Source: Pseudophaeobacter flagellatus (GTDB taxonomy: Bacteria; Pseudomonadota; Alphaproteobacteria; Rhodobacterales; Rhodobacteraceae). Taken from it: a stretch of 64,000 nt of DNA. The stretch is taken from contig NZ_JAJQRG010000008.1 in assembly GCF_021228235.1 (NCBI RefSeq), positions 62,001 to 126,000 on the forward strand. The letters run 5' to 3'. The notes under the pieces were generated by a model. The model had not been told where the DNA came from, did not search any database, and saw only the letters and a list, made by a program, of their open reading frames with translations. Positions 1-64,000 of the stretch are shown here, one piece after another. Position 1 is the first letter of the stretch. Every line of letters begins with the position of its first letter. The translations under genes and the position numbers were made by a program.

Positions 1-545
1 GCACAACAGAGAGCTTTATTGCGCTGAAGGTACATGTGGCCAATTGGCGCTGGGCGGGCACGCCGTTTTATCTGCGTACGGGAAAATGCCTGCGTGCCCG
101 TGAAAGCGAAATCGCGGTCTACTTCCGTGATCCGCCGCATAACATTTTTGAAGGTGCTGCCGGGGTGCATGGCAATGTTCTGGTGATCCGGCTGCAACCG
201 GACGAAGGCATCACCCTGCGGACCACAATCAAGGATCCGGGGCCTGGGGGCATGCGCCTAACCGTGGCCAATTTGGATATGACCTTTGCGGATTCCCTGC
301 CAGAAGCAGGCCGTCCACAGGATGCCTATGAGAGGCTGATCATGGATGTGGTCCGGGGCAATCAGACCCTGTTCATGCGCGGCGACGAGGTAGAGGCCGC
401 CTGGGCCTGGGCTGATCCGATCATTGCCGACTGGAGCCAGTCCGGCGCGAAGCCGCAGCTCTATGATCCGGGCAGCTCTGGGCCGGATGATTCCCTGTTG
501 CTGATGCACCGCGACAACCGTCGCTGGCGCGGTATCGGTTCCTGA
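1..545 (+). CDS. zwf: Glucose-6-phosphate 1-dehydrogenase, C-terminal part (5' end outside window)
   Basis: Oxidises glucose 6-phosphate to 6-phosphogluconolactone with NAD(P)+, the entry step of the Entner-Doudoroff and pentose phosphate routes; cytoplasmic. The reading frame is open from base 3, and the residues before the GTG at 36 (TESFIALKVHVANWRW) match the family, so that GTG is internal and not a start. The family block WAGTPFYLRTGK follows. Further on, the conserved segment with DAYERLIMDVVRGNQTLFMR and the closing tryptophan-rich tail are intact, ending at TGA 543-545. Only about the last 180 of roughly 490 residues are present. edd follows 80 bases downstream on the same strand, fitting an Entner-Doudoroff operon. 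Family assignment is certain; only truncation by the window edge is unusual. Confidence 0.96.
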   Translation, partial: TTESFIALKVHVANWRWAGTPFYLRTGKCLRARESEIAVYFRDPPHNIFEGAAGVHGNVLVIRLQPDEGITLRTTIKDPGPGGMRLTVANLDMTFADSLPEAGRPQDAYERLIMDVVRGNQTLFMRGDEVEAAWAWADPIIADWSQSGAKPQLYDPGSSGPDDSLLLMHRDNRRWRGIGS

Positions 546-625
546 TATTGCTGGTGCTCCAGATGATATGACGCTGTTAATGCCTGCTTTAATGCCCCCT
601 GTCAGACACCCGAAAGGTCTCTCAT

Positions 626-2464
626 ATGCGTTTAAATAAAACACTCGCCGAGGTCACCGACCGGATCATTGCCCGCTCTGCGCCAACCCGCCGTGCCTAT
701 CTGGACCGGATGTCCGCTGCCGCTGGTAAGGGCCCGGCGCGGGCCCATCTGAGCTGCTCTGGCCAGGCGCATGCCTATGCTGCGGCGGGGGCGGATCAGG
801 CCAGTCTGGCGCAGGCCAGCAGCGGGCATCTGGGGATTGTCACCGCCTATAACGATATGCTTTCGGCGCATCAGCCGTTCGAGAGCTATCCAGCCCTGAT
901 CCGCGACGCACTGCGCGCCGCCGGGGGCACGGCGCAGGTGGCGGGTGGGGTGCCGGCCATGTGTGATGGCGTCACCCAGGGCGAGGCAGGCATGGAGCTG
1001 AGCCTGTTTTCCCGCGATACCATTGCCATGGCAACGGGCATCGCGCTCAGCCACAATGTCTTTGATGCGGCGGTCTATCTTGGCGTCTGTGACAAGATCG
1101 TGCCGGGGCTGGTGATCGGTGCCCAGGCCTTTGGCCATTTGCCTGCGGTTTTCCTGCCTGCCGGGCCGATGACCAGTGGTCTTGCCAATGATGAAAAGGC
1201 GCAGATCCGCCAGAAATACGCCTCGGGCGAGGTTGACCGTGCCACGTTGTTGCAGGCCGAAATGGCTGCCTATCACGGCCCCGGCACCTGCACCTTTTAC
1301 GGCACTGCCAATTCCAATCAGATGCTGATGGAGTTCATGGGGCTGCATCTGCCGGGCTCCAGCTTTGTCAATCCGGGCACCCCTCTGCGCGAGGCCTTGA
1401 CCGTTGAGGGGGCCAAACGGGCGCTATCGCTGAGCGCGCTGGGCAACAACTATACGCCGGTCTGCCAGATCCTGGATGAAAAGACTTATGCCAATGGCAT
1501 CACGGGCCTGATGGCGACCGGGGGCTCTACCAATCTGTTGATCCACCTGATTGCCATGGCGCGAGCGGGGGGTATCATTCTGGATTGGCAGGATTTCTCG
1601 GATCTGTCCGACGTGGTGCCACTGCTGGCGCGTGTCTATCCAAACGGGCTGGCGGATGTAAATCATTTCCATGCGGCTGGCGGCTTGGGCTTCATGATTA
1701 AGGAGCTGCTCAACGCGGGCTTTCTTCACGCTGATACCAAAACCATCGCGGGCGCTGGCCTTGAGACCTACGCACAGGAACCTTTTCTGTCGGACGAGGA
1801 TGGGCTGACCTTCCGCCCCACACCGCAAGAGACGCTGAACGCGGCCATTGTCCGCCCGGCCAGCGCGCCGTTTCAGGCAACGGGCGGGTTGAAACGGCTG
1901 ACCGGGTCTCTGGGCACGGCGGTTATCAAGGTTTCGGCGGTGGATGAAAAACACCACGTGATCGAAGCACCGGCGCGGGTCTTTCACGATCAAGAGGACG
2001 CCAAGGCGGCCTTTAAGGCTGGGGAATTCACCGGCGATGTCATCGTTGTGGTGCGCTTTCAGGGCCCCAAGGCCAATGGTATGCCCGAATTGCATAGTCT
2101 GACGCCGATGCTGGGTATCCTTCAGGGGCAGGGGCATCGGGTTGCCCTGGTGACGGATGGGCGCATGTCGGGTGCCTCTGGCAAGGTGCCCTCGGCCATC
2201 CATGTGGTTCCCGAAGCCCTGGACGGTGGCCCGATTGCCAAAATTCGCGATGGTGATCTGATCCGGCTTGATGCCACCAGAGGTACGCTGGAGATCTGCA
2301 CTCCGGAAGTGTTGGAGCGCGACAGTGCAACAGCTGATCTGAGCGCCTATCAACAGGGTACTGGGCGTGAAATGTTTGGCGTATTCCGCCGTTCGGTGAC
2401 CTCTGCCGATCAGGGGGCGACCGTGTTTGGCCTGGATGATGGCGGTGATCTCGCCAAGGGGTAA
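626..2464 (+). CDS. edd: Phosphogluconate dehydratase (Entner-Doudoroff)
   Basis: Dehydrates 6-phosphogluconate to 2-keto-3-deoxy-6-phosphogluconate in the cytoplasm. The 612-residue protein has the usual length of the IlvD/Edd family. Visible motifs are [14 protein letters not shown] near residue 113, the GVCDKIVPG block with Cys155 and [15 protein letters not shown] with Cys222. In the family these cysteines ligate the [4Fe-4S] cluster. C-terminal [19 protein letters not shown] is also typical. The start at 626 has a GAAAGG ribosome-binding site about nine bases upstream. It lies just after zwf; no 6-phosphogluconolactonase gene sits between them and no eda gene follows, so those steps must be encoded elsewhere. 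Confidence 0.97.
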
Positions 2465-2635
2465 CCTGTATCGTCGTGGATTGACTGCTTGACTTGCCGT
2501 GACTTTTTAGTGCCTTTGAACCAATCTGGCATTGGTTTAACTGTTTGACAGTGCGCTGTTAGAGCGGTGGCGCTAGGGGGCTTGTCTCTTGCGGTGCCCT
2601 CGGGCGCTGCGCTGCGACAAGAAGGAAGCACGTGG

Positions 2636-3460
2636 ATGTTTGAAACCGAAACTCTGGTGACCCTGGCAGCTGTGGCCGCCGGATCTGGGATCGTGGGCGG
2701 AGTGCTGGCTGGGTTGCTTGGCGTGGGGGGCGGCATCGTCATTGTGCCTGCGCTCTATCTGGCGCTGACGCTGACCGGGATGGAAAGCGCCCTGACCATG
2801 CAGGTGGCGGTGGGCACCTCGCTTGCGACGATTGTTTTTACCTCTTTGTCGTCCGGCTATGGCCATTATCGCAAAGGTGCCATTGATATGGGGCTGCTCA
2901 AGCTCTGGGCGCCGTCGATCCTGATCGGGGTGGTGATTGGCGGTATTCTGGGCGGCGTGGTATCCGGAAAGGTGCTGATCGGGGTCTTTGCCAGCGTGGC
3001 TGCGATTGTGGCGCTGGACATGATCCTGCGTACTGGTGCCGACAGTGCTACCCCGCGTGGTTTTTCCAGGCTTGTCTGGGCGGGATTTGGCGTCTTTGCC
3101 GGGGCGGTCTCTGCGATGATGGGCATCGGTGGCGGCACGGTCTGCGTGCCTCTGCTCAACTTTCTGGGCTATGATATCCGGAAGGCGGTGGGCACCTCTG
3201 CGGCGATTGGCTTTGTGATTGGGTTGCCGGGGGCGCTGATCTACATGGGCACCGGGTTTGCTGCCGAAGGATTGCCGCCATTTTCGCTTGGCTATGTGAA
3301 TCTGCTTTGTGCTGCGGCCATCATTCCCTTGAGCACGGTCTTTGCCCGTGTCGGAGTGAGCTTGGCCCATAACATCCCGCGACGGGCGCTGCGGCTGGTT
3401 TTTGGGCTGTTCCTGATGCTGACATCGGCCCGGATGTTCAGCGACCTGCTGGGCGGGTGA
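2636..3460 (+). CDS. Sulfite exporter TauE/SafE family membrane protein
   Basis: Predicted inner-membrane protein of the TauE/SafE family, whose members are thought to export sulfite, sulfoacetate or related small organosulfur anions. The ATG at 2636 is chosen over upstream in-frame codons because AGAAGGA lies about ten bases before it. The protein then begins MFETETLVTLAAVAAGSG and enters the first helix. About eight hydrophobic segments are visible, with the two family-typical glycine-rich repeats GGVLAGLLGVGGGIVIVP near the N-terminus and AVSAMMGIGGGTVCVP near the middle. The stop codon overlaps the start of the GntR regulator gene, so the two are probably translated together. The substrate cannot be read from sequence. 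Confidence 0.9.
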   Translation: MFETETLVTLAAVAAGSGIVGGVLAGLLGVGGGIVIVPALYLALTLTGMESALTMQVAVGTSLATIVFTSLSSGYGHYRKGAIDMGLLKLWAPSILIGVVIGGILGGVVSGKVLIGVFASVAAIVALDMILRTGADSATPRGFSRLVWAGFGVFAGAVSAMMGIGGGTVCVPLLNFLGYDIRKAVGTSAAIGFVIGLPGALIYMGTGFAAEGLPPFSLGYVNLLCAAAIIPLSTVFARVGVSLAHNIPRRALRLVFGLFLMLTSARMFSDLLGG

Positions 3461-4179
3461 GCACGATGCCCGAGCCGGTCTTGAAAGCTGCAGAGGCGGC
3501 GCTGGTTGCGTGGTTGCGCCGGGAAATCGCCGCCGGAGAGTTACAGCGCGGCGACCGCCTGCCGCCCGAGCGCGAAATGGCACAGTATTTTGGCGTCAGC
3601 CGGGCCAGGCTGCGTCAGGCGCTGGATCAGCTGGAAGGTGAGGGCGCGCTGTTCCGTCGCCGTGGGCAGGGCACCTTTGTGCAGCCCCCTCCTGCGACCG
3701 ATGCGGCGGCTTTGCATCGGCTGGCACGGCGGCTGCGCCCGCAGGATGTGATGGAGGTGCGCCTCGAGATCGAACCTGCCCTGGCCGGGCTGGCGGCCCT
3801 GCGCGCCAATGACAAGGCCCGCGCGGTGTTTGCCGAGGTCACCCAGGCCACGTTGGATGCGCCAGATCAGCAAAGCTATGAGGTCGCAGATGACATCTTT
3901 CACTACAAGATTGCAGAGATGGCGCAAAACCCTCTGTTTCTAACGGTCTACGAGTCGATTCGATCCGTGCGCCAACAGGCGATCTGGACCCGGGCACGGG
4001 CCGAGACCCATTCTGCGCAGGTCACCAAAGTCTTGGGGCAGCAACACCAAAGGCTGGCAAAGGCGATCTTGAATGGAGAGGCCGAGGCCGCGACAGAGGC
4101 GATGCGCGACCATTTGATCTGCGTTTCGCAAAAGTTGATGCAGGCTGGGCCAGCAGTGCCGCAAGAAGGCGGCGATTAG
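3457..4179 (+). CDS. GntR-family transcriptional regulator, FadR/FCD subfamily
   Basis: DNA-binding regulator with an N-terminal winged helix (LPPEREMAQYFGVSRARLRQ, residues about 35-55, and the wing RRRGQGTFV) and a C-terminal all-helical FCD ligand-binding domain from about residue 90. Family FCD domains bind a metal and small carboxylates. The candidate metal residues here are the Asp and His of DDIFHYKIAEM, the His of QQHQRL and the His of MRDHL. GTG at 3457 overlaps the stop of the TauE/SafE gene (GTGA); an ATG at 3466 is the alternative start. Coupling to the exporter suggests that it controls the exporter gene in response to the transported compound or a precursor, which is inference. 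Confidence 0.92.
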   Translation: MSTMPEPVLKAAEAALVAWLRREIAAGELQRGDRLPPEREMAQYFGVSRARLRQALDQLEGEGALFRRRGQGTFVQPPPATDAAALHRLARRLRPQDVMEVRLEIEPALAGLAALRANDKARAVFAEVTQATLDAPDQQSYEVADDIFHYKIAEMAQNPLFLTVYESIRSVRQQAIWTRARAETHSAQVTKVLGQQHQRLAKAILNGEAEAATEAMRDHLICVSQKLMQAGPAVPQEGGD

Positions 4180-4301
4180 CGCAGTTAGCGCCTAGTGTCT
4201 GCGAGGATGCCTGCCCGGTTTTTGCCATCCACCCGCGCAGGCACTAGGCGCTGCGAGGGTCGAAACTTCTCTGCTCGGATGTAGGGCCGCAGCGGCGGCG
4301 C

Positions 4302-4529
4302 TTACAGGTAGTAGCTGTCGGAATAGACCTGATGCACCAGCTCGTCCCGTTTCAAGCCGCGTTTGGCCAGCTCTGCGTCGCTCAGCTCCATCAGCTTGTT
4401 CAGGGTCTGATAACGGGTGTTTGCCTCTCCGATGGCAACCAGGCCATTGCCCAGGGCGATAAAGGGTTTTGCCAGCAGGCTTAGAACGCCAAGGGCGGTT
4501 GGTGCAGTGTAGTGGGCGGCATGTGCCAT
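4302..4529 (-). CDS. DUF1127 domain small protein
   Basis: A 75-residue cytoplasmic protein with the C-terminal DUF1127 (YjiS-like) helix block, here LMELSDAELAKRGLKRDELV, preceded by a hydrophobic N-terminal helix. DUF1127 proteins are common in alphaproteobacteria; some small members bind RNA or affect phosphate and carbon metabolism, but the role of this one is unknown. The minus-strand ATG at 4529 has AGGAGT nine bases upstream, which supports a real gene. It stands alone, with convergent gntR on one side and the DUF4178 operon running away on the other. Confidence 0.85.
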   Translation of the reverse strand: MAHAAHYTAPTALGVLSLLAKPFIALGNGLVAIGEANTRYQTLNKLMELSDAELAKRGLKRDELVHQVYSDSYYL

Positions 4530-4870
4530 TGCAGGTCACTCCTGAATATAAACATCTCCCATGCTCAGGACATAGGCCGCAACAGGCGGTAGGACCAGCC
4601 GTCGCGGTGGTATAGCCGCCATGCATGCGACGCAGGTGGTAGGATTGCTCAAAAACTGGGCGTGCCTGTTAAAATTGTTGCGGTTTAATAAGGTCTTGCC
4701 CAAGGCCGCCGGGTTTCAAAGACACCTTAGAGCGTACAGGCCGCGTACAGGCTGGGCACAGCCAGGATGCAGGCAGGCTGCGCGTCCCTCCACGGTAATG
4801 ACGCAACTCTGAGCGGCGTTAGCGGTTTTTCCCGCTTGCGCTCTTGGCGCGTGTGATGACACTGGCAGCT
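4530..4870. other. Intergenic region between the DUF1127 gene and the DUF4178 operon
   Basis: About 340 bases that must hold the promoters of the DUF1127 gene (leftward) and of the five-gene DUF4178 operon (rightward). A 63-codon open frame at 4621-4812 has no family resemblance and no clear ribosome-binding site, so I do not call it a gene. I see no convincing operator or terminator. The AT-rich stretch near 4545-4555 is a plausible -10 region for the DUF1127 gene. Confidence 0.5.
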
Positions 4871-5482
4871 ATGAGCGAATTACACTGTCCCAATTGCGGC
4901 GATCTGGTTAACCCGGCGATCAAAAGCGTCAAGATGATCACTTGCGAGTCCTGCAAAACCACCCTGCTTCTGGAAGATGCGGGGCTGCGTCTTGCTGGCC
5001 AACAGGGGGTGCTGCATGAGGTGCCGATGCTTTGCGGGCTGGGGGATCAGCTGCAGATCGGCACCGGGCGTTATCAGATCCTGGGCCATGCTCGGTTTTC
5101 CTATGGGCGTGGCACTTGGGATGAATTCTGGGCGGTTGATGCCGGGGACAAGCCCGTGTGGATTTCGGTGGACGAGGGCGATTTGATCCTGCAACGCAGC
5201 CTGCCGCCTGAAGCTTGGCCCACCTATGGTGGCAAACTGCGATTGGGGCGGATTCTGCGCTACAAAAGCGAAGGGTTTCGGGTGGATGAAGATGGCACTG
5301 GCACCTGTATCGGGGTCAAGGGCAGCTTTGGCCATCCGCTGATGGTGGGAGAGAGCTATCGCTTTCTCAACCTGCAGGGCGATGCCGGCAGCGTGCTCTC
5401 GGCAGAGATTACCGGAGACCAATATGAATGGTTCATCGGCACCTGGGTTGATCCCTTTGAGGTCAAGGTGACGGTTGCATGA
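4871..5482 (+). CDS. DUF4178 domain protein with N-terminal zinc ribbon (first copy)
   Basis: About 203 residues. The N-terminus carries a zinc-ribbon pattern, CPNC then about 19 residues then CESC, followed by a beta-rich DUF4178 domain with the recognisable core FSYGRGTWDEFWAV and WISVDEGD. No signal peptide or membrane segment is visible, so it is probably cytoplasmic or peripheral to the membrane. The start is uncertain. Translation could begin at 4844, 4856 or 4871, and I prefer 4871 because the zinc ribbon follows directly (MSELHCPNCG). Its stop overlaps the start of the second DUF4178 gene (ATGA at 5479). The function of DUF4178 is unknown; it recurs beside DUF350 and spermidine synthase-like genes. 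Confidence 0.82.
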   Translation: MSELHCPNCGDLVNPAIKSVKMITCESCKTTLLLEDAGLRLAGQQGVLHEVPMLCGLGDQLQIGTGRYQILGHARFSYGRGTWDEFWAVDAGDKPVWISVDEGDLILQRSLPPEAWPTYGGKLRLGRILRYKSEGFRVDEDGTGTCIGVKGSFGHPLMVGESYRFLNLQGDAGSVLSAEITGDQYEWFIGTWVDPFEVKVTVA

Positions 5483-6795
5483 GCCTCAATCCTGATCTGA
5501 AGGCAATCAACTGTACCGCCTGCGGTGCTGGGCTGGATGTGCTGGGCGGTGGGCGTGTCACTATCCATATCTGTGCCTATTGCGGTTCGGCGCTGGATAC
5601 ATTGGACAATTATCGCGCGCTGCAAAAGTTCGACCTGCTGCAACGCCCCGAAACCAGTTTCAAGATTGGCACTACGGGGCAGATTTTTGACGTGGATTTC
5701 ACCGTGATCGGCCTGCTGCTGCATCAAGAGGTCTGGCACGACCGGATCTGGCGCTGGGTGGATCATCAGGTGTTTTCCCCGACTCATGGCTACGCCTGGA
5801 TCACGCTGGAAGAGGGGCATCTGACCTTTTCGCGCCGCTACCGCAAACCGGCGGGCTGGATGTCGCCCGAACAGGTCAACCGCGCCGAGACCCGGCCGCA
5901 GCTGCGCGTCGCAGGGGAGATCTATAAATACTATGACACCTCGACCAGCGAGGTGATCTTTGCCGAGGGGGAATTCACCTGGACGCCGCGCCAGGGCAAG
6001 CGGACCACCACGGTAACCGCACTGTCAGAAACCGCGATGCTGTCCTTTTCCACCACCGCCCGCGAGCGCGAGATCTATCATACGACCTACCTGGAGAGAG
6101 ACAGCCTGGGCGGCGGGTTTGTCGCCGCCTATGATGCGGTGGCGCCCAGCGGCGGGCACCCTTTGCAGGGTCGAAAGGCCAACCCCCACGGTAGGTTCTT
6201 GATGAAGGCGGGACTGGGGGCCATGCTGATCTGCCTGGTTTTGAGCGGTTTTATGACGCTGCAGGGGGGGGCGCGGGCAGTAGAACCCCAGGTCCACAGC
6301 GTGCTGGAATTGCCGGTCTCGGTGCCGTTTGACGTCAGCGAGCCGGGGCGCCTGACCCGCATCGACCTAGAGGGAAACGGCCGCAATAGCTGGAGCTATC
6401 TCGCGGTCGAACTGGAAGATCCCGAAGGGGAGCTGTTGTTCGAATCCGGTCGCACCGTTGAATATTACAACGGTCGCGATCAAGACGGCAGCTGGAGCGA
6501 AGGCAGCAACCGGGCCAGCTTGGCCTTCTTTCCGCCTGCGCCTGGCACCTATACGCTGACCCTGGATCTGGAAGAGACCGGACTATGGGCCCCCCACCAG
6601 AATGCTGCTGCCTCCGACCAACATCGGACGACACAGATAGGCCTGCGCATTCGCACCGGTGTTTCCAGCGGCTTTTGGCTGCTGATACTGGCGCTTGGCT
6701 TTGGCGGGGTCGCCGGGTATCCGGCGCTGCGCCGCATGTTGCACAACAGGGCCCGCTGGCAGGGCAGTGATTGGACCGAAGAGGACGACGATTGA
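5479..6795 (+). CDS. DUF4178 domain membrane protein with zinc ribbon (second copy)
   Basis: A 438-residue protein. Residues about 13-36 form a zinc ribbon (CTAC ... CAYC), residues about 50-210 a DUF4178 domain, and residues about 237-256 a membrane helix (GAMLICLVLSGFMTL). Next come about 130 residues of predicted beta structure with YLAVELEDPEGELLFESGR and GTYTLTLDLEETG, resembling an immunoglobulin-like extracytoplasmic domain. A second membrane helix near residue 400 (FWLLILALGFGGVAGYPAL) and a short acidic tail finish the protein. The DUF4178 part would therefore face the cytoplasm and the beta domain the periplasm. Start ATG 5479 overlaps the previous gene. The biochemical role is unknown. 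Confidence 0.85.
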   Translation: MSLNPDLKAINCTACGAGLDVLGGGRVTIHICAYCGSALDTLDNYRALQKFDLLQRPETSFKIGTTGQIFDVDFTVIGLLLHQEVWHDRIWRWVDHQVFSPTHGYAWITLEEGHLTFSRRYRKPAGWMSPEQVNRAETRPQLRVAGEIYKYYDTSTSEVIFAEGEFTWTPRQGKRTTTVTALSETAMLSFSTTAREREIYHTTYLERDSLGGGFVAAYDAVAPSGGHPLQGRKANPHGRFLMKAGLGAMLICLVLSGFMTLQGGARAVEPQVHSVLELPVSVPFDVSEPGRLTRIDLEGNGRNSWSYLAVELEDPEGELLFESGRTVEYYNGRDQDGSWSEGSNRASLAFFPPAPGTYTLTLDLEETGLWAPHQNAAASDQHRTTQIGLRIRTGVSSGFWLLILALGFGGVAGYPALRRMLHNRARWQGSDWTEEDDD

Positions 6796-6796
6796 G

Positions 6797-6955
6797 ATGA
6801 TAGTGTTTCGCGTGGTCTTTGTTTTGCTGTCTGCAAGTGCCATCGCCGGTACCAGCTATGTCGCCTATCTGGGCCATGGCGGTGAAAGCCGTGATCTGGA
6901 TCGCTCTATTCGCGCCGTCAGCGCCGGGCGTGGATTGAATGGAAGTATCAAATAG
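6797..6955 (+). CDS. Small membrane or exported peptide of the DUF4178 operon
   Basis: A 52-residue open frame, starting MIVFRVVFVLLSASAIAGTS, that begins one base after the stop of the second DUF4178 gene. A GAGG ribosome-binding site lies in the preceding codons. The first 25 residues are a hydrophobic helix that could be a signal peptide or membrane anchor. The rest is a short charged tail with no recognised family. The next gene starts 11 bases downstream, so the frame fills what would otherwise be a 171-base gap inside a compact operon, which supports it being real. I do not recognise its family and assign no function. Confidence 0.65.
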   Translation: MIVFRVVFVLLSASAIAGTSYVAYLGHGGESRDLDRSIRAVSAGRGLNGSIK

Positions 6956-6966
6956 AGAGGATTCTC

Positions 6967-7191
6967 ATGGAGTATCTAGCCGCAGTTCAACTGACTGAGA
7001 TGATCAGCACCATCGTCTATACCATCCTCGGGGTGGGGCTGATGGGGCTGGTCTGGAAGGTGATCGACTGGATCACGCCCTTTCCGATCATGAAAGAGAT
7101 TGAGCAGGATCAGAACATGGCTCTGGCGGTGCTGATCGGTATGCTGTTCATCTCTATTGCGATCATCATCGCGGCTGTCATTGTCTCCTGA
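6967..7191 (+). CDS. DUF350 domain membrane protein
   Basis: A 74-residue protein with two hydrophobic helices separated by a short polar loop, in the DUF350 (YjfL-like) style: STIVYTILGVGLMGLVWKVI, then DWITPFPIMKEIEQDQNMAL, then AVLIGMLFISIAIIIAAVIV. DUF350 proteins are small inner-membrane proteins of unknown function, often encoded near YjfK/DUF4178 and aminopropyltransferase genes. Start ATG 6967 has AGAGGA at good distance. Its 3' end overlaps the likely start of the spermidine synthase-like gene, so the two are probably coupled in translation. Confidence 0.88.
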   Translation: MEYLAAVQLTEMISTIVYTILGVGLMGLVWKVIDWITPFPIMKEIEQDQNMALAVLIGMLFISIAIIIAAVIVS

Positions 7192-8800
7192 TCCGCGCGC
7201 CAGGACTGCAGAGACAGCGGAGGCAGGCGCGCCAGCAGATCTGCGTGCTGCGGAGGCAGATCTGCGCCTGCGCGAAACCTGGCTCTTGGTGGCGACCTTT
7301 CTGGTGGCTGTGGCCGGCCTTATCTACGAGCTGATCGCGGCGACCTTGTCGAGCTATCTCTTGGGCGATTCCGTGCGCCAGTTTTCTTATGTCATCGGGA
7401 TTTTCCTGTCGGCCATGGGGCTGGGCGCCTGGCTTTCGCGCTATGTGGAGAGCGCCATGTCCGGCTTTGTCTGGGCGCAGATCCTGCTGGGTATCGCCGG
7501 GGGCTTTATGGCGCCTGCGGTGTTCTTTGCCTTTGCCTGGATGGAGAGCGTGAGCCTGCCGCTCTATGGGTTGTTAATCACCGTCGGGCTGCTGTCGGGG
7601 ATGGAGATTCCGTTGATTGCGCGGGTGCTGAAGAGCATTGGCGCGCCAGAGTTCCGGTTTGAAAACGTCCTCAGCGTGGATTACATCGGCGCGCTTGTGG
7701 CCTCGCTGGCCTTTCCGGTGCTTGTCATTCCGCATCTGGGCCTCATGGCGGGCAGCCTGGCCTTTGGTGCACTGAACCTAGCGGTGGCGGGGCTGTCGCT
7801 GTGGGTTTTTCGTAGCGAAGCAAGCCGCTTGCAGCTGGGGGTTTGGGCCATTGCATTAAGCGTCACCCTGCTGGGGGTGTGGCAGGCCGAACGGCTGGTG
7901 TCGATTACCGAGACCAATCTGTTTGAGGATGACATCATCCTTAGCGAAACAACGCCCTACCAGCAGATTACCGTCACCCGCTATCGCGACCGCACCCGGC
8001 TGTTTCTGGACTATTCAATTCAGTTCGACAGCCTGGATGAATACCGCTACCACGAAAGCCTGGTCCATCCGGCGATGGCGCAGGCGCAGCGGCGGAACCG
8101 GGTGCTGATTCTGGGCGGCGGTGATGGCATGGCAGCCCGAGAGGTGCTGCGCTGGCCCGATGTCGAAGCGGTAACGCTGGTGGATCTGGACCCCCGTGTG
8201 ACCACGCTGTTTCGCGATCATCCTGACTTGTCGCAGCTTAATGCGGGTGCCTTGTCTGATCTGCGGGTCGAGATCCATAACGCCGATGCCTGGCGGTATG
8301 TGGAGAGCACCAGCGCGATCTATGACGTGATCATCATCGACCTGCCGGATCCTAAAAACCTGGCTCTGTCAAAACTCTATAGTCGTCAGTTCTATGGCGC
8401 CCTGGTGGAGCGGTTGAGCGCCTATGGCAGCCTGGTTACCCAGGCCGGCTCTCCCTTGTTTGCGCGTGAGGCCTTTTGGTCGATCGATGCGACGCTTCAG
8501 GCCAGCCGCAATCCGCAACAGCCCGGCACCGGCCTGGTGACGCGGCCTTATCACGCCTATTTGCCCAGTTTTGGCGATTGGGGGTTTGTCCTGGCCAGTC
8601 AGCACGCGCGGGCAGCGGCGGACCACTTGGCATTGCCACCGGCACTGGCACAACAGTTGAAATACCTTACCCCCGAAGTCTGGCAGGCGGCGCAGGTGTT
8701 CGATCGGCAAAGCGCCAAGCTGACCGTCGCGGTGAATTCGCTGCAGTCGCATGCGCTGGTGGGCTATTACCTAAAGGGCTGGGCGCGTTGGTTTGAATAA
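7157..8800 (+). CDS. Membrane-fused spermidine synthase-like protein (aminopropyltransferase fold)
   Basis: The N-terminal 230 or so residues contain about seven membrane helices, with the first at VATFLVAVAGLIYELIAATL. Residues about 250-520 form an SpeE-type Rossmann domain with VLILGGGDGMAAREV, TLVDLDPRV, HNADAWRYV and IIIDLPDPKN. The last aligns with the DxxDP catalytic loop of aminopropyltransferases, which transfer the propylamine group of decarboxylated SAM to polyamines. Membrane-fused members are common, but their acceptor is not established. No ATG start exists before the first helix. TTG 7157 or TTG 7181 inside the DUF350 gene are the only plausible starts, so the N-terminus is uncertain. 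It is the last gene of the operon and is followed by a strong hairpin. Confidence 0.88.
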   Translation: MRSSSRLSLSPDPRARTAETAEAGAPADLRAAEADLRLRETWLLVATFLVAVAGLIYELIAATLSSYLLGDSVRQFSYVIGIFLSAMGLGAWLSRYVESAMSGFVWAQILLGIAGGFMAPAVFFAFAWMESVSLPLYGLLITVGLLSGMEIPLIARVLKSIGAPEFRFENVLSVDYIGALVASLAFPVLVIPHLGLMAGSLAFGALNLAVAGLSLWVFRSEASRLQLGVWAIALSVTLLGVWQAERLVSITETNLFEDDIILSETTPYQQITVTRYRDRTRLFLDYSIQFDSLDEYRYHESLVHPAMAQAQRRNRVLILGGGDGMAAREVLRWPDVEAVTLVDLDPRVTTLFRDHPDLSQLNAGALSDLRVEIHNADAWRYVESTSAIYDVIIIDLPDPKNLALSKLYSRQFYGALVERLSAYGSLVTQAGSPLFAREAFWSIDATLQASRNPQQPGTGLVTRPYHAYLPSFGDWGFVLASQHARAAADHLALPPALAQQLKYLTPEVWQAAQVFDRQSAKLTVAVNSLQSHALVGYYLKGWARWFE

Positions 8801-8851
8801 GGGGCGACAGGCCAACGTAGGGACCGCAGGCATAAGCGGCCATAGGTCATT

Positions 8852-8888
8852 GGTCAGGCCCCGATTGAAAAGCCGGGGCCTGACCTTT
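8852..8888. terminator. Bidirectional-looking terminator hairpin
   Basis: A perfect 12-base stem, GGTCAGGCCCCG at 8852-8863 and its complement at 8874-8885, with a 10-base loop and a short T run after it on the plus strand. It separates the spermidine synthase-like gene from the convergent hmuV gene and probably ends the plus-strand operon. The T run is short, so termination strength is unknown. Confidence 0.75.
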
Positions 8889-8901
8889 GTCAGCACCCCC
8901 G

Positions 8902-9729
8902 CTAGGTCGATACCGTAGTCGATTCCCTGCGGGCCTGTGGCAGCAGAAAGGGTATCTTGCCGGGCGGGGTGGTATTGACCGGGACAGGGCAGTTATAGGT
9001 GCGCGTCAGGGTTTCATCTGTCAGAACCTCTTGCGGCGTGCCCGTGGCTGCGACCTTGCCCGCCTCCATCAGCACCACATGATCGGCAAACATCGCGGTG
9101 AGGTTGAGGTCATGCATCACCGCAACAACGCCGCCGCCACGGGCCGCATAGCTGCGGGTCAGATCCATCACGGTGAACTGGTGGCCAATATCGAGGCTGG
9201 CGACAGGTTCATCTAGAATCAGCCAGTGCGGGGTGCCATCGACCATCGGTTCCCAGACCTGGGTAATGACGCGGGCCAGCTGCACTCGCTGCTGTTCCCC
9301 CCCCGACAGATCCTGATACATCCGTCCGGCAAAACCGTGCAGTCCAACGGCCGCGAGTGCCTGTAGCGGCACATGGCTGTCCGCCGCGCTAAGGCCGGCA
9401 CTGAGGCCAAGGCGAACGATTTCAAGCACGGTAAAGGGAAAGGAAATGGTACAGCTTTGCGGCTGTACCGCCCGCACGGCTGCCAGTTCCCAGGGGGTGA
9501 GCCGGGCGGTATCGGCTCCGTTCAGATAGACCTGGCCGCTGTGGACTACTTCGCCGGTCATCGCCCGCAACAGCGTGGTCTTGCCAGACCCGTTGGGGCC
9601 GACAATGGCGGTGACGCGGCCTGCGGTGGCAGAGAAATTTACCTGCCGAAGGACCTGACGCCGTCCCAGTTGGACGGTAATATCGGTGGCCTGTAACTGG
9701 GCCGTCGCGGGGGGGCTTACCTGTGTCAT
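8902..9729 (-). CDS. hmuV: Haem ABC transporter ATP-binding protein
   Basis: ATPase of the periplasm-to-cytoplasm haem importer. Walker A GPNGSGKTTLL, the Q-loop region AVQPQSCTISFPFTV, signature [14 protein letters not shown], Walker B HWLILDEPVASLD and switch histidine in AVMHDLNL are all intact. About 275 residues, the normal size. I start at ATG 9729 and not at the longer frame to 9765, because this ATG overlaps the hmuU stop as ATGA (9726-9729), continuing the run of overlaps in this operon. It is the last gene of hmuS-hmuT-hmuU-hmuV. A vitamin B12 or siderophore ATPase would look alike; the HmuS and HmuT neighbours decide for haem. Confidence 0.93.
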   Translation of the reverse strand: MTQVSPPATAQLQATDITVQLGRRQVLRQVNFSATAGRVTAIVGPNGSGKTTLLRAMTGEVVHSGQVYLNGADTARLTPWELAAVRAVQPQSCTISFPFTVLEIVRLGLSAGLSAADSHVPLQALAAVGLHGFAGRMYQDLSGGEQQRVQLARVITQVWEPMVDGTPHWLILDEPVASLDIGHQFTVMDLTRSYAARGGGVVAVMHDLNLTAMFADHVVLMEAGKVAATGTPQEVLTDETLTRTYNCPVPVNTTPPGKIPFLLPQARRESTTVST

Positions 9730-10817
9730 ATCGACAGCTCCCCGCGGCGGCGCAGCAGGATCCACAGGAACACCGGCGCGCCCAGAATGGCGGTGATGAT
9801 GCCAATGGGCAGTTCTGCCGGGGCGACAACCACCCGGGCGATCATATCCGCAGCCAGCAGGAGCGCCGCCCCCAAAAGGGCCGCATTGGGCAGCAGGCTG
9901 TGGTGATCCGGGCCAGTGGCCAGGCGCAATAGATGCGGCACGACAATCCCGATGAAACCAATGCCACCAGACACCGCCACCGCCGCGCCGGTGGCCCCCG
10001 CCACCGCCAGAATGGCGCTGTTCTTCACCCGTTGCACCGGGATGCCGATATGGCCCGCAGCGGCTTCGCCCAGGGCCATACCGTTGAGGCCGCGCGCCAG
10101 AAAAGGGGCCGCCGCCAGGGCAAGGCCAATGATGGGAAGCGCTACCAGCACCTTGGTCCAGGTGGCCCCCGCGAGGGATCCCATGCCCCAGAAGGTCAGA
10201 TCGCGCAGCTGGTTGTCATCGCTGTAATAGACCAGCACCCCAGAGACCGCCCCGGCCAGTGCCCCAAGCGCGATCCCGGCCAGCAGCATGGTCGCCACCG
10301 AGGTCTGCCCGCCTTGGGTTGACACCCGGTACAGCAAGAGCGTTGAACCCCACCCGCCCAGAAAGGCCGCCACTGGCACAAGGGCAGAGCCAAGGATTTG
10401 TTGCAGCGACAGTGGCAGAAATGCCCCCAGAACAATGGCGCAGATGGCGGCCAGTCCGGCACCAGCGCTGACGCCGACAATGCCAGGATCCGCCAACGGA
10501 TTGCGAAACAGCCCCTGCATCACCGCGCCAGACACCGCTAGGGCCGCGCCGACAAGAATCCCCATGCACAGCCGGGGCAGGCGAATATCCAGGAGCACGA
10601 TCCGGTCCATGGTGGCCAGATCTTGCCCGCCATAGAGATGGGCCAGCGCCCGCCATAAAGAAGCCTGCGAAGCCCCGGTGGTCAGAGATAAAATGCAAGT
10701 CAGGGCGAGCAAAAGCAGCAAGGCCAACGTCAGGCGTCGCGCCCGGTGCCGTCGATCCGGCACCGCCCCCAGATCGGTGAGGGCATCAGGGTCTATCACG
10801 GTTGAAAGCGTGCTCAC
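9726..10817 (-). CDS. hmuU: Haem ABC transporter permease, FecCD/BtuC family
   Basis: Inner-membrane permease that would work as a dimer with two HmuV and the periplasmic HmuT. The 363-residue protein has about ten hydrophobic helices and family blocks GALPLADPGIVGVSAGA-like (seen as NPLADPGIVGVSAGAGLAAI), GSLAGATW and GGIGFIGIVVPHLLRL, the last being the coupling region that contacts the ATPase. The start is a GTG at 10817 that overlaps the hmuT stop (GTGA), and the stop overlaps hmuV. Length and motifs are normal for FecCD proteins. Confidence 0.93.
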   Translation of the reverse strand: MSTLSTVIDPDALTDLGAVPDRRHRARRLTLALLLLLALTCILSLTTGASQASLWRALAHLYGGQDLATMDRIVLLDIRLPRLCMGILVGAALAVSGAVMQGLFRNPLADPGIVGVSAGAGLAAICAIVLGAFLPLSLQQILGSALVPVAAFLGGWGSTLLLYRVSTQGGQTSVATMLLAGIALGALAGAVSGVLVYYSDDNQLRDLTFWGMGSLAGATWTKVLVALPIIGLALAAAPFLARGLNGMALGEAAAGHIGIPVQRVKNSAILAVAGATGAAVAVSGGIGFIGIVVPHLLRLATGPDHHSLLPNAALLGAALLLAADMIARVVVAPAELPIGIITAILGAPVFLWILLRRRGELSI

Positions 10818-11719
10818 TTGTCCGCTCCGTAAAAGGCCTGCGACAGATCTTTCACTGCAGTTGCAGTGCGCGGGCCAAAGCCGAGCAGGCGCAGCCCATC
10901 CATGCGCACAAGTTGGCCATTTTGTGCCGCCGGAGTCAGCATCAGGGCTGGCAGGCTGGTTATGCTGTCAAGCGTCAACCCATGGTCGCCGCCGCGATCC
11001 ATCGTCAGGATAATGTCCGGCGCAGCGGCGCTAATCGCTTCGTCGGTCATTTGCTTGTAGCCTTCAAATTCGCTGATCGCATTCACCGCCCCTGCCATCG
11101 TAATGATGCCATCCGCGCCGGTTCTCTTACCGCCCACGGTGATCCGCCCGCTTTGTGTCGACAGGATGAAAAGCACCCGCTTGCGGCGGTCACCGGCTGC
11201 TGCGCGGGCCAAATCCTGGGCCGATTGCAGATCTGCGCGAACCTGCTCTGCCAGGGCAGAGCCGGCTTCTTTTTGGTCCAGCGCTGCTGCGATGGTGGTA
11301 ATCTTGCTGATGATCCCTGCCGCCGAATAGGCCTCGGGCACTTCGACATAGCGCAGATTTGCCTGTTTCAGCACTTCGATGGTTTCCGGCGGGCCAGAGC
11401 TTTGCGTGGCCAGGATCATGTCGGGGTCCACCGAAAGCACCCCTTCGGGAGAGAGCGCACGGGCATAGCCGACATTGGGAAGATCACCAGCCTCGGGCGG
11501 AAAGGTAGAGGTGCTGTCACGCGCCACCAGCCGCGCCTGTTGGTCCAGCGCATAGATGATTTCGGTGACAGCCCCGCCGACAGACAGGATCCGCTGTGGG
11601 GTGTCGGCGCGGGCGATTGGCGATAGCAACAGCAGGGTGGCAGCGACAGCCCCCAATAGTGCGGGCTGACATTTGGCGCCAAAGCCAGGGGATTTCAGTT
11701 TGCCAAAGACAGGGGTCAT
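10814..11719 (-). CDS. hmuT: Periplasmic haem-binding protein
   Basis: Class III substrate-binding protein that delivers haem to HmuUV. About 301 residues from ATG 11719, which overlaps the hmuS stop as ATGA; the open frame extends to 11755 but that extra part lies inside hmuS. The N-terminus has a signal peptide with hydrophobic core LLGAVAATLLLLSP and likely cleavage after ARA, before DTPQRILSVGGAVTEI. The two-lobe signature is seen as ILSVGGAVTEIIYAL, then PEGVLSVDPDMILA, with the long connecting helix region DLQSAQDLARAAA between lobes. It belongs to the hmuSTUV operon. Confidence 0.93.
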   Translation of the reverse strand: MTPVFGKLKSPGFGAKCQPALLGAVAATLLLLSPIARADTPQRILSVGGAVTEIIYALDQQARLVARDSTSTFPPEAGDLPNVGYARALSPEGVLSVDPDMILATQSSGPPETIEVLKQANLRYVEVPEAYSAAGIISKITTIAAALDQKEAGSALAEQVRADLQSAQDLARAAAGDRRKRVLFILSTQSGRITVGGKRTGADGIITMAGAVNAISEFEGYKQMTDEAISAAAPDIILTMDRGGDHGLTLDSITSLPALMLTPAAQNGQLVRMDGLRLLGFGPRTATAVKDLSQAFYGADK

Positions 11720-12804
11720 TGCGTGACCTCCGCCGCCGGTACTACTTGCGCGCATGTCGCCTCGTCGGGGGCGGGCAGGGCGGCGACAATTTCTTCCCAG
11801 GCGTGGCGGTGATCACCGGTTTCGTCGCGATGGCCAAAGATCTGTAAAATGACCCGGCCCTCGGCGTCAAAGGCCTCTAGAGAAACTGCGGCACCGCGTT
11901 TGGTTGGCTTGTTCACGGCCCAGACCTCGGTCAGGTAATCCAGGCGCAGGTGCAGATCAAAGCCGGGGTCGAGGATATTCTGCCAGGGTCCCATGCGGCG
12001 CAGGTTTTTTACCGGACCGGTGTGGATCTGAATGCAGCCGGGATTGCCCACAAAGATCATCACTTCGGTGCCGGTGTCCTGGATGGCCTGCAGGGCTGTA
12101 TCCACCGCGCTGGGGGCCAGTGGGCAGGCTAGCGGCGCACCGGCAAGCCGGTAAGCGCCCAGCCGGTTCATCTTGAGATCACCTGTCAGTTTGCGAAACT
12201 GGTGGGTGTCGGTCATCTTGGCCCAGCCGGTCCGCAGCAGTGCGGCCTTGTCAGGGTCGGCGCGGGCCGGTTCTGGGGCTTGGCGCGGGGCGACCTCTAG
12301 CTGGTCGCTGGGATCGCTCAGTGCCAGATCCGCAAGCAGGCTATCCCAGGCCGCAAGATCCGAGGCGGGGCGCAGATGCACCTTGTGCACTGCATCCCCA
12401 GCGGCATCAAAGAACTGCAAGGAGCGCCGGATGCCGCCGCCGTCATAGCTGCGCTCAACCGCAAAGGCAGAGATGAAATGGCGTGGGAAAAGCCGCAGGT
12501 CGATATCCGGGTTCAGGACCATCGCTGCATGTTTGCCAGGGTGATAGCCGCTATAGTGGCCAATCTTTTCAATTACGCAGGCGTCATTGCGGGTCAGCGC
12601 CATGACCTCTCCCAGATCTGCGAGTCGGGGAAAAATCGCGTCGATTTCCGCCGCGATGGGCGTCACGCCGTGCCCGACATAGGCTGCGACCAACTGGGCT
12701 TCGGTGATCTGGAATTGGGCAGCAAAATCGCGGTCGCGCAGTGTGTCGTGGTCTTGGCGCAATTGGCGAATAGTCTGGGGATCAAGCGGGGAAGAGAGGT
12801 CCAT
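11716..12804 (-). CDS. hmuS: Haem-degrading/haem-transfer protein HmuS (HemS/ChuS family)
   Basis: Cytoplasmic haem-handling protein. Family members bind haem after import and either degrade it or pass it on. The 362-residue length covers the two homologous HemS repeats. The first repeat has MALTRNDACVIEKIGHYSG and the second VMIFVGNPGCIQIHTGPV with LDLHLR-like motifs (seen as PGFDLHLRLDYL). The start ATG 12804 is the first gene of the minus-strand hmuSTUV operon and diverges from hmuR over a roughly 250-base control region. The assignment is firm; whether it is enzymatically a haem oxygenase-like protein cannot be told from sequence. Confidence 0.93.
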   Translation of the reverse strand: MDLSSPLDPQTIRQLRQDHDTLRDRDFAAQFQITEAQLVAAYVGHGVTPIAAEIDAIFPRLADLGEVMALTRNDACVIEKIGHYSGYHPGKHAAMVLNPDIDLRLFPRHFISAFAVERSYDGGGIRRSLQFFDAAGDAVHKVHLRPASDLAAWDSLLADLALSDPSDQLEVAPRQAPEPARADPDKAALLRTGWAKMTDTHQFRKLTGDLKMNRLGAYRLAGAPLACPLAPSAVDTALQAIQDTGTEVMIFVGNPGCIQIHTGPVKNLRRMGPWQNILDPGFDLHLRLDYLTEVWAVNKPTKRGAAVSLEAFDAEGRVILQIFGHRDETGDHRHAWEEIVAALPAPDEATCAQVVPAAEVTQ

Positions 12805-13051
12805 TCTAGGGCCCTTTCAGTAGTAGACGTGTTTACGGAAAGGGCTGGCTCTGGGCTTTACCTGCGTCTTTAGGCGCAAGGCAGGGCTGGCAGCTGTTGT
12901 TGGAACAGTGTTTATTTATGTTGACTGTTTTTATCACCTTTACTATCAGGCTCAAGTGGAAACTGGGTTTTCCACTGAAAATGCAAAAAACACCGCGCCA
13001 GCCCCTACTGCAAGCATCGGTTCAAAGACCAAAGATGCAAAGGGACATGTG
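12805..13051. promoter_or_regulatory. Divergent hmuS/hmuR control region with inverted repeat
   Basis: The 247 bases between the divergent haem genes include an AT-rich stretch at 12904-12950. Within it is an inverted repeat, AACAGT at 12904-12909 and ACTGTT at 12924-12929, overlapping a TTGACT that could be a -35 element of hmuR. An iron-responsive regulator (Fur/Mur, Irr or RirA in this group) is expected, but I see no clear Irr-type TTTAGAA palindrome. The operator assignment is tentative. Confidence 0.35.
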
Positions 13052-15118
13052 ATGGGAAGAATTCGGCTGGCACAGCATTTGCTGGAGACCGTTTCCATTT
13101 TGGGTTTGACGTTGGGATCGGCTGCCATGGCGCAGGATCTTTCTGACGATCTAGCACTTGATATGCAGGATGAAACCTTCCTTGGCACGATTGAGCTGGG
13201 GCAGAGCAAGCGGGCGGTGCAGGTGGATACCGCAGTGCCCCTGACAGTAATAAACCAGGAAGAAATTGACGATCGCCAGGCGGCAACAGTTGCGCAGTTG
13301 GTGGATTCCGTACCGGGCGTGACCCTGGTGAACGGCACGACCCCCCAGTCTTCGGGGATTTCGATCCGTGGCTTTGGCGCGGATGCTACTTATGGCACCA
13401 GCCCGCGAGTGCTGGTCTCAATCGACGGGGCAACGACCGGCGGCGAGGAAATTTACCGCATTGGCAACCAGCTGTTCACCGACCCGGCGCTTTACAAAGA
13501 GGTTTCGGTTATCCGGGGGACTGTTGGCAGTTTTGAATTTGGCTCTGGTGTTGTCGGCGGGGTTGTCAAACTGGAAACCAAGGATGCCTCGGATATCACC
13601 GGGGGCGAAATTGGCACCCGGTTCCGCCAAACGCTAGAAGCGCAGTCCAATGGTTCGGGTTGGGCGTCCTCCTCAATTCTGGCGTTCCAGCCAACCGAGA
13701 ATGCCGAGTTCCTGCTGAACTATACGGTGCGCGACAATGACGCCTATGACGCTGGTGAGGGCACCCAGGTTTCAGGCACGGATTTCCGGGATTATTCCTA
13801 TCTGGCCAAGGGGCGCTTTACCTTTGGTGACAACCGCGAACGCATGCTGACCGCCTGGTACAATGTGACCCACTCAAACGAGAGGGACGTGCCCTATGAT
13901 GCTTTGGGTGCCTCTGGTGGCGGCGGGTTCTATTTTGGCAATGTGGACCGAATTGTCGATAGCCGCATGGCTGGGCTACGCTATCAGTTTGATCCGGTGG
14001 GCAATGACCTGATCCATCTGGACGCTACCCTGACCTATGCCGAACAGGATATCGACAGCACCTATCTTCTCGGCAGCTGCGCGGGCTTCCCCGGCTGTGA
14101 TGCTCGGGTATCTGATCTGCTGAATGCGGATCACAACTATCAAACCACCAAGCTGACCCTGAAGAACACCAGCTACTTTGATACCGGCCTGGCCGCGCAT
14201 GATCTGCGCCTTGGGCTGGAGTTTGTTAACCGCGAACGCCTGGATGCGCATTCGGCCCCTGGCGGTACGGATCGCCGCATTGCGCTGTTTGCGGTGGATG
14301 ACATCCAGTTTGGCCAGCGCTTCACGCTGACTCCGGCGCTGCGCTATGAAACCCAGGATTTAAAAGGCACGGATATTGTGTCTCCGGGTGACACCGACCC
14401 TTATAATGGCACAATCAAAAATGACGCCCTGATGGGCGGTCTGTCCGCGCGCTATGAATTTGACAGCGGCTTGGCGCTCTTTGCTGGTGCCGCCTATACC
14501 GAAGTCTTTCCGATCATCGACCGCTTGGACAAGGGTCCTTCGGTCTGGGTGCCGGAACAGGGTACAACCTACGAGGTTGGTTTCTCGTTCCAGCGTCAGA
14601 GCCTGCTTTCGGCAGGAGATCGCTTTTCCGTCAAGGTCAATTACTATGACACCACCCTGGAAGACGTGCGTGTTGCCGGTGACGTCCTGACAGAGGTCGA
14701 CACCAGTGGTGTCGAGATCGAAGCCTCCTACGGGATGGAAAACGGCTTTTATGTTGATCTAAACGGGACCTCTTCCGAGGGAGAGCGACGCCGCCCGGAC
14801 GGAACCGTCTCTGACTACATCTTTGCGCCGGTGGGGTCGGCGGCACTTACCGTTGGCAAACGCTTCAATGAAAGCCTGGATCTCAGCTGGGAACTTGTCG
14901 CAGCCGAAGGCACAATGGCCGTCAATGGCAGCGGTCCGATCAGTGGCTATGGGGTCAACAATCTGCGCGCCACCTATCAGCCGCAGAACGGGGTCTTGAA
15001 GGGGACGGAAATCCGCTTTGGCGTCGAAAATGTTTTTGACAAACAGTATCAGACTCAGCTGTCGACCCGCGTCGCTGCAGGGCGGAACTTCAAGCTGACG
15101 CTGGCCAAAACCTTCTGA
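13052..15118 (+). CDS. hmuR: TonB-dependent haem/haemoglobin receptor
   Basis: Outer-membrane receptor of about 688 residues. ATG 13052 is chosen because AGGGA lies eight bases upstream and a signal peptide follows directly (ILGLTLGSAAMA then QDLSDD). The upstream in-frame extension to 12908 runs through the promoter region. The plug domain shows TVINQEEIDDRQAATVAQLV, VPGVTLVNG, ISIRGFGAD and VSVIRGTVGSFEFGSGVVGG. The beta-barrel follows and ends in a C-terminal phenylalanine (KLTLAKTF), typical of outer-membrane proteins. It diverges from hmuSTUV and leads an operon with exbB, exbD and tonB, which strongly supports haem as substrate. Confidence 0.92.
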   Translation: MGRIRLAQHLLETVSILGLTLGSAAMAQDLSDDLALDMQDETFLGTIELGQSKRAVQVDTAVPLTVINQEEIDDRQAATVAQLVDSVPGVTLVNGTTPQSSGISIRGFGADATYGTSPRVLVSIDGATTGGEEIYRIGNQLFTDPALYKEVSVIRGTVGSFEFGSGVVGGVVKLETKDASDITGGEIGTRFRQTLEAQSNGSGWASSSILAFQPTENAEFLLNYTVRDNDAYDAGEGTQVSGTDFRDYSYLAKGRFTFGDNRERMLTAWYNVTHSNERDVPYDALGASGGGGFYFGNVDRIVDSRMAGLRYQFDPVGNDLIHLDATLTYAEQDIDSTYLLGSCAGFPGCDARVSDLLNADHNYQTTKLTLKNTSYFDTGLAAHDLRLGLEFVNRERLDAHSAPGGTDRRIALFAVDDIQFGQRFTLTPALRYETQDLKGTDIVSPGDTDPYNGTIKNDALMGGLSARYEFDSGLALFAGAAYTEVFPIIDRLDKGPSVWVPEQGTTYEVGFSFQRQSLLSAGDRFSVKVNYYDTTLEDVRVAGDVLTEVDTSGVEIEASYGMENGFYVDLNGTSSEGERRRPDGTVSDYIFAPVGSAALTVGKRFNESLDLSWELVAAEGTMAVNGSGPISGYGVNNLRATYQPQNGVLKGTEIRFGVENVFDKQYQTQLSTRVAAGRNFKLTLAKTF

Positions 15119-15144
15119 TCACTGATCCAACCGAGAGGATACCA

Positions 15145-15588
15145 ATGGGACATCTCGTTCTGAAATCTTCGACCCTAGCGTTTTGCTTTATGGTAGGATT
15201 TGGCACTGTCGCCACCGCCCAAGAGGCGGCGCAGATGGCAGCGCCTGCTATCGCGATGGAGCTGAGCGCGGCCGAAGACCTGGATGCGCAGTGTAAGCTG
15301 TCGTTTGTGGTGACCAATGGCCATAAAAGCGATGTGGAACAGGCGGTATATGAAACCGTGCTGTTCGACGCCGCGGGCCAGGTGTCGCGTCTGACCCTGT
15401 TGGATTTCCAGGATCTTCCTGCCGGGCGCCTGCGTGTGCGGCAGTTTCAATTCCCGCAGGCCTGCGCTGATATCAGCCGGGTTCTGATCAATGGGGCGCA
15501 GACCTGTTCTGCCCCCGCATTGCCCAAAGGTGCCTGTAGTCAGGGGCTCAGCCTGACCAGCCGCGTCAAGGTGGAGCTTCTGGGATGA
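15145..15588 (+). CDS. Small secreted protein between hmuR and exbB
   Basis: A 147-residue protein with a signal peptide (LAFCFMVGFGTVATA then QEAAQ) and a mature part with four cysteines and a beta-rich central segment, LDAQCKLSFVVTNGHKSDVE. I recognise no named family. Proteins of this kind recur between a TonB receptor and exbB in this bacterial group, so it may be a periplasmic accessory of the TonB system; that is inference from position. The ribosome-binding site GAGAGGA precedes ATG 15145, and the stop overlaps exbB as ATGA at 15585. Confidence 0.82.
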   Translation: MGHLVLKSSTLAFCFMVGFGTVATAQEAAQMAAPAIAMELSAAEDLDAQCKLSFVVTNGHKSDVEQAVYETVLFDAAGQVSRLTLLDFQDLPAGRLRVRQFQFPQACADISRVLINGAQTCSAPALPKGACSQGLSLTSRVKVELLG

Positions 15589-16253
15589 GCCTGATCCAAG
15601 ATGCCATCACCAGGATTCTGGATTTGGGCGGCCCAGTGGTTTTGCTGTTGCTTTGTGTCTCGGTGCTGGCCTCAGCGCTGGTGATCTACAAGCTGTGGCA
15701 ATATCAAGCGGCGCGGGTGGGGCGCCACCGGCAGCTGGCAATAGCTGTCGCCGCTTGGGACCAGGGCCACCACAAGGCGGCGCTGATGGCGCTGGGCGAA
15801 AGCCGATCCTACCTTGCCCCGGTGTTGCGCATGGCGCTGGCAGCACCGCAGACCCCTGAACTGTCAGCCCGGGTTGATGCCGAAGCCGAAGCGCGCTTTG
15901 CCGAACTGGAGCGCGGGCTCGGGGCCTTGGATATGGTGGCGCAGTTGGCGCCTTTGATGGGGCTGTTTGGCACCGTGATTGGCATGATTGAAGCTTTTCA
16001 GAAATTGCAGTCAGCGGGGTCTTCGGTGGATCCGTCTTTGCTGGCGGGTGGCATCTGGGTGGCGCTGCTGACCACGGCGGCTGGGCTGGCGGTGGCCATG
16101 CCGACCTCGCTTGTGCTCAGCTGGCTGACGGCGCGGATGCAGCGCGAGAGGGTCTTTGCCAATCAAGCGCTGCGCCGGGTCTTTGCGCCGCAAAATACCA
16201 GCGCAGATGCGCCCGGTCAGTCTGCGGCGGATGTGCTGGCCTATGTCGGTTAA
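15585..16253 (+). CDS. exbB: ExbB-type proton channel protein (MotA/TolQ/ExbB family)
   Basis: Inner-membrane component that, with ExbD and TonB, uses the proton-motive force to energise the receptor. 222 residues with three membrane helices: VVLLLLCVSVLASALVIYKL at residues 19-38, then LDMVAQLAPLMGLFGTVIGM near 110, and ILLAGGIWVAL-TTAAGLAVAMP near 150. The cytoplasmic loop LGALDMVAQLAPLMGLFGTV and GGIWVALLTTAAGLAVAMPT are the family hallmarks. It overlaps the genes on both sides, so the operon is probably coupled throughout. Confidence 0.92.
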   Translation: MSLIQDAITRILDLGGPVVLLLLCVSVLASALVIYKLWQYQAARVGRHRQLAIAVAAWDQGHHKAALMALGESRSYLAPVLRMALAAPQTPELSARVDAEAEARFAELERGLGALDMVAQLAPLMGLFGTVIGMIEAFQKLQSAGSSVDPSLLAGGIWVALLTTAAGLAVAMPTSLVLSWLTARMQRERVFANQALRRVFAPQNTSADAPGQSAADVLAYVG

Positions 16254-16638
16254 GCTCTCGGGTCCCCGTCGTGCGCGCCTGTCTATGACATCGCTGATAG
16301 ATGTCATCTTCCTGTTGTTGCTGTTTTTCATGCTGACCTCGACCTTTTCCAAATACGGTGAGGTAGAGCTGATGGCGGCAGGCGCGGCTACCGGAGAAAC
16401 CGGCGCGGCGGAAGACCGCAATCGGCTGTTTGTCAGTCTCGGCGGTGATGGTTTGGCGCTGAATGGGCAACCGGTTGATCTGGGGCGGATCGCGGATCTG
16501 GTGCGCAGCCAGCCGCAAGACAGTCGTGGCCATCTGGTGTTGATCAGCCCGGATGCGGCTGCCACGGCGCAGCAGTTGGTCGATCTGTTGGCGGCGCTGC
16601 GCCAGGTGAAAAACCTGCAGACCGTGGTGCTGGGCTGA
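16243..16638 (+). CDS. exbD: ExbD/TolR family protein, first copy
   Basis: About 131 residues from ATG 16243, inside the 3' end of exbB; the longer frame upstream of it is only exbB read in another frame. A single N-terminal membrane helix carries the family aspartate in LIDVIFLLLLFFML, the proton-carrying position. A periplasmic domain follows with VDLGRIADLVRS and LVLISPDAAATAQQLVDLL. It forms the stator with ExbB. The stop shares a base with the next exbD start (TGATG). Confidence 0.9.
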   Translation: MSVKLSGPRRARLSMTSLIDVIFLLLLFFMLTSTFSKYGEVELMAAGAATGETGAAEDRNRLFVSLGGDGLALNGQPVDLGRIADLVRSQPQDSRGHLVLISPDAAATAQQLVDLLAALRQVKNLQTVVLG

Positions 16639-17024
16639 TGCAGTTGAAACCGCGCATCCCGATGCCAAAAGAGCCAACAATTGCCCTGATCAACATCGTC
16701 TTTCTGATGCTGATCTTCTTTATGATTGCAGGCACTCTGGCGCCGCCGCTGGACAGGGATCTGACGCTGATAAAAACTGCCGATCTGGAGGGGCGTGAGC
16801 CCCCGGATACGCTGGTGGTGCATGCGGATGGGCGGCTCACGCTGCGGGGCGCACCCATCGCGGATGCTGGTGGCTATGTCGCTGGTTTGTCGCCCGAGGC
16901 CCGCGCGGTGGTCAGAATTGTGCCGGATCAGGCGCTGCCAGCCAGGGAACTGGTGCAGGTCGGCAACACCCTGCGCGCCGCGGGAGCCCAGCGGGTGGTG
17001 CTGATCTCAGAGCGGGCGTTGTGA
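16638..17024 (+). CDS. exbD: ExbD/TolR family protein, second copy
   Basis: A 128-residue second ExbD with one N-terminal membrane helix, IALINIVFLMLIFFMIAGTL. Where the first copy has Asp in LIDVIF, this one has Asn in LINIVF, so the usual proton-carrying aspartate is replaced. The periplasmic part has the normal ExbD outline (VRIVPDQALPARELVQVGN). It probably forms a heteromeric stator with the first copy, which is inference from the tandem arrangement. Start ATG 16638, stop overlapping tonB. Confidence 0.88.
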   Translation: MQLKPRIPMPKEPTIALINIVFLMLIFFMIAGTLAPPLDRDLTLIKTADLEGREPPDTLVVHADGRLTLRGAPIADAGGYVAGLSPEARAVVRIVPDQALPARELVQVGNTLRAAGAQRVVLISERAL

Positions 17025-18001
17025 GCAGGGTGGCGCAGATGGTGCCTCCCTTGGGGCATGCGGTACCGCGCTCTTTCCTGGCGGCGTTGGTGGCCCTGGT
17101 TCTGGCCTTTGGCCTGCATGCGGCCTTTGCCCTGCACGATACTGGCGCGACCGTGCAGCGGGCGGGCGGGCGGGCGGCGCTTGCGGCGCAGGGCAATAGT
17201 TTTGTCAATTTGGCCGCCGGGATCGAAACTCCGGTCCCAGCCCCGGATCATACCGCGACGATCCCTCCGGTTGCGGCTTCGGTGCCGCAGCAAGCGGTCC
17301 CCTCTACAGTCGCCGCAACATCGCCTGCGACATCCGTCAAGGCGGCTGCGGCCCTGCCAATCAAGCCGGTCCGGGGCGGGGTGCCTCTGGTTGCCGTGAC
17401 GCCCGATGCAGCGGCTGATGAGGTCGCCACCCCGACGGTCACGCCCCGGCCGACCAGGCTGTCAAGGCAACAGCCGCAGCTGTCAGAGCCGCAAAGCCCG
17501 GCGGTGACAGACTCGCTGCGCCCACCGCAACGTCTAGCAGAACAGGCGCCACAGCAGCGCATAGCCCCACAGGTCCCCCCCCGCGATCCCGCCACAACGT
17601 CTGGCGCAACAGCCGCCCCAGAGGCCCAGCAGCCGCGCGGCAATAGCACAGCCAGCGCCAAACAGGGGGCGGAAACATCCAACAGCCGCCCCGCTGGAGG
17701 TCAGGCCGCCAAAACGGACGGTACGGCGCAGGTTCAGGGCAATGCGGCAGCCAGCAATTACCCAGGTCTGGTCATGCGCCGGATCCAGCGGGCCAAGCGG
17801 CGTGCCACTGTACGCGGTGTTGCAATGGTGCGGTTTCGCATCGGGGCAGGTGGCGGATTGGCAGGCCTGAGCCTGGCGCGCAGTTCCGGCTCGGACAAGC
17901 TGGACCGGATTGCCCTGGATCAGGTTCGCCGCGCGGCCCCCTTTCCGCCACCGCCTGTCGGCGCGCGCACCAGCTTCACCGTGCGGATCAAAGGCAAGTG
18001 A
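17021..18001 (+). CDS. tonB: TonB energy transducer
   Basis: A 326-residue protein. The N-terminal membrane anchor is at about residues 20-38 (LVALVLAFGLHAAFALHD). A long periplasmic linker rich in Pro, Ala, Thr and Gln follows. The C-terminal TonB domain is at about residues 245-325, with YPGLVMRRIQRAKRRATVRG and ARSSGSDKLDRIALDQVRRA. It contacts the plug of HmuR and transmits energy from ExbB/ExbD. The GTG start at 17021 overlaps the exbD stop. The linker is longer than in E. coli TonB, common in alphaproteobacteria. Confidence 0.9.
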   Translation: MSRVAQMVPPLGHAVPRSFLAALVALVLAFGLHAAFALHDTGATVQRAGGRAALAAQGNSFVNLAAGIETPVPAPDHTATIPPVAASVPQQAVPSTVAATSPATSVKAAAALPIKPVRGGVPLVAVTPDAAADEVATPTVTPRPTRLSRQQPQLSEPQSPAVTDSLRPPQRLAEQAPQQRIAPQVPPRDPATTSGATAAPEAQQPRGNSTASAKQGAETSNSRPAGGQAAKTDGTAQVQGNAAASNYPGLVMRRIQRAKRRATVRGVAMVRFRIGAGGGLAGLSLARSSGSDKLDRIALDQVRRAAPFPPPPVGARTSFTVRIKGK

Positions 18002-18024
18002 GGTGGCAAAGGGGTGCAGCCCGT

Positions 18025-18036
18025 ATTTGATCAAAT
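18025..18036. promoter_or_regulatory. Perfect 12-base palindrome upstream of the CoA transferase gene
   Basis: ATTTGATCAAAT is a perfect palindrome 86 bases before the next start codon, in the only intergenic gap between tonB and the CoA transferase gene. It could be an operator. It does not fit the FNR/FixK consensus, which needs four bases between the half sites. No regulator is encoded beside it. Confidence 0.3.
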
Positions 18037-18122
18037 CGTTGCAGCCCCCCGACTCTCTGGGCTAAACAGCAGGCAGGATCACGCGCGCGGGTCACCCGGC
18101 CCGTGCAATAGGAGAGATGCCC

Positions 18123-19235
18123 ATGACCCCGCTTTCTGGCCTCAAAGTTGTTGAACTGGCACGTATCTTGGCAGGCCCCTGGATAGGCCAGTCACTGGCG
18201 GACCTTGGTGCCGAGGTAACCAAGGTCGAAAGCCCTGACGGCGATGATACCCGTCATTGGGGGCCTCCCTTCATTGAACGCGGCACCGACAAATCGGCGG
18301 CCTATTATTACTCGGCCAATCGCGGCAAGAGCTGCGTGATTGCCGATTTCCGCACCGAGGAAGGCCGCGCCACCGTGCTGGAACTGGTACGCGATGCCGA
18401 CATCCTGGTGGAAAACTTCAAGGTGGGGGGGCTGGCGAAATACGGGCTCGACTATGCCAGCCTGGCCAAGGTCAACCCGCGGCTGATCTATTGTTCCGTC
18501 ACGGGCTTTGGCCAGGATGGCCCCTATGCCAAACGCGCGGGCTATGATTTCCTGTTGCAGGGCATGTCGGGTCTGATGTCGATCACCGGTGAACCTGACC
18601 GCGAACCACAAAAGGTTGGTATGGCGATTACCGATGTGGTGACCGGGCTTTATGGCACCATTGGCATTCTCGCCGCCGTGGAACAGCGCCACACAACCGG
18701 CCGTGGGCAGCATGTTGATATGTCGTTGCTGGACTGCGCCACTGCAATCCTGGGCAATCAGGCGATGAACTATCTGGCGACGGGTGAGAGCCCAACCCGG
18801 CGCGGCAACAGTCATCCCAATATCGCCCCCTATCAGGTCATGGCGGTACAGGATGGGCATGTGATCCTGGCGGTGGGCAATGATGGCCAATTTCACCGGC
18901 TTTGCGATGTGCTGGGCCTGCCGGGGATCAAGGATGATGTGCGCTTTACCTGTAATCAGCAGCGGGTGGCCAACCGCGAGGCGCTGACCAGCCTGCTGGA
19001 AGGCGTGGTCGCCAGCTGGCGGCAGGTGGATCTGTTGGCAGCGCTGGAGGCGGCAACCGTACCCGCAGGCCCGATCAATACCATTGGCCAGGCCTTTGAT
19101 GATGCGCAGATCAAGCACCGCGAGATGCAGATCTCGCCCGAGGGAATTCCCGGTGTGCGCGGCCCCTGGCGGTTTTCTGATGCTGAACTGGCGCTGGATA
19201 AATCGGCGCCGGTACTGCCCAAGACAAAGGCGTGA
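18123..19235 (+). CDS. CaiB/BaiF family (class III) CoA transferase
   Basis: Transfers CoA between acyl-CoA and a free carboxylic acid in the cytoplasm. The N-terminus LSGLKVVELARILAGPWIGQ and the block NRGKSCVIADFRTEEGR are family-typical. The catalytic aspartate is in KVGMAITDVVTGLYG. The sequence is nearest in feel to succinate-hydroxymethylglutarate/glutarate CoA transferases. I place the start at ATG 18123 because AGGAGAG (18110-18116) is at proper distance from it but touches the ATG at 18117. The C-terminus stops at APVLPKTKA, about 25 residues short of the usual end. Substrate unknown; a CocE-type hydrolase gene follows. Confidence 0.92.
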   Translation: MTPLSGLKVVELARILAGPWIGQSLADLGAEVTKVESPDGDDTRHWGPPFIERGTDKSAAYYYSANRGKSCVIADFRTEEGRATVLELVRDADILVENFKVGGLAKYGLDYASLAKVNPRLIYCSVTGFGQDGPYAKRAGYDFLLQGMSGLMSITGEPDREPQKVGMAITDVVTGLYGTIGILAAVEQRHTTGRGQHVDMSLLDCATAILGNQAMNYLATGESPTRRGNSHPNIAPYQVMAVQDGHVILAVGNDGQFHRLCDVLGLPGIKDDVRFTCNQQRVANREALTSLLEGVVASWRQVDLLAALEAATVPAGPINTIGQAFDDAQIKHREMQISPEGIPGVRGPWRFSDAELALDKSAPVLPKTKA

Positions 19236-19379
19236 TCGGATAGGCCCGCCTGTGGCCTTGCGGTGCGCGGGGCTCGGGCAGAGATCCAGCGGATGTCGTG
19301 TTTGGTGTGGCATCTGCGGCTGCCAGAGGTCAGGCTGAGCAAACTGCGCTGCAATATTTGAGAAGAAAGCGAGACCCCA

Positions 19380-21365
19380 ATGCCCTGTGCCTATGACGTG
19401 ACCGAGACCGCCTGGATCCCTCTGCCTGACGGGCGCCGCTTGGCGGCGCGGCTCTGGTTGCCGCAGGCCGTCGAGCCCGTGCCGGCCATTCTGGAATATC
19501 TGCCCTACCGCAGGCGCGACGGCACCGCGCCGCGTGATGAGACGACACATACGGTCTTTGCCAGCGAAGGCTATGCCTGTATCCGCGTTGATATTGCCGG
19601 GTCCGGCGATAGCGAAGGCAGTTTTGACGATGAATATTCGGAACAAGAGCTGAGCGACGGAGAGGCGATCCTGGCCTGGATCGCGGCCCAGGACTGGTGC
19701 GATGGCAATATTGGCATGATCGGCATTTCCTGGGGTGGCTTCAACGGCTTGCAGCTGGCTTATCGGCGGCCAGAGGCGCTGAAGGCGGTGGTCTCGGTAG
19801 CTTCGACCGCAGATCGGTATGCGGATGATATCCACTATATGGGGGGCTGCCTGCTGAGCGATAATGCCAACTGGGGTGCCCAGATGTTTGCCTATCAATC
19901 GCGTCCGGCTGACCCGCTGAACCGTGCGAATTGGCGTGCAGACTGGATCGCGCGGATGCGGGATATGCCCTTTATGGCTGCAGACTGGCTGCGCCATCAG
20001 ACTCGCGACAGCCAGTGGCAGCACGGATCGGTCTGCGAGGATTGGGCGGCGATCACTGCGCCGGTTCTGGCGATCACCGGCTGGGCGGATGCCTATGTCA
20101 ACACGCCCTCGGCGCTGGCCGCCAACCTGACTGCACCGACCAAGGCGCTGGTTGGCCCCTGGGAACACCGCTATGCCCATATCGCCAAGATCGCCCCGGC
20201 GGATTTCCATGGCGAGGTGCTGACCTGGTTTGATCAGTACCTGCGCGGTCAGGACAGCGGCGCAGCTGCCCTGCCGGACTATCGAGTCTACATGCAGGAA
20301 CATTTCAACCCGAGCCAGCAGAACAAGCCGCGCCAGGGCCGCTGGGTGGCCGAGGCGCGGTGGCCCTCGCCCAATATGACGGATCGGGTGATGCACCTTG
20401 GCCCACAGGGGTTGCAGGCTGAACCGGCCAGCGGGGAACAGCGGATCAGCAATCCGGCGACCCTCGGGCAGGAGAGTGGCTATTTCTGCGCCGGGATGCG
20501 GTTTGACAACGAACTGCCGGGGGATCAATCAAGTGATGATGCACTGTCGGCCTGCTTTGACACAGCGCCGCTCGCGGCACCTTTGGAAATCCTTGGGCGG
20601 CCACGGTTGCGGGTGGAGTTCAGCGTTGACCGGCCGGTGGCGCAGCTGGTGGCGCGCTTGTGTGATGTTTCCCCCGAAGGAGTGTCCCAGCGGATCAGCT
20701 TTCGCCCCCTGAACCTGACCCATCGTGACAGCCATTCCGCGCCACAGATGCTGGTGCCGGGGCAGCGCTACAGTGCCGAGATCGAGCTGAACGAATGCGC
20801 CCATCACCTGCGCACCGGGCATCAGCTGCGGCTGGCCCTGTCGACATCCTACTGGCCGATTGTCTGGCCCGCACCACAGGCGGCAGAGATCACGTTACAT
20901 CTGGAGGGCTGCGCCCTCACCCTGCCGCAGCGCCAAGTCGCTGCAGAAATCGCGCCGCAAAACCCTGGCGCGCCCCGCGCCTATCCCACCCTGCAAAGCG
21001 AGGTGCTGCGGGCCGCCAGCGGCACATCAGAGCGCACAACCCGTGCAGATGGCACCTTGATGCTGGATACCTTTGATGACTATGGCAAGGCCCGCGATCC
21101 CTATCATGGCATGGTGGTGGGCAGCCATGTGACAATGCACTATGCGATCCACCCCGATGATCCGGCCTCGGCCGTCTTTGCCAGTGATTGGAATTTTACC
21201 TTCGAGCGCGAGGGCTGGCAGGTCTCGATTGATACCGAAAACAAGATGACCTGCGACACCGAAAACTTTCACCTATGGCGACGGGTGACCGCCCGCGAAG
21301 GGGCCGAGGGCACAGAGGTTCTGGTCAAGGAATGGCAAGAAACCATCCCGCGCGGCTTTTTATGA
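19380..21365 (+). CDS. CocE/NonD family hydrolase (peptidase S15-like)
   Basis: A 661-residue serine hydrolase with an alpha/beta-hydrolase domain and a C-terminal jelly-roll domain of the X-Pro dipeptidyl-peptidase type (from about residue 345). The nucleophile elbow is GISWGGFNG near residue 118. The probable acid is in ITGWADAYVN and the histidine in GPWEHRYAH. The family includes cocaine esterase, glutaryl-7-ACA acylase and peptidases; the substrate here is unknown, but an ester or amide of a carboxylic acid would suit the CoA transferase upstream. No signal peptide is visible. A 144-base gap separates the two genes, and a strong terminator follows. Confidence 0.9.
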   Translation: MPCAYDVTETAWIPLPDGRRLAARLWLPQAVEPVPAILEYLPYRRRDGTAPRDETTHTVFASEGYACIRVDIAGSGDSEGSFDDEYSEQELSDGEAILAWIAAQDWCDGNIGMIGISWGGFNGLQLAYRRPEALKAVVSVASTADRYADDIHYMGGCLLSDNANWGAQMFAYQSRPADPLNRANWRADWIARMRDMPFMAADWLRHQTRDSQWQHGSVCEDWAAITAPVLAITGWADAYVNTPSALAANLTAPTKALVGPWEHRYAHIAKIAPADFHGEVLTWFDQYLRGQDSGAAALPDYRVYMQEHFNPSQQNKPRQGRWVAEARWPSPNMTDRVMHLGPQGLQAEPASGEQRISNPATLGQESGYFCAGMRFDNELPGDQSSDDALSACFDTAPLAAPLEILGRPRLRVEFSVDRPVAQLVARLCDVSPEGVSQRISFRPLNLTHRDSHSAPQMLVPGQRYSAEIELNECAHHLRTGHQLRLALSTSYWPIVWPAPQAAEITLHLEGCALTLPQRQVAAEIAPQNPGAPRAYPTLQSEVLRAASGTSERTTRADGTLMLDTFDDYGKARDPYHGMVVGSHVTMHYAIHPDDPASAVFASDWNFTFEREGWQVSIDTENKMTCDTENFHLWRRVTAREGAEGTEVLVKEWQETIPRGFL

Positions 21366-21370
21366 TCCAC

Positions 21371-21420
21371 GGCGGGGCCGGGGGCGGGGGCAAAGCACTC
21401 TGCCTCGGCCCCGCCCTTTT
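21371..21420 (+). terminator. Rho-independent terminator after the CocE/NonD hydrolase gene
   Basis: A perfect 10-base stem, GGCGGGGCCG at 21371-21380 with CGGCCCCGCC at 21406-21415, is followed by CTTTT. It sits five bases after the hydrolase stop and faces convergent nadC, so it should end the plus-strand transcript. Confidence 0.85.
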
Positions 21421-21448
21421 CACCTGCATTCCGGGGATGGGCGCGTCG

Positions 21449-22300
21449 TTAAAAGTCGAGCCCCAGATCTAGCGTCTGCGCCGAATGGGTCAGCGCGCCG
21501 GATGATATGTAATCAACCCCCGTCGCGGCGACCTCGGCAATGCGGCCCAGGGTCATATTGCCTGAGGCTTCGCTCACCAGTGTGCCTCGGGTCAGGGCAA
21601 CGGCGCGGCGCAGATCTTCGGTGGTCATGTTGTCCAACAGCACCACATCTGCGCCACCAGTCTGCAGAACCTCTTCCAGCTGCGCCAGCGTGTCGACCTC
21701 GATTTCCACCTTCATCATGTGGCTGACGCTGGCTTTGGCGGCGTTCAGGACTGCCGTGATGCCACCGGCAGCAGCGATGTGGTTGTCCTTGATCAGGATG
21801 GCATCCGACAGGCCAAAGCGGTGGTTGGCGCCACCGCCATGCACCACGGCCTGCTTTTCCACCATTCGCAGCCCCGGTGTGGTCTTGCGGGTGCAGGTGA
21901 TGCGGGTCTGGGTGCCCTTGGTTTCGGCGACGAAGCTGGCGGTGAGGCTGGCAATGCCCGACAGACGGCCAGCAAAGTTCAGCGCGACCCGTTCCCCCGA
22001 CAGGATGGATGCGGCGGCACCTTCGATGGTCATCAGCAGGTCGCCCGGCGCGCAGGGGCTGCCATCCTCAATCCGCGTGACAATCTGCAGTGTAGGATCC
22101 ACCAGTTGAAAGGCGAGGCGGGCGATCTGCATGCCCGAGACCACGCCCGGCTGGCGGGCGTTTAGTCGCGCCTTGTACCGGGTGGCAGGCGGGATCACCG
22201 CGCGGGTGGTGATATCGCCGTTTTGTCCCAGATCTTCCAGCAGGGCGGCGCGCACCAGCGGCTCTATCAGCAGATCGGGCAGGGGAGATTGGCGGAGCAT
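21449..22300 (-). CDS. nadC: Nicotinate-nucleotide pyrophosphorylase (quinolinate phosphoribosyltransferase, carboxylating)
   Basis: Converts quinolinate and PRPP to nicotinate mononucleotide, the third step of de novo NAD synthesis. About 283 residues from ATG 22300, preceded by AAAGGA; the longer frame upstream runs into nadB and is not used. Family motifs are LEDLGQNGDITT, the catalytic TRKTTPGLRMVEKQAV, HRFGLSDAILIKDNHI, EVEVDTLAQ-like (seen as EIEVDTLAQLEE) and DVVLLDNM, with the closing SSGALTHSA. It is the last gene of nadA-nadB-nadC. Confidence 0.97.
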   Translation of the reverse strand: MLRQSPLPDLLIEPLVRAALLEDLGQNGDITTRAVIPPATRYKARLNARQPGVVSGMQIARLAFQLVDPTLQIVTRIEDGSPCAPGDLLMTIEGAAASILSGERVALNFAGRLSGIASLTASFVAETKGTQTRITCTRKTTPGLRMVEKQAVVHGGGANHRFGLSDAILIKDNHIAAAGGITAVLNAAKASVSHMMKVEIEVDTLAQLEEVLQTGGADVVLLDNMTTEDLRRAVALTRGTLVSEASGNMTLGRIAEVAATGVDYISSGALTHSAQTLDLGLDF

Positions 22301-22311
22301 GGGCTGTCCTT

Positions 22312-23904
22312 TCAAGAGGTCGAGAGCACCTGGTCGCGGATCGCATGGGCCGCATCCAGTGTGATACGGCTGCGCCGGGCAAAGGCGGGGTCGGCATTGG
22401 GATAATCGCTGCGGAAATGGCCGCCCCGGCTTTCGCGCCGTTGCAGGGCGCTGGTGGCGACCAGCGTCGCGGTGGCGCACATATTGAGAAAGGCCTCATC
22501 CTCTGCCTGATCGACCTCGAGCTGCGCCAGAATCCGCAGTGCGGTGGTCAGCCCGGCGGCGTCGCGGCGCATGCCCACATGGGCCGTCATGGTCTGGCGC
22601 AGGCATTGCAGCGCGGCAAGATCCATACCGGCCTCGCCTGTCGCGGGCGGGAATGCGGGATGCAACAGTGGCACCGTATCGGCGGCTGGCGGCGGGGCGA
22701 TACTGGCGGCAATGTCGGCAGCGGCCCGGCGCGCATAGACCAACGCTTCAAGCAGCCCGTTGGAGGCCAGGCGATTGGCCCCGTGCAGCCCGGTAGAGGC
22801 CGCTTCGCCGCTGACCCAAAGACGCTCCAGACTGGCGCGGCCCTGCAGGTCGGTCTGGATGCCGCCCATGTGGTAATGCGCGGCGACGGCCACCGGAATG
22901 GGATCTTTCACCGGGTCGATGCCTGCACGGGCGCAGGTTTCGGCTAGGGCAGGAAAGCGGCTGAGCACCTCAGCCCCCAGGGCTGTACGGGTGTCCAGCA
23001 TTGGTCGGCGTCCGGCCTGGGTTTCGGCAAAGATGCCACGGGCCACCACATCGCGCGGGGCCAGTTCTGCTTGCGGGTGCAGATCCTGCATGAAGCGGTG
23101 GCCCTGCGCATTGATCAGGATGGCTCCCTCACCGCGCAGGGCTTCGGTTGCCAGCGGCGCGGGATCCTCGCCGCAATCCACCGCTGTGGGGTGAAACTGG
23201 ACAAATTCCGCATCGGCAATCATGGCACCTGCGCGGGCGGCCAGGCCAATCACCTGGCCGCGGATGCGCGGTGGATTGGTGGTATGGGCAAATAGCCCGC
23301 CAGAACCGCCCCCCGCCAGAAGCACACCGGGGCAGCTGATCTGCACCGGCGCCGAAGGGCGATCAGCCCGGCGGATCCACAGGCCGGTGACGGTGTCGCC
23401 TTCGGTTTGCAGCCGCAGGGCCTCGGTGTTTTCAATGATCTGGATCGACGGGGTGGCGCGTACCGTCTGGATCAGGGTTTCCATGATCTGATGGCCCGCC
23501 TGATCGCCCTTAACCCGGACTACACGGGCGGCGGAATGGGCGGCTTCGCGGCTCATGACATAGTGGCCTTGCGGATCGCGATCAAAGGGCGCGCCAAGGG
23601 CCGTCAGGTCCAGAATGTGATCTCGTGCCATGCGGGTGACCATGGCTGCAACCTCGGGATCGACGGTGCCCGCACCGGCGGCTTCGGTGTCCTGCGCATG
23701 GGCTGCGGCACTGTCGGTCTTGGCCATGGCCGCCGCCACACCGCCCTGCGCCCAGGCAGAGCTAGCCCCCAGGCCCAAAGGCTCGGGTGAGATCATCAGC
23801 ACGGGGCGCGGTGCAAGTTCCAACGCGGCATAGAGCGCGGCAAGGCCTGCCCCGACGATCACGATGCGGTCCGTCGTCAAGGGGCTGCTGGGGGGGCTGC
23901 TCAT
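22312..23904 (-). CDS. nadB: L-aspartate oxidase
   Basis: Flavoenzyme that oxidises L-aspartate to iminoaspartate for quinolinate synthase. 530 residues, normal size. The FAD-binding motif IVIVGAGLAALYAALEL is at the N-terminus. SSAWAQGGVAAAM, VQFHPTAV and the flavin-end motif LHGANRLASNGLLEALVYAR are the succinate dehydrogenase/aspartate oxidase family signatures. The ATG at 23904 has no good ribosome-binding site of its own, but a five-codon leader frame with a good one ends exactly on it, so translation is probably coupled. It sits 12 bases before nadC. Confidence 0.96.
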   Translation of the reverse strand: MSSPPSSPLTTDRIVIVGAGLAALYAALELAPRPVLMISPEPLGLGASSAWAQGGVAAAMAKTDSAAAHAQDTEAAGAGTVDPEVAAMVTRMARDHILDLTALGAPFDRDPQGHYVMSREAAHSAARVVRVKGDQAGHQIMETLIQTVRATPSIQIIENTEALRLQTEGDTVTGLWIRRADRPSAPVQISCPGVLLAGGGSGGLFAHTTNPPRIRGQVIGLAARAGAMIADAEFVQFHPTAVDCGEDPAPLATEALRGEGAILINAQGHRFMQDLHPQAELAPRDVVARGIFAETQAGRRPMLDTRTALGAEVLSRFPALAETCARAGIDPVKDPIPVAVAAHYHMGGIQTDLQGRASLERLWVSGEAASTGLHGANRLASNGLLEALVYARRAAADIAASIAPPPAADTVPLLHPAFPPATGEAGMDLAALQCLRQTMTAHVGMRRDAAGLTTALRILAQLEVDQAEDEAFLNMCATATLVATSALQRRESRGGHFRSDYPNADPAFARRSRITLDAAHAIRDQVLSTS

Positions 23905-23918
23905 AGGGCGCGGGCCAT
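23901..23918 (-). other. Five-codon leader minigene overlapping the nadB start
   Basis: On the minus strand ATG at 23918 opens the frame Met-Ala-Arg-Ala-Leu-stop. Its TGA overlaps the nadB ATG as ATGA. GGAGAG (23925-23930) lies six bases before it, whereas nadB itself has no comparable site. It could deliver ribosomes to nadB by termination-reinitiation. This is inference from the sequence layout only. Confidence 0.4.
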
Positions 23919-23959
23919 GCTGTACTCTCCGGTCAGTGTCGCTGCGCGGGGTCCTGGGG

Positions 23960-25012
23960 TCAGATACCCAGCTTTTGCGATAGATCGATCATCTTTTGCA
24001 CCGCTTGGCGGGCGCCTTCAGCCACGGAGGGATCAACTTCGACCGGCTCTGACATGGTGTGCAGCGACCACAGGATTTTCTCAAGCGAGATCATCTTCAT
24101 ATAGGGGCACATATTGCAGGGGCCGACAAAATCCACCTCGGGCAGGCTGTCCGCGATATTCGAGGCCATCGAACATTCGGTGATCAGCAGTGCTTTTTCG
24201 GGCTTTTCATCGGTGACATATTTGATAATGCCGCTGGTGGAGCCGGAAAAATCCGCCTCGGCGACCACATCTGGCGGGCATTCAGGATGGGCAATCAGCC
24301 GGGTGCCTGGGTTCCATTCGCGGAACTCTCGCAGGTCCTTGGCGCTGTATTGCTCGTGCACGATGCAGGACCCTTCCCACCAGACGACATTTTTATGCGG
24401 CACATCCTTGGCCACGTTCTGCGCCAGATACTGATCGGGGGTCATGATCACCGTGTCGCTTTCCATCGCGCTGACGATCTGCGCCGCATTGGAAGAGGTA
24501 CAGCAGATATCTGAGGCGGCTTTGACCTCGGCGGTGGTGTTCACATAGGTGACCACGGGGGCCCCAGGGTAGCGTCGACGCATTTCGGCGATGCCCTCGG
24601 CGGTGATCGATTCCGCCAGTGAACAGCCTGCCTCCAGGTCGGGGATCAGCACGATCTTGTCCGGGCTGAGGATCTTTGAGGTCTCGGCCATGAAATGCAC
24701 GCCGCATTGCACGATGACATCGGCCTCGACGCGGGTGGCTTCGATCGCCAGTTGCAGGCTGTCACCCACCACATCCGCCACACCGTGATAGATTTCGGGG
24801 GTCATGTAGTTATGGGCAAGAATGACGGCGTTGCGTTCTTTCTTCAGGGCGTTGATGGCGGCCACATAGGGGGCGTGAACGGCCCAATCCATTGGTGTGA
24901 CCACGCGCTGCATGGTGGCATAGGTGTCTGACATTTCCTGCGCCAGGGCAGGATTGGGTGCCAGATCGTAATGAGCGGCGAGCTGATCGCGCATAGTTTG
25001 CAGATCAAACAT
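23960..25012 (-). CDS. nadA: Quinolinate synthase
   Basis: Condenses iminoaspartate with dihydroxyacetone phosphate to quinolinate, using a [4Fe-4S] cluster. 350 residues. The three expected cluster cysteines are visible in VQCGVHFMAETSKIL, in the HPECPPDVVAEADFSGSTS region, and in GPCNMCPYMKMISL near the C-terminus. AHNYMTPEI and TYVNTTAEVKAASDICCTSS are further family blocks. The start ATG 25012 has GAGGAT six bases upstream. It is the first gene of nadABC and diverges from tupBCA; a possible operator lies 20 bases upstream. Confidence 0.97.
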   Translation of the reverse strand: MFDLQTMRDQLAAHYDLAPNPALAQEMSDTYATMQRVVTPMDWAVHAPYVAAINALKKERNAVILAHNYMTPEIYHGVADVVGDSLQLAIEATRVEADVIVQCGVHFMAETSKILSPDKIVLIPDLEAGCSLAESITAEGIAEMRRRYPGAPVVTYVNTTAEVKAASDICCTSSNAAQIVSAMESDTVIMTPDQYLAQNVAKDVPHKNVVWWEGSCIVHEQYSAKDLREFREWNPGTRLIAHPECPPDVVAEADFSGSTSGIIKYVTDEKPEKALLITECSMASNIADSLPEVDFVGPCNMCPYMKMISLEKILWSLHTMSEPVEVDPSVAEGARQAVQKMIDLSQKLGI

Positions 25013-25439
25013 GGCTAATCCTCAAAGTGGTGTTTCGCATTGAAACTATGGCAGAGGCTTGTTTCACGTTCGATTCCCGCACGCAAGAGAAGCCGGTACA
25101 ATAGCTGCCGTGCTGCGATGATTTAGCGCGCGGAACCCGGCGCATTTGGGGCCCATGAGCGCATTGTGGCGGCGAAAGGAAACAGGCAAGGCGGCGGGCG
25201 GGTCGCATTTTTTGGATATCGCGTCCGTTTTGGCTGCGAGAGGGGGCAAAAACCAGCTAGGAAAAGGTGCCGGATATGGCCCAGTCGTCAGGCTTGGCTC
25301 TTGGTGGGGTAGACAAATTGACCCTTTTTCATTTGTGATGATTTTTACACTGTTTCTGGTGCCAAAGCTATGATTTTGAACACCATAAGAACGCGGCGCC
25401 ACGGGTGATTTCGCGCGCACTGAGGAGAAGACACGCGCA
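25013..25439. other. Intergenic region between nadA and tupB
   Basis: About 427 bases with divergent promoters and no gene that I can support. Near nadA there is an inverted repeat listed separately. Near tupB, TTGACC at 25319-25324 followed by an AT-rich stretch (25325-25350) is a plausible promoter. The ribosome-binding site of tupB (GAGGAGAAG) is at about 25420-25429. A 75-codon open frame at 25146-25373 has no family resemblance and is not called. Confidence 0.5.
25032..25046. promoter_or_regulatory. Inverted repeat upstream of nadABC (possible operator)
   Basis: GTTTC-gcatt-GAAAC forms a 5-base inverted repeat with a 5-base spacer, 20 bases before the nadA start codon. A further GTTTC lies at 25061-25065. 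A repressor of NAD synthesis (NadQ or NrtR in alphaproteobacteria) would be expected to bind here. I cannot assign it to either from sequence, and no such regulator gene is in the window. Confidence 0.35.
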
Positions 25440-26144
25440 ATGGCTGATCTGTGGGACGGCATAGCCCAGGCCTTTTGGCTATTGGTGACCCTGGACCGAG
25501 ATCTGGTCGAGATCACTTTGCGCTCTCTCAGGGTTACGCTGACGGCGCTGGCGATTGCCTCGATGATTGCGCTGCCGCTGGCGGCTCTGCTCGCGGTGCG
25601 GCGGTTTCGTCTGCGCCGTGTCACCATTGCCGTACTGAATGCGCTGATGGGGCTGCCGCCGGTTGTGGTGGGTCTGCTCGTCTATGTTCTGCTGTCGAGG
25701 GCGGGGCCTCTTGGGGTCTTGGGGCTGTTGTTTACCCCCACGGCGATGATCATCGCACAGGTGGTGATCATTGTGCCATTGGTCGCCTCTATCGCGCATC
25801 AATCGCTGCGCGAACTCTGGAGCGATTACCACGATTTGCTAATCTCGATGAATGCCAGCCAGGTGCAACGCATCAAGGCCCTGCTGTGGGATGGTCGCCG
25901 AGCGCTGCTGACGGCGGCGCTGGCAGGATTTGGCCGCGCCATCGGAGAAGTCGGCGCCATCATGGTGGTTGGCGGCAATATCGACCATGCCACTCGGGTT
26001 CTGACCACGGCGATTGCCCTGGAAACCGGCAAGGGCGAATTTGCCATGGCATTGGGGCTTGGCTTTGTGCTGATCGCCATGGCGGTTGCGGTCAACCTGG
26101 CAATCCACTGGTTGGGCCATACCGAGAGCGAGGGGCGTTGGTGA
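25440..26144 (+). CDS. tupB: Tungstate ABC transporter permease
   Basis: Inner-membrane permease of the anion importer. 234 residues with about five or six helices, the small size typical of TupB. The coupling motif region near the C-terminus, LAGFGRAIGEVGAIMVVGGN, is the family EAA-like loop. The order tupB-tupC-tupA with ATGA overlaps is compact. The related molybdate permease ModB is similar; the TupA neighbour decides in favour of tungstate. The start ATG 25440 has a GAGGAGAAG site upstream. Confidence 0.9.
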   Translation: MADLWDGIAQAFWLLVTLDRDLVEITLRSLRVTLTALAIASMIALPLAALLAVRRFRLRRVTIAVLNALMGLPPVVVGLLVYVLLSRAGPLGVLGLLFTPTAMIIAQVVIIVPLVASIAHQSLRELWSDYHDLLISMNASQVQRIKALLWDGRRALLTAALAGFGRAIGEVGAIMVVGGNIDHATRVLTTAIALETGKGEFAMALGLGFVLIAMAVAVNLAIHWLGHTESEGRW

Positions 26145-26860
26145 TGACGCAACAGATGTTTCCTCTGGTTGCCAAACAGGCCCTAGTCCGGCGTCGGGGC
26201 AAGGTGCTGGTCGGCCCAATTGATCTGACGCTTGCGGGTCAGGGCACCAGCATTGTGGTGGGGCCCAATGGGGCGGGCAAAACCACCCTGTTGAAGATGC
26301 TGCACGGGATCGCGCGGATGGGCGGAGGCAGCCTGGACTGGGCCTGCCCGATGGAACAGGCGCAGCAGCGACAGGCCTTCGTGTTTCAGACGCCGATCAT
26401 GATGCGGCGCCCGGTGGTGGAAAACATTGCCTATCCTTTGCAGTTGATTGGCGTCCCGCGCAAAGAGGCACGGATGCGTGCAGCCCAGTGGGCCGAACGG
26501 ATCAATCTGGGTGATGCGCTGGATCGGCAGGCGATGCTTCTGTCCGGGGGGGAGCGGCAGAAACTGGCGCTGGCCCGTGCCCTGATCCGCGAACCGGATG
26601 TGCTATTTCTGGATGAGCCCTGCGCCTCTTTGGATGGGCGCGCGACCCGCGAAATCGAAGATATCCTGCAAGAGGTCGCCGCTGCAGGCACCCGGCTGAT
26701 CATGTCGACCCATAACATGGGGCAGGCGCAGCGATTGGCCGATGAGGTGCTGTTTGTCCTGCATGGGCGCATCCATGAATTCGGCCCGGCCAAGGCATTT
26801 TTTGCCGGGCCGAAAACCCCGCAAGCAAGTGCATTTCTAAGAGGAGACATTGTAGAATGA
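26144..26860 (+). CDS. tupC: Tungstate ABC transporter ATP-binding protein
   Basis: ATPase of the importer, 238 residues from ATG 26144, which overlaps the tupB stop. An open frame extends upstream through tupB in another phase and is ignored. Walker A GPNGAGKTTLL, Q-loop FVFQTPIMMRRPV, signature LSGGERQKLALARA, Walker B VLFLDEPCASLD and switch histidine in MSTHNMGQ are intact. The C-terminal regulatory domain found in ModC is absent, which fits TupC. Confidence 0.92.
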   Translation: MTQQMFPLVAKQALVRRRGKVLVGPIDLTLAGQGTSIVVGPNGAGKTTLLKMLHGIARMGGGSLDWACPMEQAQQRQAFVFQTPIMMRRPVVENIAYPLQLIGVPRKEARMRAAQWAERINLGDALDRQAMLLSGGERQKLALARALIREPDVLFLDEPCASLDGRATREIEDILQEVAAAGTRLIMSTHNMGQAQRLADEVLFVLHGRIHEFGPAKAFFAGPKTPQASAFLRGDIVE

Positions 26861-27660
26861 AGCAGATAATTTTCGGAACATTTACCAGCCTGTTGCTGAC
26901 TGGCACAGCCATGGCCGAAGAGATGAAACTGGCGGTGACCACTTCCTTCCACAATTCGGGACTGGCAGAGATCTTGCTGCCCGAAATCAAGAGCGATCTG
27001 GATCTTGATGTGCAGCTTTTGGTGGTGGGCACCGGTCAGGCGATCCGTCTGGGCGAGGCCGGCGATGTTGACGCCATTCTGGTGCATTCGCAAAAGGCCG
27101 AAGAAAAATTCCTGGCGGGTGGCAATGGCACCCATCGCCGCGAAATCATGTATAATGATTTTGTCTTTATCGGCCCAAAGACCGATGCCGCAGACCTGCG
27201 CGGCGCGTCGGATGCGGCCTCGGCGCTGCAGCGGGTTGCAACTGCTGCTGCCCCCTTTGTCAGCCGCGGCGATGACAGTGGCACCCACAAGAAAGAGCTG
27301 AGCCTGTGGCAGGCAGCGGATCTGGACCCGGCGGAATTTGACGCCTGGTATCGCGCCGTTGGTGCGGGCATGGGCGCGGCACTGAACACGGCCTCTGGCA
27401 TGGGGGCCTATATCATGGCGGACCGGGCAAGCTGGCTGAACTTTGGCAACAAGGGCGATCTGGAGCTGCTGTTTTCCGGTGACCCGGTTTTGTTCAACCA
27501 ATATGCCTATCTGCCAGTGAACCCGGAAAAGCACCCGCATGCCAAGAATGATCTGGCGATGCAGCTAGAAGGCTGGCTGACCTCGGATCGGGCCAAGGAA
27601 TTGATCAATGCCTACAAGATCAATGGCGAAACCCTGTTCGTCTTTAATGCCAAACAGTAG
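26857..27660 (+). CDS. tupA: Tungstate ABC transporter substrate-binding protein
   Basis: Periplasmic binding protein, 267 residues. Signal peptide LLLTGTAMA then EEMKLAVTT. The anion-binding start LAVTTSFHNSGLAEILLPE corresponds to the TupA TTT-S-xx-SGLL motif. The conserved SRGDDSGTHKKELSLW and LNTASGMGAYIMADRASWL segments are also TupA blocks. TupA proteins bind tungstate far better than molybdate in characterised cases. The usual reason for import is tungsten-containing formate dehydrogenase or aldehyde oxidoreductases, none of which is in the window. A good terminator follows. Confidence 0.92.
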   Translation: MKQIIFGTFTSLLLTGTAMAEEMKLAVTTSFHNSGLAEILLPEIKSDLDLDVQLLVVGTGQAIRLGEAGDVDAILVHSQKAEEKFLAGGNGTHRREIMYNDFVFIGPKTDAADLRGASDAASALQRVATAAAPFVSRGDDSGTHKKELSLWQAADLDPAEFDAWYRAVGAGMGAALNTASGMGAYIMADRASWLNFGNKGDLELLFSGDPVLFNQYAYLPVNPEKHPHAKNDLAMQLEGWLTSDRAKELINAYKINGETLFVFNAKQ

Positions 27661-27748
27661 GGCCTGACCGGCGCCTATAGTACGTCGCGCAAAAATTGGG
27701 CCCGGTTTTGGGCGTCAAAACATGCGAAATCAAATAAGCTGACCTGCG

Positions 27749-27783
27749 ACAGGCCCCCGCCCAGTGGTGGGGGCCTGTTTTCT
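27749..27783 (+). terminator. Rho-independent terminator after tupA
   Basis: A perfect 10-base stem, ACAGGCCCCC at 27749-27758 with GGGGGCCTGT at 27769-27778, then a T-rich run (TTTTCTT). It lies about 90 bases after the tupA stop and just before the end of convergent phnF, so it probably ends the tup transcript. Confidence 0.85.
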
Positions 27784-27797
27784 TGGCGGCAGGGCCT

Positions 27798-28529
27798 TCA
27801 GCGTCCATCCACCGTCAGGGTCACCCGATCGCCGGCAAACCAGGTGCGGCCAAATTCTACCGGTTGGCCCCTGGGGTCGATGTTGACCCCGGTGGTGCGC
27901 AGGATTGGCGCGCCTTCCGAAATGCGCAGATGCAGCGCCTGGGTCGCGGTGGCCAGCTTGGCGGTGATACGGGTTTCTGCGCGGGTATAATCGGCAACCC
28001 CACAGTCCTTCAGGGCCTCTGTTACCGATTGTCTTTGCTCCAGCGCGGTCAGCATGCCGGGCAAGTTTTTGGCGGGAAAAACACTTTGAAACAGGGCGAT
28101 TGGATGGTTGTTGGCCAGGGATATCCCGTCATAGACATGCACAGATGAGCCGGGCTCCAGCGCCAGGGCTTCGGCCTCGATCAACGAGGCAATGCGGGTT
28201 TCCAGCATCAGGATCTGCTTGGCCGGGGTCTGCCCGCCCTGTTGGATGTTCTGGTGAAACCGTACACGTTTGCGAATTGGGTAATCGGTAGGGGCGGCGG
28301 CGACAAAGACGCCGGCACCGCGTCGCGCATGCACCAGGCCTTGCTCTGCCATGGCGGCCAAGGCCCGGCGCACCGTATGGCGATTGACCCCAAAGCGCGC
28401 CGCCAACTGCGCCTCCGAGGGCAATTTGTCCGCTGTGCCATAGCGCCCCTGGGCGATGTCATCCGTCAGCGAGATTGAAATGGATTTCCACACAGGCGTG
28501 CGGCTGACTGCTGAAGGGGCATCGGACAT
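27798..28529 (-). CDS. phnF: Phosphonate operon regulator, GntR/HutC family
   Basis: A 243-residue repressor-type regulator. N-terminal winged helix with LPSEAQLAARFGVNRHTVRR (residues about 37-56) and the wing ARRGAGVFVA. A C-terminal UTRA (HutC-like) ligand domain follows, with YDGISLANNHPIALFQSVFP and the closing QPVEFGRTWFAGDRVTLTV. It diverges from phnGHIJKLN over about 107 bases that contain a pair of inverted half sites, so it probably represses that operon and itself. PhnF homologues respond to phosphate or phosphonate intermediates; the ligand here is not known. Confidence 0.92.
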   Translation of the reverse strand: MSDAPSAVSRTPVWKSISISLTDDIAQGRYGTADKLPSEAQLAARFGVNRHTVRRALAAMAEQGLVHARRGAGVFVAAAPTDYPIRKRVRFHQNIQQGGQTPAKQILMLETRIASLIEAEALALEPGSSVHVYDGISLANNHPIALFQSVFPAKNLPGMLTALEQRQSVTEALKDCGVADYTRAETRITAKLATATQALHLRISEGAPILRTTGVNIDPRGQPVEFGRTWFAGDRVTLTVDGR

Positions 28530-28585
28530 GTCACTAAACTTTCACAAGGTTTCGATTGCGCTGGGGTGGTTGGACTCGCTAGTAT

Positions 28586-28614
28586 TTGTCTAGTTGTATA
28601 GTTCATGTAGACAA
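28586..28614. promoter_or_regulatory. Probable PhnF operator in the phnF/phnG intergenic region
   Basis: TTGTCTA at 28586-28592 and its exact complement TAGACAA at 28608-28614 are inverted, 15 bases apart. Each half extends to a partial HutC-type GTnTAnAC site. The pair lies 22 bases before the phnG start, where a repressor would block transcription. HutC-subfamily regulators are known to bind GT-TA-AC palindromes. The assignment to PhnF is inference from position and pattern. Confidence 0.55.
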
Positions 28615-28636
28615 CCCGGCCAAGAGGCTTTCACTG

Positions 28637-29089
28637 ATGAAAACAGATATTTCCGCAACCGCGCGCAAGGCTTGGATGAGCCTGCTGGCCCAGGCCGATG
28701 AGGCCGAGCTTGCCAGCCTGTGGCGCGGCTTTGATCACGATCCGGCGTTTGATTGGCTGCGCCCCCCCGAAGCAGGTGGAGTCATGGTGCGCGGCCGCAT
28801 GGGGGGCGCGGGCGCGCCGTTTAATCTGGGCGAGATGACAGTGACCCGCTGTGCACTGACCCTGGCCAACGGCACTGTTGGTCATGCCTATGTTCAGGGA
28901 CGATCAAAACCCAAGGCAGAGATCGCCGCCAAGGTAGATGCCCTTATGCAAACAGATGTGGCGACTGATCTGCGCCAGGCGGTGCTGCAACCGTTGCAAA
29001 ACCGCCTGGCGGCGCAGCGTCAGGCCCGCGCGGCCAAAGCAGCGGCCACCAAGGTTGAATTTTTCACCATGGTGCGAGGAGAGGACTGA
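28637..29089 (+). CDS. phnG: C-P lyase complex subunit PhnG
   Basis: 150 residues from ATG 28637, preceded by AAGAGG; the upstream GTG at 28586 lies inside the operator and is rejected. PhnG is part of the PhnGHIJ core complex that catalyses formation of ribose-1-phosphonate 5-triphosphate and C-P cleavage. Visible family features are TARKAWMSLLAQADEAEL, the glycine-rich MVRGRMGGAGAPFNLGEM and the following TVTRCALTLANGTVGHAYVQ with the Tyr-Val-Gln-Gly-Arg turn. The first gene of phnGHIJKLN; its stop overlaps the phnH start (TGATG). Confidence 0.95.
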   Translation: MKTDISATARKAWMSLLAQADEAELASLWRGFDHDPAFDWLRPPEAGGVMVRGRMGGAGAPFNLGEMTVTRCALTLANGTVGHAYVQGRSKPKAEIAAKVDALMQTDVATDLRQAVLQPLQNRLAAQRQARAAKAAATKVEFFTMVRGED

Positions 29090-29673
29090 TGCCCCAACTG
29101 ACCGAGACCACCGCATATGGCGGCGGATTTTCCGCCCCCGCGCAGCAGGCTGCGCAGGCATTTCGCGCGGCGATGACGGCCTTGGCGCGGCCCGGAACCC
29201 TGCAGGATATTGCCGGCGGCAGCCCCCCCGCGGGGATTTCCCCTGCGGCGGGGGGCCTGCTGCTGACGCTGTGCGACCCAGAAACCGGCGTCTATCTGGC
29301 CCCGGATGTGGACAGTCCTGAACTGCGCGCCTGGCTGGCCTTTCATACCGGCGCGCCGATTGTTGCGGCGGATCAGGCAGATTTTGCCCTTGGCAGCTGG
29401 GCGGCCTTGATGCCCGTTGGGCAATACCGCGTCGGCACCTCGGAATACCCGGACAGATCTGCCACCCTAATTGTCGAGATGGCGCAGCTGATACCTGCCA
29501 CTGCAACCCTGACCGGGCCGGGCATAAAGGAGCGGGCAGAACTGCGCCTGCCGGATGTCGCGGCCTGCCAGGCCAATGCAAAGCAGTTCCCGCTGGGGGT
29601 AGATTTCTTCTTTACCTGTGGTGGGCAACTGACGGCGCTTCCCCGGTCCACCACGATTTTGCCAAAGGAGTGA
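29089..29673 (+). CDS. phnH: C-P lyase complex subunit PhnH
   Basis: 194 residues, normal for PhnH, a subunit of the C-P lyase core related in fold to pyridoxal-dependent enzymes but without the cofactor. The N-terminal QAAQAFRAAMTALARPGT (near residues 18-35) and the C-terminal GVDFFFTCGGQLTALPRSTTI (trimmed: GVDFFFTCGGQLTALPRS) are family blocks. It overlaps phnG by one base and sits four bases before phnI. Confidence 0.95.
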   Translation: MPQLTETTAYGGGFSAPAQQAAQAFRAAMTALARPGTLQDIAGGSPPAGISPAAGGLLLTLCDPETGVYLAPDVDSPELRAWLAFHTGAPIVAADQADFALGSWAALMPVGQYRVGTSEYPDRSATLIVEMAQLIPATATLTGPGIKERAELRLPDVAACQANAKQFPLGVDFFFTCGGQLTALPRSTTILPKE

Positions 29674-29677
29674 CCCG

Positions 29678-30778
29678 ATGTATGTCGCTGTAAAGGGTGG
29701 TGAACGCGCCATCGACAATGCCCATGCCTGGCTGGCCGAAGAGCGCCGGGGGGATACCAACGTCGCCGAGCTGAGCCTGGCGCAGATCCGTGAACAGATG
29801 AGCCTAGCGGTGAACCGGGTGATGGCCGAGGGTTCTCTTTATGATCCTGATCTGGCGGCCCTGGCGATCAAGCAGTCGCGTGGTGATCTGATCGAAGCTA
29901 TCTTCTTGATCCGCGCCTATCGCACCACGCTGCCACGCTTTGGCTATAGCGCGGCGGTGGATACTGGCGCGATGACCTGTGATCGCCGTATCTCAGCCAC
30001 CTTCAAAGATGCGCCAGGCGGGCAGGTGTTGGGGCCAACCTTTGACTACACCCATCGGTTGCTCGATTTCAAACTGGCGGCGGATGGCGAGGTGCCGCAG
30101 GCTCCGATCGCAGAGCCGCGCATGGAGGCAACACCGCATATCACCGAGTTCCTGCAGGGCGAGGACATCATCGAGCGCGAGCCCGCTTCGGATGCTACAC
30201 CGGGCGATCTGACCCGCGAGCCGATGAGCTTTCCTGCCGGGCGCGCGGTGCGGCTGCAGTCTCTGGCGCGTGGGGATGAAGGGTTTATCCTTGGCATGGC
30301 CTATTCGACCCAACGTGGCTATGCGCGCAACCACGCCTTTGTGGGGGAATTGCGCATCGGTAAAGTGCCGGTCGAAATGGAAATCCCGGAGCTGGGCTTT
30401 GCCATTGAGATTGGCGAGGTGGAACTGACCGAATGTGAAACGGTGAACCAGTTCAAAGGGTCCAAAACCGTGCCGCCACAGTTCACCCGTGGCTATGGTC
30501 TGGTCTTTGGTCAGTCAGAACGCAAGAGCATCGCCATGGCGCTGGTCGACCGGGCCCTGCGCTGGGAAGAACTGGGCGAGGACAACCTAGGTGCTGCCGC
30601 CCAGGATGAAGAATTTGTCCTGAGCCATTGCGACAATATTCAGGCGACGGGTTTCTTGGAACACATCAAATTGCCGCATTACGTCGACTTCCAGTCTGAA
30701 CTGGAACTGGTGCGCAAACTGCGCCGCGAAGCGCAGGAATTGGCCGAACAGATGGCCACGCAGGAGGCAGCGGAATGA
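29678..30778 (+). CDS. phnI: C-P lyase subunit PhnI (nucleosidase component)
   Basis: 366 residues. With PhnG, PhnH and PhnL, PhnI displaces adenine from MgATP by phosphonate to give ribose-1-phosphonate 5-triphosphate. The N-terminus MYVAVKGGERAIDNAHAWLA is almost invariant in the family, as are LAQIREQMSLAVNRVMAEGS, the SAAVDTGAMTCDRRISATFK segment and GFLEHIKLPHYVDFQSELEL near the end. Translation is linked to phnH by a four-base gap with a ribosome-binding site inside phnH. Confidence 0.97.
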   Translation: MYVAVKGGERAIDNAHAWLAEERRGDTNVAELSLAQIREQMSLAVNRVMAEGSLYDPDLAALAIKQSRGDLIEAIFLIRAYRTTLPRFGYSAAVDTGAMTCDRRISATFKDAPGGQVLGPTFDYTHRLLDFKLAADGEVPQAPIAEPRMEATPHITEFLQGEDIIEREPASDATPGDLTREPMSFPAGRAVRLQSLARGDEGFILGMAYSTQRGYARNHAFVGELRIGKVPVEMEIPELGFAIEIGEVELTECETVNQFKGSKTVPPQFTRGYGLVFGQSERKSIAMALVDRALRWEELGEDNLGAAAQDEEFVLSHCDNIQATGFLEHIKLPHYVDFQSELELVRKLRREAQELAEQMATQEAAE

Positions 30779-30820
30779 CGTGCAAACACCACAGGCCCAT
30801 AGGGAAAAAGGATGCCCGGA

Positions 30821-31678
30821 ATGTCTGATTACAACTTTGCCTATCTGGACGAACAAACCAAGCGGATGATCCGTCGCGCCATCCTCAAAGGTCTGGCCGT
30901 GCCGGGCTATCAGGTACCCTTTGCCAGCCGCGAGATGCCGATGCCCTATGGTTGGGGCACGGGGGGCGTGCAGGTGACGGCAGCAACGCTGGTTCCGGAG
31001 GACAGCCTGAAAGTGATCGACCAGGGCGCGGATGACACCACCAACGCCGTTTCAATTCGAAAATTCTTTGAGCGCACCGCCGGGGTTGCCACCACCGAGG
31101 AAACGACAAAGGCCAGCGTCATTCAGACCCGCCACCGGATCCCCGAGGCCGAATTGAGCGAGGATCAGATTCTTGTGTATCAAGTGCCAATCCCTGAGCC
31201 GCTGCGCTTTCTGGAACCGCGCGAGACGGAAACACGCAAGATGCACAGTCTTGAGGAATACGGTTTGATGCATGTGAAGCTCTATGAAGATATCAGTCAG
31301 CACGGCGATATTGCCACCGCCTATGCCTATCCGGTGAAGGTGGAGGAGCGCTATGTGATGGACCCTTCGCCGATCCCCAAATTCGACAACCCCAAGCTTG
31401 AGATGGCAGCGATCCAGCTGTTTGGCGCCGGTCGCGAACAGCGCATTTATGCGCTGCCGCCCTATACACGTGTGGTGAGCCTCGATTTTGAGGACTACCC
31501 GTTTGAGGCCACAAAGGCTGATTATCCCTGCGACCTATGTGCCGCCGAGGACAGCTATCTGGATGAGGTAATTCTGGATGATGCGGGCAGCCGGATGTTT
31601 GTCTGTTCAGACACCGATTATTGCCGCAGCCGACGTGCCGAGGGCCATGTGGGCCGATTGGGTGAGGAGGCCGCGTGA
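30821..31678 (+). CDS. phnJ: Carbon-phosphorus lyase, radical SAM subunit PhnJ
   Basis: Cleaves the C-P bond of ribose-1-phosphonate 5-triphosphate by a radical SAM mechanism. The unusual cluster motif is seen from base 31529 as CDLC, then 21 residues, a Cys in FVCSDTDYC, then five residues and the last Cys. This is the C-x2-C-x21-C-x5-C pattern of PhnJ, in which the first three ligate [4Fe-4S] and the fourth gives the thiyl radical. The N-terminus YNFAYLDEQTKRMIRRAILK and GYQVPFASREMPMPYGWGTG are typical. ATG 30821 is preferred over 30812, which touches its own AAAAGG site. The stop overlaps phnK. Confidence 0.97.
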   Translation: MSDYNFAYLDEQTKRMIRRAILKGLAVPGYQVPFASREMPMPYGWGTGGVQVTAATLVPEDSLKVIDQGADDTTNAVSIRKFFERTAGVATTEETTKASVIQTRHRIPEAELSEDQILVYQVPIPEPLRFLEPRETETRKMHSLEEYGLMHVKLYEDISQHGDIATAYAYPVKVEERYVMDPSPIPKFDNPKLEMAAIQLFGAGREQRIYALPPYTRVVSLDFEDYPFEATKADYPCDLCAAEDSYLDEVILDDAGSRMFVCSDTDYCRSRRAEGHVGRLGEEAA

Positions 31679-32475
31679 TGAGTGCCTCAACTGGAGAACA
31701 GGATATGACACCGCTGATGCAGGTGAAGGCCCTGACAAAAATGTATGGGCACCGAATTGGCTGCAAGAATGTTAGTTTTGATCTCTACCCCGGAGAGGTC
31801 ATGGGCATCGTCGGTGAGAGCGGATCTGGCAAGTCGACACTGCTGAACGCCATGGCAGGCCATCATGCGCCGGATTGCGGCGAAGTGGTGTTTGATACCC
31901 GCGCCGATGGGCCGGTAGATACCTGCACCATGTCAGAACCGGCGCGCCGGATGCTGGGGCGTACCGACTGGGCCTTTGTGCATCAGCATGCCCGTGATGG
32001 CCTGCGCATGTCGGTCTCGGCTGGCGGCAATATCGGCGAGCGGCTGATGGCCGTGGGGGGGCGTCACTATGGCGAGATCCGCGATCAGGCTGCCGATTGG
32101 CTGGGCCGGGTGGAGATAAGCGACAGCCGCATTGATGATCGCCCCTCGGATTTTTCCGGCGGGATGCAGCAGCGCCTGCAAATCGCCCGCAATCTGGTGA
32201 CGGGGCCGCGACTGGTGTTCATGGATGAACCCACCGGGGGGTTGGATGTTTCGGTACAGGCCCGCCTGCTGGATCTGCTGCGCAGTCTGGTGCGTGAAAT
32301 GGGCCTCAGTGCCATTATTGTCACCCATGACCTGGCTGTTGTGCGCCTGCTGGCGGATCGTCTCATGGTGATGAAGGACGGCTATGTGGTCGAAAGCGGT
32401 TTGACCGATCAGGTGCTGGATGACCCGCAACACGCCTATACCCAGCTGCTGGTTTCCAGCGTGCTGCAGGTTTGA
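31678..32475 (+). CDS. phnK: Phosphonate C-P lyase system ATP-binding protein PhnK
   Basis: 265 residues from ATG 31678 with AGGAGG upstream; the start shares a base with the phnJ stop. It is an ABC-type ATPase that binds the C-P lyase core and not a membrane permease. Walker A GESGSGKSTLL, signature FSGGMQQRLQIARN, Walker B LVFMDEPTGGLD and switch histidine in VTHDLAVV are intact. The C-terminus DDPQHAYTQLLVSSVLQ is the usual oligopeptide-type ATPase end. Confidence 0.95.
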   Translation: MSASTGEQDMTPLMQVKALTKMYGHRIGCKNVSFDLYPGEVMGIVGESGSGKSTLLNAMAGHHAPDCGEVVFDTRADGPVDTCTMSEPARRMLGRTDWAFVHQHARDGLRMSVSAGGNIGERLMAVGGRHYGEIRDQAADWLGRVEISDSRIDDRPSDFSGGMQQRLQIARNLVTGPRLVFMDEPTGGLDVSVQARLLDLLRSLVREMGLSAIIVTHDLAVVRLLADRLMVMKDGYVVESGLTDQVLDDPQHAYTQLLVSSVLQV

Positions 32476-32487
32476 AGGACAAAGACA

Positions 32488-33171
32488 ATGATTGAACTTG
32501 AAAACGTGAGCAAGAGTTTCACCCTGCACAATCAGGGTGGTGCGGTAATCCCGGTGATGGAGCGGGTCAACCTGACAGTGGCTCCGGGCGAATGTGTCGG
32601 TTTGGTCGGGGCCTCGGGGGCCGGGAAATCCACCCTGATGCGGTTAATCTATGGCAACTATCTTGCGGCAGCAGGTCGGGTCATGGTGGGGGATCTGGAT
32701 GTGGCCCAGGCCGCGCCGCGTCAGATCATCGCCCTGCGCCGCGAGACCCTGGGCTATGTCAGCCAGTTCCTGCGGGTGGTGCCGCGTGTGGCGGCACTGG
32801 ATGTGGTGGCAGAGCCACTGCTGGCTGTTGGCACCTCGCAGGCGGTAGCGCGGGACAAGGCGGCCAGCCTACTGGCAGAGCTGAACATCCCCGAGCGGCT
32901 CTGGTCGTTGAGCCCGACGACCTTTTCCGGCGGCGAACAGCAGCGGGTGAATATCGCGCGCGGCTTTGCCTATGACTACCCGGCACTGCTGCTGGACGAG
33001 CCCACCGCCAGTCTGGATGCCAAGAACCGCGCCACGGTGCTGCGCCTGGTGGAAGGTGCCAAGGCGCGCGGTGCAGCGATCATCGGCATTTTCCATGACG
33101 AGGCCACCCGCGATCAGGTCTGCGACCGCTTTGTTGATGTTTCGGTCTTTTCGCCGCAGGTGGCGGCATGA
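32488..33171 (+). CDS. phnL: Phosphonate C-P lyase system ATP-binding protein PhnL
   Basis: 227-residue ABC ATPase that associates with the C-P lyase core and is needed with PhnGHI for the first reaction. Walker [13 protein letters not shown]-loop [12 protein letters not shown], signature [14 protein letters not shown] and Walker [12 protein letters not shown] are present. The switch histidine is in GIFHDEATR. The ribosome-binding site GAAGGA precedes ATG 32488; the stop overlaps phnN as ATGA. Confidence 0.95.
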
Positions 33172-33746
33172 AGGTCGGCGCATCAGTGGGACCGGTGATT
33201 GCAGTGGTCGGCGCCTCGGGGGTGGGCAAGGACAGTCTCATGGAGGCGCTGGCGGCACGCGACCCTAGGCTGTGCCTTATGCGCCGGGTGGTGACCCGCG
33301 CGCCAGAGGCCGGCGGCGAAGACTATGATGCGGTTAGCGAAGATGCGTTTTGCGAACTGGTGAAAGCCGGGCATTTTGCCCTGCACTGGCACGCCCATGG
33401 ATTGCACTATGGCATTCCGCTGGCAATCGAAGATCTGCGCGCCCAGGGTCATGGCGTTTTGGTGAACCTGTCGCGCGCCGTCTTGGCAACGGCGCAAGAG
33501 GTTTTTGGTGATCTCATCGTGCTCTCGGTGACCGCCCGCCCGGAGATTCTGGCCGAGCGGTTGACCAAGCGCGGGCGCGAAGACAGCGCCGAGGTTCAAC
33601 GTCGCCTGGCCCGCGCAGGCCAGCCGCTGCCTGCGGGGCTGCTGCGGCTGCACGAGATTGACAACAGTGGCGATCTGGGGCTGGCCGTCGCCCAGGCCAA
33701 GGCAGCGATTTACTCCGCTGATGCCCCGCTGCCGGTGAGGGGATAG
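33168..33746 (+). CDS. phnN: Ribose 1,5-bisphosphate phosphokinase
   Basis: Phosphorylates ribose 1,5-bisphosphate to PRPP, returning the ribose scaffold of C-P lyase to metabolism. 192 residues. P-loop [14 protein letters not shown] is at residues about 12-25. The guanylate kinase-like core shows [20 protein letters not shown] and the glycine-rich [20 protein letters not shown] helix. The 3' end overlaps the convergent DUF1045 gene by 37 bases. It is the last gene of the phnG-to-phnN run. Confidence 0.95.
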
Positions 33747-34411
33747 CGATGCAGCAAATGAAATCGTCCGGCGCTGTCTTCGCCCACCAAGGCAAAATCC
33801 CGGATTACCAGAGGTCTGGGCAGCAAGGGGATCAGATGGGCCTCAAGCGTGGCCTCGACAGCGGGCAGATCCGCCTTGGGCAGTTTGCCGGTGAGCGTAA
33901 CGTGGAAGCGGAACTGATCCAGTACAAAAGGATAGCCCCAGGTCACGAGGTTTGCATCCTGCGCCGGGGTGAGCCCTGTCGCGCGGCGCTTGGCCTGTTC
34001 GGCCTCGGAGCTGGGCGCACGAAAGGCATCAAGACCCTGCACGCAGGCGGCCGCAAATTGGCCAAGCGCGGTCTCATCGCCGCTGACGCGCAGGGCCAGA
34101 AACCGTCCCAGCCGCGCCAGATGCAGCCCCTCAAGCACCACCGGGGCCTGCCGGGCCGCCAGGCTGGTGCAGGCCCGTTGCAGATCCGCAAGGCTGCGCC
34201 CCTTGGCCAGACGCATCGGTGGCTTCAGCGTCGCGTGCAGCCCGTACTTGCGCGGCACCTGCGTAATGCTGGCCAGATCCAGATCGGCAATCTGGGGCTG
34301 TGGGATGGAGGTGCTAGCACCCATGTCCCAACCCAGCCACTGGGTTGCAAACTCAGCCCAATCGGCCCCCGCCGGGGGGGTGTAGTAAATCGCATATCGC
34401 GTGAATGTCAC
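33710..34411 (-). CDS. DUF1045 phosphonate-metabolism protein, 2H phosphoesterase family
   Basis: A 233-residue protein of the family routinely found in phn operons (named after that position). It carries the two HxT motifs of 2H phosphoesterases, YGLHATLKPP near residue 60 and FRFHVTLTG near residue 173. These typically hydrolyse 2',3'- or 1,2-cyclic phosphates. PhnP, the 1,2-cyclic phosphate esterase of the E. coli pathway, is absent from this cluster, so this protein may do that step; that is inference. The start is a GTG at 34411 with AGGAGG five bases upstream. It is transcribed against phnN and divergently from phnM. Confidence 0.9.
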   Translation of the reverse strand: MTFTRYAIYYTPPAGADWAEFATQWLGWDMGASTSIPQPQIADLDLASITQVPRKYGLHATLKPPMRLAKGRSLADLQRACTSLAARQAPVVLEGLHLARLGRFLALRVSGDETALGQFAAACVQGLDAFRAPSSEAEQAKRRATGLTPAQDANLVTWGYPFVLDQFRFHVTLTGKLPKADLPAVEATLEAHLIPLLPRPLVIRDFALVGEDSAGRFHLLHRYPLTGSGASAE

Positions 34412-34463
34412 ATTGGCCTCCTATACGTGGCCGTTCCTATAGTCCGAAAGTTGTGAAGCTCAG

Positions 34464-35606
34464 ATGACAGATGAACTGATCCTTGCCAATGCCACCCTTG
34501 TCCTGCCCAGTGAAACACTGCGAGGACAGGTTAAAATCCATGGCGGAGAGATTGCCGATATCAGTGCGGGCGCATCGGTACTGACAGGCGCGATTGACTG
34601 CGATGGCGACTATCTGAGCCCAGGCTTGGTTGAATTGCATACCGACAATCTGGAGCGCCACATTCAGCCCCGCCCCTCGGTGGACTGGCCGCATGCCGCC
34701 GCCATCATGGCCCATGACGCAGAGCTGGTCGGCACCGGGATCACCACCGTGTTTGATGCCATGCGGGTGGGCTCGGTCAGCCGTAAAGAAAGCCGCTATG
34801 GCTCTTATGCGCGTGGATTGGCAACCGAGCTGTTGGACCTGCGGTCAGCTGATGCCCTGAAGATTTCGCATTTCCTGCATCTGCGCGCCGAGGTCTGTTC
34901 GGATACATTGGTCGAAGAACTGGCAGAGTTTGATGAGGCGGATCGCGTTGGTCTGGTCTCACTTATGGATCATACGCCGGGGCAGCGACAGTTTCGCGAC
35001 ATCTCCAAACTGGAGGCCTATGTCAAAGGCAAACACGGGCTGGATGATGCTGGGTTTCAGGCCCATGTTACCCACCTGAAGGCCCTGCGGGACCAATACG
35101 GCGACCTGCATGAGGTGGAGGCCGTCAAGGCCGCGCGCCGCTTTGGCGCAGTGCTGGCCAGCCACGACGACACCACGGCGAGCCAAGTTGCAACTTCAGC
35201 CGCGCACGGCATTCATCTGGCTGAATTTCCAACCACGGTAGAGGCCGCACGCGCCTGCCATGCCCATGGCATCAAGGTGATGATGGGGGCACCCAATCTG
35301 ATCCGCGGCGGATCTCATTCGGGCAATGTCGCCGCGCAGGAGCTGGCAGAGCTGGAGCTGCTGGATATCATCTCCTCGGACTATGTTCCGGGGGCACTGC
35401 TGATGTCTGCCGTGAAACTGGGCCAAATCTGGGGCGATATGGCGCGCGGTCTGTCAACTGTGACCCTGGCCCCGGCAGACGCGGTTGAGCTGTCGGATCG
35501 TGGGCGGCTGGAGATCGGCAAACGCGCCGATATGATCCGTTTCAAGTTGATTGATGGCACCCCGGCGCTGCGGGGCGTCTGGGCGCGTGGGCAGCGCGTG
35601 GCCTAG
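34464..35606 (+). CDS. phnM: Ribose-1-phosphonate 5-triphosphate diphosphatase
   Basis: Removes pyrophosphate from ribose-1-phosphonate 5-triphosphate before C-P cleavage. 380 residues of the amidohydrolase superfamily. The N-terminal metal motif is in LSPGLVELHTDNLERHIQP (residues about 52-70), later metal ligands are probably in SHDDTT and the HLAEFPTT block, and EIGKRADMIRF closes the barrel. It is separated from phnN by the oppositely oriented DUF1045 gene and has its own promoter region (34412-34463) shared with it. The ribosome-binding site before ATG 34464 is weak. Confidence 0.95.
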   Translation: MTDELILANATLVLPSETLRGQVKIHGGEIADISAGASVLTGAIDCDGDYLSPGLVELHTDNLERHIQPRPSVDWPHAAAIMAHDAELVGTGITTVFDAMRVGSVSRKESRYGSYARGLATELLDLRSADALKISHFLHLRAEVCSDTLVEELAEFDEADRVGLVSLMDHTPGQRQFRDISKLEAYVKGKHGLDDAGFQAHVTHLKALRDQYGDLHEVEAVKAARRFGAVLASHDDTTASQVATSAAHGIHLAEFPTTVEAARACHAHGIKVMMGAPNLIRGGSHSGNVAAQELAELELLDIISSDYVPGALLMSAVKLGQIWGDMARGLSTVTLAPADAVELSDRGRLEIGKRADMIRFKLIDGTPALRGVWARGQRVA

Positions 35607-35638
35607 CCAGTACCTTTGTGCCCGTGGCACATGCAACT

Positions 35639-35672
35639 GCGGCCCCCTGCAATATGTTCTGGTAGGGGCCGC
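35639..35672. terminator. Hairpin between phnM and the glycan operon
   Basis: GCGGCCCC at 35639-35646 pairs with GGGGCCGC at 35665-35672 across an 18-base loop, between the convergent ends of phnM and the small methyltransferase gene. No T run follows on either strand, so termination is uncertain. Confidence 0.4.
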
Positions 35673-35679
35673 CGCAGTG

Positions 35680-36156
35680 TCAGGCGCGGTAAAACAGGTA
35701 GCGGCCTTCGGGAATGCCCTCTGGACCTTTGAGCTCTTCAAATCCCACCAGAGGCTGTCCCGAGACCACAATGCCGCCCCTGGCCATGACGCTGGCAATC
35801 ACTGGTGACATGGCTGCGGCCTCGGCCACGTCCTGTTCCTTGACGCCAAAGCCAAAATCATAATGGGCCAGCACGATCTTGTGGCCCTCAGCCTTGAGGC
35901 GCTCCAGCATCGGCACCGCCTCGCCCTGCAGAAAATCCGCCTCGGGCGGCACACAGGACGGATGGCATTGCAGCACCCGGTCGATGACCCAGACCCGGCG
36001 GTCTGGTAGGGTCTCGCGCAGGTGGTCATAGGTGCGGCCATTGCCAAGCCCCATGTCCAGCACATCACCGTCGACCTCGGAAATTGCACTGGCGGCCCAG
36101 TTCAGCCCGTCGCGCTGGGCGGTAAAGCGGCGCAGCATGGAATCCAATCGGCTCAT
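35680..36156 (-). CDS. Small SAM-dependent methyltransferase-like protein (glycan operon, last gene)
   Basis: 158 residues with a short Rossmann core. The SAM-binding motif I is VLDMGLGNGRTYDHLRE, the acidic end of strand two is WVIDRV, and HPSCVPPEADFLQGEAV and GGIVVSGQPL follow. It is shorter than usual class I methyltransferases and lacks a visible substrate domain. A clear paralogue is encoded at 52728-53222. It overlaps the deacetylase-like gene by ATGA and is the last gene of the seven-gene minus-strand operon. The substrate is unknown; a sugar of the glycan made by this operon is a reasonable guess. Confidence 0.82.
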   Translation of the reverse strand: MSRLDSMLRRFTAQRDGLNWAASAISEVDGDVLDMGLGNGRTYDHLRETLPDRRVWVIDRVLQCHPSCVPPEADFLQGEAVPMLERLKAEGHKIVLAHYDFGFGVKEQDVAEAAAMSPVIASVMARGGIVVSGQPLVGFEELKGPEGIPEGRYLFYRA

Positions 36157-36965
36157 CTCTCATCTTCCTTTTTGTCAAAGGTCCAGATCTGCCCCGGCCC
36201 CTGCATCAGGCGCGTGATCAGCGCCTCGGTGAAATCCCAGACGGCCGCGTCATGCACCAGATGGTGGGTGAGGATGCCATAGGGTTCGCGGTTGTCCGCC
36301 TGATCCAATCGCCGGGCGCGCAACTGGTCGCTGACCTGGTTGATCAGGCGTTCTGGTGCAACCAGAGACCGGCTGCCCTTCCAGTCGATCGGATCAAGGT
36401 GGGTGTTGATCTGTGCCAACCCGGCGGCGGCCCAGGCCTGCGCGCGCGGGGTGAAACGCGACACTGCGGCGAAACCGAGGTCTGCCATCAAGGGCAGCAG
36501 CTCCGGCGCGATGCGGTTCCAGGGGGGCACAAAGATGGGCTGCAATCGGGGGCCAAACAGCGCCTCTAGCCGCGCCAGCCCCTCGGCCATCTCGGCAAGA
36601 GACCCCGCAAGCGGATGCTGCGGCGGGAATTCGCACTTCTTGTCTCCAGGGGCAGCCCGGCTGATATGGGCCCAGCCATGCACCAGGGGGATCACTTCGG
36701 GATGCGCCTCGACATAGGCCGCAAGCGCGGGCTGGGCGTCGCGCGGGATCACGGCCAGATGCACCGGCAGGGTCAGCTTTTGTGCCAGCGCGCTTAGCTG
36801 GTCGAGCTGGGGCGTTGGTTCGATCGCATCATCGTCGCGCCACCACAGCGGAAGTTTCAGACCGGCGGCCTGCCAGTGGCGCAGCTCTTGGTCGAGCGGG
36901 GCCCAGTCTAGGGTCCAATCCGGGGTCCCGTCAGGGGTGGCACCAGGGGTCTGTGTCGGGCTCAT
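36153..36965 (-). CDS. Polysaccharide deacetylase-like protein
   Basis: 270 residues with the NodB-type barrel outline. LPLWWRDDDAIEPTPQLDQL near residue 38 holds the metal-site aspartates. VIPLVHGWAHISR (near residue 105) holds the His pair, IFVPPWNRIAPELLPLM is the family RPPW-like block, and the C-terminal GILTHHLVHDAAVWDF has the catalytic histidine. Such enzymes remove N- or O-acetyl groups from polysaccharides or act on lipid-linked sugars. No signal peptide is seen, so it would act in the cytoplasm on a nascent glycan or glycolipid. It overlaps both neighbours by ATGA. Confidence 0.85.
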   Translation of the reverse strand: MSPTQTPGATPDGTPDWTLDWAPLDQELRHWQAAGLKLPLWWRDDDAIEPTPQLDQLSALAQKLTLPVHLAVIPRDAQPALAAYVEAHPEVIPLVHGWAHISRAAPGDKKCEFPPQHPLAGSLAEMAEGLARLEALFGPRLQPIFVPPWNRIAPELLPLMADLGFAAVSRFTPRAQAWAAAGLAQINTHLDPIDWKGSRSLVAPERLINQVSDQLRARRLDQADNREPYGILTHHLVHDAAVWDFTEALITRLMQGPGQIWTFDKKEDER

Positions 36966-38122
36966 GGCTTTGCTCCTGCATGATCCTGGGTCTGATCCTG
37001 GACTATGTCATGGGCAATTTCGACGCTGCGCGCCGCCCCGTCAAACTGAAACTGAGCCGCCGCGCGGCGGGGCGCCTGTTGCACGGCTTGCACCGCAGCA
37101 ACCAGGCGGTCTGGTGTCAGATCGGCGGTGCGCAGGCTGGCAAAGCCCGGCAGCGGTTCCAGGCTCTGGGCGCGCAGCCCCTGTTCGACCTCGCGCCCTG
37201 CATCAAAGGGGATCACTACGGCAGGGGTATTGGCCTGCAACAGATCCAGCGCGGTGTTGTAGCCGCACATGCTGACCGAGGCGGCCACATGTGAAAGCAT
37301 CTGGCGAAAATCAGGGCGGGCGGCTTCGATCCGGGCGGGTGAGCCCAAACTGGACAGGGCCTTGATTCGCTCGGCGGCGTCACTGCCACCCACCAGCAGG
37401 CGCCAGGGCTGGTCCGGCATCAGCCGGGCAGCAGCCAGGGCACAGTGGTAGATCTCGTCTCCGACACTGCCTCCACCTGCGCTGACCAGAACCTCGCCGC
37501 TCCCCGCTGCCTCTGGATGTGGCCCAGCTGCCGCAGGGGCGACAAAGCCGGTGTAGCGCAGTTTGGCGGCCAGCATGCCCGAGACCGGCCAGCTAAGCGC
37601 AAGCGGGGTGGCCTGGGGATCGGAATGCACCAGAACGGCATCGTAGAATTCTGCGATCACCGCATCCGCCTTGATGGCCTTTTCCGGCTTTGACGGCGGT
37701 GCCAGGATGTCGCGGATAGAGGCAAGGATCTTTGGTCGTTTGGGCAGCTGTTGCGCTGCCGCGAGCAGGGCGCGGAACTCAGCCCGCAGGGCGCGGCGGC
37801 CAAAGGGATAGAGTTCGGTGATCAGCAGATCAGGTTGCATCGCGCGCAGCGCATCACAGAGCGCCACCTGGCGCATCAGGTGATAGTCGTCATCGGCCAG
37901 GGCGTTCTCCGGCGTCAGCAACCGGGTGAAATTTACCCCGTCAGAGCGCAGTGGCGGCAGTTGCAGCAGGGGGATTTCGCAGGTGTCGAGCTGCGGCGCA
38001 GCGCAGCCGCCCGAGACGATCTTCACCTGATCACCAGCGGCCTGAAAGGCCCGCCCTAGGGTCAGCGCCCGCGCCAGATGGCCGGTGCCCAGCAGGTGGG
38101 TGACCACAATCATCACCTTCAT
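36962..38122 (-). CDS. MurG-like (GT28-type) glycosyltransferase
   Basis: About 386 residues from ATG 38122, which overlaps the phosphatase stop; the frame upstream of it is not used. A GT-B fold is indicated by the N-terminal MKVMIVVTHLLGTGHLARAL with the glycine-rich GTGH loop and by the C-terminal nucleotide-sugar half, EVLVSAGGGSVGDEIYHCAL and SMCGYNTALDLLQANTPAVV. The latter are the MurG/GT28 acceptor and donor motifs (glycine-rich start, GGYNT-like block). It probably transfers a sugar from a UDP- or NDP-sugar; donor and acceptor unknown. A second, related protein is encoded at the start of the same operon. Confidence 0.86.
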   Translation of the reverse strand: MKVMIVVTHLLGTGHLARALTLGRAFQAAGDQVKIVSGGCAAPQLDTCEIPLLQLPPLRSDGVNFTRLLTPENALADDDYHLMRQVALCDALRAMQPDLLITELYPFGRRALRAEFRALLAAAQQLPKRPKILASIRDILAPPSKPEKAIKADAVIAEFYDAVLVHSDPQATPLALSWPVSGMLAAKLRYTGFVAPAAAGPHPEAAGSGEVLVSAGGGSVGDEIYHCALAAARLMPDQPWRLLVGGSDAAERIKALSSLGSPARIEAARPDFRQMLSHVAASVSMCGYNTALDLLQANTPAVVIPFDAGREVEQGLRAQSLEPLPGFASLRTADLTPDRLVAAVQAVQQAPRRAAAQFQFDGAARSVEIAHDIVQDQTQDHAGAKP

Positions 38123-38706
38123 GGTGCGGGCCTCTTCAGCAGGCGCACCGGCGTTGCCCAAGGGGTGAGGCGCGCGCCGTCGATTTCAACCACAAACAGC
38201 CGGTTGCGTTTTATTCGAAAGGGGGCTGGGCTGTCGAAATCCCAGTGATGGGCATGGGCCAGGATCATCCGCATGATACCAATATGGCAGACCGCGACGG
38301 TGTCGCGTTGCAGCCCGGCCAGCCAGGGTTGCAGTCGGTTCCAGACCTCTGCCGGGGTTTCGCCACCGGGGGGGCGATAGTCCCAGCCCCAGTGCTCGAT
38401 ATCACGAAAGCCGCTGTCCGGGTCGGCCTTCAGTTCCAGCCCTTTCTTGCCTTCCCAGTCGCCCCAGAACATTTCTGTCAGGGCCGGGGAGGTCTGCGGC
38501 ATCTGCCCGGTTATCAATTGTGCGGTTTCCACCGCCCGCGACAGCGGGCTGGACCAGAGATCGGCCTGATCCCAAGGCGGGGGCAGGGCAAAGCTGGACA
38601 GCTCGGCCCTGGCGGCATCGTCCAGCGCAATATCGCTGCGGCCCTGGATCTGTCCGGCGCGGTTCCAGGCGGTATGGCCATGGCGCAAAAGGGCAAGGCG
38701 GATCAT
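38119..38706 (-). CDS. Histidine phosphatase family protein (phosphoglycerate mutase-like)
   Basis: 195 residues. The catalytic motif is LALLRHGHTAWNRAGQIQG at residues 4-22 and the second catalytic histidine is in VAVCHIGIMRMIL near residue 140. PLSRAVETAQLI is the family's arginine-containing block. Such enzymes dephosphorylate sugars or other small metabolites; in a glycosyltransferase operon a sugar phosphate or a lipid-linked sugar phosphate is likely. Overlaps genes on both sides as ATGA. Confidence 0.88.
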   Translation of the reverse strand: MIRLALLRHGHTAWNRAGQIQGRSDIALDDAARAELSSFALPPPWDQADLWSSPLSRAVETAQLITGQMPQTSPALTEMFWGDWEGKKGLELKADPDSGFRDIEHWGWDYRPPGGETPAEVWNRLQPWLAGLQRDTVAVCHIGIMRMILAHAHHWDFDSPAPFRIKRNRLFVVEIDGARLTPWATPVRLLKRPAP

Positions 38707-39803
38707 CTCGGCTCCTTCAAAAGGCGGGCGGTTGCTGCGCCAAAGCGGCGGCTGGCGGCGGGGGCCAGATGGGTTTTGGCAATCATCTTGCGCGCTTGGG
38801 TGCCAAGATCCAGGCGTAGCTGTTGACTGTGCAGCAGGGTCTGCAATCGGTGGCGCAGCGCCCCAGCCCCCTGGGCCACGTCGGGATAGACTCCGGGGGC
38901 TAGAATATCGCGCATGCCGGGGCGATCCTGGGCCACCACTGGCAGACCATGGCTCTGGGCTTCCAGGTAGACCATGCCAAAGGCCTCGTTGACGCCGGGC
39001 CAGAAAAACAGGCTGGCCTCGGCGTAGACCTGCGCCAGATCCGCCCGAGACAGCTCTCCGAGGAAGGTGACGCGGTGGCCGAAGGGGGCCATCAGGGCCG
39101 CGACATCGGCGCGGGCGGGACCATCGCCGACGATCTGTAGCCGCCAGTCGCCATCCAGGCCCCGCAGACTGTCCGCGATGATCTGGTAAGAGGCGAGCTT
39201 ATCGCCGGGGCGCATCATACCGACGCTGAGCATCGGCCCTGACAGGCTGCTGGCGGCGGGCAGTTGATCCATCGGCAAAAAGGGCGGCAGAAGTTCCAGC
39301 TGTTGATCGTGATAGCGCTCGCGCTCCAGGGTAATCAAATCATTGGCGGTGAGATAGAAAATCAGGTCGGCGGCATCGGCTGCGTCATGGGCAGATTGGG
39401 CAAAGCCGGCCCAGGGGCCCTTGAGACGCCGCAGGGCGCGGGTGCTTTCGATCTGCACATAGGGAATGCCACGGGCACGGGCGACCTGCGGGCCAATCAG
39501 ATCGGGGGCCTTGTAATAGTTATGGTAGGTCACCCAGAGATCCAGGCGCGGCATCTCTTGGATCAGCCGGGAGACTTCCTGTGTCGCCTTGGCGCGCAGC
39601 CTGGCCTGCAGCGCGGCATCGCCGTGTTTGTCAAAGATCTTTAATTCGGTGGCCAGATCAATCTCAACAACCGCCTGCGGTACGGCGGCGATGATGGCCA
39701 TCAGATTGCGCGCCATTTCGCGATCACCCGAAGGGACCGGATGGCGCGGCGATTTCATCGGCGCATAAAAGGCAATCCGCGTGGCTGTCGCCGCGCCGGT
39801 CAT
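38703..39803 (-). CDS. Glycosyltransferase, family 4 (GT1-type)
   Basis: 366 residues, GT-B fold. The N-terminal half contains IAFYAPMKSPRHPVPSGDRE and a Tyr-rich donor-independent lobe. The C-terminal half has MLSVGMMRPGDKLASYQIIA, WRLQIVGDGPARADVAALMA and the EX7E block VNEAFGMVYLEAQSHGLPVV with NEAFGMVYLE, typical of retaining GT4 transferases. It lies in the middle of the glycan operon and overlaps both neighbours. The sugar is unknown. Confidence 0.88.
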   Translation of the reverse strand: MTGAATATRIAFYAPMKSPRHPVPSGDREMARNLMAIIAAVPQAVVEIDLATELKIFDKHGDAALQARLRAKATQEVSRLIQEMPRLDLWVTYHNYYKAPDLIGPQVARARGIPYVQIESTRALRRLKGPWAGFAQSAHDAADAADLIFYLTANDLITLERERYHDQQLELLPPFLPMDQLPAASSLSGPMLSVGMMRPGDKLASYQIIADSLRGLDGDWRLQIVGDGPARADVAALMAPFGHRVTFLGELSRADLAQVYAEASLFFWPGVNEAFGMVYLEAQSHGLPVVAQDRPGMRDILAPGVYPDVAQGAGALRHRLQTLLHSQQLRLDLGTQARKMIAKTHLAPAASRRFGAATARLLKEPR

Positions 39804-41044
39804 GAGCCCTGCAGCATGGCATCCAGGCGGGCCACCAGCTGGGCAATGCCGGGATCCATGCCAAAGTCGCGGCGCAGGCGCTGGAGTGCTGCCTCGGCCA
39901 TGGTGGCGGCCTGTTGCGGTTCTTGTGCCAAAGACTGGATCGCGGCAGACAGGGCCTCTGGGTCATCCTTGCTGAGCAGCCCATGGGTGCCGCTTACGAT
40001 GAATTCGGGAATGGCCGAAACAGGCGTCGATAGGATCGGCAGCAGTTGCGAGGCCGCCTCCATCAGTACATTGGGCAAACCGTCGCGGTCGCCATCGGCG
40101 GCGACCCGGCTTGGCAGGACAAAGAGATCACTGGCGCGCATTTCGGCGATGACTTCGGGCTGATCGCAGGCGCCGCGCCAGGTAATACGCTGCGCGATCC
40201 CGGCCTGTCTGGCCATATCCTGCAACTGATTGCCAAGATCGCCACCACCGATATGAACCCAGTGCCAGTCCAGCTCTGCCGGGAGGAGCGCGAGTGCAGC
40301 GATCAGGCGGTCAAAGCCCTTTTTTTCGACCAGGCGGCCCACTGACATCAGTTTGAGCGGATCCTGCGCCTGCCGCCACTGACGTTGCGGTGGTTTGGGG
40401 AACCGGGTCAGATCAAGCCCGTGATAGATCAAATCAATCCGGGCCGGATCATCCGACATCTGCTGCAAGTGACGGGCGCCAAAAGCGGTGCAGGTGGCGC
40501 CAAAGGTGGCACCGTGATGCTGGCTGGACAGCTTTTCCGAAATCTCCCAATCAGGGGAGGTCCAGATGTCCTTGGCATGGGCAGAGAAGCTCCAGGGCAG
40601 CCCGCACATGATGGCGGTATAGCGCGCCACCGAGGCCGGGGTGTGCAGAAAATGCGCGTAGAACCCGAGTACCTCGGCGGGGGCTTCGGCGGCCAAGACG
40701 CAGGCCTGGCCAAAGCGGCGGATGCGATTGCGGCTGGGATCGCGGCGCAGGTCGGCCCGCCAGATGCGATAGGCCTCGGCGTAGCCGGGCAGCGCCTGGG
40801 CAGCGGTGCGGGCCTGCCAGACGCGGGTCGGTTCCTGATAGAGATATTCGGGCAGATAGCGTACCCGCGCCTGCAAACGGTCATGCAGGGGGTGGCGCTT
40901 TACATCGGTTGGGTGGCGCAGGGACCAGATTTCAAAGGTCAGACCTGCCTCTTCCAGCGCGACCAGTTCCTGGGCGATAAAGGTCTCGGAGAGGCGCGGC
41001 CAGCCTTTAACCAGCACGGCAAGGGGGGGATTTGCTACGGTCAT
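39800..41044 (-). CDS. Glycosyltransferase, family 4 (colanic-acid-type)
   Basis: 414 residues, GT-B fold of the GT4 family, with the N-terminus LAVLVKGWPRLSETFIAQEL common to WcaL-type transferases. The C-terminal donor half shows LMSVGRLVEKKGFDRLIAAL, WVHIGGGDLGNQLQDMARQA and the block around GLPNVLMEAASQLLPILS (EX7E equivalent). It probably transfers a sugar during export-linked glycan assembly. It overlaps both neighbours by ATGA. Confidence 0.88.
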   Translation of the reverse strand: MTVANPPLAVLVKGWPRLSETFIAQELVALEEAGLTFEIWSLRHPTDVKRHPLHDRLQARVRYLPEYLYQEPTRVWQARTAAQALPGYAEAYRIWRADLRRDPSRNRIRRFGQACVLAAEAPAEVLGFYAHFLHTPASVARYTAIMCGLPWSFSAHAKDIWTSPDWEISEKLSSQHHGATFGATCTAFGARHLQQMSDDPARIDLIYHGLDLTRFPKPPQRQWRQAQDPLKLMSVGRLVEKKGFDRLIAALALLPAELDWHWVHIGGGDLGNQLQDMARQAGIAQRITWRGACDQPEVIAEMRASDLFVLPSRVAADGDRDGLPNVLMEAASQLLPILSTPVSAIPEFIVSGTHGLLSKDDPEALSAAIQSLAQEPQQAATMAEAALQRLRRDFGMDPGIAQLVARLDAMLQGS

Positions 41045-42267
41045 TCTGCAACCTTTCGCGGCAGATCCTGCAACAGGGCAGAGACCCGCTTGGTGACGCA
41101 GTCCAACCCATCCAACAACCCGCTGGAAAAGGCCTGTGACGGTTGCTTCTGTGTCGCCAGTGCGCGAATGGCCTTGGTCATGGCAGCAGGGGTCCAGCCA
41201 TCGCGGCGCTCATCCAGCATGGATACCAGGCCCAGTTCTTCGGCACGGCTGGCGCGGATCCATTGTTCCAGGCGCGGTGTGGTGCGGGGCACGATGACGG
41301 CGGGCTTGTCAAAGGACAGCACCTCGCAAAAGGTGTTGTAGCCGCCCATGCAGACCACGCCCTGCGCGCCGGAAAACAGGGTTTCTATACGGGATTCAAA
41401 CCCCACCGTGGTCACCCGACCCTGCAGCGCCTCGACACGGGTTTCAAATGCTTCTCGGGTTTCGCCTGACAGGAACGGCCCGTAGACCAGCACCGCACGG
41501 GGCGCCAGGTCGGGGTCCTGTTCATAGGCTGACAGCACCAGATCCACCATCATTGCCCCATCGCCGCCACCGCCGGGGGTGATCAGCACATAGGGCTGTT
41601 CTGGCGGGGTATCCAGCGGGCCAAGATCCCGGCGCAGATAGCCAGTCCAATGCATCCGATCGCGCACCAGAGGGCTGAGCGCCAAGCCCTTGGTTGGGTC
41701 ATAGATCGAGGCCAGCCCATAGATCCAGATCTCGTCGTAAAACTGCTCCGTTGCGGCGATGGCCTCTTTGCGGGCCCATTCCTCGGCCAGCACCTCTGGC
41801 TCGTCCAGCACATCACGCAGCCCCAGTACCAGCTTGCTGTGCCCCTTCTGCGACAATAGCTCCAGCGCGGGCAGCAATTCACCGCGAAAGCCCGTGGGCT
41901 CTTTATCGACGATCAGCACATCGGGGTCGTATTGCTGGGCCATGGAACGGATCAGCCCACTGCGCAGGGCGGTGGTTTCCTCGATGCTCATCCCCATGGT
42001 GCGCGACGCATAGCTGCCGTCGGATCGTTTGATTACCCCAGGAAGGCGCATATGGTCGACCCGGCTGGGAAAGGCAAACCGCCCTGCCACCGGTGACCCG
42101 GTCAGGATCAAGGCCGAGGCGGTAGGATCCGCCGCAGTAATCGCCCCGGCCAGGGCGCGCGAGCGCCGCAGATGACCCAGGCCAAAGGTGTCATGGCTAT
42201 ATAGCATAACCCGGGGGCCGCGTTGAAGATGATCTAGCTCAGAGGAGCTGTCGTTGGTGGAAATCAT
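41041..42267 (-). CDS. MurG-like glycosyltransferase, first gene of the glycan operon
   Basis: 408 residues. The N-terminus MLYSHDTFGLGHLRRSRALA has the GLGH donor loop. The C-terminal half has VLITPGGGGDGAMMVDLVLS and GVVCMGGYNTFCEVLSFDKP, the GGYNT-type motif of GT28. It resembles the protein encoded at 36962-38122 and is probably a paralogue. It opens the seven-gene minus-strand run, and about 300 non-coding bases separate it from mscS. No donor or acceptor can be assigned. Confidence 0.86.
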   Translation of the reverse strand: MISTNDSSSELDHLQRGPRVMLYSHDTFGLGHLRRSRALAGAITAADPTASALILTGSPVAGRFAFPSRVDHMRLPGVIKRSDGSYASRTMGMSIEETTALRSGLIRSMAQQYDPDVLIVDKEPTGFRGELLPALELLSQKGHSKLVLGLRDVLDEPEVLAEEWARKEAIAATEQFYDEIWIYGLASIYDPTKGLALSPLVRDRMHWTGYLRRDLGPLDTPPEQPYVLITPGGGGDGAMMVDLVLSAYEQDPDLAPRAVLVYGPFLSGETREAFETRVEALQGRVTTVGFESRIETLFSGAQGVVCMGGYNTFCEVLSFDKPAVIVPRTTPRLEQWIRASRAEELGLVSMLDERRDGWTPAAMTKAIRALATQKQPSQAFSSGLLDGLDCVTKRVSALLQDLPRKVAE

Positions 42268-42569
42268 GGGCCAGCCTGCAGGTGTACTCCCTAGGGGTGG
42301 TGCAATAGGAAGGTGCTAAGATCAAGGGCATTACCCTGTTTCCCGTGTGATTTTGCAGCGATATGGCCCGCAGAAGACAAATCGGCAGTTCACAGCGGCC
42401 CTAGGGGCAGGCCCGGCTGTGGACAGAGTGCGGGGCAGTACATGACGCAAAAGGGCAGAGTGTCTTGCCTGCAACCGTTGGTGCCTCTGGTTGAGAAATA
42501 GATCTGTCCGATTGCGACGGCGCGGCGGAGAGGCTAGCCTGATGGCCTTGTATTTGGAGTTTGCCTGCC
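42268..42569. other. Divergent intergenic region between the glycan operon and the mscS-type gene
   Basis: About 302 bases with divergent promoters. The frame at 42313-42501 has no family resemblance, and I reject it as a gene. I see no clear palindrome or terminator; GGAG at 42556-42559 is the ribosome-binding site of the channel gene. Confidence 0.5.
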
Positions 42570-44936
42570 ATGATTAACCGTCTTTTGCGTGCTATTTGTT
42601 TATTTCTGCTGCTTTGGTCTGCAGCGAGTTTGGGGGCGCAGGGCGTGCACGCACAGCAGCCAGCCACGGCAATAGAAGGTGGCGCAGCGGCGGCGAGCGA
42701 TCCAGCCGATCCGGTGGCGCGCGCGGTTGAACTGGCAACAGAAAGCGGCCTTGGGGTGATCATCGTCGATGGCAGTGGCAGGCTGACCGGAACAGGCGAG
42801 ACACCGCCCAGCACCGGGGCGAGCAGACCGTCGATGGAGGGCGCCTCATCCTTGATGAAGGCGCAGTCGGAGCTGCAATCCTTCCGGCAGGAGTTGCGCA
42901 GTCGGCTAGAGGCGTTGCCCTATTCGATATTTGAGATGAACTATATCCTGCGCCAGACCAGCCCGGATGGCCGCATCATGACCTATGTAGAGGTCCTGGG
43001 CTGGAGCCTGCTGTTCTTGATGATCGGGCGCTGGCTGTCGGTGGAAATCTACGGCAAGCGGATAGCCAAACGCTATGTCCAGGCTCGGATCAAGGCGCAA
43101 CCGGAAGGCTACTACGAAAAGATGCCCTTCCTGGTCTTCCGATTCCTGATGGGGGTTGGCGGCACGCTCTTTGCAATGGTTTTTGCCCTTGCGGTTTCTT
43201 ATCTGATCTTTGGTGCCTCGGGCGACAGTTCGATCGAATTCACCGTGACCGCGATCTATACCGCCTTCTTCGTTTCACGCACGGTATCGGACCTGTGGCG
43301 CATGGTCCTGTCGCCCTATCTGAGCCAATACCGAATGCCGGTTTTCTCGGATCGCGATGCAAAGCGACTTTACATTTCGGCGTCGTTGCTGGCGACCTAT
43401 GATGTCTTTTCGCTGGTCTTTGCCACCTGGGTTGGCGATTTTGGCCTGAACTATAATGTTTATGCGCTAGTCTCTGGCATCCTGGCCCTGGTTGGCACCC
43501 TGGGCAGCCTGGTCCTGATTGCCGTCAACGCCCGCGCCATCAGTAATGGGATCCGGGCGGGTCGCCCCAAGGAGGACTGCTCCTGGTTGCTGCGCGTGCT
43601 GTCGATACTCTGGGCACCTGCTCTTGTCATCTATGTCATTTTTGGCTGGCTCAACCTGGCATTCGATCTGGTGCTAGAGCGCGAAATGTCGATGCCGTTG
43701 ATGGCTGGGACCTATATGGTGCTGACCTCCATTCTGGTGGTCTATGGCGTTATCAACTACGGGATCGAGGCCTATGGGCGGCGCAGTCAAGCGAAGCTGG
43801 CCCACGACCCAGAAGTTGCGGCCGAGAACGCAGAGGCGGAGATTTCAGAGGGTGAAATCCAGGCGATGTCCGAGGGGCAGCGCCACCCGATTGCCAGTAT
43901 TGAAGATCTGGCCCGCCGAGTCGCCGGGATCCTGTCCTTTTTGGTCGGGGCTTATGCGCTTGTCCTGGTCTGGAACCCAGAAGCCAAATGGATGAAGACA
44001 AGCGCGGCGGAAAGCGCCTTTGATGTGATCGTGATCTTCTTTCTGGGCTATATTGTCTATCACGCGGCGCGGATTTGGATCGATAGCAAGATCCAGGAAG
44101 AAACCGGCGATGTGCAAGAGGCCGAACTGGGCGACGAAGGTGGCCATGGCGGGGCGAGCCGTCTGGCGACCCTGTTGCCGCTGTTTCGTGGGGTCATCTT
44201 GGCCGTGGTTGTGGTCGCGGTTGTGCTGATCGTGCTGATGGAACTTGGGATCAATGTCAGCCCGCTGTTTGCAGGTGCTGGTGTGGTTGGTCTGGCGGTT
44301 GGCTTTGGGTCGCAGACGCTGGTGCGTGATATCTTTTCGGGGGCCTTCTTTTTGATGGATGATGCCTTCCGCAAAGGGGAATATATCGACATCGGCGAGG
44401 TCAAAGGCACGGTGGAAAAAATCTCAGTGCGTTCGTTCCAGTTGCGCCATCACCTGGGCGCGCTGCACACCATTCCCTTTGGTGAAATCAAGGTGCTGAG
44501 CAACTATTCGCGCGATTGGGTGATGATGAAACTGCCGCTGCGGGTGACCTATGACACCGATGTCGACAAGGTGCGCAAGATGATCAAGAAGCTGGGCAAC
44601 GACTTGCTGAGCGATCCGGTGATCGGCGACAGCTTCATGCAGCCGCTGAAATCGCAGGGGGTCATCGAAATGCAGGATTCCGCGATGATCATCCGGGTCA
44701 AATTCATGACCAAACCGGGAGATCAGTGGTTGATACGCAAGCGGGTCTACCAGGATATCCGCGAGCTCTTTGCCCGCGAAGGCATCAAATTTGCCCATCG
44801 CGAAGTCACGGTACGGCTGGCCGAGGATCAGGCGGACGACATCCCGCAGCACAAGCGGGAAGCCATTGCAGGTGGGGTGCAGGCGGCAATTGATGAAGAC
44901 ATCATGGATGTCAATGGCGCTGGCGACGACCGCTAG
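42570..44936 (+). CDS. Large mechanosensitive channel protein (MscS family) with signal peptide
   Basis: 788 residues from ATG 42570, with GGAG ten bases upstream; the TTG at 42561 is less likely. Signal peptide LLRAICLFLLLWSAASLGAQG with cleavage near AQQ. A periplasmic segment to residue about 120 and a long multi-helix region follow. The MscS domain lies at about residues 550-690, with the pore helix LFAGAGVVGLAVGFGSQTLV, then RDIFSGAFFLMDDAFRKGEY and HTIPFGEIKVLSNYSR. A C-terminal cytoplasmic alpha/beta part follows. It would release osmolytes on membrane tension. It stands alone; the convergent neighbour is the CoA transferase operon. Confidence 0.92.
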   Translation: MINRLLRAICLFLLLWSAASLGAQGVHAQQPATAIEGGAAAASDPADPVARAVELATESGLGVIIVDGSGRLTGTGETPPSTGASRPSMEGASSLMKAQSELQSFRQELRSRLEALPYSIFEMNYILRQTSPDGRIMTYVEVLGWSLLFLMIGRWLSVEIYGKRIAKRYVQARIKAQPEGYYEKMPFLVFRFLMGVGGTLFAMVFALAVSYLIFGASGDSSIEFTVTAIYTAFFVSRTVSDLWRMVLSPYLSQYRMPVFSDRDAKRLYISASLLATYDVFSLVFATWVGDFGLNYNVYALVSGILALVGTLGSLVLIAVNARAISNGIRAGRPKEDCSWLLRVLSILWAPALVIYVIFGWLNLAFDLVLEREMSMPLMAGTYMVLTSILVVYGVINYGIEAYGRRSQAKLAHDPEVAAENAEAEISEGEIQAMSEGQRHPIASIEDLARRVAGILSFLVGAYALVLVWNPEAKWMKTSAAESAFDVIVIFFLGYIVYHAARIWIDSKIQEETGDVQEAELGDEGGHGGASRLATLLPLFRGVILAVVVVAVVLIVLMELGINVSPLFAGAGVVGLAVGFGSQTLVRDIFSGAFFLMDDAFRKGEYIDIGEVKGTVEKISVRSFQLRHHLGALHTIPFGEIKVLSNYSRDWVMMKLPLRVTYDTDVDKVRKMIKKLGNDLLSDPVIGDSFMQPLKSQGVIEMQDSAMIIRVKFMTKPGDQWLIRKRVYQDIRELFAREGIKFAHREVTVRLAEDQADDIPQHKREAIAGGVQAAIDEDIMDVNGAGDDR

Positions 44937-45113
44937 GGCCGGTCGGGACCGCAAGACAGCGCAGGAGGCGCGTTGATGGGGCCTGCGTTCGGTGATGGGA
45001 GATGCGGCGCGATTAAACGCGAAACACTGTCGCCCTGATATGAGAGATGAAACAAGGGGGCTCCCGCCCCCAATCCGATCCGCTGACGCGCCTCGTTTTG
45101 GCGTTGGGCCGGG

Positions 45114-45134
45114 CGCCGGGCCAGAGGCCCGGCG
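45114..45134. terminator. GC-rich hairpin between the channel gene and the CoA transferase operon
   Basis: CGCCGGGCC-aga-GGCCCGGCG at 45114-45134 is a 9-base stem with a 3-base loop, in the 240-base convergent gap. There is no T run on either strand, so I give it only moderate weight as a terminator. Confidence 0.4.
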
Positions 45135-45176
45135 GGCGCTGCCTGCAAGGCTGGTGGATCTAAGGAGAGGTCTGCT

Positions 45177-46535
45177 TTAGGCTGTTGACCAGCGGGCCGG
45201 GGCGCTGCCGCAGGCCTGGGCCGGGCGATCCCAATGCATCTGGGTCCCACCGACCTGCAGGGCTGGTTTCAAGCGCCGCGCGGGCCCCCAGGTGCTGTTT
45301 TCGATCTCGCGCGCATAGTCGTCTGCCTCTGCCGCATGAAGCGCTGGACTGTCGAGGTGATGCGGCGTTTGAGCCAGCTGCTCTGCCATTCGCGCCAGGG
45401 ATAAACGCGCGCTGGCGGCGCGATTTTCCAGCACTGCAGATTTTAGCGCCCGCAGCACGGCCGCCGCCATCATGTAGCCGGTGGCGTGATCCAGCGCCTG
45501 GACGGGCAGTGGAGTTGGTCTGTCCGTTTCGGCCCACTGCGCTCCTGCCTTTGCGACCCCGGCACTCATCTGTACTAGGCTGTCAAAGCCGCGCCGCTGC
45601 GCCCAGGGGCCACTCCAGCCATAGGCATTGAGGGACACCTCGATGCAGTTTGGGGCCAGCGCTGTGCGGGTTGTCCCTGTATAGCCCAAGCTATCCAGCG
45701 CGCCGGGACGGTAGCCATGCACAAGAACATCGGCCTGTGCCAGTAGCTCTTCGAATCTGTGCCTATCCGTTTGGTCTCGCAGATCAAGGCAGGTCATTGT
45801 CTTGCCCAGAGAAATGTCGGGTATGACACCGGGTTCATCCCAGCCAGGAGGGTCTATCCGCAACACCTCGGCACCAAAACCCGCCAGGGTACGAGTGGCA
45901 ATTGGTCCGGCCAATACCCGTGTCAGATCCAACACCCGCAGCCCTGCCAGAGGGCGTGAGGCAGAGGCCTTGGGGCGCGGGCGCAGGGTGACGCGGCGTG
46001 GCGCGTCCCAGTGAACCAGAGGCTCCCGGGCAACACTGCGACCCTGCGGATGGGCCAACCACTGGGCCCGGCTTCGCATATAGGCAGCGACACCCTGCTG
46101 TTTGATTACTTCTTGCTCCAGGGTCTCGCCGTCCCAGGCCGCAACAGCCGCCGCGACCGCAGTGGGGTCTGCGGCACAGTCGAGCACTTTGAGGGCGGCG
46201 GCGCGGTGGTGTGGCAGGTTGGTGTGCAGGCGGATCCAGCCATTGCCACAGGGATAGTTCCCGGCAATGGGATCCCATAGGCTTGGCAGGTCCCAGCCCT
46301 GGGCGGCAAAACTATAGCCAAACCAGAGCGACGCAAGGCGCTGGTTCACCGTGACGGACTGCTGATCGTGGCTGAGCCCGCCAGCCTGCATCAACTCTGC
46401 CAGTTGCTGGCCTACCGCAGCAAAGCAGGCATTGGCGAGTTCGCTCACTGCGAAGGCGCTGGTGTAGCGTCCCGTTCCGGTGACGTGATAGCTGCCCGGT
46501 GCGGGGAGCAGGGGCGGGAGGTGCGATAGGCTCAC
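45177..46535 (-). CDS. CaiB/BaiF family CoA transferase with rearranged domain order
   Basis: 452 residues. The typical CaiB N-terminus (PLAGLRVLDLTRVLAGPIAT, with GFGAEVLRIDPPG) starts only at about residue 195. The first 190 residues resemble the C-terminal half of such enzymes (CGNGWIRLHTNLPHHRAAAL, AYMRSRAQWLAHPQG). The order therefore looks permuted. The catalytic aspartate is plausible in LPVQALDHATGYMMA. The GTG start at 46535 overlaps the upstream permease stop, making it the last gene of an ABC importer operon. It probably activates the imported acid as a CoA thioester; the substrate is unknown. Confidence 0.85.
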   Translation of the reverse strand: MSLSHLPPLLPAPGSYHVTGTGRYTSAFAVSELANACFAAVGQQLAELMQAGGLSHDQQSVTVNQRLASLWFGYSFAAQGWDLPSLWDPIAGNYPCGNGWIRLHTNLPHHRAAALKVLDCAADPTAVAAAVAAWDGETLEQEVIKQQGVAAYMRSRAQWLAHPQGRSVAREPLVHWDAPRRVTLRPRPKASASRPLAGLRVLDLTRVLAGPIATRTLAGFGAEVLRIDPPGWDEPGVIPDISLGKTMTCLDLRDQTDRHRFEELLAQADVLVHGYRPGALDSLGYTGTTRTALAPNCIEVSLNAYGWSGPWAQRRGFDSLVQMSAGVAKAGAQWAETDRPTPLPVQALDHATGYMMAAAVLRALKSAVLENRAASARLSLARMAEQLAQTPHHLDSPALHAAEADDYAREIENSTWGPARRLKPALQVGGTQMHWDRPAQACGSAPARWSTA

Positions 46536-47686
46536 TGCTGATACGGGTCGAGACTGTCGCGCAGCCCATCGCCAAAGAAGTTGAAGGCCAGCACCACGAT
46601 GATAATCGGCAGCATCGGGATTGCAGTCCAGGGGTAGATCTCGATTGAGGCGAGGTTCTGCGCGTCATTGAGCATCACCCCCCAGCTGACTGCGGGGGCG
46701 CGCAGCCCCAGCCCGAGGAAGGACAGCGCGGTTTCACCCAAGATCATCGCCGGGATCGACAGGGTCGCCGAAGCAATGAGATGCGACATGAAATTAGGGA
46801 TCAGGTGCTTGCGGATGACCCGCCCAGAAGAGGCCCCCATCATTTCGGCGGCCCGCACATATTCTTCTTCGCGAAGGGATAGGAACTTGGCCCGAACCGA
46901 GCGCGCCAGCCCCGGCCAATCCAGGATCCCTAGGATTATGGAGATGATGAAGAACACCGCCACTGGCGACCAGTTCGACGGCACCGCCGCCGAAAGCGCC
47001 AGCCAGAGAGGCAGCTCTGGCAGCGAGCGCAGGACTTCGATTACCCGGTTGATCCCCCAGTCGATCCTGCCGCCGAAATACCCCGCCACAGACCCAAAGA
47101 AGATCCCCAGAACAAAGGAGACCGAAATCCCGATCAGGCCAACCGTCAGCGACAGTTGCGCGCCATAGAGGATGCGGCTGAAGATGTCGCGGCCCAGGCG
47201 ATCAGAACCCCAGAGGAACACCGTTGCCCCCTTGGGGGCGCAGAACAGATGGGTGTCAGAGGCGATCAGCCCGGCAATGTGATAGGTCTTACCCTCGCAG
47301 AAAAAATCCAATTTGCGCGGAGTGTCGAGATCCGGTTTGAACACCCATTGAAATGTCTCCAGATCGGCTTTGGATGTCATCGGGTAGATGAAGGGGCCAA
47401 TGAATTCGCCCTCATGAAACAGATTGATGGATTGCGGTGGTGCGTAGAGATGCTCGCTTAGGCGCTGGTTCGGGACATAGGGCGCGATAAAGCCAATCAC
47501 CGGCAGCAGCAGATAGCAGATCAACAAGAAGGCACCGGAAATAAGGCCAAGCCGGTGGGTCTTGAACTTGCGCCAGATCAGCACCCAATTGGGGGCGTCC
47601 AGATCCTTGCGCTCCAACTCTTGCAGGGCGGCGTCGGGATCATAGGGGGCGTCGTCTACAAAGCGTCCATCAGGTAATTGGGTCAT
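46532..47686 (-). CDS. ABC transporter permease, oligopeptide/microcin C type (second permease)
   Basis: 384 residues of the DppC/OppC/YejE type. The N-terminus has a cytoplasmic stretch and one helix (LGLISGAFLLICYLLLPVIG), then a large periplasmic loop, as in YejE. Four or five helices follow, with the EAA loop AAEMMGASSGRVIRKHLIPN near residue 275. The large periplasmic loop suggests a bulky peptide-like ligand, but the substrate is unknown. It overlaps the first permease by ATGA and the CoA transferase by GTGA. Confidence 0.88.
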   Translation of the reverse strand: MTQLPDGRFVDDAPYDPDAALQELERKDLDAPNWVLIWRKFKTHRLGLISGAFLLICYLLLPVIGFIAPYVPNQRLSEHLYAPPQSINLFHEGEFIGPFIYPMTSKADLETFQWVFKPDLDTPRKLDFFCEGKTYHIAGLIASDTHLFCAPKGATVFLWGSDRLGRDIFSRILYGAQLSLTVGLIGISVSFVLGIFFGSVAGYFGGRIDWGINRVIEVLRSLPELPLWLALSAAVPSNWSPVAVFFIISIILGILDWPGLARSVRAKFLSLREEEYVRAAEMMGASSGRVIRKHLIPNFMSHLIASATLSIPAMILGETALSFLGLGLRAPAVSWGVMLNDAQNLASIEIYPWTAIPMLPIIIVVLAFNFFGDGLRDSLDPYQQ

Positions 47687-48711
47687 GCTTTGCGCCCCTC
47701 ATATCGAATGCGGGGATCCAAGAGTACCAGCAGGACATCGGAAATCATCGTTCCTATCAGGGTCAGCAGTGCCACAAACATCAGGACAAATCCGGACAGG
47801 AACATGTCCTGCGTCTTGAGTGCAGTCAGCAGGGTGGGGCCGATGGTTTGCAGCCCCAGAACAACCGAAACCAGCACCGAGCCGGAAATCATTGCCGGCA
47901 GCAGGTTGCCAATATCGGCAACAAAGGGATTGAAGGCCACCCGCAGCGGGTATTTTGCCAGCATCCTGGTTGGTGACATGCCCTTGGCCACGGCCGTTTC
48001 CACATAGGGTTTGCCCAGCTCGTCCAGCATATTGGCCCGCAGTCGCTGCATCATTGCCGATGCCCCAGAGGTGCCAATCACGAAGGTTGGCACAATCAGG
48101 TGGATGAGGATGGATTTGACCTTCTCCCAACTCATCGGCAGACCTTCAAAGGTGGGGTCCATAAGCCCGCCAATAGGCAGATCAAACCAACGGTGGCCAT
48201 AGTAAAACAGGATTAGCGCCAGCAGAAAGTTGGGTGTGGCCAAGCCGAGATAGCCAACAAAGGCCGAGGTGTAGTCCACCCAACTGCGCGCCCGTGCTGC
48301 CGCTAGCACGCCCAGGGGCAGGGCCACGACGTAGACAAAGACAACGGCAGCCAGATTGACCAATACGGTCAGCCAGAGACTGTCGCCGACAATTTCGGCC
48401 ACGGGACTGTCAAACTCAAAGGACCAGCCAAAATTGCCCTGCAGCAAGCCGGAAAACCCATGTGGCCCCGGCAAAAAGCCAACCCAGATGAAATATTGCT
48501 GCCAGAGAGGTTTATCCAAGGCATATTCGCCGCGCAGAAATTCGGCCTTGGCCACACCGGCTGATTGGCCGCTGGCGCGCAGTTCAGCAATCTGGTTGGA
48601 CAGATAGTCCCCCGGCGGCAGGTTGATGATGGCAAACACCAGAATGGAAACCACCCAGAGCGTCAGCAGCATGGTGCCGAAGCGATAGAGGGCGTAGCGC
48701 AGAATTGGCAT
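47683..48711 (-). CDS. ABC transporter permease, oligopeptide/microcin C type (first permease)
   Basis: 342 residues of the DppB/OppB/YejB type. The N-terminus MPILRYALYRFGTMLLTLWV has the characteristic helix, then a periplasmic loop and about five further helices. The EAA loop is YVETAVAKGMSPTRMLAKYP near residue 240, followed by LRVAFNPFVADIGNLLP. It shares a base with the binding-protein stop and overlaps the second permease. Confidence 0.88.
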   Translation of the reverse strand: MPILRYALYRFGTMLLTLWVVSILVFAIINLPPGDYLSNQIAELRASGQSAGVAKAEFLRGEYALDKPLWQQYFIWVGFLPGPHGFSGLLQGNFGWSFEFDSPVAEIVGDSLWLTVLVNLAAVVFVYVVALPLGVLAAARARSWVDYTSAFVGYLGLATPNFLLALILFYYGHRWFDLPIGGLMDPTFEGLPMSWEKVKSILIHLIVPTFVIGTSGASAMMQRLRANMLDELGKPYVETAVAKGMSPTRMLAKYPLRVAFNPFVADIGNLLPAMISGSVLVSVVLGLQTIGPTLLTALKTQDMFLSGFVLMFVALLTLIGTMISDVLLVLLDPRIRYEGRKA

Positions 48712-50660
48712 CAGCTCTCACCATCCTGAAAGAAGAACTCATCAGGGCGGTAGATGCCAAAATGGGCACCGGGTTCCCAGGCCCAGATGGCGCGTTTTGG
48801 CACATTTCGTAACCGGTTTGACACGACCACCGGCTGCGGTGCCGCCGAGATAATGCCGATGCCGTAGACCTGTTCGGCATGGATCTTGAGCATCTGGCGC
48901 CAGGCGGTTGCGCGGTCGGTGTCATCCTCGGCGGTTTCCCAGTCGTGCAACAGTGACAGCAAACGCTGGGGGGGGGCCATGTCAGGCGCTTCACCAGAGG
49001 TCCCGTTGGTTTGGTAATATTGACCCCATTTGGGCCAGGCGAGAAACACCTGATCTGTCGGCGCCAGATAGGCCGGAGAGGTATGGTTTTGTGGCAGGCC
49101 GTTGTCCCAGCCGTACCAGACCGAAGCCATGGTGGTGCCGGAAAACACCCGGTTGCGCAAAATATCCCGATCCAGCGGACGCATCACCAGTTTGACGCCT
49201 ACATCGTTCCAGTCATCCGTGATGATTTGCAGCGCATTTTCAACCTCTTGCCGCTCGCCGGCGGTTTCCACCACCAGTTCCATCCGGCGGCCATCGGGGA
49301 GGATACGGATGCCATAGCCGTCTTTTTCCGTAAGCCCGGCTTCATCCAGCAACTGGTTGGCCAGTTCCGGGTCGAATGAGGCCCAGGATTCACGCAGCAC
49401 CGGGTCAAAAAACGGGCTTTGTTCCAGCACGGTCATGGCGCCAGGCTTGGCCAGTTTGAAATAGAGCGCCCTGTTGATGGCCGCGCGGTTGATCGAAAGC
49501 GACAGCGCCCGGCGCACCCGCACATCGCGCAGCACCCTGCGCCAGACCGGGTCCTTGATATTCAGGTTGGGGTAGATCGCAATCTGCGAAGCCGCGCCGG
49601 TGCCCCAAAGATAGGTCTGGTAATTGCCGCCGTCTTTTTCGCCCTTGCGCAGGATCGGGATGTCCCGAAAGCCCAGCCCGCGCGCCTGCAGGTCGGCCTG
49701 GCCCGCGTTGGATTTTGCCGCCACCAGCCCACCTGCAACGATTTCCATTTCGACAGTGTCGATATAGGGCAGCTGCACGCCCTTACTGTCCACTCTATGG
49801 TAGTAGGGGTTACGCACAAACTGATGGCGGATCCGCTTGCCGGCGGTGGCATTGATCCAGGGCTGCAGGGTGGGCAGCTCGTGATTATCGTATTTGTACA
49901 TGTTGTCATATTTGTTGTGCAGCGCTGCCCAGCTTTTGACGCGGGCATAGTCGACTTCAGCGGCCAGGCTGTTGGCATCGGTGTAGTCGGCGTGAAACTG
50001 CTTCAGATAGGCCGAGGGGCGATAGATAAAGGGCGGGCGTGCCTGGGCCAGGTTTTGCAAGAACTGCGGATTGGGCTGGTCCCATTCATAGATCACCGTG
50101 GTCTCATCCGGGAAGCTCACCCGGGGTAGGCTTCCATCTACATAGAGAAAATCAGGTGGGCCAGCGGGGCTGAGCAGCGGATTATTGGCGATATCCTTCC
50201 ACCAATATTCAAAATCGGCAGAGGTAAAGGGATCGCCACTGGACCAGCGGTGACCCGGGCGCAGCCTCAGGGTGAAGCGCCTGTTGCCGACATTCTCAAA
50301 ACTATGCAGGATATCGGGTTGCAGCTGGTAGTCTTCGCTATAGCCCACCAGCCGGGCATAGCCGTAGACAACCATCTGGCGGATGTCCTTGGAGCGGGTG
50401 ACCATGGTGTTAAGCGTACCGCCCTGGTGACCAAAGCTGCGGCCCTTGGCGGCAAGATCCACAATCAGCGGGATATGGGGCAGCCGTTCAGACACTGGGG
50501 GCAGGTGGCCCGCGTCCACTTCAGTCTGCCAGAAACTGCTTTCTACAAAGCTGGGGCCAGCCGCAGCTGCGCCTGTCGTCAGCGTCAAGGCCGCAGCGGC
50601 GACAGAGCAGGCCAGAGACCTGGCAAATTTACGGGCTTGGGTGAGGCTTGGCTTAAACAT
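48711..50660 (-). CDS. ABC transporter substrate-binding protein, family 5 (YejA-like)
   Basis: 649 residues from ATG 50660; the longer open frame up to 50819 lies in the ATPase gene. Signal peptide SLACSVAAAALTLTTGAAAA with cleavage before GPSFVESSFW. The SBP family 5 outline is clear: QGGTLNTMVTRSKDIRQMVV, LRPGHRWSSGDPFTSADFEY and VRRALSLSINRAAINRALYF. It would bind the ligand in the periplasm. The long length and the YejB/YejE-like permeases are nearest to the YejABEF type, but no substrate is known. Its start overlaps the ATPase stop by eight bases. Confidence 0.88.
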   Translation of the reverse strand: MFKPSLTQARKFARSLACSVAAAALTLTTGAAAAGPSFVESSFWQTEVDAGHLPPVSERLPHIPLIVDLAAKGRSFGHQGGTLNTMVTRSKDIRQMVVYGYARLVGYSEDYQLQPDILHSFENVGNRRFTLRLRPGHRWSSGDPFTSADFEYWWKDIANNPLLSPAGPPDFLYVDGSLPRVSFPDETTVIYEWDQPNPQFLQNLAQARPPFIYRPSAYLKQFHADYTDANSLAAEVDYARVKSWAALHNKYDNMYKYDNHELPTLQPWINATAGKRIRHQFVRNPYYHRVDSKGVQLPYIDTVEMEIVAGGLVAAKSNAGQADLQARGLGFRDIPILRKGEKDGGNYQTYLWGTGAASQIAIYPNLNIKDPVWRRVLRDVRVRRALSLSINRAAINRALYFKLAKPGAMTVLEQSPFFDPVLRESWASFDPELANQLLDEAGLTEKDGYGIRILPDGRRMELVVETAGERQEVENALQIITDDWNDVGVKLVMRPLDRDILRNRVFSGTTMASVWYGWDNGLPQNHTSPAYLAPTDQVFLAWPKWGQYYQTNGTSGEAPDMAPPQRLLSLLHDWETAEDDTDRATAWRQMLKIHAEQVYGIGIISAAPQPVVVSNRLRNVPKRAIWAWEPGAHFGIYRPDEFFFQDGES

Positions 50661-52425
50661 GACAGCGTACCTTGTGTCCGGGCTCCAACGGCACCAGCGG
50701 CGGTGCTTCATAGCCTGCGAAGCGAAAACGTTCTGGCCATTTTTCCGGGCTGCCAGCCCCCTGCGCCACCAGATCAAGATCAATGGGGCGATGAATGTCA
50801 GGTTCGGGCTGAGCCGCAATTAGCGCCTTAGTGTAGGGGTGTTGCGGGTTGTAAAACAGAGTTTCAGGGCTGGCCTGTTCGACCACCAGCCCCCGGCGCA
50901 TGACCGCCACTTCGTCGGCGATCCGTGCCACCACGGCAAGATCATGACTGATAAACAGATATGAAAGCTGCTTCTGGTCGCGGATCTTTTCCAACAGGCG
51001 CAGGATCTGTTCCTGCACCGAAACATCCAGCGCTGAGGTGGGCTCGTCGCAGACCAGCAGCGAAGGATCCAGCATCAGGGCGCGGGCAATCGACAGCCGC
51101 TGGCGTTGGCCACCAGAAAAGGCATGCGGATAGCGCTGTAGCATATCCCGCTCAAGGCCAACCATCTGCAGCATCTCGGCGGCCTTGTCGCGCTGTTCTG
51201 CGCGGCTGCCAATGCGGTGGATTTCCAGCGGTTCAACCATGGTATCAAAAATCCGCATCCTTGGGCTGAGCGAGGAATAGGGATCCTGAAACACCATCTG
51301 TGCCTCGCGCTGAAAGGCGGTGCGCGCGGTGCGGTCCATCTGGTGAACCTCAATAGGATCTGCACCCTTGGTCGCCCGAAACAGCACCTGCCCGCCCTGA
51401 TCAGGCGGCTCGGCACCCAGGGCAATGCGCGCGGCGGTGGTCTTGCCCGATCCGCTCTCGCCGACAATGGCCAGGGTCTTGCCGCGCGGCAGATGCAGAT
51501 CAATGCCGCGGCAGGCATAGATAAGGCTGGGGGCCTTCCAGCCCTTGCCTGCCCGCATGCTATAGGTCTTTGAAACGTTGTTCATTTCCAGAATCAGGTC
51601 GGTGGCGGGCTCTATCGGTTTGGGCGTGGCATTGGCGGGAATCTGCGGCGCCGCCTTCATCAGCGCGCGGGTATAGGCATGGGCCGGGGCAGAGAGCAGC
51701 GGTTCGGCTGCGCCGGATTCCATCACCCGGCCCTTGTGCATCACCACTACCTGTTCCGCCATATTGGCAACCACGCCCAGGTCATGGGTGACCAGGATCA
51801 TTGCCATGCCGGTATCGCGTTGCAATTCCTTCATCAGGCCCAGAACCTGCGCCTGTGTGGTCACATCCAGCGCCGTCGTGGGTTCATCCGCGATCAGCAG
51901 TTTGGGCTTGGCCACCATGGCCATGGCGATCATCGCCCGCTGTCGCATCCCGCCGGACAGTTCAAACGGATAGGAACTATAGGTGCGTTCGGGATCGGGA
52001 AAGCCGACGCGGTCAAAACAGGCAAGCACCTCTTTCTTGGCGCTGGTCTCGCTTTTGCGGCCATGCAGCCAGAGCACCTCTACCACCTGGTTGCCAATGC
52101 GGTGCAGCGGCGACAAAGAGCGCATTGGTTCCTGAAAGATCATCGAAATCTGATTGCCGCGCAAATTCCGCATGGCGCGTTCGGGCAGGGTAACCAAATC
52201 AGTCGTGTTCGCACCATCGCGAAAGGTGATGCTGCCGCTGCGGATCTGGGCAACCTTGGGCAGAACACGCAGCACCGCGCGGCAGCTCACGGTTTTCCCG
52301 GAGCCGCTCTCGCCAACCAGTGCTAGGGTTTCACCCTCGGCGACATCAAAATTGACATCACGCACGACAGGGTCACCCTTGCCAAAGCCGATGGTAAGGT
52401 TTCTTACAGAAAGTAAAGGCACCAT
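50653..52425 (-). CDS. ABC transporter fused double ATP-binding protein (oligopeptide type)
   Basis: 590 residues with two complete ABC ATPase domains, as in YejF/GsiA. The first has Walker A GESGSGKTVSCR, signature LSGGMRQRAMIAMA and Walker B LLIADEPTTALD. The second has GESGSGKTTAARIAL, FSGGQRQRLSIARA and LVCDEPTSALD. The switch histidines are in VTHDLGVV and ISHDLAVV. It is the first gene of the five-gene operon ATPase, binding protein, two permeases, CoA transferase, all linked by overlaps. It energises import of an unknown oligopeptide-like or acidic solute. Confidence 0.93.
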   Translation of the reverse strand: MVPLLSVRNLTIGFGKGDPVVRDVNFDVAEGETLALVGESGSGKTVSCRAVLRVLPKVAQIRSGSITFRDGANTTDLVTLPERAMRNLRGNQISMIFQEPMRSLSPLHRIGNQVVEVLWLHGRKSETSAKKEVLACFDRVGFPDPERTYSSYPFELSGGMRQRAMIAMAMVAKPKLLIADEPTTALDVTTQAQVLGLMKELQRDTGMAMILVTHDLGVVANMAEQVVVMHKGRVMESGAAEPLLSAPAHAYTRALMKAAPQIPANATPKPIEPATDLILEMNNVSKTYSMRAGKGWKAPSLIYACRGIDLHLPRGKTLAIVGESGSGKTTAARIALGAEPPDQGGQVLFRATKGADPIEVHQMDRTARTAFQREAQMVFQDPYSSLSPRMRIFDTMVEPLEIHRIGSRAEQRDKAAEMLQMVGLERDMLQRYPHAFSGGQRQRLSIARALMLDPSLLVCDEPTSALDVSVQEQILRLLEKIRDQKQLSYLFISHDLAVVARIADEVAVMRRGLVVEQASPETLFYNPQHPYTKALIAAQPEPDIHRPIDLDLVAQGAGSPEKWPERFRFAGYEAPPLVPLEPGHKVRCHV

Positions 52426-52727
52426 TCAGCGCCGCCTGCCGTGATGTGATGTCCCTGTCATAACGGTCCCGTCTTGTTCGGTTGTTTTTGGCTTCACCAT
52501 GGCGCGGTGGCGACGGTCTAGTCAAATCCCATTTGCCAAACAAAGGTGTTGCGGGGTGAAAACTGATGCAGCGGCACCCTAGGGACACAATATTGTCCTG
52601 TGCTGACGGTGTTCTGCGGCAAGTGCTACACATTTGTGCCAAGATCTGACAGGCAGGGCGTGTATGTGGCGGGCTGGAGCACCGCCAAGATCACCCGGCA
52701 CCATCAGCTGCCCAAAGGAGACCTGCC
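52426..52727. other. Divergent intergenic region before the ABC operon and the methyltransferase gene
   Basis: About 302 bases with no gene that I can support; a minus-strand frame at 52373-52642 has no family resemblance. A 10-base palindrome ACAATATTGT lies at 52587-52596, and AAAGGAG (about 52714) is the ribosome-binding site of the methyltransferase gene. Promoters of both directions should be here. Confidence 0.5.
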
Positions 52728-53222
52728 ATGATCACTCGACTTGACCTTTTTATTGATCGCATGGTGTCGCAACGCGCCTGTCTGGATTTTGGCATCCGCG
52801 AGACGGCATCCCTTTCGGGGCCGGTATTCGAACTGGGCCTGGGCAACGGGCGCACCTATCATCACATGAAGCACAATGTGACGGGGCGGGATCTGTACGT
52901 CTTTGAACGCGCTGTTGCCTCGCATCCTGACAGCACCCCGCCAGAAGATCGCGTCCTCCTGGGCGATGTGCGTGAAACCCTGCCAGAGGCGCTAAAGCGG
53001 TTTGGCGCGACGGCCAGCCTCATTCACGCGGATCTGGGCGGCCATAACCGGGACAAGAACGATGCTTTCGCTCGGCTTATCTCACCTCTGGTAGAGCCGC
53101 TCTTGGCGGTGGGTGGTTTGATGGTTTCTTCGGACCAGATGTATTTTGACGCGCTGCGCGAAATGCCCCTGCCTTCCGAAGCGGTCGCGGGGCGTTGCTT
53201 TATCTATCGTCGCGACGCCTAA
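52728..53222 (+). CDS. Small SAM-dependent methyltransferase-like protein (paralogue)
   Basis: 164 residues. Motif I FELGLGNGRTYHHMKHNV, the strand-two end LYVFERAV, and HPDSTPPEDRVLLGDVRETL and GGLMVSSDQM match block by block the protein encoded at 35680-36156. No larger substrate domain is present. It is followed 101 bases later by a glutathione S-transferase-like gene. The substrate is unknown; the family is small and seems restricted in length to about 160 residues. Confidence 0.8.
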   Translation: MITRLDLFIDRMVSQRACLDFGIRETASLSGPVFELGLGNGRTYHHMKHNVTGRDLYVFERAVASHPDSTPPEDRVLLGDVRETLPEALKRFGATASLIHADLGGHNRDKNDAFARLISPLVEPLLAVGGLMVSSDQMYFDALREMPLPSEAVAGRCFIYRRDA

Positions 53223-53323
53223 AGCGTCGAGGGCGATACCAAGGGCACGGTCGGACGTTTGGTCACGCTGGCGGTTTGCCCAGAAAGCCCTTTAGGCTGG
53301 CCTGCAACCAAGGAGGCCAGCTG

Positions 53324-53953
53324 ATGATATTTTACGATTGTTCCACCGCGCCAAACCCGCGCCGGGCACGGATGTTTCTGGCAGAAAAAGATCTTGCGCC
53401 GGAAAGCCACGACATTTCTATCGCCAAGGGAGAACAGCTGGGGGCGGCGTTTCTTGCTGTAAACCCGCGTGCCACCATCCCGGTGCTGGTGACGGATGCG
53501 GGTACGGTGCTGACAGAAAACCTCGGGATTGCCGCATATCTGGAGGCCCATACCCCTGAACCTGCCCTGATGGGGCGCACCGCCGATGAAAAGGGCCTGG
53601 TGCTGATGTGGAATGCCATTGTCGAACAGCAAGGTGGCATGCCCATCGCCGAGACACTGCGCAACACCCACCCCGCCTTTCAGGATCGCGCTATTCCCGG
53701 CCCCGACAACTATGCGCAGCTGCCCGAGTTGGCGACACGTGGACAGGCGCGCACTCAGGCCTTTTTCGCCCTATTGGAAGAGCGTCTGAAGGAAAGCTCC
53801 TATCTGGCTGGCGAAGACTTCACCCTGGCGGATATTACGGCCTTCGTCTTTGTTGAATTTGCCCGTGTGATCAAGCAGCGTATTCCGGAAGGAAATAGCG
53901 CCAGCTTGGCCTGGTATGCGGCGATCAAGGCCCGTCCCAGCGCCCAGCTATAA
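53324..53953 (+). CDS. Glutathione S-transferase family protein
   Basis: 209 residues from ATG 53324, with AGGAGG eight bases upstream; the longer frame to 53195 lies in the previous gene. The N-terminal thioredoxin-like domain has MIFYDCSTAPNPRRARMFLA and VNPRATIPVLVTDAGTVLTE, with the cis-proline and the TE glutathione-binding turn, and IAAYLEAH. The C-terminal helical domain has LAGEDFTLADITAFVFVEFA, the family's N-capping motif. Function may be detoxification or a specific isomerase; unknown. Confidence 0.88.
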   Translation: MIFYDCSTAPNPRRARMFLAEKDLAPESHDISIAKGEQLGAAFLAVNPRATIPVLVTDAGTVLTENLGIAAYLEAHTPEPALMGRTADEKGLVLMWNAIVEQQGGMPIAETLRNTHPAFQDRAIPGPDNYAQLPELATRGQARTQAFFALLEERLKESSYLAGEDFTLADITAFVFVEFARVIKQRIPEGNSASLAWYAAIKARPSAQL

Positions 53954-54035
53954 TGTGGGGGCGGTGACAAGGCTGGACAATTGAGGGGCGGATCCGCAGG
54001 ATGTGGCTTCTCTCCGCTACAGGAAATCTGACCAT

Positions 54036-54701
54036 ATGCCGCCAAAGCCGCTTTTGCACCGCGATAACCCCAGCGCCGCGCCCCTGGTCGGCAATGTCAA
54101 AGTCACGCGGGATGACTGGCTGAATGTGGCGATGGATGTGCTGATCTCTGACGGGGTGGATCAGGTCAAGGTGCTGGCCCTGGCCGAGCGGATGAATGTG
54201 TCACGCTCTTCTTTCTATTGGTATTTCAAGTCACGCCAGGATCTTTTGGATGCACTGCTGAAAACCTGGGAGCAGACCAATACCGCCGCCATGGTGTCCC
54301 GCGCAGAGGCCCCGGCCGAGGCCATCACCGGCGCGGTCTTGAACGTGTTTCACTGCATCGCCAATCCGGCGCTGTTCAACACCGCGCTGGATTTTGCGGT
54401 GCGTGACTGGGCGCGCCGCTCGGGCAAGGTGCGCAGCCTGCTGGACCGCTCGGATACCCGCCGGGTTGAGGCGCTGACCCAGATGTTTTTACGCTATGAC
54501 TATGACGCACTTGAGGCGATGACCCGGGCCAAGGTGCTGTATTATATGCAGCTTGGCTATGACATGGCCGAACCCAATGAAAGCCATGCACATCGGTTGG
54601 AAATGACGCCGCAGTATCTCAAGGTTTTTACCGGCTGCGAGCCAAGCGCGGCAGAACTGGAAGATTTCACCGCTTTCACCCTGAAATACTGGGATTTGTG
54701 A
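54036..54701 (+). CDS. TetR/AcrR family transcriptional regulator
   Basis: 221 residues from ATG 54036 with AGGAAA ten bases upstream; a GTG at 54003 is also in frame. The N-terminal HTH is VKVLALAERMNVSRSSFYWY at residues about 46-65, followed by FKSRQDLLDALLKTWEQT. The C-terminal ligand domain resembles no named group closely. It is convergent with the indolepyruvate oxidoreductase gene and follows the glutathione S-transferase gene. Its target is unknown. Confidence 0.88.
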   Translation: MPPKPLLHRDNPSAAPLVGNVKVTRDDWLNVAMDVLISDGVDQVKVLALAERMNVSRSSFYWYFKSRQDLLDALLKTWEQTNTAAMVSRAEAPAEAITGAVLNVFHCIANPALFNTALDFAVRDWARRSGKVRSLLDRSDTRRVEALTQMFLRYDYDALEAMTRAKVLYYMQLGYDMAEPNESHAHRLEMTPQYLKVFTGCEPSAAELEDFTAFTLKYWDL

Positions 54702-54731
54702 CGGGAACGCGCGCTGGCGATCTGGTCAGGT

Positions 54732-54760
54732 GAATATGGCCCCGCTTGGGGGCCATATTC
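54732..54760. terminator. Bidirectional terminator between tetR and the indolepyruvate oxidoreductase gene
   Basis: GAATATGGCCCC at 54732-54743 and GGGGCCATATTC at 54749-54760 form a perfect 12-base stem with a 5-base loop between the convergent gene ends. The AT-rich outer stem may suit termination on both strands. Confidence 0.75.
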
Positions 54761-54787
54761 CATGATTGTGCGTTGGCGTCTGTCTGA

Positions 54788-57700
54788 TCAGAGCGTTTTC
54801 AACAACTGATCGGCCAGGGCGCGATGCTTGTGGGCGGCCTCCAAGCGGACAGGACCATAGCCGCGGATTTCCATCGGCGCGGTCAGGATCGCCAGGCAAT
54901 CGCTGTGCTTTTTGCTGTCATACTCCGTGCTGACGCTGCGCAGGGCCGCTTCGTACCAGGCCAAAAGGCTGCGGTGCAGGCGGGCTTCCTCATGATAGCC
55001 AAAGGGATTGAACGAGGTGCCGCGCAGGCGCTTGGCCCGTGTCAGCAGCGACAGGGCAGGGCGCAGCCAGGGGCCAAAGCGCTTTTTGAGCGGGCGGCCA
55101 CGGGCGTCTTTCTTGCGGGACAAAAGCGGCGGTGCCAGGTGATAGTTGACACTGTAGTCGCCTTCGAATTCCTCGGCCAACTGATCGCTGAAGCTGGTGC
55201 TGGTCATCAGCCGGGCGACTTCGAATTCATCCTTGTAGGCCATCAGTTTGAACAAAGAGCGCGCCGCCGCCTCCGTCAGCTCTTCGGCGCTGTCCTTGGG
55301 CAGCTGGCGGCGGAACTCTGCCAGGGTATCGGTGTAGCGGTTGGCATATTCGGCATCCTGATAGCCGACGAGAAAGGCCGCGCGCCGCTCAATGATTTGT
55401 TCCAGGCTTTCCTCGGCTTCGGGCGTTTCGGCATAATGATACGAAACCAAATCGGGATCGACGGCCATGGCACGGCCGATGGTCAGGGCCAGGTGGTTCT
55501 TTTCAATCGCCACGCCGTTCAGTTCAATCGCCTGATCCAGCGCCGTGGCGCTGACGGGCACCAGCCCCTTTTGCCAGGCAAAGCCCAGCATCATCACATT
55601 GGCCAGCACCGTGTCGCCCAGCATGGCTTCGGCGGCTTCATTGGCGTTGAAACCCGACAGGTTTTCTGGGCCAACGGCGGTGGCGATTTCCTTTTCGCGC
55701 AGGCCTGCCATCAGATCGGCATCGCGGTGCAGTACCAGATCACCCGTGGGCATTTCGGCACGGTTCAGTACGATACGGGTGCCGGTGCGATAATGAGCCG
55801 AGGCCTTGGGCGCGGAGCTGACCACCACATCGCAGCCAATCACCGCATCCGCCGCAGCCTGATCAATCCGCACCTGGTTCAGGCTGTCTGGACTGTCAGA
55901 GAGGCGAATATAGCTGAGAACAGTCCCAAATTTCTGCGCAAAGCCGGTGAAATCCAGCACGCTGGCCCCCTTGCCCTCAAGATGGGCCGCCATGGTGATC
56001 AGGGCGCCGACCGTCACAACCCCGGTGCCGCCAACGCCGGTGACCAGCAGGTCAAAGGGTTTGTCGAGTGCGGGCAGCGCAGGCTGGGGCAGCTTTGCCG
56101 CCAGCGCGGCCCGGTCCAGCCCAGCAGGCAGTTTCTTGCGCCGCGCACCGCCTTCAATGGTGACAAAGCTGGGGCAGAACCCGTTCAGACAGGAAAAATC
56201 CTTGTTGCAGCTGGACAGGTTGATCTTGCGCTTGCGGCCAAAGGAAGTTTCTTTTGGCTCGACGCTCAGACAGTTGCTTTCAATCGAGCAATCGCCACAG
56301 CCTTCGCAGACGAGATCGTTGATAAAGGCAAATTTCTTGGGGTCTTCCAGGGTGCCGCGCTTGCGGCGGCGGCGTTTTTCCGTGGCGCAGGTCTGTTCGT
56401 AGATCAGGGTCGATACGCCCTTGATCTCGCGCAGCTCGCGCTGGACCTTATCCATATCGACACGGTCATGGAAGGTGGTGCCGCTGGGAAAATCGCTGCG
56501 GTTGAACTTGTCGATATCATCAGACACCAGGGCAATGCGCTGCACCCCTTCGGCGCGGCAGGTCTGGGCAATGCCCAGCACGCTGACAGGCCCATCAACG
56601 GGCTGGCCACCCGTCATTGCAACCGCGTCGTTGTAGAGGATCTTATAGGTGATATTGGTGTTCGCGGCGACCGCCTGACGGATGGCAAGCGAGCCAGAGT
56701 GATACCAGGTGCCTTCGCCGAGGTTCTGGAAGATATGTTTGCCGCCATTGTACTGCGAGGCCGCCGTCCAGGTGATGCCTTCGCCACCCATCTGGGCATA
56801 GCCTGATGTTTCGCGGTCCATCCAACTGGCCATCACATGGCAGCCAATGCCGGATTTGGCCTCGCTGCCCTCGGGCAGTTTGGTCGAAGAGTTATGCGGG
56901 CAGCCGGAACAAAAATAGGGCGTACGATTGGCGCCGGGCACATTGATCAGCTTGGGGGGCTCGGCCAAGAGAGCCGCAGCCTTGGCGGGCAGGTCTTCGC
57001 CGGGAAAGAACCTATCAAGACGCGCCGCCACGATAGGGGCCAGCATCAGCGGGCTCAACTCTCCCGTCCAGGGGATCAGCGGTTCGCCCGCGCTGTCGTA
57101 TTTGCCAACCATCTTGTTGGGCTTGTCGCCGGGCCAATCGTAGAAATATTCCTTGAACTGGCTTTCGATGATGCCGCGCTTTTCCTCAACGACCAGCACT
57201 TCTTCCTTGCCGCGCATGAAGCGCAGGGCCTCTGGACGGGCCAGAGGCCAGACCATGCCAACCTTGTAGATGTCGATGCCCAGGCGACGGCAGGCCGCCT
57301 TGTCCAGGCCGAGCAGGCGCAGGGCTTCCATCAGGTCCAGATGGCCCTTGCCAGTGGTGACAAAGCCGAATTTCGCGTTGTCGTCGTCATAGATGCGCCG
57401 ATCGATCGGGTTGGCCTCGGCAAAGGCGCGCACCGCTTTGATCTTGGCGCGAATGCGGGTCTCGATCTCGGGCGAGGGCAGGTCGGCAAGACGAATGTGC
57501 AGCCCACCGGGATAGTCTGGCAGCTCTGGGTAGGTGAAATCACGATCGGCCTGCAGTTCTACCGAGCGCGCACTTTCCACCGTTTCCGATATCGCCTTAA
57601 AGCCAACCCAGGTGCCGGAATAGCGCGACAGGGCAAAGCCATATTCGCCGTAGGTTAGGAATTCAGAGACATCCGCCGGGTTCAGCACCGGCATGAACCA

Positions 57701-58210
57701 CGACATAAACGCCACATCCGATTGATGTGGCATAGAGGAGCTGACGCAGCCGTGGTCATCACCTGCGACCACCAACACGCCGCCCTTGGCGGAGGAACCA
57801 TAGGCATTGCCGTGCTTTAGCGCATCGCCAGAGCGATCCACGCCGGGGCCCTTGCCGTACCAGAGCGAAAACACACCTTCGACCTCGCAGTGGGGGTCCA
57901 GGACGGCCTGCTGCGCGCCCAATACCGCAGTTGCGCCCAGGTCTTCGTTGACGGCGGGCATAAAGGTGATGCGGTTGTCTTCCATTCGCTGGCGCGACCG
58001 CCAGAATTCCAGATCTACTGCGCCAAGCGGCGATCCACGATAGCCAGAGACAAACCCAGCCGTGTTGAGCCCCGCCGTTTTATCGCGCCGGGCCTGATCC
58101 AGCATTACCCGCGCCAGAGCCTGGGTTCCGGTCAGAAACACGCGCCCCTCGTTTCGGGCGTAGCGGTCATCAAGTTTGTAACTGCGAAAGTCATGGCTCA
58201 GCTTGGTCAT
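54788..58210 (-). CDS. Indolepyruvate ferredoxin oxidoreductase, fused alpha and beta parts
   Basis: 1140 residues, a single-chain IorAB of the alphaproteobacterial type that oxidatively decarboxylates aryl- or branched-chain 2-oxoacids to acyl-CoA using thiamine diphosphate and ferredoxin. The N-terminus has GFVSGYRGSPLGAVDLEFWR. The central part has FCSGCPHNSSTKLPEGSEAK, a TPP-binding region with SGIGCHVMASWMDRETSGYA, and the ferredoxin-like CEGCGDCSIESNC cluster motif. The IorB-like Rossmann part FDLLVTGVGGTGVVTVGALI starts near residue 725. Start ATG 58210 has AAGGA nine bases upstream. It diverges from an Lrp-type gene, which probably regulates it. Confidence 0.93.
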   Translation of the reverse strand: MTKLSHDFRSYKLDDRYARNEGRVFLTGTQALARVMLDQARRDKTAGLNTAGFVSGYRGSPLGAVDLEFWRSRQRMEDNRITFMPAVNEDLGATAVLGAQQAVLDPHCEVEGVFSLWYGKGPGVDRSGDALKHGNAYGSSAKGGVLVVAGDDHGCVSSSMPHQSDVAFMSWFMPVLNPADVSEFLTYGEYGFALSRYSGTWVGFKAISETVESARSVELQADRDFTYPELPDYPGGLHIRLADLPSPEIETRIRAKIKAVRAFAEANPIDRRIYDDDNAKFGFVTTGKGHLDLMEALRLLGLDKAACRRLGIDIYKVGMVWPLARPEALRFMRGKEEVLVVEEKRGIIESQFKEYFYDWPGDKPNKMVGKYDSAGEPLIPWTGELSPLMLAPIVAARLDRFFPGEDLPAKAAALLAEPPKLINVPGANRTPYFCSGCPHNSSTKLPEGSEAKSGIGCHVMASWMDRETSGYAQMGGEGITWTAASQYNGGKHIFQNLGEGTWYHSGSLAIRQAVAANTNITYKILYNDAVAMTGGQPVDGPVSVLGIAQTCRAEGVQRIALVSDDIDKFNRSDFPSGTTFHDRVDMDKVQRELREIKGVSTLIYEQTCATEKRRRRKRGTLEDPKKFAFINDLVCEGCGDCSIESNCLSVEPKETSFGRKRKINLSSCNKDFSCLNGFCPSFVTIEGGARRKKLPAGLDRAALAAKLPQPALPALDKPFDLLVTGVGGTGVVTVGALITMAAHLEGKGASVLDFTGFAQKFGTVLSYIRLSDSPDSLNQVRIDQAAADAVIGCDVVVSSAPKASAHYRTGTRIVLNRAEMPTGDLVLHRDADLMAGLREKEIATAVGPENLSGFNANEAAEAMLGDTVLANVMMLGFAWQKGLVPVSATALDQAIELNGVAIEKNHLALTIGRAMAVDPDLVSYHYAETPEAEESLEQIIERRAAFLVGYQDAEYANRYTDTLAEFRRQLPKDSAEELTEAAARSLFKLMAYKDEFEVARLMTSTSFSDQLAEEFEGDYSVNYHLAPPLLSRKKDARGRPLKKRFGPWLRPALSLLTRAKRLRGTSFNPFGYHEEARLHRSLLAWYEAALRSVSTEYDSKKHSDCLAILTAPMEIRGYGPVRLEAAHKHRALADQLLKTL

Positions 58211-58260
58211 TCTGGCGGTCCTTGCGGGGCTGGGATGAAATATGGCGGTGTGGCTGACAG

Positions 58261-58339
58261 GATATTTCGACCTTTCTGGAGAACGGTGCCTGATTTCTTG
58301 TATATGGTCTGTTTTTTGGATATTTGTACCGTAATATTG
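58261..58339. promoter_or_regulatory. Repeats in the ior/lrp divergent region (possible Lrp sites)
   Basis: GGATATTT occurs twice as direct repeats, at 58261-58268 and 58319-58326, about 58 bases apart. The second is followed by an AT-rich near-palindrome ending in AATATT (58334-58339). AT-rich repeated sites are typical of Lrp/AsnC regulation. The assignment is inference from position between the oxidoreductase and the Lrp gene. Confidence 0.3.
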
Positions 58340-58363
58340 GGATGATTTGGAGAATTTACTCGG

Positions 58364-58825
58364 ATGCAGGTATTGGATGCGCGCGACGGGCAGATATTGC
58401 GCCTTTTGCAGGAGGATTCCCGGATCTCGAATGCAGATCTAGCCGAAAAGGTCGGCATGTCGGCCTCTGCCCTGTGGCGCCGGGTGCGGACGTTGGAAGA
58501 AACCGGCGTGATCGAACGCTATGGCGCCGTGGTCAACGCGCCTGCAATGGGGCTGGGGTTTCACGCCATCGTGCATGTACACCTGACCCGCCATGACCCG
58601 GAAAAACTAGCAGAATTCATCCGCGCTGTCGAGTTGAGCCCCCTGGTGCAGGAGTGTTATGCTACCACCGGCCAGTCGGATTATCATCTGCGGGTGCTGG
58701 CACCGGACCTTGAGGCCTTCAACCGCTTTTTGGAAGATTTCCTGTTTCGACTACCTGCGGTGGCCAGCGCCCAGACCAATGTGGTGCTGCGCACCATCAA
58801 ACGTGATTGCCCGGTGGTGCCATAA
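58364..58825 (+). CDS. Lrp/AsnC family transcriptional regulator
   Basis: 153 residues. N-terminal HTH with LLQEDSRISNADLAEKVGMS and SALWRRVRTLEETGVIERYG; C-terminal RAM effector domain with LVQECYATTGQSDYHLRVLA. Regulators of this type sense amino acids and often control the neighbouring divergent gene, here the indolepyruvate/2-oxoacid oxidoreductase, so an aromatic or branched-chain amino acid is a likely ligand. Starts 153 bases from the divergent gene. Confidence 0.93.
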   Translation: MQVLDARDGQILRLLQEDSRISNADLAEKVGMSASALWRRVRTLEETGVIERYGAVVNAPAMGLGFHAIVHVHLTRHDPEKLAEFIRAVELSPLVQECYATTGQSDYHLRVLAPDLEAFNRFLEDFLFRLPAVASAQTNVVLRTIKRDCPVVP

Positions 58826-58885
58826 CATCCCGTCGTTGGCTTAGGCCCTGCGGTGGTGGAAAGGGGCAGGCAGCCTTGGCGGTTA

Positions 58886-59275
58886 TCAGAAGGCAGATTT
58901 CACCCAGATGGCCGTCATGGCAAGATAGGTGAGCTGATGCAAAAACTGATCGGTGCCCATGGCGCGCCAGAACATCGCCTGCTGTGGGGTCAGATCCTTC
59001 TTTTCAGAATAATGCGCTTTGCCGTAGTCGATGTGGAAATGCACCACCCATTCCGCCAGGCAAATCAGCAGGATAAAGCCGATATTCGCCCCCATCAGCA
59101 CGAAGACCGCAATCGACCCCAGCGTATGAACCCCGGCATGTTGGGCGCGGCCAGTATGCAGATAGGTATCACGACCAGAGAGCATCTTGGGGGTTTGCAG
59201 AAAGAAATCCGCAAAAAGATGTTTGATCTGCAACAGGCAGAGCAAGGTCAATGCTGATCCGACAAGTCCTGGCAA
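58886..59275 (-). CDS. DUF3307 membrane protein
   Basis: About 129 residues of DUF3307, with HLFADFFLQTPKML followed by three more hydrophobic helices. I start at TTG 59275, because AGGGGA lies five bases upstream and the protein then begins just before the first helix. The frame continues to an ATG at 59344 without a ribosome-binding site. DUF3307 proteins are small inner-membrane proteins of unknown function. The gene stands alone between lrp (convergent) and the ABC-like gene (divergent). Confidence 0.85.
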   Translation of the reverse strand: MPGLVGSALTLLCLLQIKHLFADFFLQTPKMLSGRDTYLHTGRAQHAGVHTLGSIAVFVLMGANIGFILLICLAEWVVHFHIDYGKAHYSEKKDLTPQQAMFWRAMGTDQFLHQLTYLAMTAIWVKSAF

Positions 59276-59467
59276 TGCGATCCCCTGTGATGAATAACTT
59301 AAGTGAAACCATACGGGTTTTTGGCGGGCTGGCAAATACTGCATAGCACGGTAGGGGTTATGCGAAGGTGAACTAGGTCACAGCACCAACCGGCCATTGC
59401 CTGTAAGGGGTAAACCGCGCTAGGCATAAAAGGTCCCTTTTATTGCAGCCAGAGTTGGAGCTGTCCC

Positions 59468-62400
59468 ATAGAACGTTCCCTGTTCCGCTTTATCTGGAAA
59501 TACTCCAAACGCGACCAAGTGCTTTTGCTTGCGGTCACCACCTGTCTTTTTCCGCTGCTGTACCTGACGTTGGAACTACCAAAGCGGATCATCAATGACG
59601 CGATTGGTTCCCAAAGCGATCGGATTGATCTTTTGGGGTACGATATCGCGCAGCTGAATTATCTGTGGATTCTTTGCGGCGCTTTTCTGGTCTCGGTGCT
59701 GTTGCACGGGCTGTTGAAGATGCGGATCAACACCATGAAGGGGGTGCTGTCTGAACGCATGCTGCGTCGTTTCCGCTATCAGTTGATCGCCCGGGTGCTG
59801 CGCTTTCCTCAGCCCTATTTTGAACGGGTGAGCCAGGGGGAACTGGTCTCGATGATCACCTCTGAGAGCGAGCCGATGGGCGGGCTGATGGGCGATGCGG
59901 TCAGTCAGCCAGTATTGCAGGCCGGGCAGATGGCGACCATTCTGTTTTTCCTGTTCAGCCAGAGTCTCTGGTTTGGACTGGCGGCGGTGGCACTGATCCC
60001 CTTGCAGGGCTGGCTGATCCCGATGTTGCAGCGTCAGATCAACCTGTTGAACAAGACCCGGATCCATCAGGTGCGCGCGCTGGCCTCTGAAATCGGCGAA
60101 AGCGCTGCGGGGGCGGCGACCCTGCGCATCAATGGCGGTTGGCGCTATCGGATGGCTGCGATCACTGATCGGCTGGGGCATCTGTATGATATCCGCTTCC
60201 AGATCTACCAGAAAAAGTTTTTCATGAAGTTTCTCAATAACTTCATTACCAATCTGACGCCCTTTTTCTTTTATGCGATCGGCGGCTATCTGGTGCTGCA
60301 GGGGAAGGTCTCTCTTGGGGCTTTGGTGGCGGCCCTGGCGGCCTATAAGGATCTTGCGTCACCCTGGAAAGAACTGCTGACCTATTACAACCAGACCCAG
60401 GATATGGCCCTGCGTTGGGATGTGATACTGGAACGGTTTGCCCCGCCAGGCATGGTGCGCGAAGAGCTGATGATCGGCGAGCCGGAAGAGCAGATCCGAC
60501 TGCGTGGCGATATCGTGCTGGATGCGGTCAATGTGCGTGATGCTGATGGCAATCTGGTGCTGGAGGACGTGAGTGCCAGCCTGCCTGGGGGCAAGGTCAT
60601 CGGCATTGCTGCCCCGTCGGAAGAAGACCGGCGGGCGCTGGCCCAGTTGCTGACCCGTGAAGTGCTGCCCTCGGCGGGCAAGGTGACGGTTGCAGATGTG
60701 GATCTGCGCGCGATCCATCAGGCGGTTCTGGCGCTGCGCATTGGCCATGTGACCTCACGTCCGGTGCTGTTTCAGGGCTCTTTTGGCGATAATGTGATGA
60801 TGCCCATGCGCTCTCGTCCACAGGGAGAGCCGCGCGATGTGCAGCGCTATCGCGCCGCACAGCAGGCAGGGAATAGCGCCGATCCCTTTGATGCGGCCTG
60901 GCTCGATCCGGGGCTGGCGGGCTTTTCTTCGGTGCATGACCTGCGCGATTGGTGGGTGCAGTTGCTGGCGGGGATTGGCACCGATAGCGCCCTGTTTCGC
61001 CGCGGGATGGAGCAACATTTTGACCCTAAGCTGCACCCAAGGCTGGCGCAGTGCCTGATTGATCTGCGTCCCAAGGTGCGTGCGGCTCTCAAAGAGGCGG
61101 GGCTGACAAGCCAGGTGCATGCGCTGGCACGAGACAGGTATAATTCGGCGCTGCCAGTGGCGGAAAACCTGCTCTATGCCACTTTCCGAGAGCCGATCTC
61201 GGAAGAGCTCTTGCAGCGACATGTCGAATTTCTCGACCGGCTGCAGAAGCTGAAACTGGTGGATGATCTGGTGGCGCTGACCGAAGATGTCGTGGACATC
61301 CTGCGCCAGATCTTTGGCATGGATGGTACCGATCATCCGCTATTTCGCAAGCTCGGGCTGGATGTCCGGGCCTATGAACGGGCCTCGGCACTGGTGGATA
61401 CAACCCGTGCCAAGGGGGGGGGCGTGCTGGGCCATCAAGAGCTGGCACAGCTGATGATTGTTCCTTTCAGTATCTCGGCAGAACAGATCGGCCCGGCCTT
61501 CAGTGATGATATGAAGGCGCGCATTCTGGAGTTTCGCGAAAACCACGCGGATGATCTGATGGGCAGCCTGTCGGATGTTGTTGTCCAGTTGGACGAAGAG
61601 GCATTCGCACCTGGCCTGACGGTCCTGGAAAATGCGCTCTTTGGGAAAATCTCTGACAGTTCCGGCGCGCGCGGCGATGATGTGCGCCGTCTGGTTGCGC
61701 AGGTTCTGGTAGAGAATGGTGGCCGTGACATGGTGGTAGAGTTGATTTTTGACCTGCCTGTCGCAATTGGTGGTCAGGGGCTGCCCGCCAGCTATGCAGA
61801 GCCACTGGCCTTTGCGCGGGCGACAATCAAGCGGCCTGATATCCTGCTGCTGGATGGGGCCCTGAGCAGCTATGACATTGAGACCCGGATTGCGGTTCAC
61901 AAGAACCTGCGCCAGCTGTTGCCGGACACAACGCTGGTCTATCTTGAGGTCGGATTTGAGAATGTGGATGTCTTTGATGTTCATTTCGAATTGCGGCAGG
62001 GCAGGCTGGTCAGTGATGAGGCGCAGCAGGAAAGTGTCGAAGACAGCGCTGCCAGCCAGGATCTGGCGCGCAAGCTGCGTGCGCTGGAACAAACAGAGCT
62101 GTTTTCCGGGTTGAACCGTCGACAGCTGCGGCTGCTCGCCTTTGGCGCACGCTGGTATTCCGCCGAGGCAGGCGACACGGTATTCCACAAGGACGATGTG
62201 GCCAGCGATGGTGTCTATATGATCATCGATGGCAAGGCGGGGCTGTTTTTGCCACAAGAGGGCAAGGCCGATCATCTGGTGACCTCGGTTGGGCCGGGGC
62301 ATCTGGTGGGCGAACTGGGGCTGATCCGCAAGGAACCCCGCGCCCTGAGCATGGTGGCCGAGACAGAGCTGACCTGCCTGCGGATCGGCGAGGAAGAGTT

Positions 62401-62476
62401 CCTGGCGGTGGTGGAGAACGACGCCAATACAGCCTTCAAGCTGTTGCAGGTAGTGGCTGGCTACGTGAGCCACTAG
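59468..62476 (+). CDS. ABC-exporter-like membrane protein with degenerate ATPase domain and C-terminal cyclic-nucleotide-binding domain
   Basis: About 1000 residues. An exporter-type six-helix transmembrane domain covers the first 320 or so. The nucleotide-binding domain is recognisable (LEDVSASLPGGKVIGI, then RPVLFQGSFGDNV, then DILLLDGALSSYD) but has lost its motifs. Walker A (60602-60640) reads GIAAPSEEDRRAL, the signature (61781-61800) LPASYAE, the catalytic Glu is Gly, and the switch His region (61930-61953) is LVYLEVGF. A roughly 330-residue insertion separates the halves. A cNMP-binding domain follows from about 62095, with GELGLIRKEPRALSM. The start looks like ATA 59468, at seven bases from GGAG; GTG 59519 is the first ordinary start. 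Function unknown, possibly non-transporting. Confidence 0.85.
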   Translation: MERSLFRFIWKYSKRDQVLLLAVTTCLFPLLYLTLELPKRIINDAIGSQSDRIDLLGYDIAQLNYLWILCGAFLVSVLLHGLLKMRINTMKGVLSERMLRRFRYQLIARVLRFPQPYFERVSQGELVSMITSESEPMGGLMGDAVSQPVLQAGQMATILFFLFSQSLWFGLAAVALIPLQGWLIPMLQRQINLLNKTRIHQVRALASEIGESAAGAATLRINGGWRYRMAAITDRLGHLYDIRFQIYQKKFFMKFLNNFITNLTPFFFYAIGGYLVLQGKVSLGALVAALAAYKDLASPWKELLTYYNQTQDMALRWDVILERFAPPGMVREELMIGEPEEQIRLRGDIVLDAVNVRDADGNLVLEDVSASLPGGKVIGIAAPSEEDRRALAQLLTREVLPSAGKVTVADVDLRAIHQAVLALRIGHVTSRPVLFQGSFGDNVMMPMRSRPQGEPRDVQRYRAAQQAGNSADPFDAAWLDPGLAGFSSVHDLRDWWVQLLAGIGTDSALFRRGMEQHFDPKLHPRLAQCLIDLRPKVRAALKEAGLTSQVHALARDRYNSALPVAENLLYATFREPISEELLQRHVEFLDRLQKLKLVDDLVALTEDVVDILRQIFGMDGTDHPLFRKLGLDVRAYERASALVDTTRAKGGGVLGHQELAQLMIVPFSISAEQIGPAFSDDMKARILEFRENHADDLMGSLSDVVVQLDEEAFAPGLTVLENALFGKISDSSGARGDDVRRLVAQVLVENGGRDMVVELIFDLPVAIGGQGLPASYAEPLAFARATIKRPDILLLDGALSSYDIETRIAVHKNLRQLLPDTTLVYLEVGFENVDVFDVHFELRQGRLVSDEAQQESVEDSAASQDLARKLRALEQTELFSGLNRRQLRLLAFGARWYSAEAGDTVFHKDDVASDGVYMIIDGKAGLFLPQEGKADHLVTSVGPGHLVGELGLIRKEPRALSMVAETELTCLRIGEEEFLAVVENDANTAFKLLQVVAGYVSH

Positions 62477-62597
62477 CGCCTCTGACACCTGCGAAAGCAA
62501 ATAAGCGCGACAGGCTTTGATGCGCGCAGCCGCAGACCACTGGGCAGGCCACCGGATTGCGCAACAGGCTGTTTGCTCTGGGCCGCGTGCGGCGCAG

Positions 62598-63029
62598 CTA
62601 GTCGGGGCTGCAGAACTGGCGATGCAGCAGCGCAATGATCTCTTCGGTGTGTTGGTTCTGAAGCGCGTAGTAAATTGTCTTGCCCTCGCGCCGTGTCTGC
62701 ACCAGACCTTCATCGCGCAGCCGCGCCAGCATCTGGCTGACTGCCGCCTGACGCATGCCCAGCAGGGTTTCCAATGCGCCAACAGATTTTTCGCCGGTGC
62801 CCAGGTGGCACAGGATCATCAGGCGGCCTTCATGGGCCAGGGTTTTCAGAAAGGCGGCGGCCTCGGCTGCGCGGTCGGCCATGTCATCGGGGGCTATGGT
62901 CGGCAGGCCTGCTTGGGTTTCCTCCGGAATGGGGGAAGCATCGGTTTCATGGGCGGCGGCGGATGTCTGAAGGGGCACGTATTCTAGATCCTGCGGTGGC
63001 TGGTGGCACCATATTGCCCGATTTGGCAA
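62598..63029 (-). CDS. ArsR-family regulator with a SqrR/BigR-like cysteine pair
   Basis: 143 residues in the longest frame, but the start is uncertain (TTG 63029, GTG 62978 or ATG 62882); the conserved domain begins near MADRAAEAAAFLKTLAHEGR. The winged helix is ALETLLGMRQAAVSQMLARL. Two cysteines, C74 in LMILCHLGTGE and C140 in HRQFCSPD, lie 66 residues apart. That matches my recollection of the two persulfide-sensing cysteines of SqrR. BigR/SqrR/YgaV regulators repress sulfide-oxidation genes; none is adjacent here, so the target is unknown. The neighbour is the ABC-like gene (convergent). Confidence 0.82.
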   Translation of the reverse strand: MPNRAIWCHQPPQDLEYVPLQTSAAAHETDASPIPEETQAGLPTIAPDDMADRAAEAAAFLKTLAHEGRLMILCHLGTGEKSVGALETLLGMRQAAVSQMLARLRDEGLVQTRREGKTIYYALQNQHTEEIIALLHRQFCSPD

Positions 63030-63039
63030 CGATAAGTCA

Positions 63040-63080
63040 CCCCCTGCTAAATCCCCTTGTCAGAGGATCGGCGCAGGGGG
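63040..63080. terminator. Possible hairpin after the enolase-superfamily gene
   Basis: CCCCCTGC at 63040-63047 pairs with GCAGGGGG at 63073-63080, with a 25-base loop, 16 bases beyond the stop of the minus-strand dehydratase-like gene. There is no clear T run. It may be a weak terminator or part of the regulator promoter. Confidence 0.3.
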
Positions 63081-63095
63081 CTAGGGTGTCCCTGG

Positions 63096-64000
63096 CTAGG
63101 CGTCCAGTGGTGGTGCCCCCCCGGCAAAACTGTTCCCGCCTTGGTAGTCGCAGGGGGCCTCTTGCATGTTGAGATGCAGATCGCTGCCGCCAAAGGGATG
63201 GGCGCGGGCCAGGGCTTCGTCTACGTCAATGCCCAGGCCAGGGGTCAGCGGCGGGGTGATAAAGCCATTCTCTACCCGGATGCTGCCTTTGATCAGGGCG
63301 TCATGGAACGGGGTTTCGATGCATTCGGCCATCAGGATATTGGGGATCGAGGCCGCCAACTGGATATTGGCGGCCCATTCCACCGGACCAGCATATAGAT
63401 GCGGTGCCATCTGGGCATTGAAGACCTCTGCAAGGGCGGCAACCTTCTTCATCTCCCAGATCCCGCCGGCGCGCCCTAGCGCCGGTTGCAGGATCTCGGC
63501 GGCACCGCTGCGCAGTACGGCTGCAAATTCGCTTTTGGTGGTCATCCGCTCGCCGGTGGCGATGGGGATGCGCAGGTTGCGGGCGACGCGGGCCATGTCT
63601 TCGATATTGTCTGGCGGCGTCGGCTCTTCAAACCAGAGCGGAGAATAGGGCTCTAGCGCCTGGCCCAGCCGTATCGCACCAGCGGTGTTGAATTGACCAT
63701 GGGTGCCAAACAGCAGGTCCGCCTTGTCACCGATAGCACCGCGAATGGCTTTGCAAAAGGCAACCGACAGCGCGATATCCTGCATGGCGGGCATGTGGCC
63801 ACCGCGCATGGTATAGGGGCCGGCCGGGTCGAATTTGACGGCGGTATAGCCCTGGCGCACCATTTCGGCGGCGGATTCCGCAGCCAGATCGGGGGCGGTC
63901 CAGAATGCGTTCATGTCGTGGTGCGGCAGGGGGTAGAGGTACGTATAGGCGCGGATCCTGTCGTTCATCCGACCGCCGATCAGTGCATGCACCGGGCGGT
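63096..64000 (-). CDS. Enolase-superfamily sugar-acid dehydratase, C-terminal part (5' end outside window)
   Basis: Mandelate racemase/muconate lactonising enzyme family. The frame runs off the right edge, so about the N-terminal quarter is missing. The sequence after PVHALIGGRMNDRIRAYTYL continues with GYTAVKFDPAG, the metal/base motifs in FGTHGQFNTAGAIRL and FEEPTPPDN, GERMTTKSEFAAVL, and MAPHLYAGPVEWAANIQLAA with the active-site histidine. Such enzymes dehydrate galactonate, gluconate, arabinonate or mannonate; the exact substrate cannot be assigned. A role in sugar-acid catabolism is likely. Confidence 0.88.
   Translation of the reverse strand, partial: RPVHALIGGRMNDRIRAYTYLYPLPHHDMNAFWTAPDLAAESAAEMVRQGYTAVKFDPAGPYTMRGGHMPAMQDIALSVAFCKAIRGAIGDKADLLFGTHGQFNTAGAIRLGQALEPYSPLWFEEPTPPDNIEDMARVARNLRIPIATGERMTTKSEFAAVLRSGAAEILQPALGRAGGIWEMKKVAALAEVFNAQMAPHLYAGPVEWAANIQLAASIPNILMAECIETPFHDALIKGSIRVENGFITPPLTPGLGIDVDEALARAHPFGGSDLHLNMQEAPCDYQGGNSFAGGAPPLDA

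Follow-up and report, generated by a model that had tools for sequence, protein, structure and literature searches.

Degenerate-site ABC proteins such as SUR, CFTR, TAP and TmrAB have lost catalytic residues but typically keep one working site per complex, and some of them act as a channel or a regulator. MsRv1273c/72c is reportedly a heterodimeric exporter with one degenerate site. SbmA is not known to have a nucleotide-binding domain (NBD). Its ABC-like transmembrane domain (TMD) works without ATP and uses the proton gradient as its driving force (PMC13316013). HetC is described as an ABC exporter that contains a peptidase domain and, at its N-terminus, a domain of the cyclic-nucleotide-binding (CNB) type, which bound ppGpp in vitro, and as requiring its ATPase residue (PMC10986499).

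Here we analyse a gene in a 64,000-nucleotide stretch of the genome of Pseudophaeobacter flagellatus (contig NZ_JAJQRG010000008.1, positions 62,001 to 126,000; the whole stretch is called the window below). Its product shares the TMD fold and the NBD frame with type IV ABC exporters (MsbA, TmrAB, PCAT1, P-glycoprotein), but differs from them in having no consensus ATP site, an NBD insertion of about 275 residues, a C-terminal CNB domain and a TMD that is better conserved than the NBD. The loss of catalytic residues is common to this protein and the degenerate-site ABC proteins; here, however, a consensus site is present in neither of the two paralogues, A and B. Unlike the secondary peptide transporters SbmA/BacA (SLiPT), the protein retains a pseudo-NBD and a CNB domain; a match to the SbmA family is absent (Pfam, E<=1) and an NBD-like region is present in its model. 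It resembles HetC in combining an ABC-exporter architecture with a CNB-type domain, but HetC carries a peptidase domain and its CNB domain is N-terminal instead of C-terminal. No peptidase (C39) match was found in our protein in Pfam at E<=1, and its ATPase motifs are lost.

Reading frame, apparent start codon and family

The frame is open from 59468, where the first conserved codon is an ATA, and ends with a stop codon at 62474-62476; the nearest ATG, GTG or TTG follows 17 codons after the ATA (Table 1). To judge from the sequences, AUA or AUC seems to be the apparent start in 79 of 81 close orthologues. Upstream of the inferred start, position -11 is a G in all 81 sequences and position -10 in 78 of them; the complete GGAG occurs in 29/81. 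All but two of the 80 named rhodobacteral loci (63-84% identity) carry the whole frame; the exceptions are L071, cut by a contig end, and L076, which is split into two frames and was left out of the alignments. The dN/dS ratios in five regions and 8 chosen pairs were 0.02-0.34 (0.02-0.21 for the replaced Walker A loop) and are rough, because dS often exceeded 1 in this set. The frames and ratios bear out the first-pass annotation, which had taken the gene to be intact and not a decaying pseudogene.

Table 1. Features of the gene and its surroundings (positions in the window).
Feature	Position	Strand	Basis
Whole gene	59468..62476	+	1002 residues, ATA codon to stop
Likely ribosome-binding site GGAG ahead of ATA start	59457..59460	+	conserved G positions
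Inferred start codon ATA	59468..59470	+	ATA 63, ATC 16, ATG 2 among 81 sequences
ABC-exporter-type TMD, residues 1-325, best conserved part	59468..60442	+	Pfam PF00664, model, identity by region
Glu302 codon	60371..60373	+	acidic in 189/190 members, 12/15 TMD-only relatives
Pseudo-NBD, first part, residues 345-445	60500..60802	+	Pfam, exporter alignment, model
Replaced Walker A (GIAAPSEEDRR)	60602..60634	+	alignment
Replaced Q-loop (VTSRPVLF)	60749..60772	+	alignment
Insertion, about residues 446-715, family-conserved	60803..61612	+	exporter alignment
Repeat unit c2, residues 527-625	61046..61342	+	hhalign c2-c3 E 5e-17, single comparison
Repeat unit c3, residues 683-800, extends into signature and Walker B region	61514..61867	+	hhalign
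Pseudo-NBD, second part, residues 716-850	61613..62017	+	exporter alignment, model
Replaced signature (LPASYAE)	61781..61801	+	alignment
Walker B, Asp kept, Glu lost (LLLDGALS)	61844..61867	+	alignment
Switch region without His (LVYLEVGF)	61934..61957	+	alignment
Linker and CNB domain, Pfam match residues 899-985	62063..62473	+	PF00027 E 1.1e-15
Phosphate-binding cassette, Gly948-Glu949 to Arg958	62309..62341	+	alignment of CNB domains
Yej/Opp-type peptide ABC importer (two permeases, SBP, double ATPase)	46532..52425	-	context

A match was found in 129 of the 385 alphaproteobacterial genomes searched, a count that includes at least one genome (G324) whose listed match is a TMD only. Family members were selected by two requirements, a match to a profile of the insertion (210 ORFs) and 700 amino acids or more (207 of them), which left 190 unique sequences; by its nature this choice leaves out relatives that lack the insertion. 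Of 28 two-copy genomes 20 were typed, and each of these contains one A and one B copy; the 23 B copies listed are all equally degenerate. Left out of the typing were G000, G331, G751, G871, G876, G894, G903 and G929; G894 and G903 have no more than a fragment as their second match, and among the two-copy genomes places in frames shorter than 700 amino acids occur twice in G903 and once in G894. Among the papers listed for the family from an open-licence PubMed Central library, none was recognised as a description of it, and a literature search on AUA starts turned up nothing about the gene. Plasmid records label such proteins 'ABC transporter ATP-binding protein' or 'ABC transporter transmembrane domain-containing protein'.

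Loss of the ATPase motifs

The first-pass annotation had described the transmembrane part and the flanks of the NBD as recognisable and five ATPase motifs as replaced. In an alignment with four ordinary exporters encoded in the same genome the five losses stand, with the correction that Walker B lacks only its Glu and still has the Asp (LLLDG). This Asp is the sole scored ATPase residue left. ABC_tran (PF00005) stays below its cut-off in the protein (17.1 bits vs 25), and 32 of the 38 members of A2 match it at E<=0.01.

Motif columns were taken from one MAFFT alignment and scored for Walker A, Q-loop, signature, Walker B Asp-Glu and His, six in all. Not one of the 190 unique members keeps all six; the best-preserved, L201, has five, and of the four control exporters from the same genome three score six and one scores five. 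An ordinary exporter with a local loss was rejected on these family-wide counts, and the losses, like the insertion, proved to be conserved in the homologues. In the clade that contains our protein (n=86) Walker A Lys with Ser/Thr, Q-loop Gln, signature and His are each found in 0/86, and all 86 have an Arg in place of the Walker A Lys; 80/86 still have the D-loop Asp and 52/86 the Walker B Asp. Outside this clade, Walker A Lys and Ser/Thr occur together in 3/104 members, and the single residues are more frequent: Walker A Lys 60/104, Walker B Glu 57/104, switch His 32/104, signature Gln and D-loop Asp 96/104 each. Owing to these partial motifs, some members may still bind nucleotide. Deep nodes of the family tree are weak, one having a support of 0.275; on this tree the motif loss may have been either ancestral or repeated.

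Transmembrane domain and insertion

The TMD matches ABC_membrane (PF00664) with E 1.1e-16 and 61.8 bits, passing the cut-off of 28; 38/38 members of A2 match this family at E<=0.01. TIGR02203 (MsbA) is matched with E 1.2e-34 but with 119.8 bits against a cut-off of 602. In the full-length model (pLDDT 76, pTM 0.60) the placement of the domains is unreliable because of these values; the 50 matches listed in a PDB fold search with it were all ABC transporters, with low query TM scores of 0.20-0.34. Identity to our protein is higher in the TMD than in the NBD in 189/189 members, while the control, 17 orthologues all belonging to a single ordinary exporter, gave the reverse in 17/17.

Relatives that consist of the TMD without CNB domain or NBD were found in other contexts, including copper islands, suggesting an independent function for the TMD. 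K84, E133, R203, K250 and P299 are common to the family and these relatives (15/15 each; the split TMD-only L131 was left out of the residue counts). The position of Glu302 is acidic in 0/21 ordinary exporters, 17 of which are orthologues of one exporter and 5 of which are gapped there. Glu302 is a candidate residue for a putative proton-driven transport.

An insertion into the NBD had already been seen in the first pass, where its length was put at about 330 residues; the comparison gives about 275, with 305 residues between aligned columns vs 32 in each of the four exporters. It has no Pfam match, and a model of the insertion alone (mean pLDDT 82) gave no Foldseek match in the PDB at E<=0.001 (best 0.33); on these results a known domain was rejected, and an ATP site within the insertion becomes less likely. 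Repeat unit c3 matches ordinary NBDs with E 1e-10 to 3e-16 (hhalign), and c2 alone matches them unconvincingly (probability 45%).

CNB domain, cyclases and gene neighbourhood

The C-terminal cNMP-type block named in the first pass is confirmed by cNMP_binding (PF00027; 57.7 bits vs a cut-off of 27.5). A CNB domain belongs to 186/190 members, fused in 93 and encoded by a separate gene just downstream in 93, and was not found in 4/190. The phosphate-binding cassette, with the motif Gly-Glu...Arg, is conserved in the CNB domains found (Gly 186/186, Glu 180/186, Arg 186/186).

A cyclase gene lies 402-939 nt upstream on the same strand in 11/80 rhodobacteral loci and is absent from the flank examined (up to 8 kb) in 69/80. 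In two other genomes a cyclase is located 28-29 nt upstream and in a third 495 nt downstream. Within 15 kb, a cyclase was present in at least 8/24 genomes vs 1.9 expected, a comparison that ignores kinship and uses a limit set after looking; two of these eight (G131 and G185) come from a custom profile. No cyclase neighbour was seen in the window, and among the matches listed for its genome (7 cyclase matches) 0/5 lie on the contig of the gene. At L190 (G233) a cyclase-like frame overlaps the gene region.

Next to distant members we found glycosyltransferases, a polysaccharide deacetylase and a Yej-type importer, the latter gene set beside several of them, and the neighbourhood is best read as envelope-related. 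In Sinorhizobium meliloti, the msbA2 operon has the order acyltransferase, two glycosyltransferases, msbA2 (PMC3687685, PMC12239276); the gene order around the S. meliloti member differs from it, and the two were not equated. Another study names pRL110056 of R. leguminosarum among root-colonisation genes (PMC11103875); by position, this gene may be near RL_RS29995.

Discussion

The protein is, on balance, probably a cNMP-regulated ABC-exporter-like half that gave up ATP hydrolysis. A cNMP-regulated pseudo-ATPase is the best reading, with both cNMP binding and a function without ATP being predictions from the sequence, and the presence of the same layout in many related bacteria suggests a pump-shaped protein in which a signal molecule takes the place of ATP as the driver. 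To this extent the earlier proposal of a pseudo-ATPase under cNMP control holds, given the conserved losses, the phosphate-binding residues of the CNB domain and the cyclase neighbours in several lineages. In such a mechanism cAMP or cGMP would bind to the CNB domain and would be made, in some lineages, by a class III cyclase encoded nearby. By analogy to HetC, the CNB-type domain of an ABC exporter may also bind ppGpp. Pseudo-NBD and insertion would act as a clamp or lever that relays the signal to the TMD, and the TMD could perhaps move or gate an envelope-related substrate without ATP, like SbmA on the proton gradient. Roseobacters may use an A+B heterodimer as the functional unit; in other lineages this unit may be a homodimer or an assembly with the CNB protein that a separate gene encodes.

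A regulator that does not transport, namely a membrane-anchored cNMP receptor or scaffold controlling the nearby peptide importer or glycosyltransferases, would fit the conserved CNB domain, the glycan and Yej-type neighbours and the lost motor. We consider it rather unlikely, since the TMD is the best conserved part and its TMD-only relatives elsewhere, without CNB domain or NBD, suggest a TMD function of its own.

Less likely still is an exporter that is truly driven by ATP, if slowly or in an unorthodox way, and that would bind nucleotide via non-consensus residues, maybe aided by the insertion or the partner copy. The partial motifs outside the clade of our protein are in its favour, with L201 scoring no fewer motifs than one control exporter, as are the NBD-like c3 stretch and, within the clade, the D-loop and Walker B Asp residues. 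It is opposed by the complete absence of the four other motifs from this clade, by the degenerate B copy, by the NBD being the less constrained part and by an insertion that matches neither Pfam nor, at E<=0.001, a PDB fold.

Heterodimeric exporters with one degenerate site exist, and the protein might pair with an ordinary, ATP-competent exporter half whose gene lies elsewhere. This is very improbable: in a half-dead dimer, one half contributes Walker A and B to each ATP site and its partner the signature, and our protein offers neither Walker A nor signature. The part of the first-pass annotation that proposed a heteromeric transporter gains from the co-occurrence of B, but B supplies no consensus ATP site and was rejected as the live half. 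Among recurrent or annotated neighbours no ordinary half-exporter stood out, although the gene for a partner could lie anywhere. The whole frames, the 190 unique members and the low dN/dS refute the view that the gene is a decaying pseudogene or local oddity, in favour of which the lost catalytic motifs and the split orthologue L076 might speak.

Starting from the cNMP-regulated pseudo-ATPase, a wider picture can be drawn only tentatively. The family would be a branch of ABC exporters in which a second messenger replaced ATP, with TMD-only and large forms, and the dead NBD, with repeats of its own helical part, would now be a cNMP-gated module. In roseobacters, two dead halves, A and B, would move or gate an envelope component on the proton gradient or as a channel, with the AUA/AUC start keeping their level low.

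Movement driven by ATP is the defining trait of ABC transporters. A widespread family with an intact exporter TMD, no consensus ATP site and a conserved CNB sensor would illustrate how such a machine can be re-wired to another input. The motifs are partly degraded in many members and almost completely lost in one clade, so the steps by which a motor became a regulator are open to direct tests. The finding also bears on annotation, since these degenerate proteins carry ABC transporter labels in plasmid records. If the reading is true, cAMP and cGMP would gain a direct membrane target in alphaproteobacteria besides transcription.

A degenerate ATPase domain

Counted from an ATA codon, the reading frame stays open for 1002 residues, in agreement with the first-pass annotation, which had described an intact frame of more than 1000 residues ending in a cyclic-nucleotide (cNMP) domain. 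Pfam recognised an ABC exporter transmembrane domain (TMD) and the C-terminal cNMP-binding (CNB) domain; the score of the ABC ATPase model was below its cut-off. Alignment with four ordinary exporters from the window's genome bore out that Walker A, the Q-loop Gln, the signature, the Walker B Glu and the switch His are all replaced, and revealed that the Walker B Asp is still present. The segment between the same alignment columns is 305 residues long in the window protein and 32 in all four exporters, thus the insertion in the nucleotide-binding domain (NBD) comprises about 275 residues and not about 330 as first estimated.

The initial annotation had proposed to ask whether homologues share these losses, with intact homologues counting against it. 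The family is degenerate throughout: none of 190 unique members (matches to an insertion profile, at least 700 amino acids) keeps all six ATPase motifs, the best being L201 with five. Since the same score gives six in three of the ordinary exporters and five in the fourth, this count does not separate L201 from a working exporter. It is nested among degenerate members, and either a late loss of motifs or a regain could account for it.

We compared the clade of the window protein (86 members with at least 45% identity to it over residues 1-850) with the 104 others. Walker A Lys followed by Ser/Thr was found in 0/86 and 3/104, the Q-loop Gln in 0/86 and 20/104, the signature in 0/86 and 10/104, the Walker B Asp in 52/86 and 10/104, the Walker B Glu in 1/86 and 57/104, and the switch His in 0/86 and 32/104. 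With Arg at the Walker A Lys position in all 86, nucleotide binding in the usual mode is, judged from sequence, unlikely in this clade. In 87 of the 104 others the residue after this position, normally Ser/Thr, is Glu or Asp, a specific and repeated substitution; some of the 104 may still be able to bind nucleotide.

Distribution, start codon and paired copies

Matches at E<=1e-30 were present in 129 of 385 alphaproteobacterial genomes, at least one of these matches covering the TMD only. Out of 451 relatives in all, up to a ceiling of 80 were retained, and these are the named rhodobacteral loci used here. In a phylum sample of 398 genomes, the insertion profile matched in 31, without exception from the same class; each of the 37 places lay inside a frame of at least 863 residues. 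Within the window's own family (198 genomes searched), three of the insertion places fell in shorter frames, from two incomplete genomes. No free-standing insertion domain was seen in either set.

In the window and the 80 loci, codon 1 is ATA in 63, ATC in 16 and ATG in 2. From codon 2 to codon 17 the variation is mostly at third positions, and a G pair lies upstream (-11 in 81/81, -10 in 78/81). In 45 of the 81, ATA or ATC at codon 1 is combined with a lack of ATG, GTG or TTG between the upstream stop and codon 17; such codons occur upstream in 31 and within codons 2-17 in 8. These patterns suggest an apparent conserved non-AUG start at codon 1. In E. coli, starts of the AUA/AUC kind are controlled by initiation factor 3. 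The annotated start of the TM1040 record is 17 codons late, and the ten more distant members shown have ATG (8), GTG (1) or ATC (1) at this position.

The insertion is present in 39 of the 198 genomes, with one match in ten, two in 28 (the second a fragment in at least two of these) and three in one. The second full-length copy in the window's genome is 49% identical to the window protein. All 20 two-copy genomes that were typed (of 28) carry one copy of the window protein's type, A, and one of the other type, B. This pairing is partly in line with the earlier suggestion of half of a heteromeric transporter; however, degeneration extends to every one of the 23 B copies shown, although many keep the Walker B Asp, and B cannot provide a consensus ATP site. 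The pattern would fit a heterodimer of two dead halves, co-occurrence being no proof of contact.

Coordinates and loci of the features discussed
Feature	Locus	Position	Strand
Window gene (A type)	window	59468-62476	+
Region with upstream G pair	window	59457-59470	
Yej-type importer	window	46532-52425	
Repeat c2, inside the insertion	window protein	residues 527-625	
Repeat c3, insertion's end to signature region	window protein	residues 683-800	
B-type second copy, window's genome	L004	G000:C12:571774-574806	
Orthologue divided into two frames in its assembly	L076	7986-11006	
Member keeping five of six motifs	L201	1655-4351	-
TMD-only relative without recognisable NBD, plasmid	L167	9761-10999	
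TMD-only relative without recognisable NBD, plasmid	L168	9773-11266	
TMD-only relatives without recognisable NBD	L118-L131		
Loci with the recurrent gene cluster	L141, L144, L137, L163, L165, L166		

Conserved domains and probable origin of the insertion

In 189/189 members the TMD has a higher percent identity to the window protein than the NBD has (means for the 104 distant members, 47.0% and 26.5%), whereas in the control, a single ordinary exporter from the window's genome, the order was reversed, with the NBD better conserved, in 17/17 orthologues. dN/dS was below 0.35 in five regions of eight pairs, with dS saturated in many pairs. Of the 190 members, 93 have the CNB domain fused and another 93 have it encoded just downstream, while in four it was not found; 92 of the 93 downstream genes start -4 to 194 nt after the frame's end and one at 625 nt. 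The cassette residues are well kept (Gly 186/186, Glu 180/186, Arg 186/186).

Fifteen TMD-only proteins were compared. Two are plasmid-borne in roseobacters, inside copper-resistance gene islands, with no NBD in Pfam and no annotated CNB neighbour; L168 is longer by about 107 residues. The other 13 stop 5-30 residues beyond the match, and their loci yielded no CNB. K84, E133, R203, K250 and P299 are common to all 15 and to 188-190 of the 190 members. The 21 ordinary exporters, a narrow control with 17 orthologues of one exporter, lack the first four and have P299 in three. Position 302 is acidic in 189/190 members, 12/15 TMD-only proteins and 0/21 exporters (5 gapped there). A tree of the TMD places the TMD-only proteins with the family, apart from ordinary exporters (support 0.94). 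A precedent is SbmA, an ABC-type TMD driven by protons (PMC13316013).

Repeats c2 and c3 matched each other in a single hhalign comparison (E 5e-17). Against ordinary NBDs (67 sequences), c3 gave E 1e-10 to 3e-16, and the stretch just after the Q-loop matched their equivalent part (E 5e-9). The repeats together with these two matches suggest that the insertion is, at least in part, probably a duplicate of the NBD's own helical region. The match of c2 alone to ordinary NBDs is weak (probability 45%), and that of the post-Q-loop stretch to the repeats short and weak. Modelled separately, the insertion reached pLDDT 82 and had no PDB match at E<=0.001.

Gene neighbourhood and possible function

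In many distant members the gene adjoins a recurrent alphaproteobacterial cluster of glycosyltransferase, histidine-phosphatase, deacetylase-like and methyltransferase (Methyltransf_17) genes plus a Yej-type peptide importer; no such neighbour was seen in some fetched loci, e.g. L132 and L133. The L144 cluster includes two proteins without Pfam match. A Yej-type importer is also present in the window and in Ruegeria sp. TM1040; in Agrobacterium, YejBEF-YepA takes up muropeptides (PMC9790009).

A class III cyclase gene lies 402-939 nt upstream in 11 of the 80 rhodobacteral loci, and the available flank (up to 8 kb) of the other 69 contained none; in the window, none adjoins the gene. Elsewhere, two genomes have it 28-29 nt upstream and another has it 495 nt downstream; in S. 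meliloti, R. johnstonii and Phyllobacterium it lies within the cluster at a distance of 5-12 kb. Pfam confirmed the cyclase identity for three examples. Cyclases were found within 15 kb in 8 of 24 genomes (1.9 expected, P 0.0008) and within 1 kb in 3 of 24 (0.29 expected, P 0.003), both values being uncorrected for relatedness and the limits chosen post hoc.

The conserved TMD, the degenerate motor, the conserved CNB residues and, in part of the family, the recurrent cyclase and envelope-glycan neighbours lead us to lean slightly towards a cNMP-regulated protein that works without hydrolysis, be it a transporter, a channel or a regulator. Cyclic nucleotide would bind to the CNB domain, and the pseudo-NBD with its insertion might relay this binding to the TMD.
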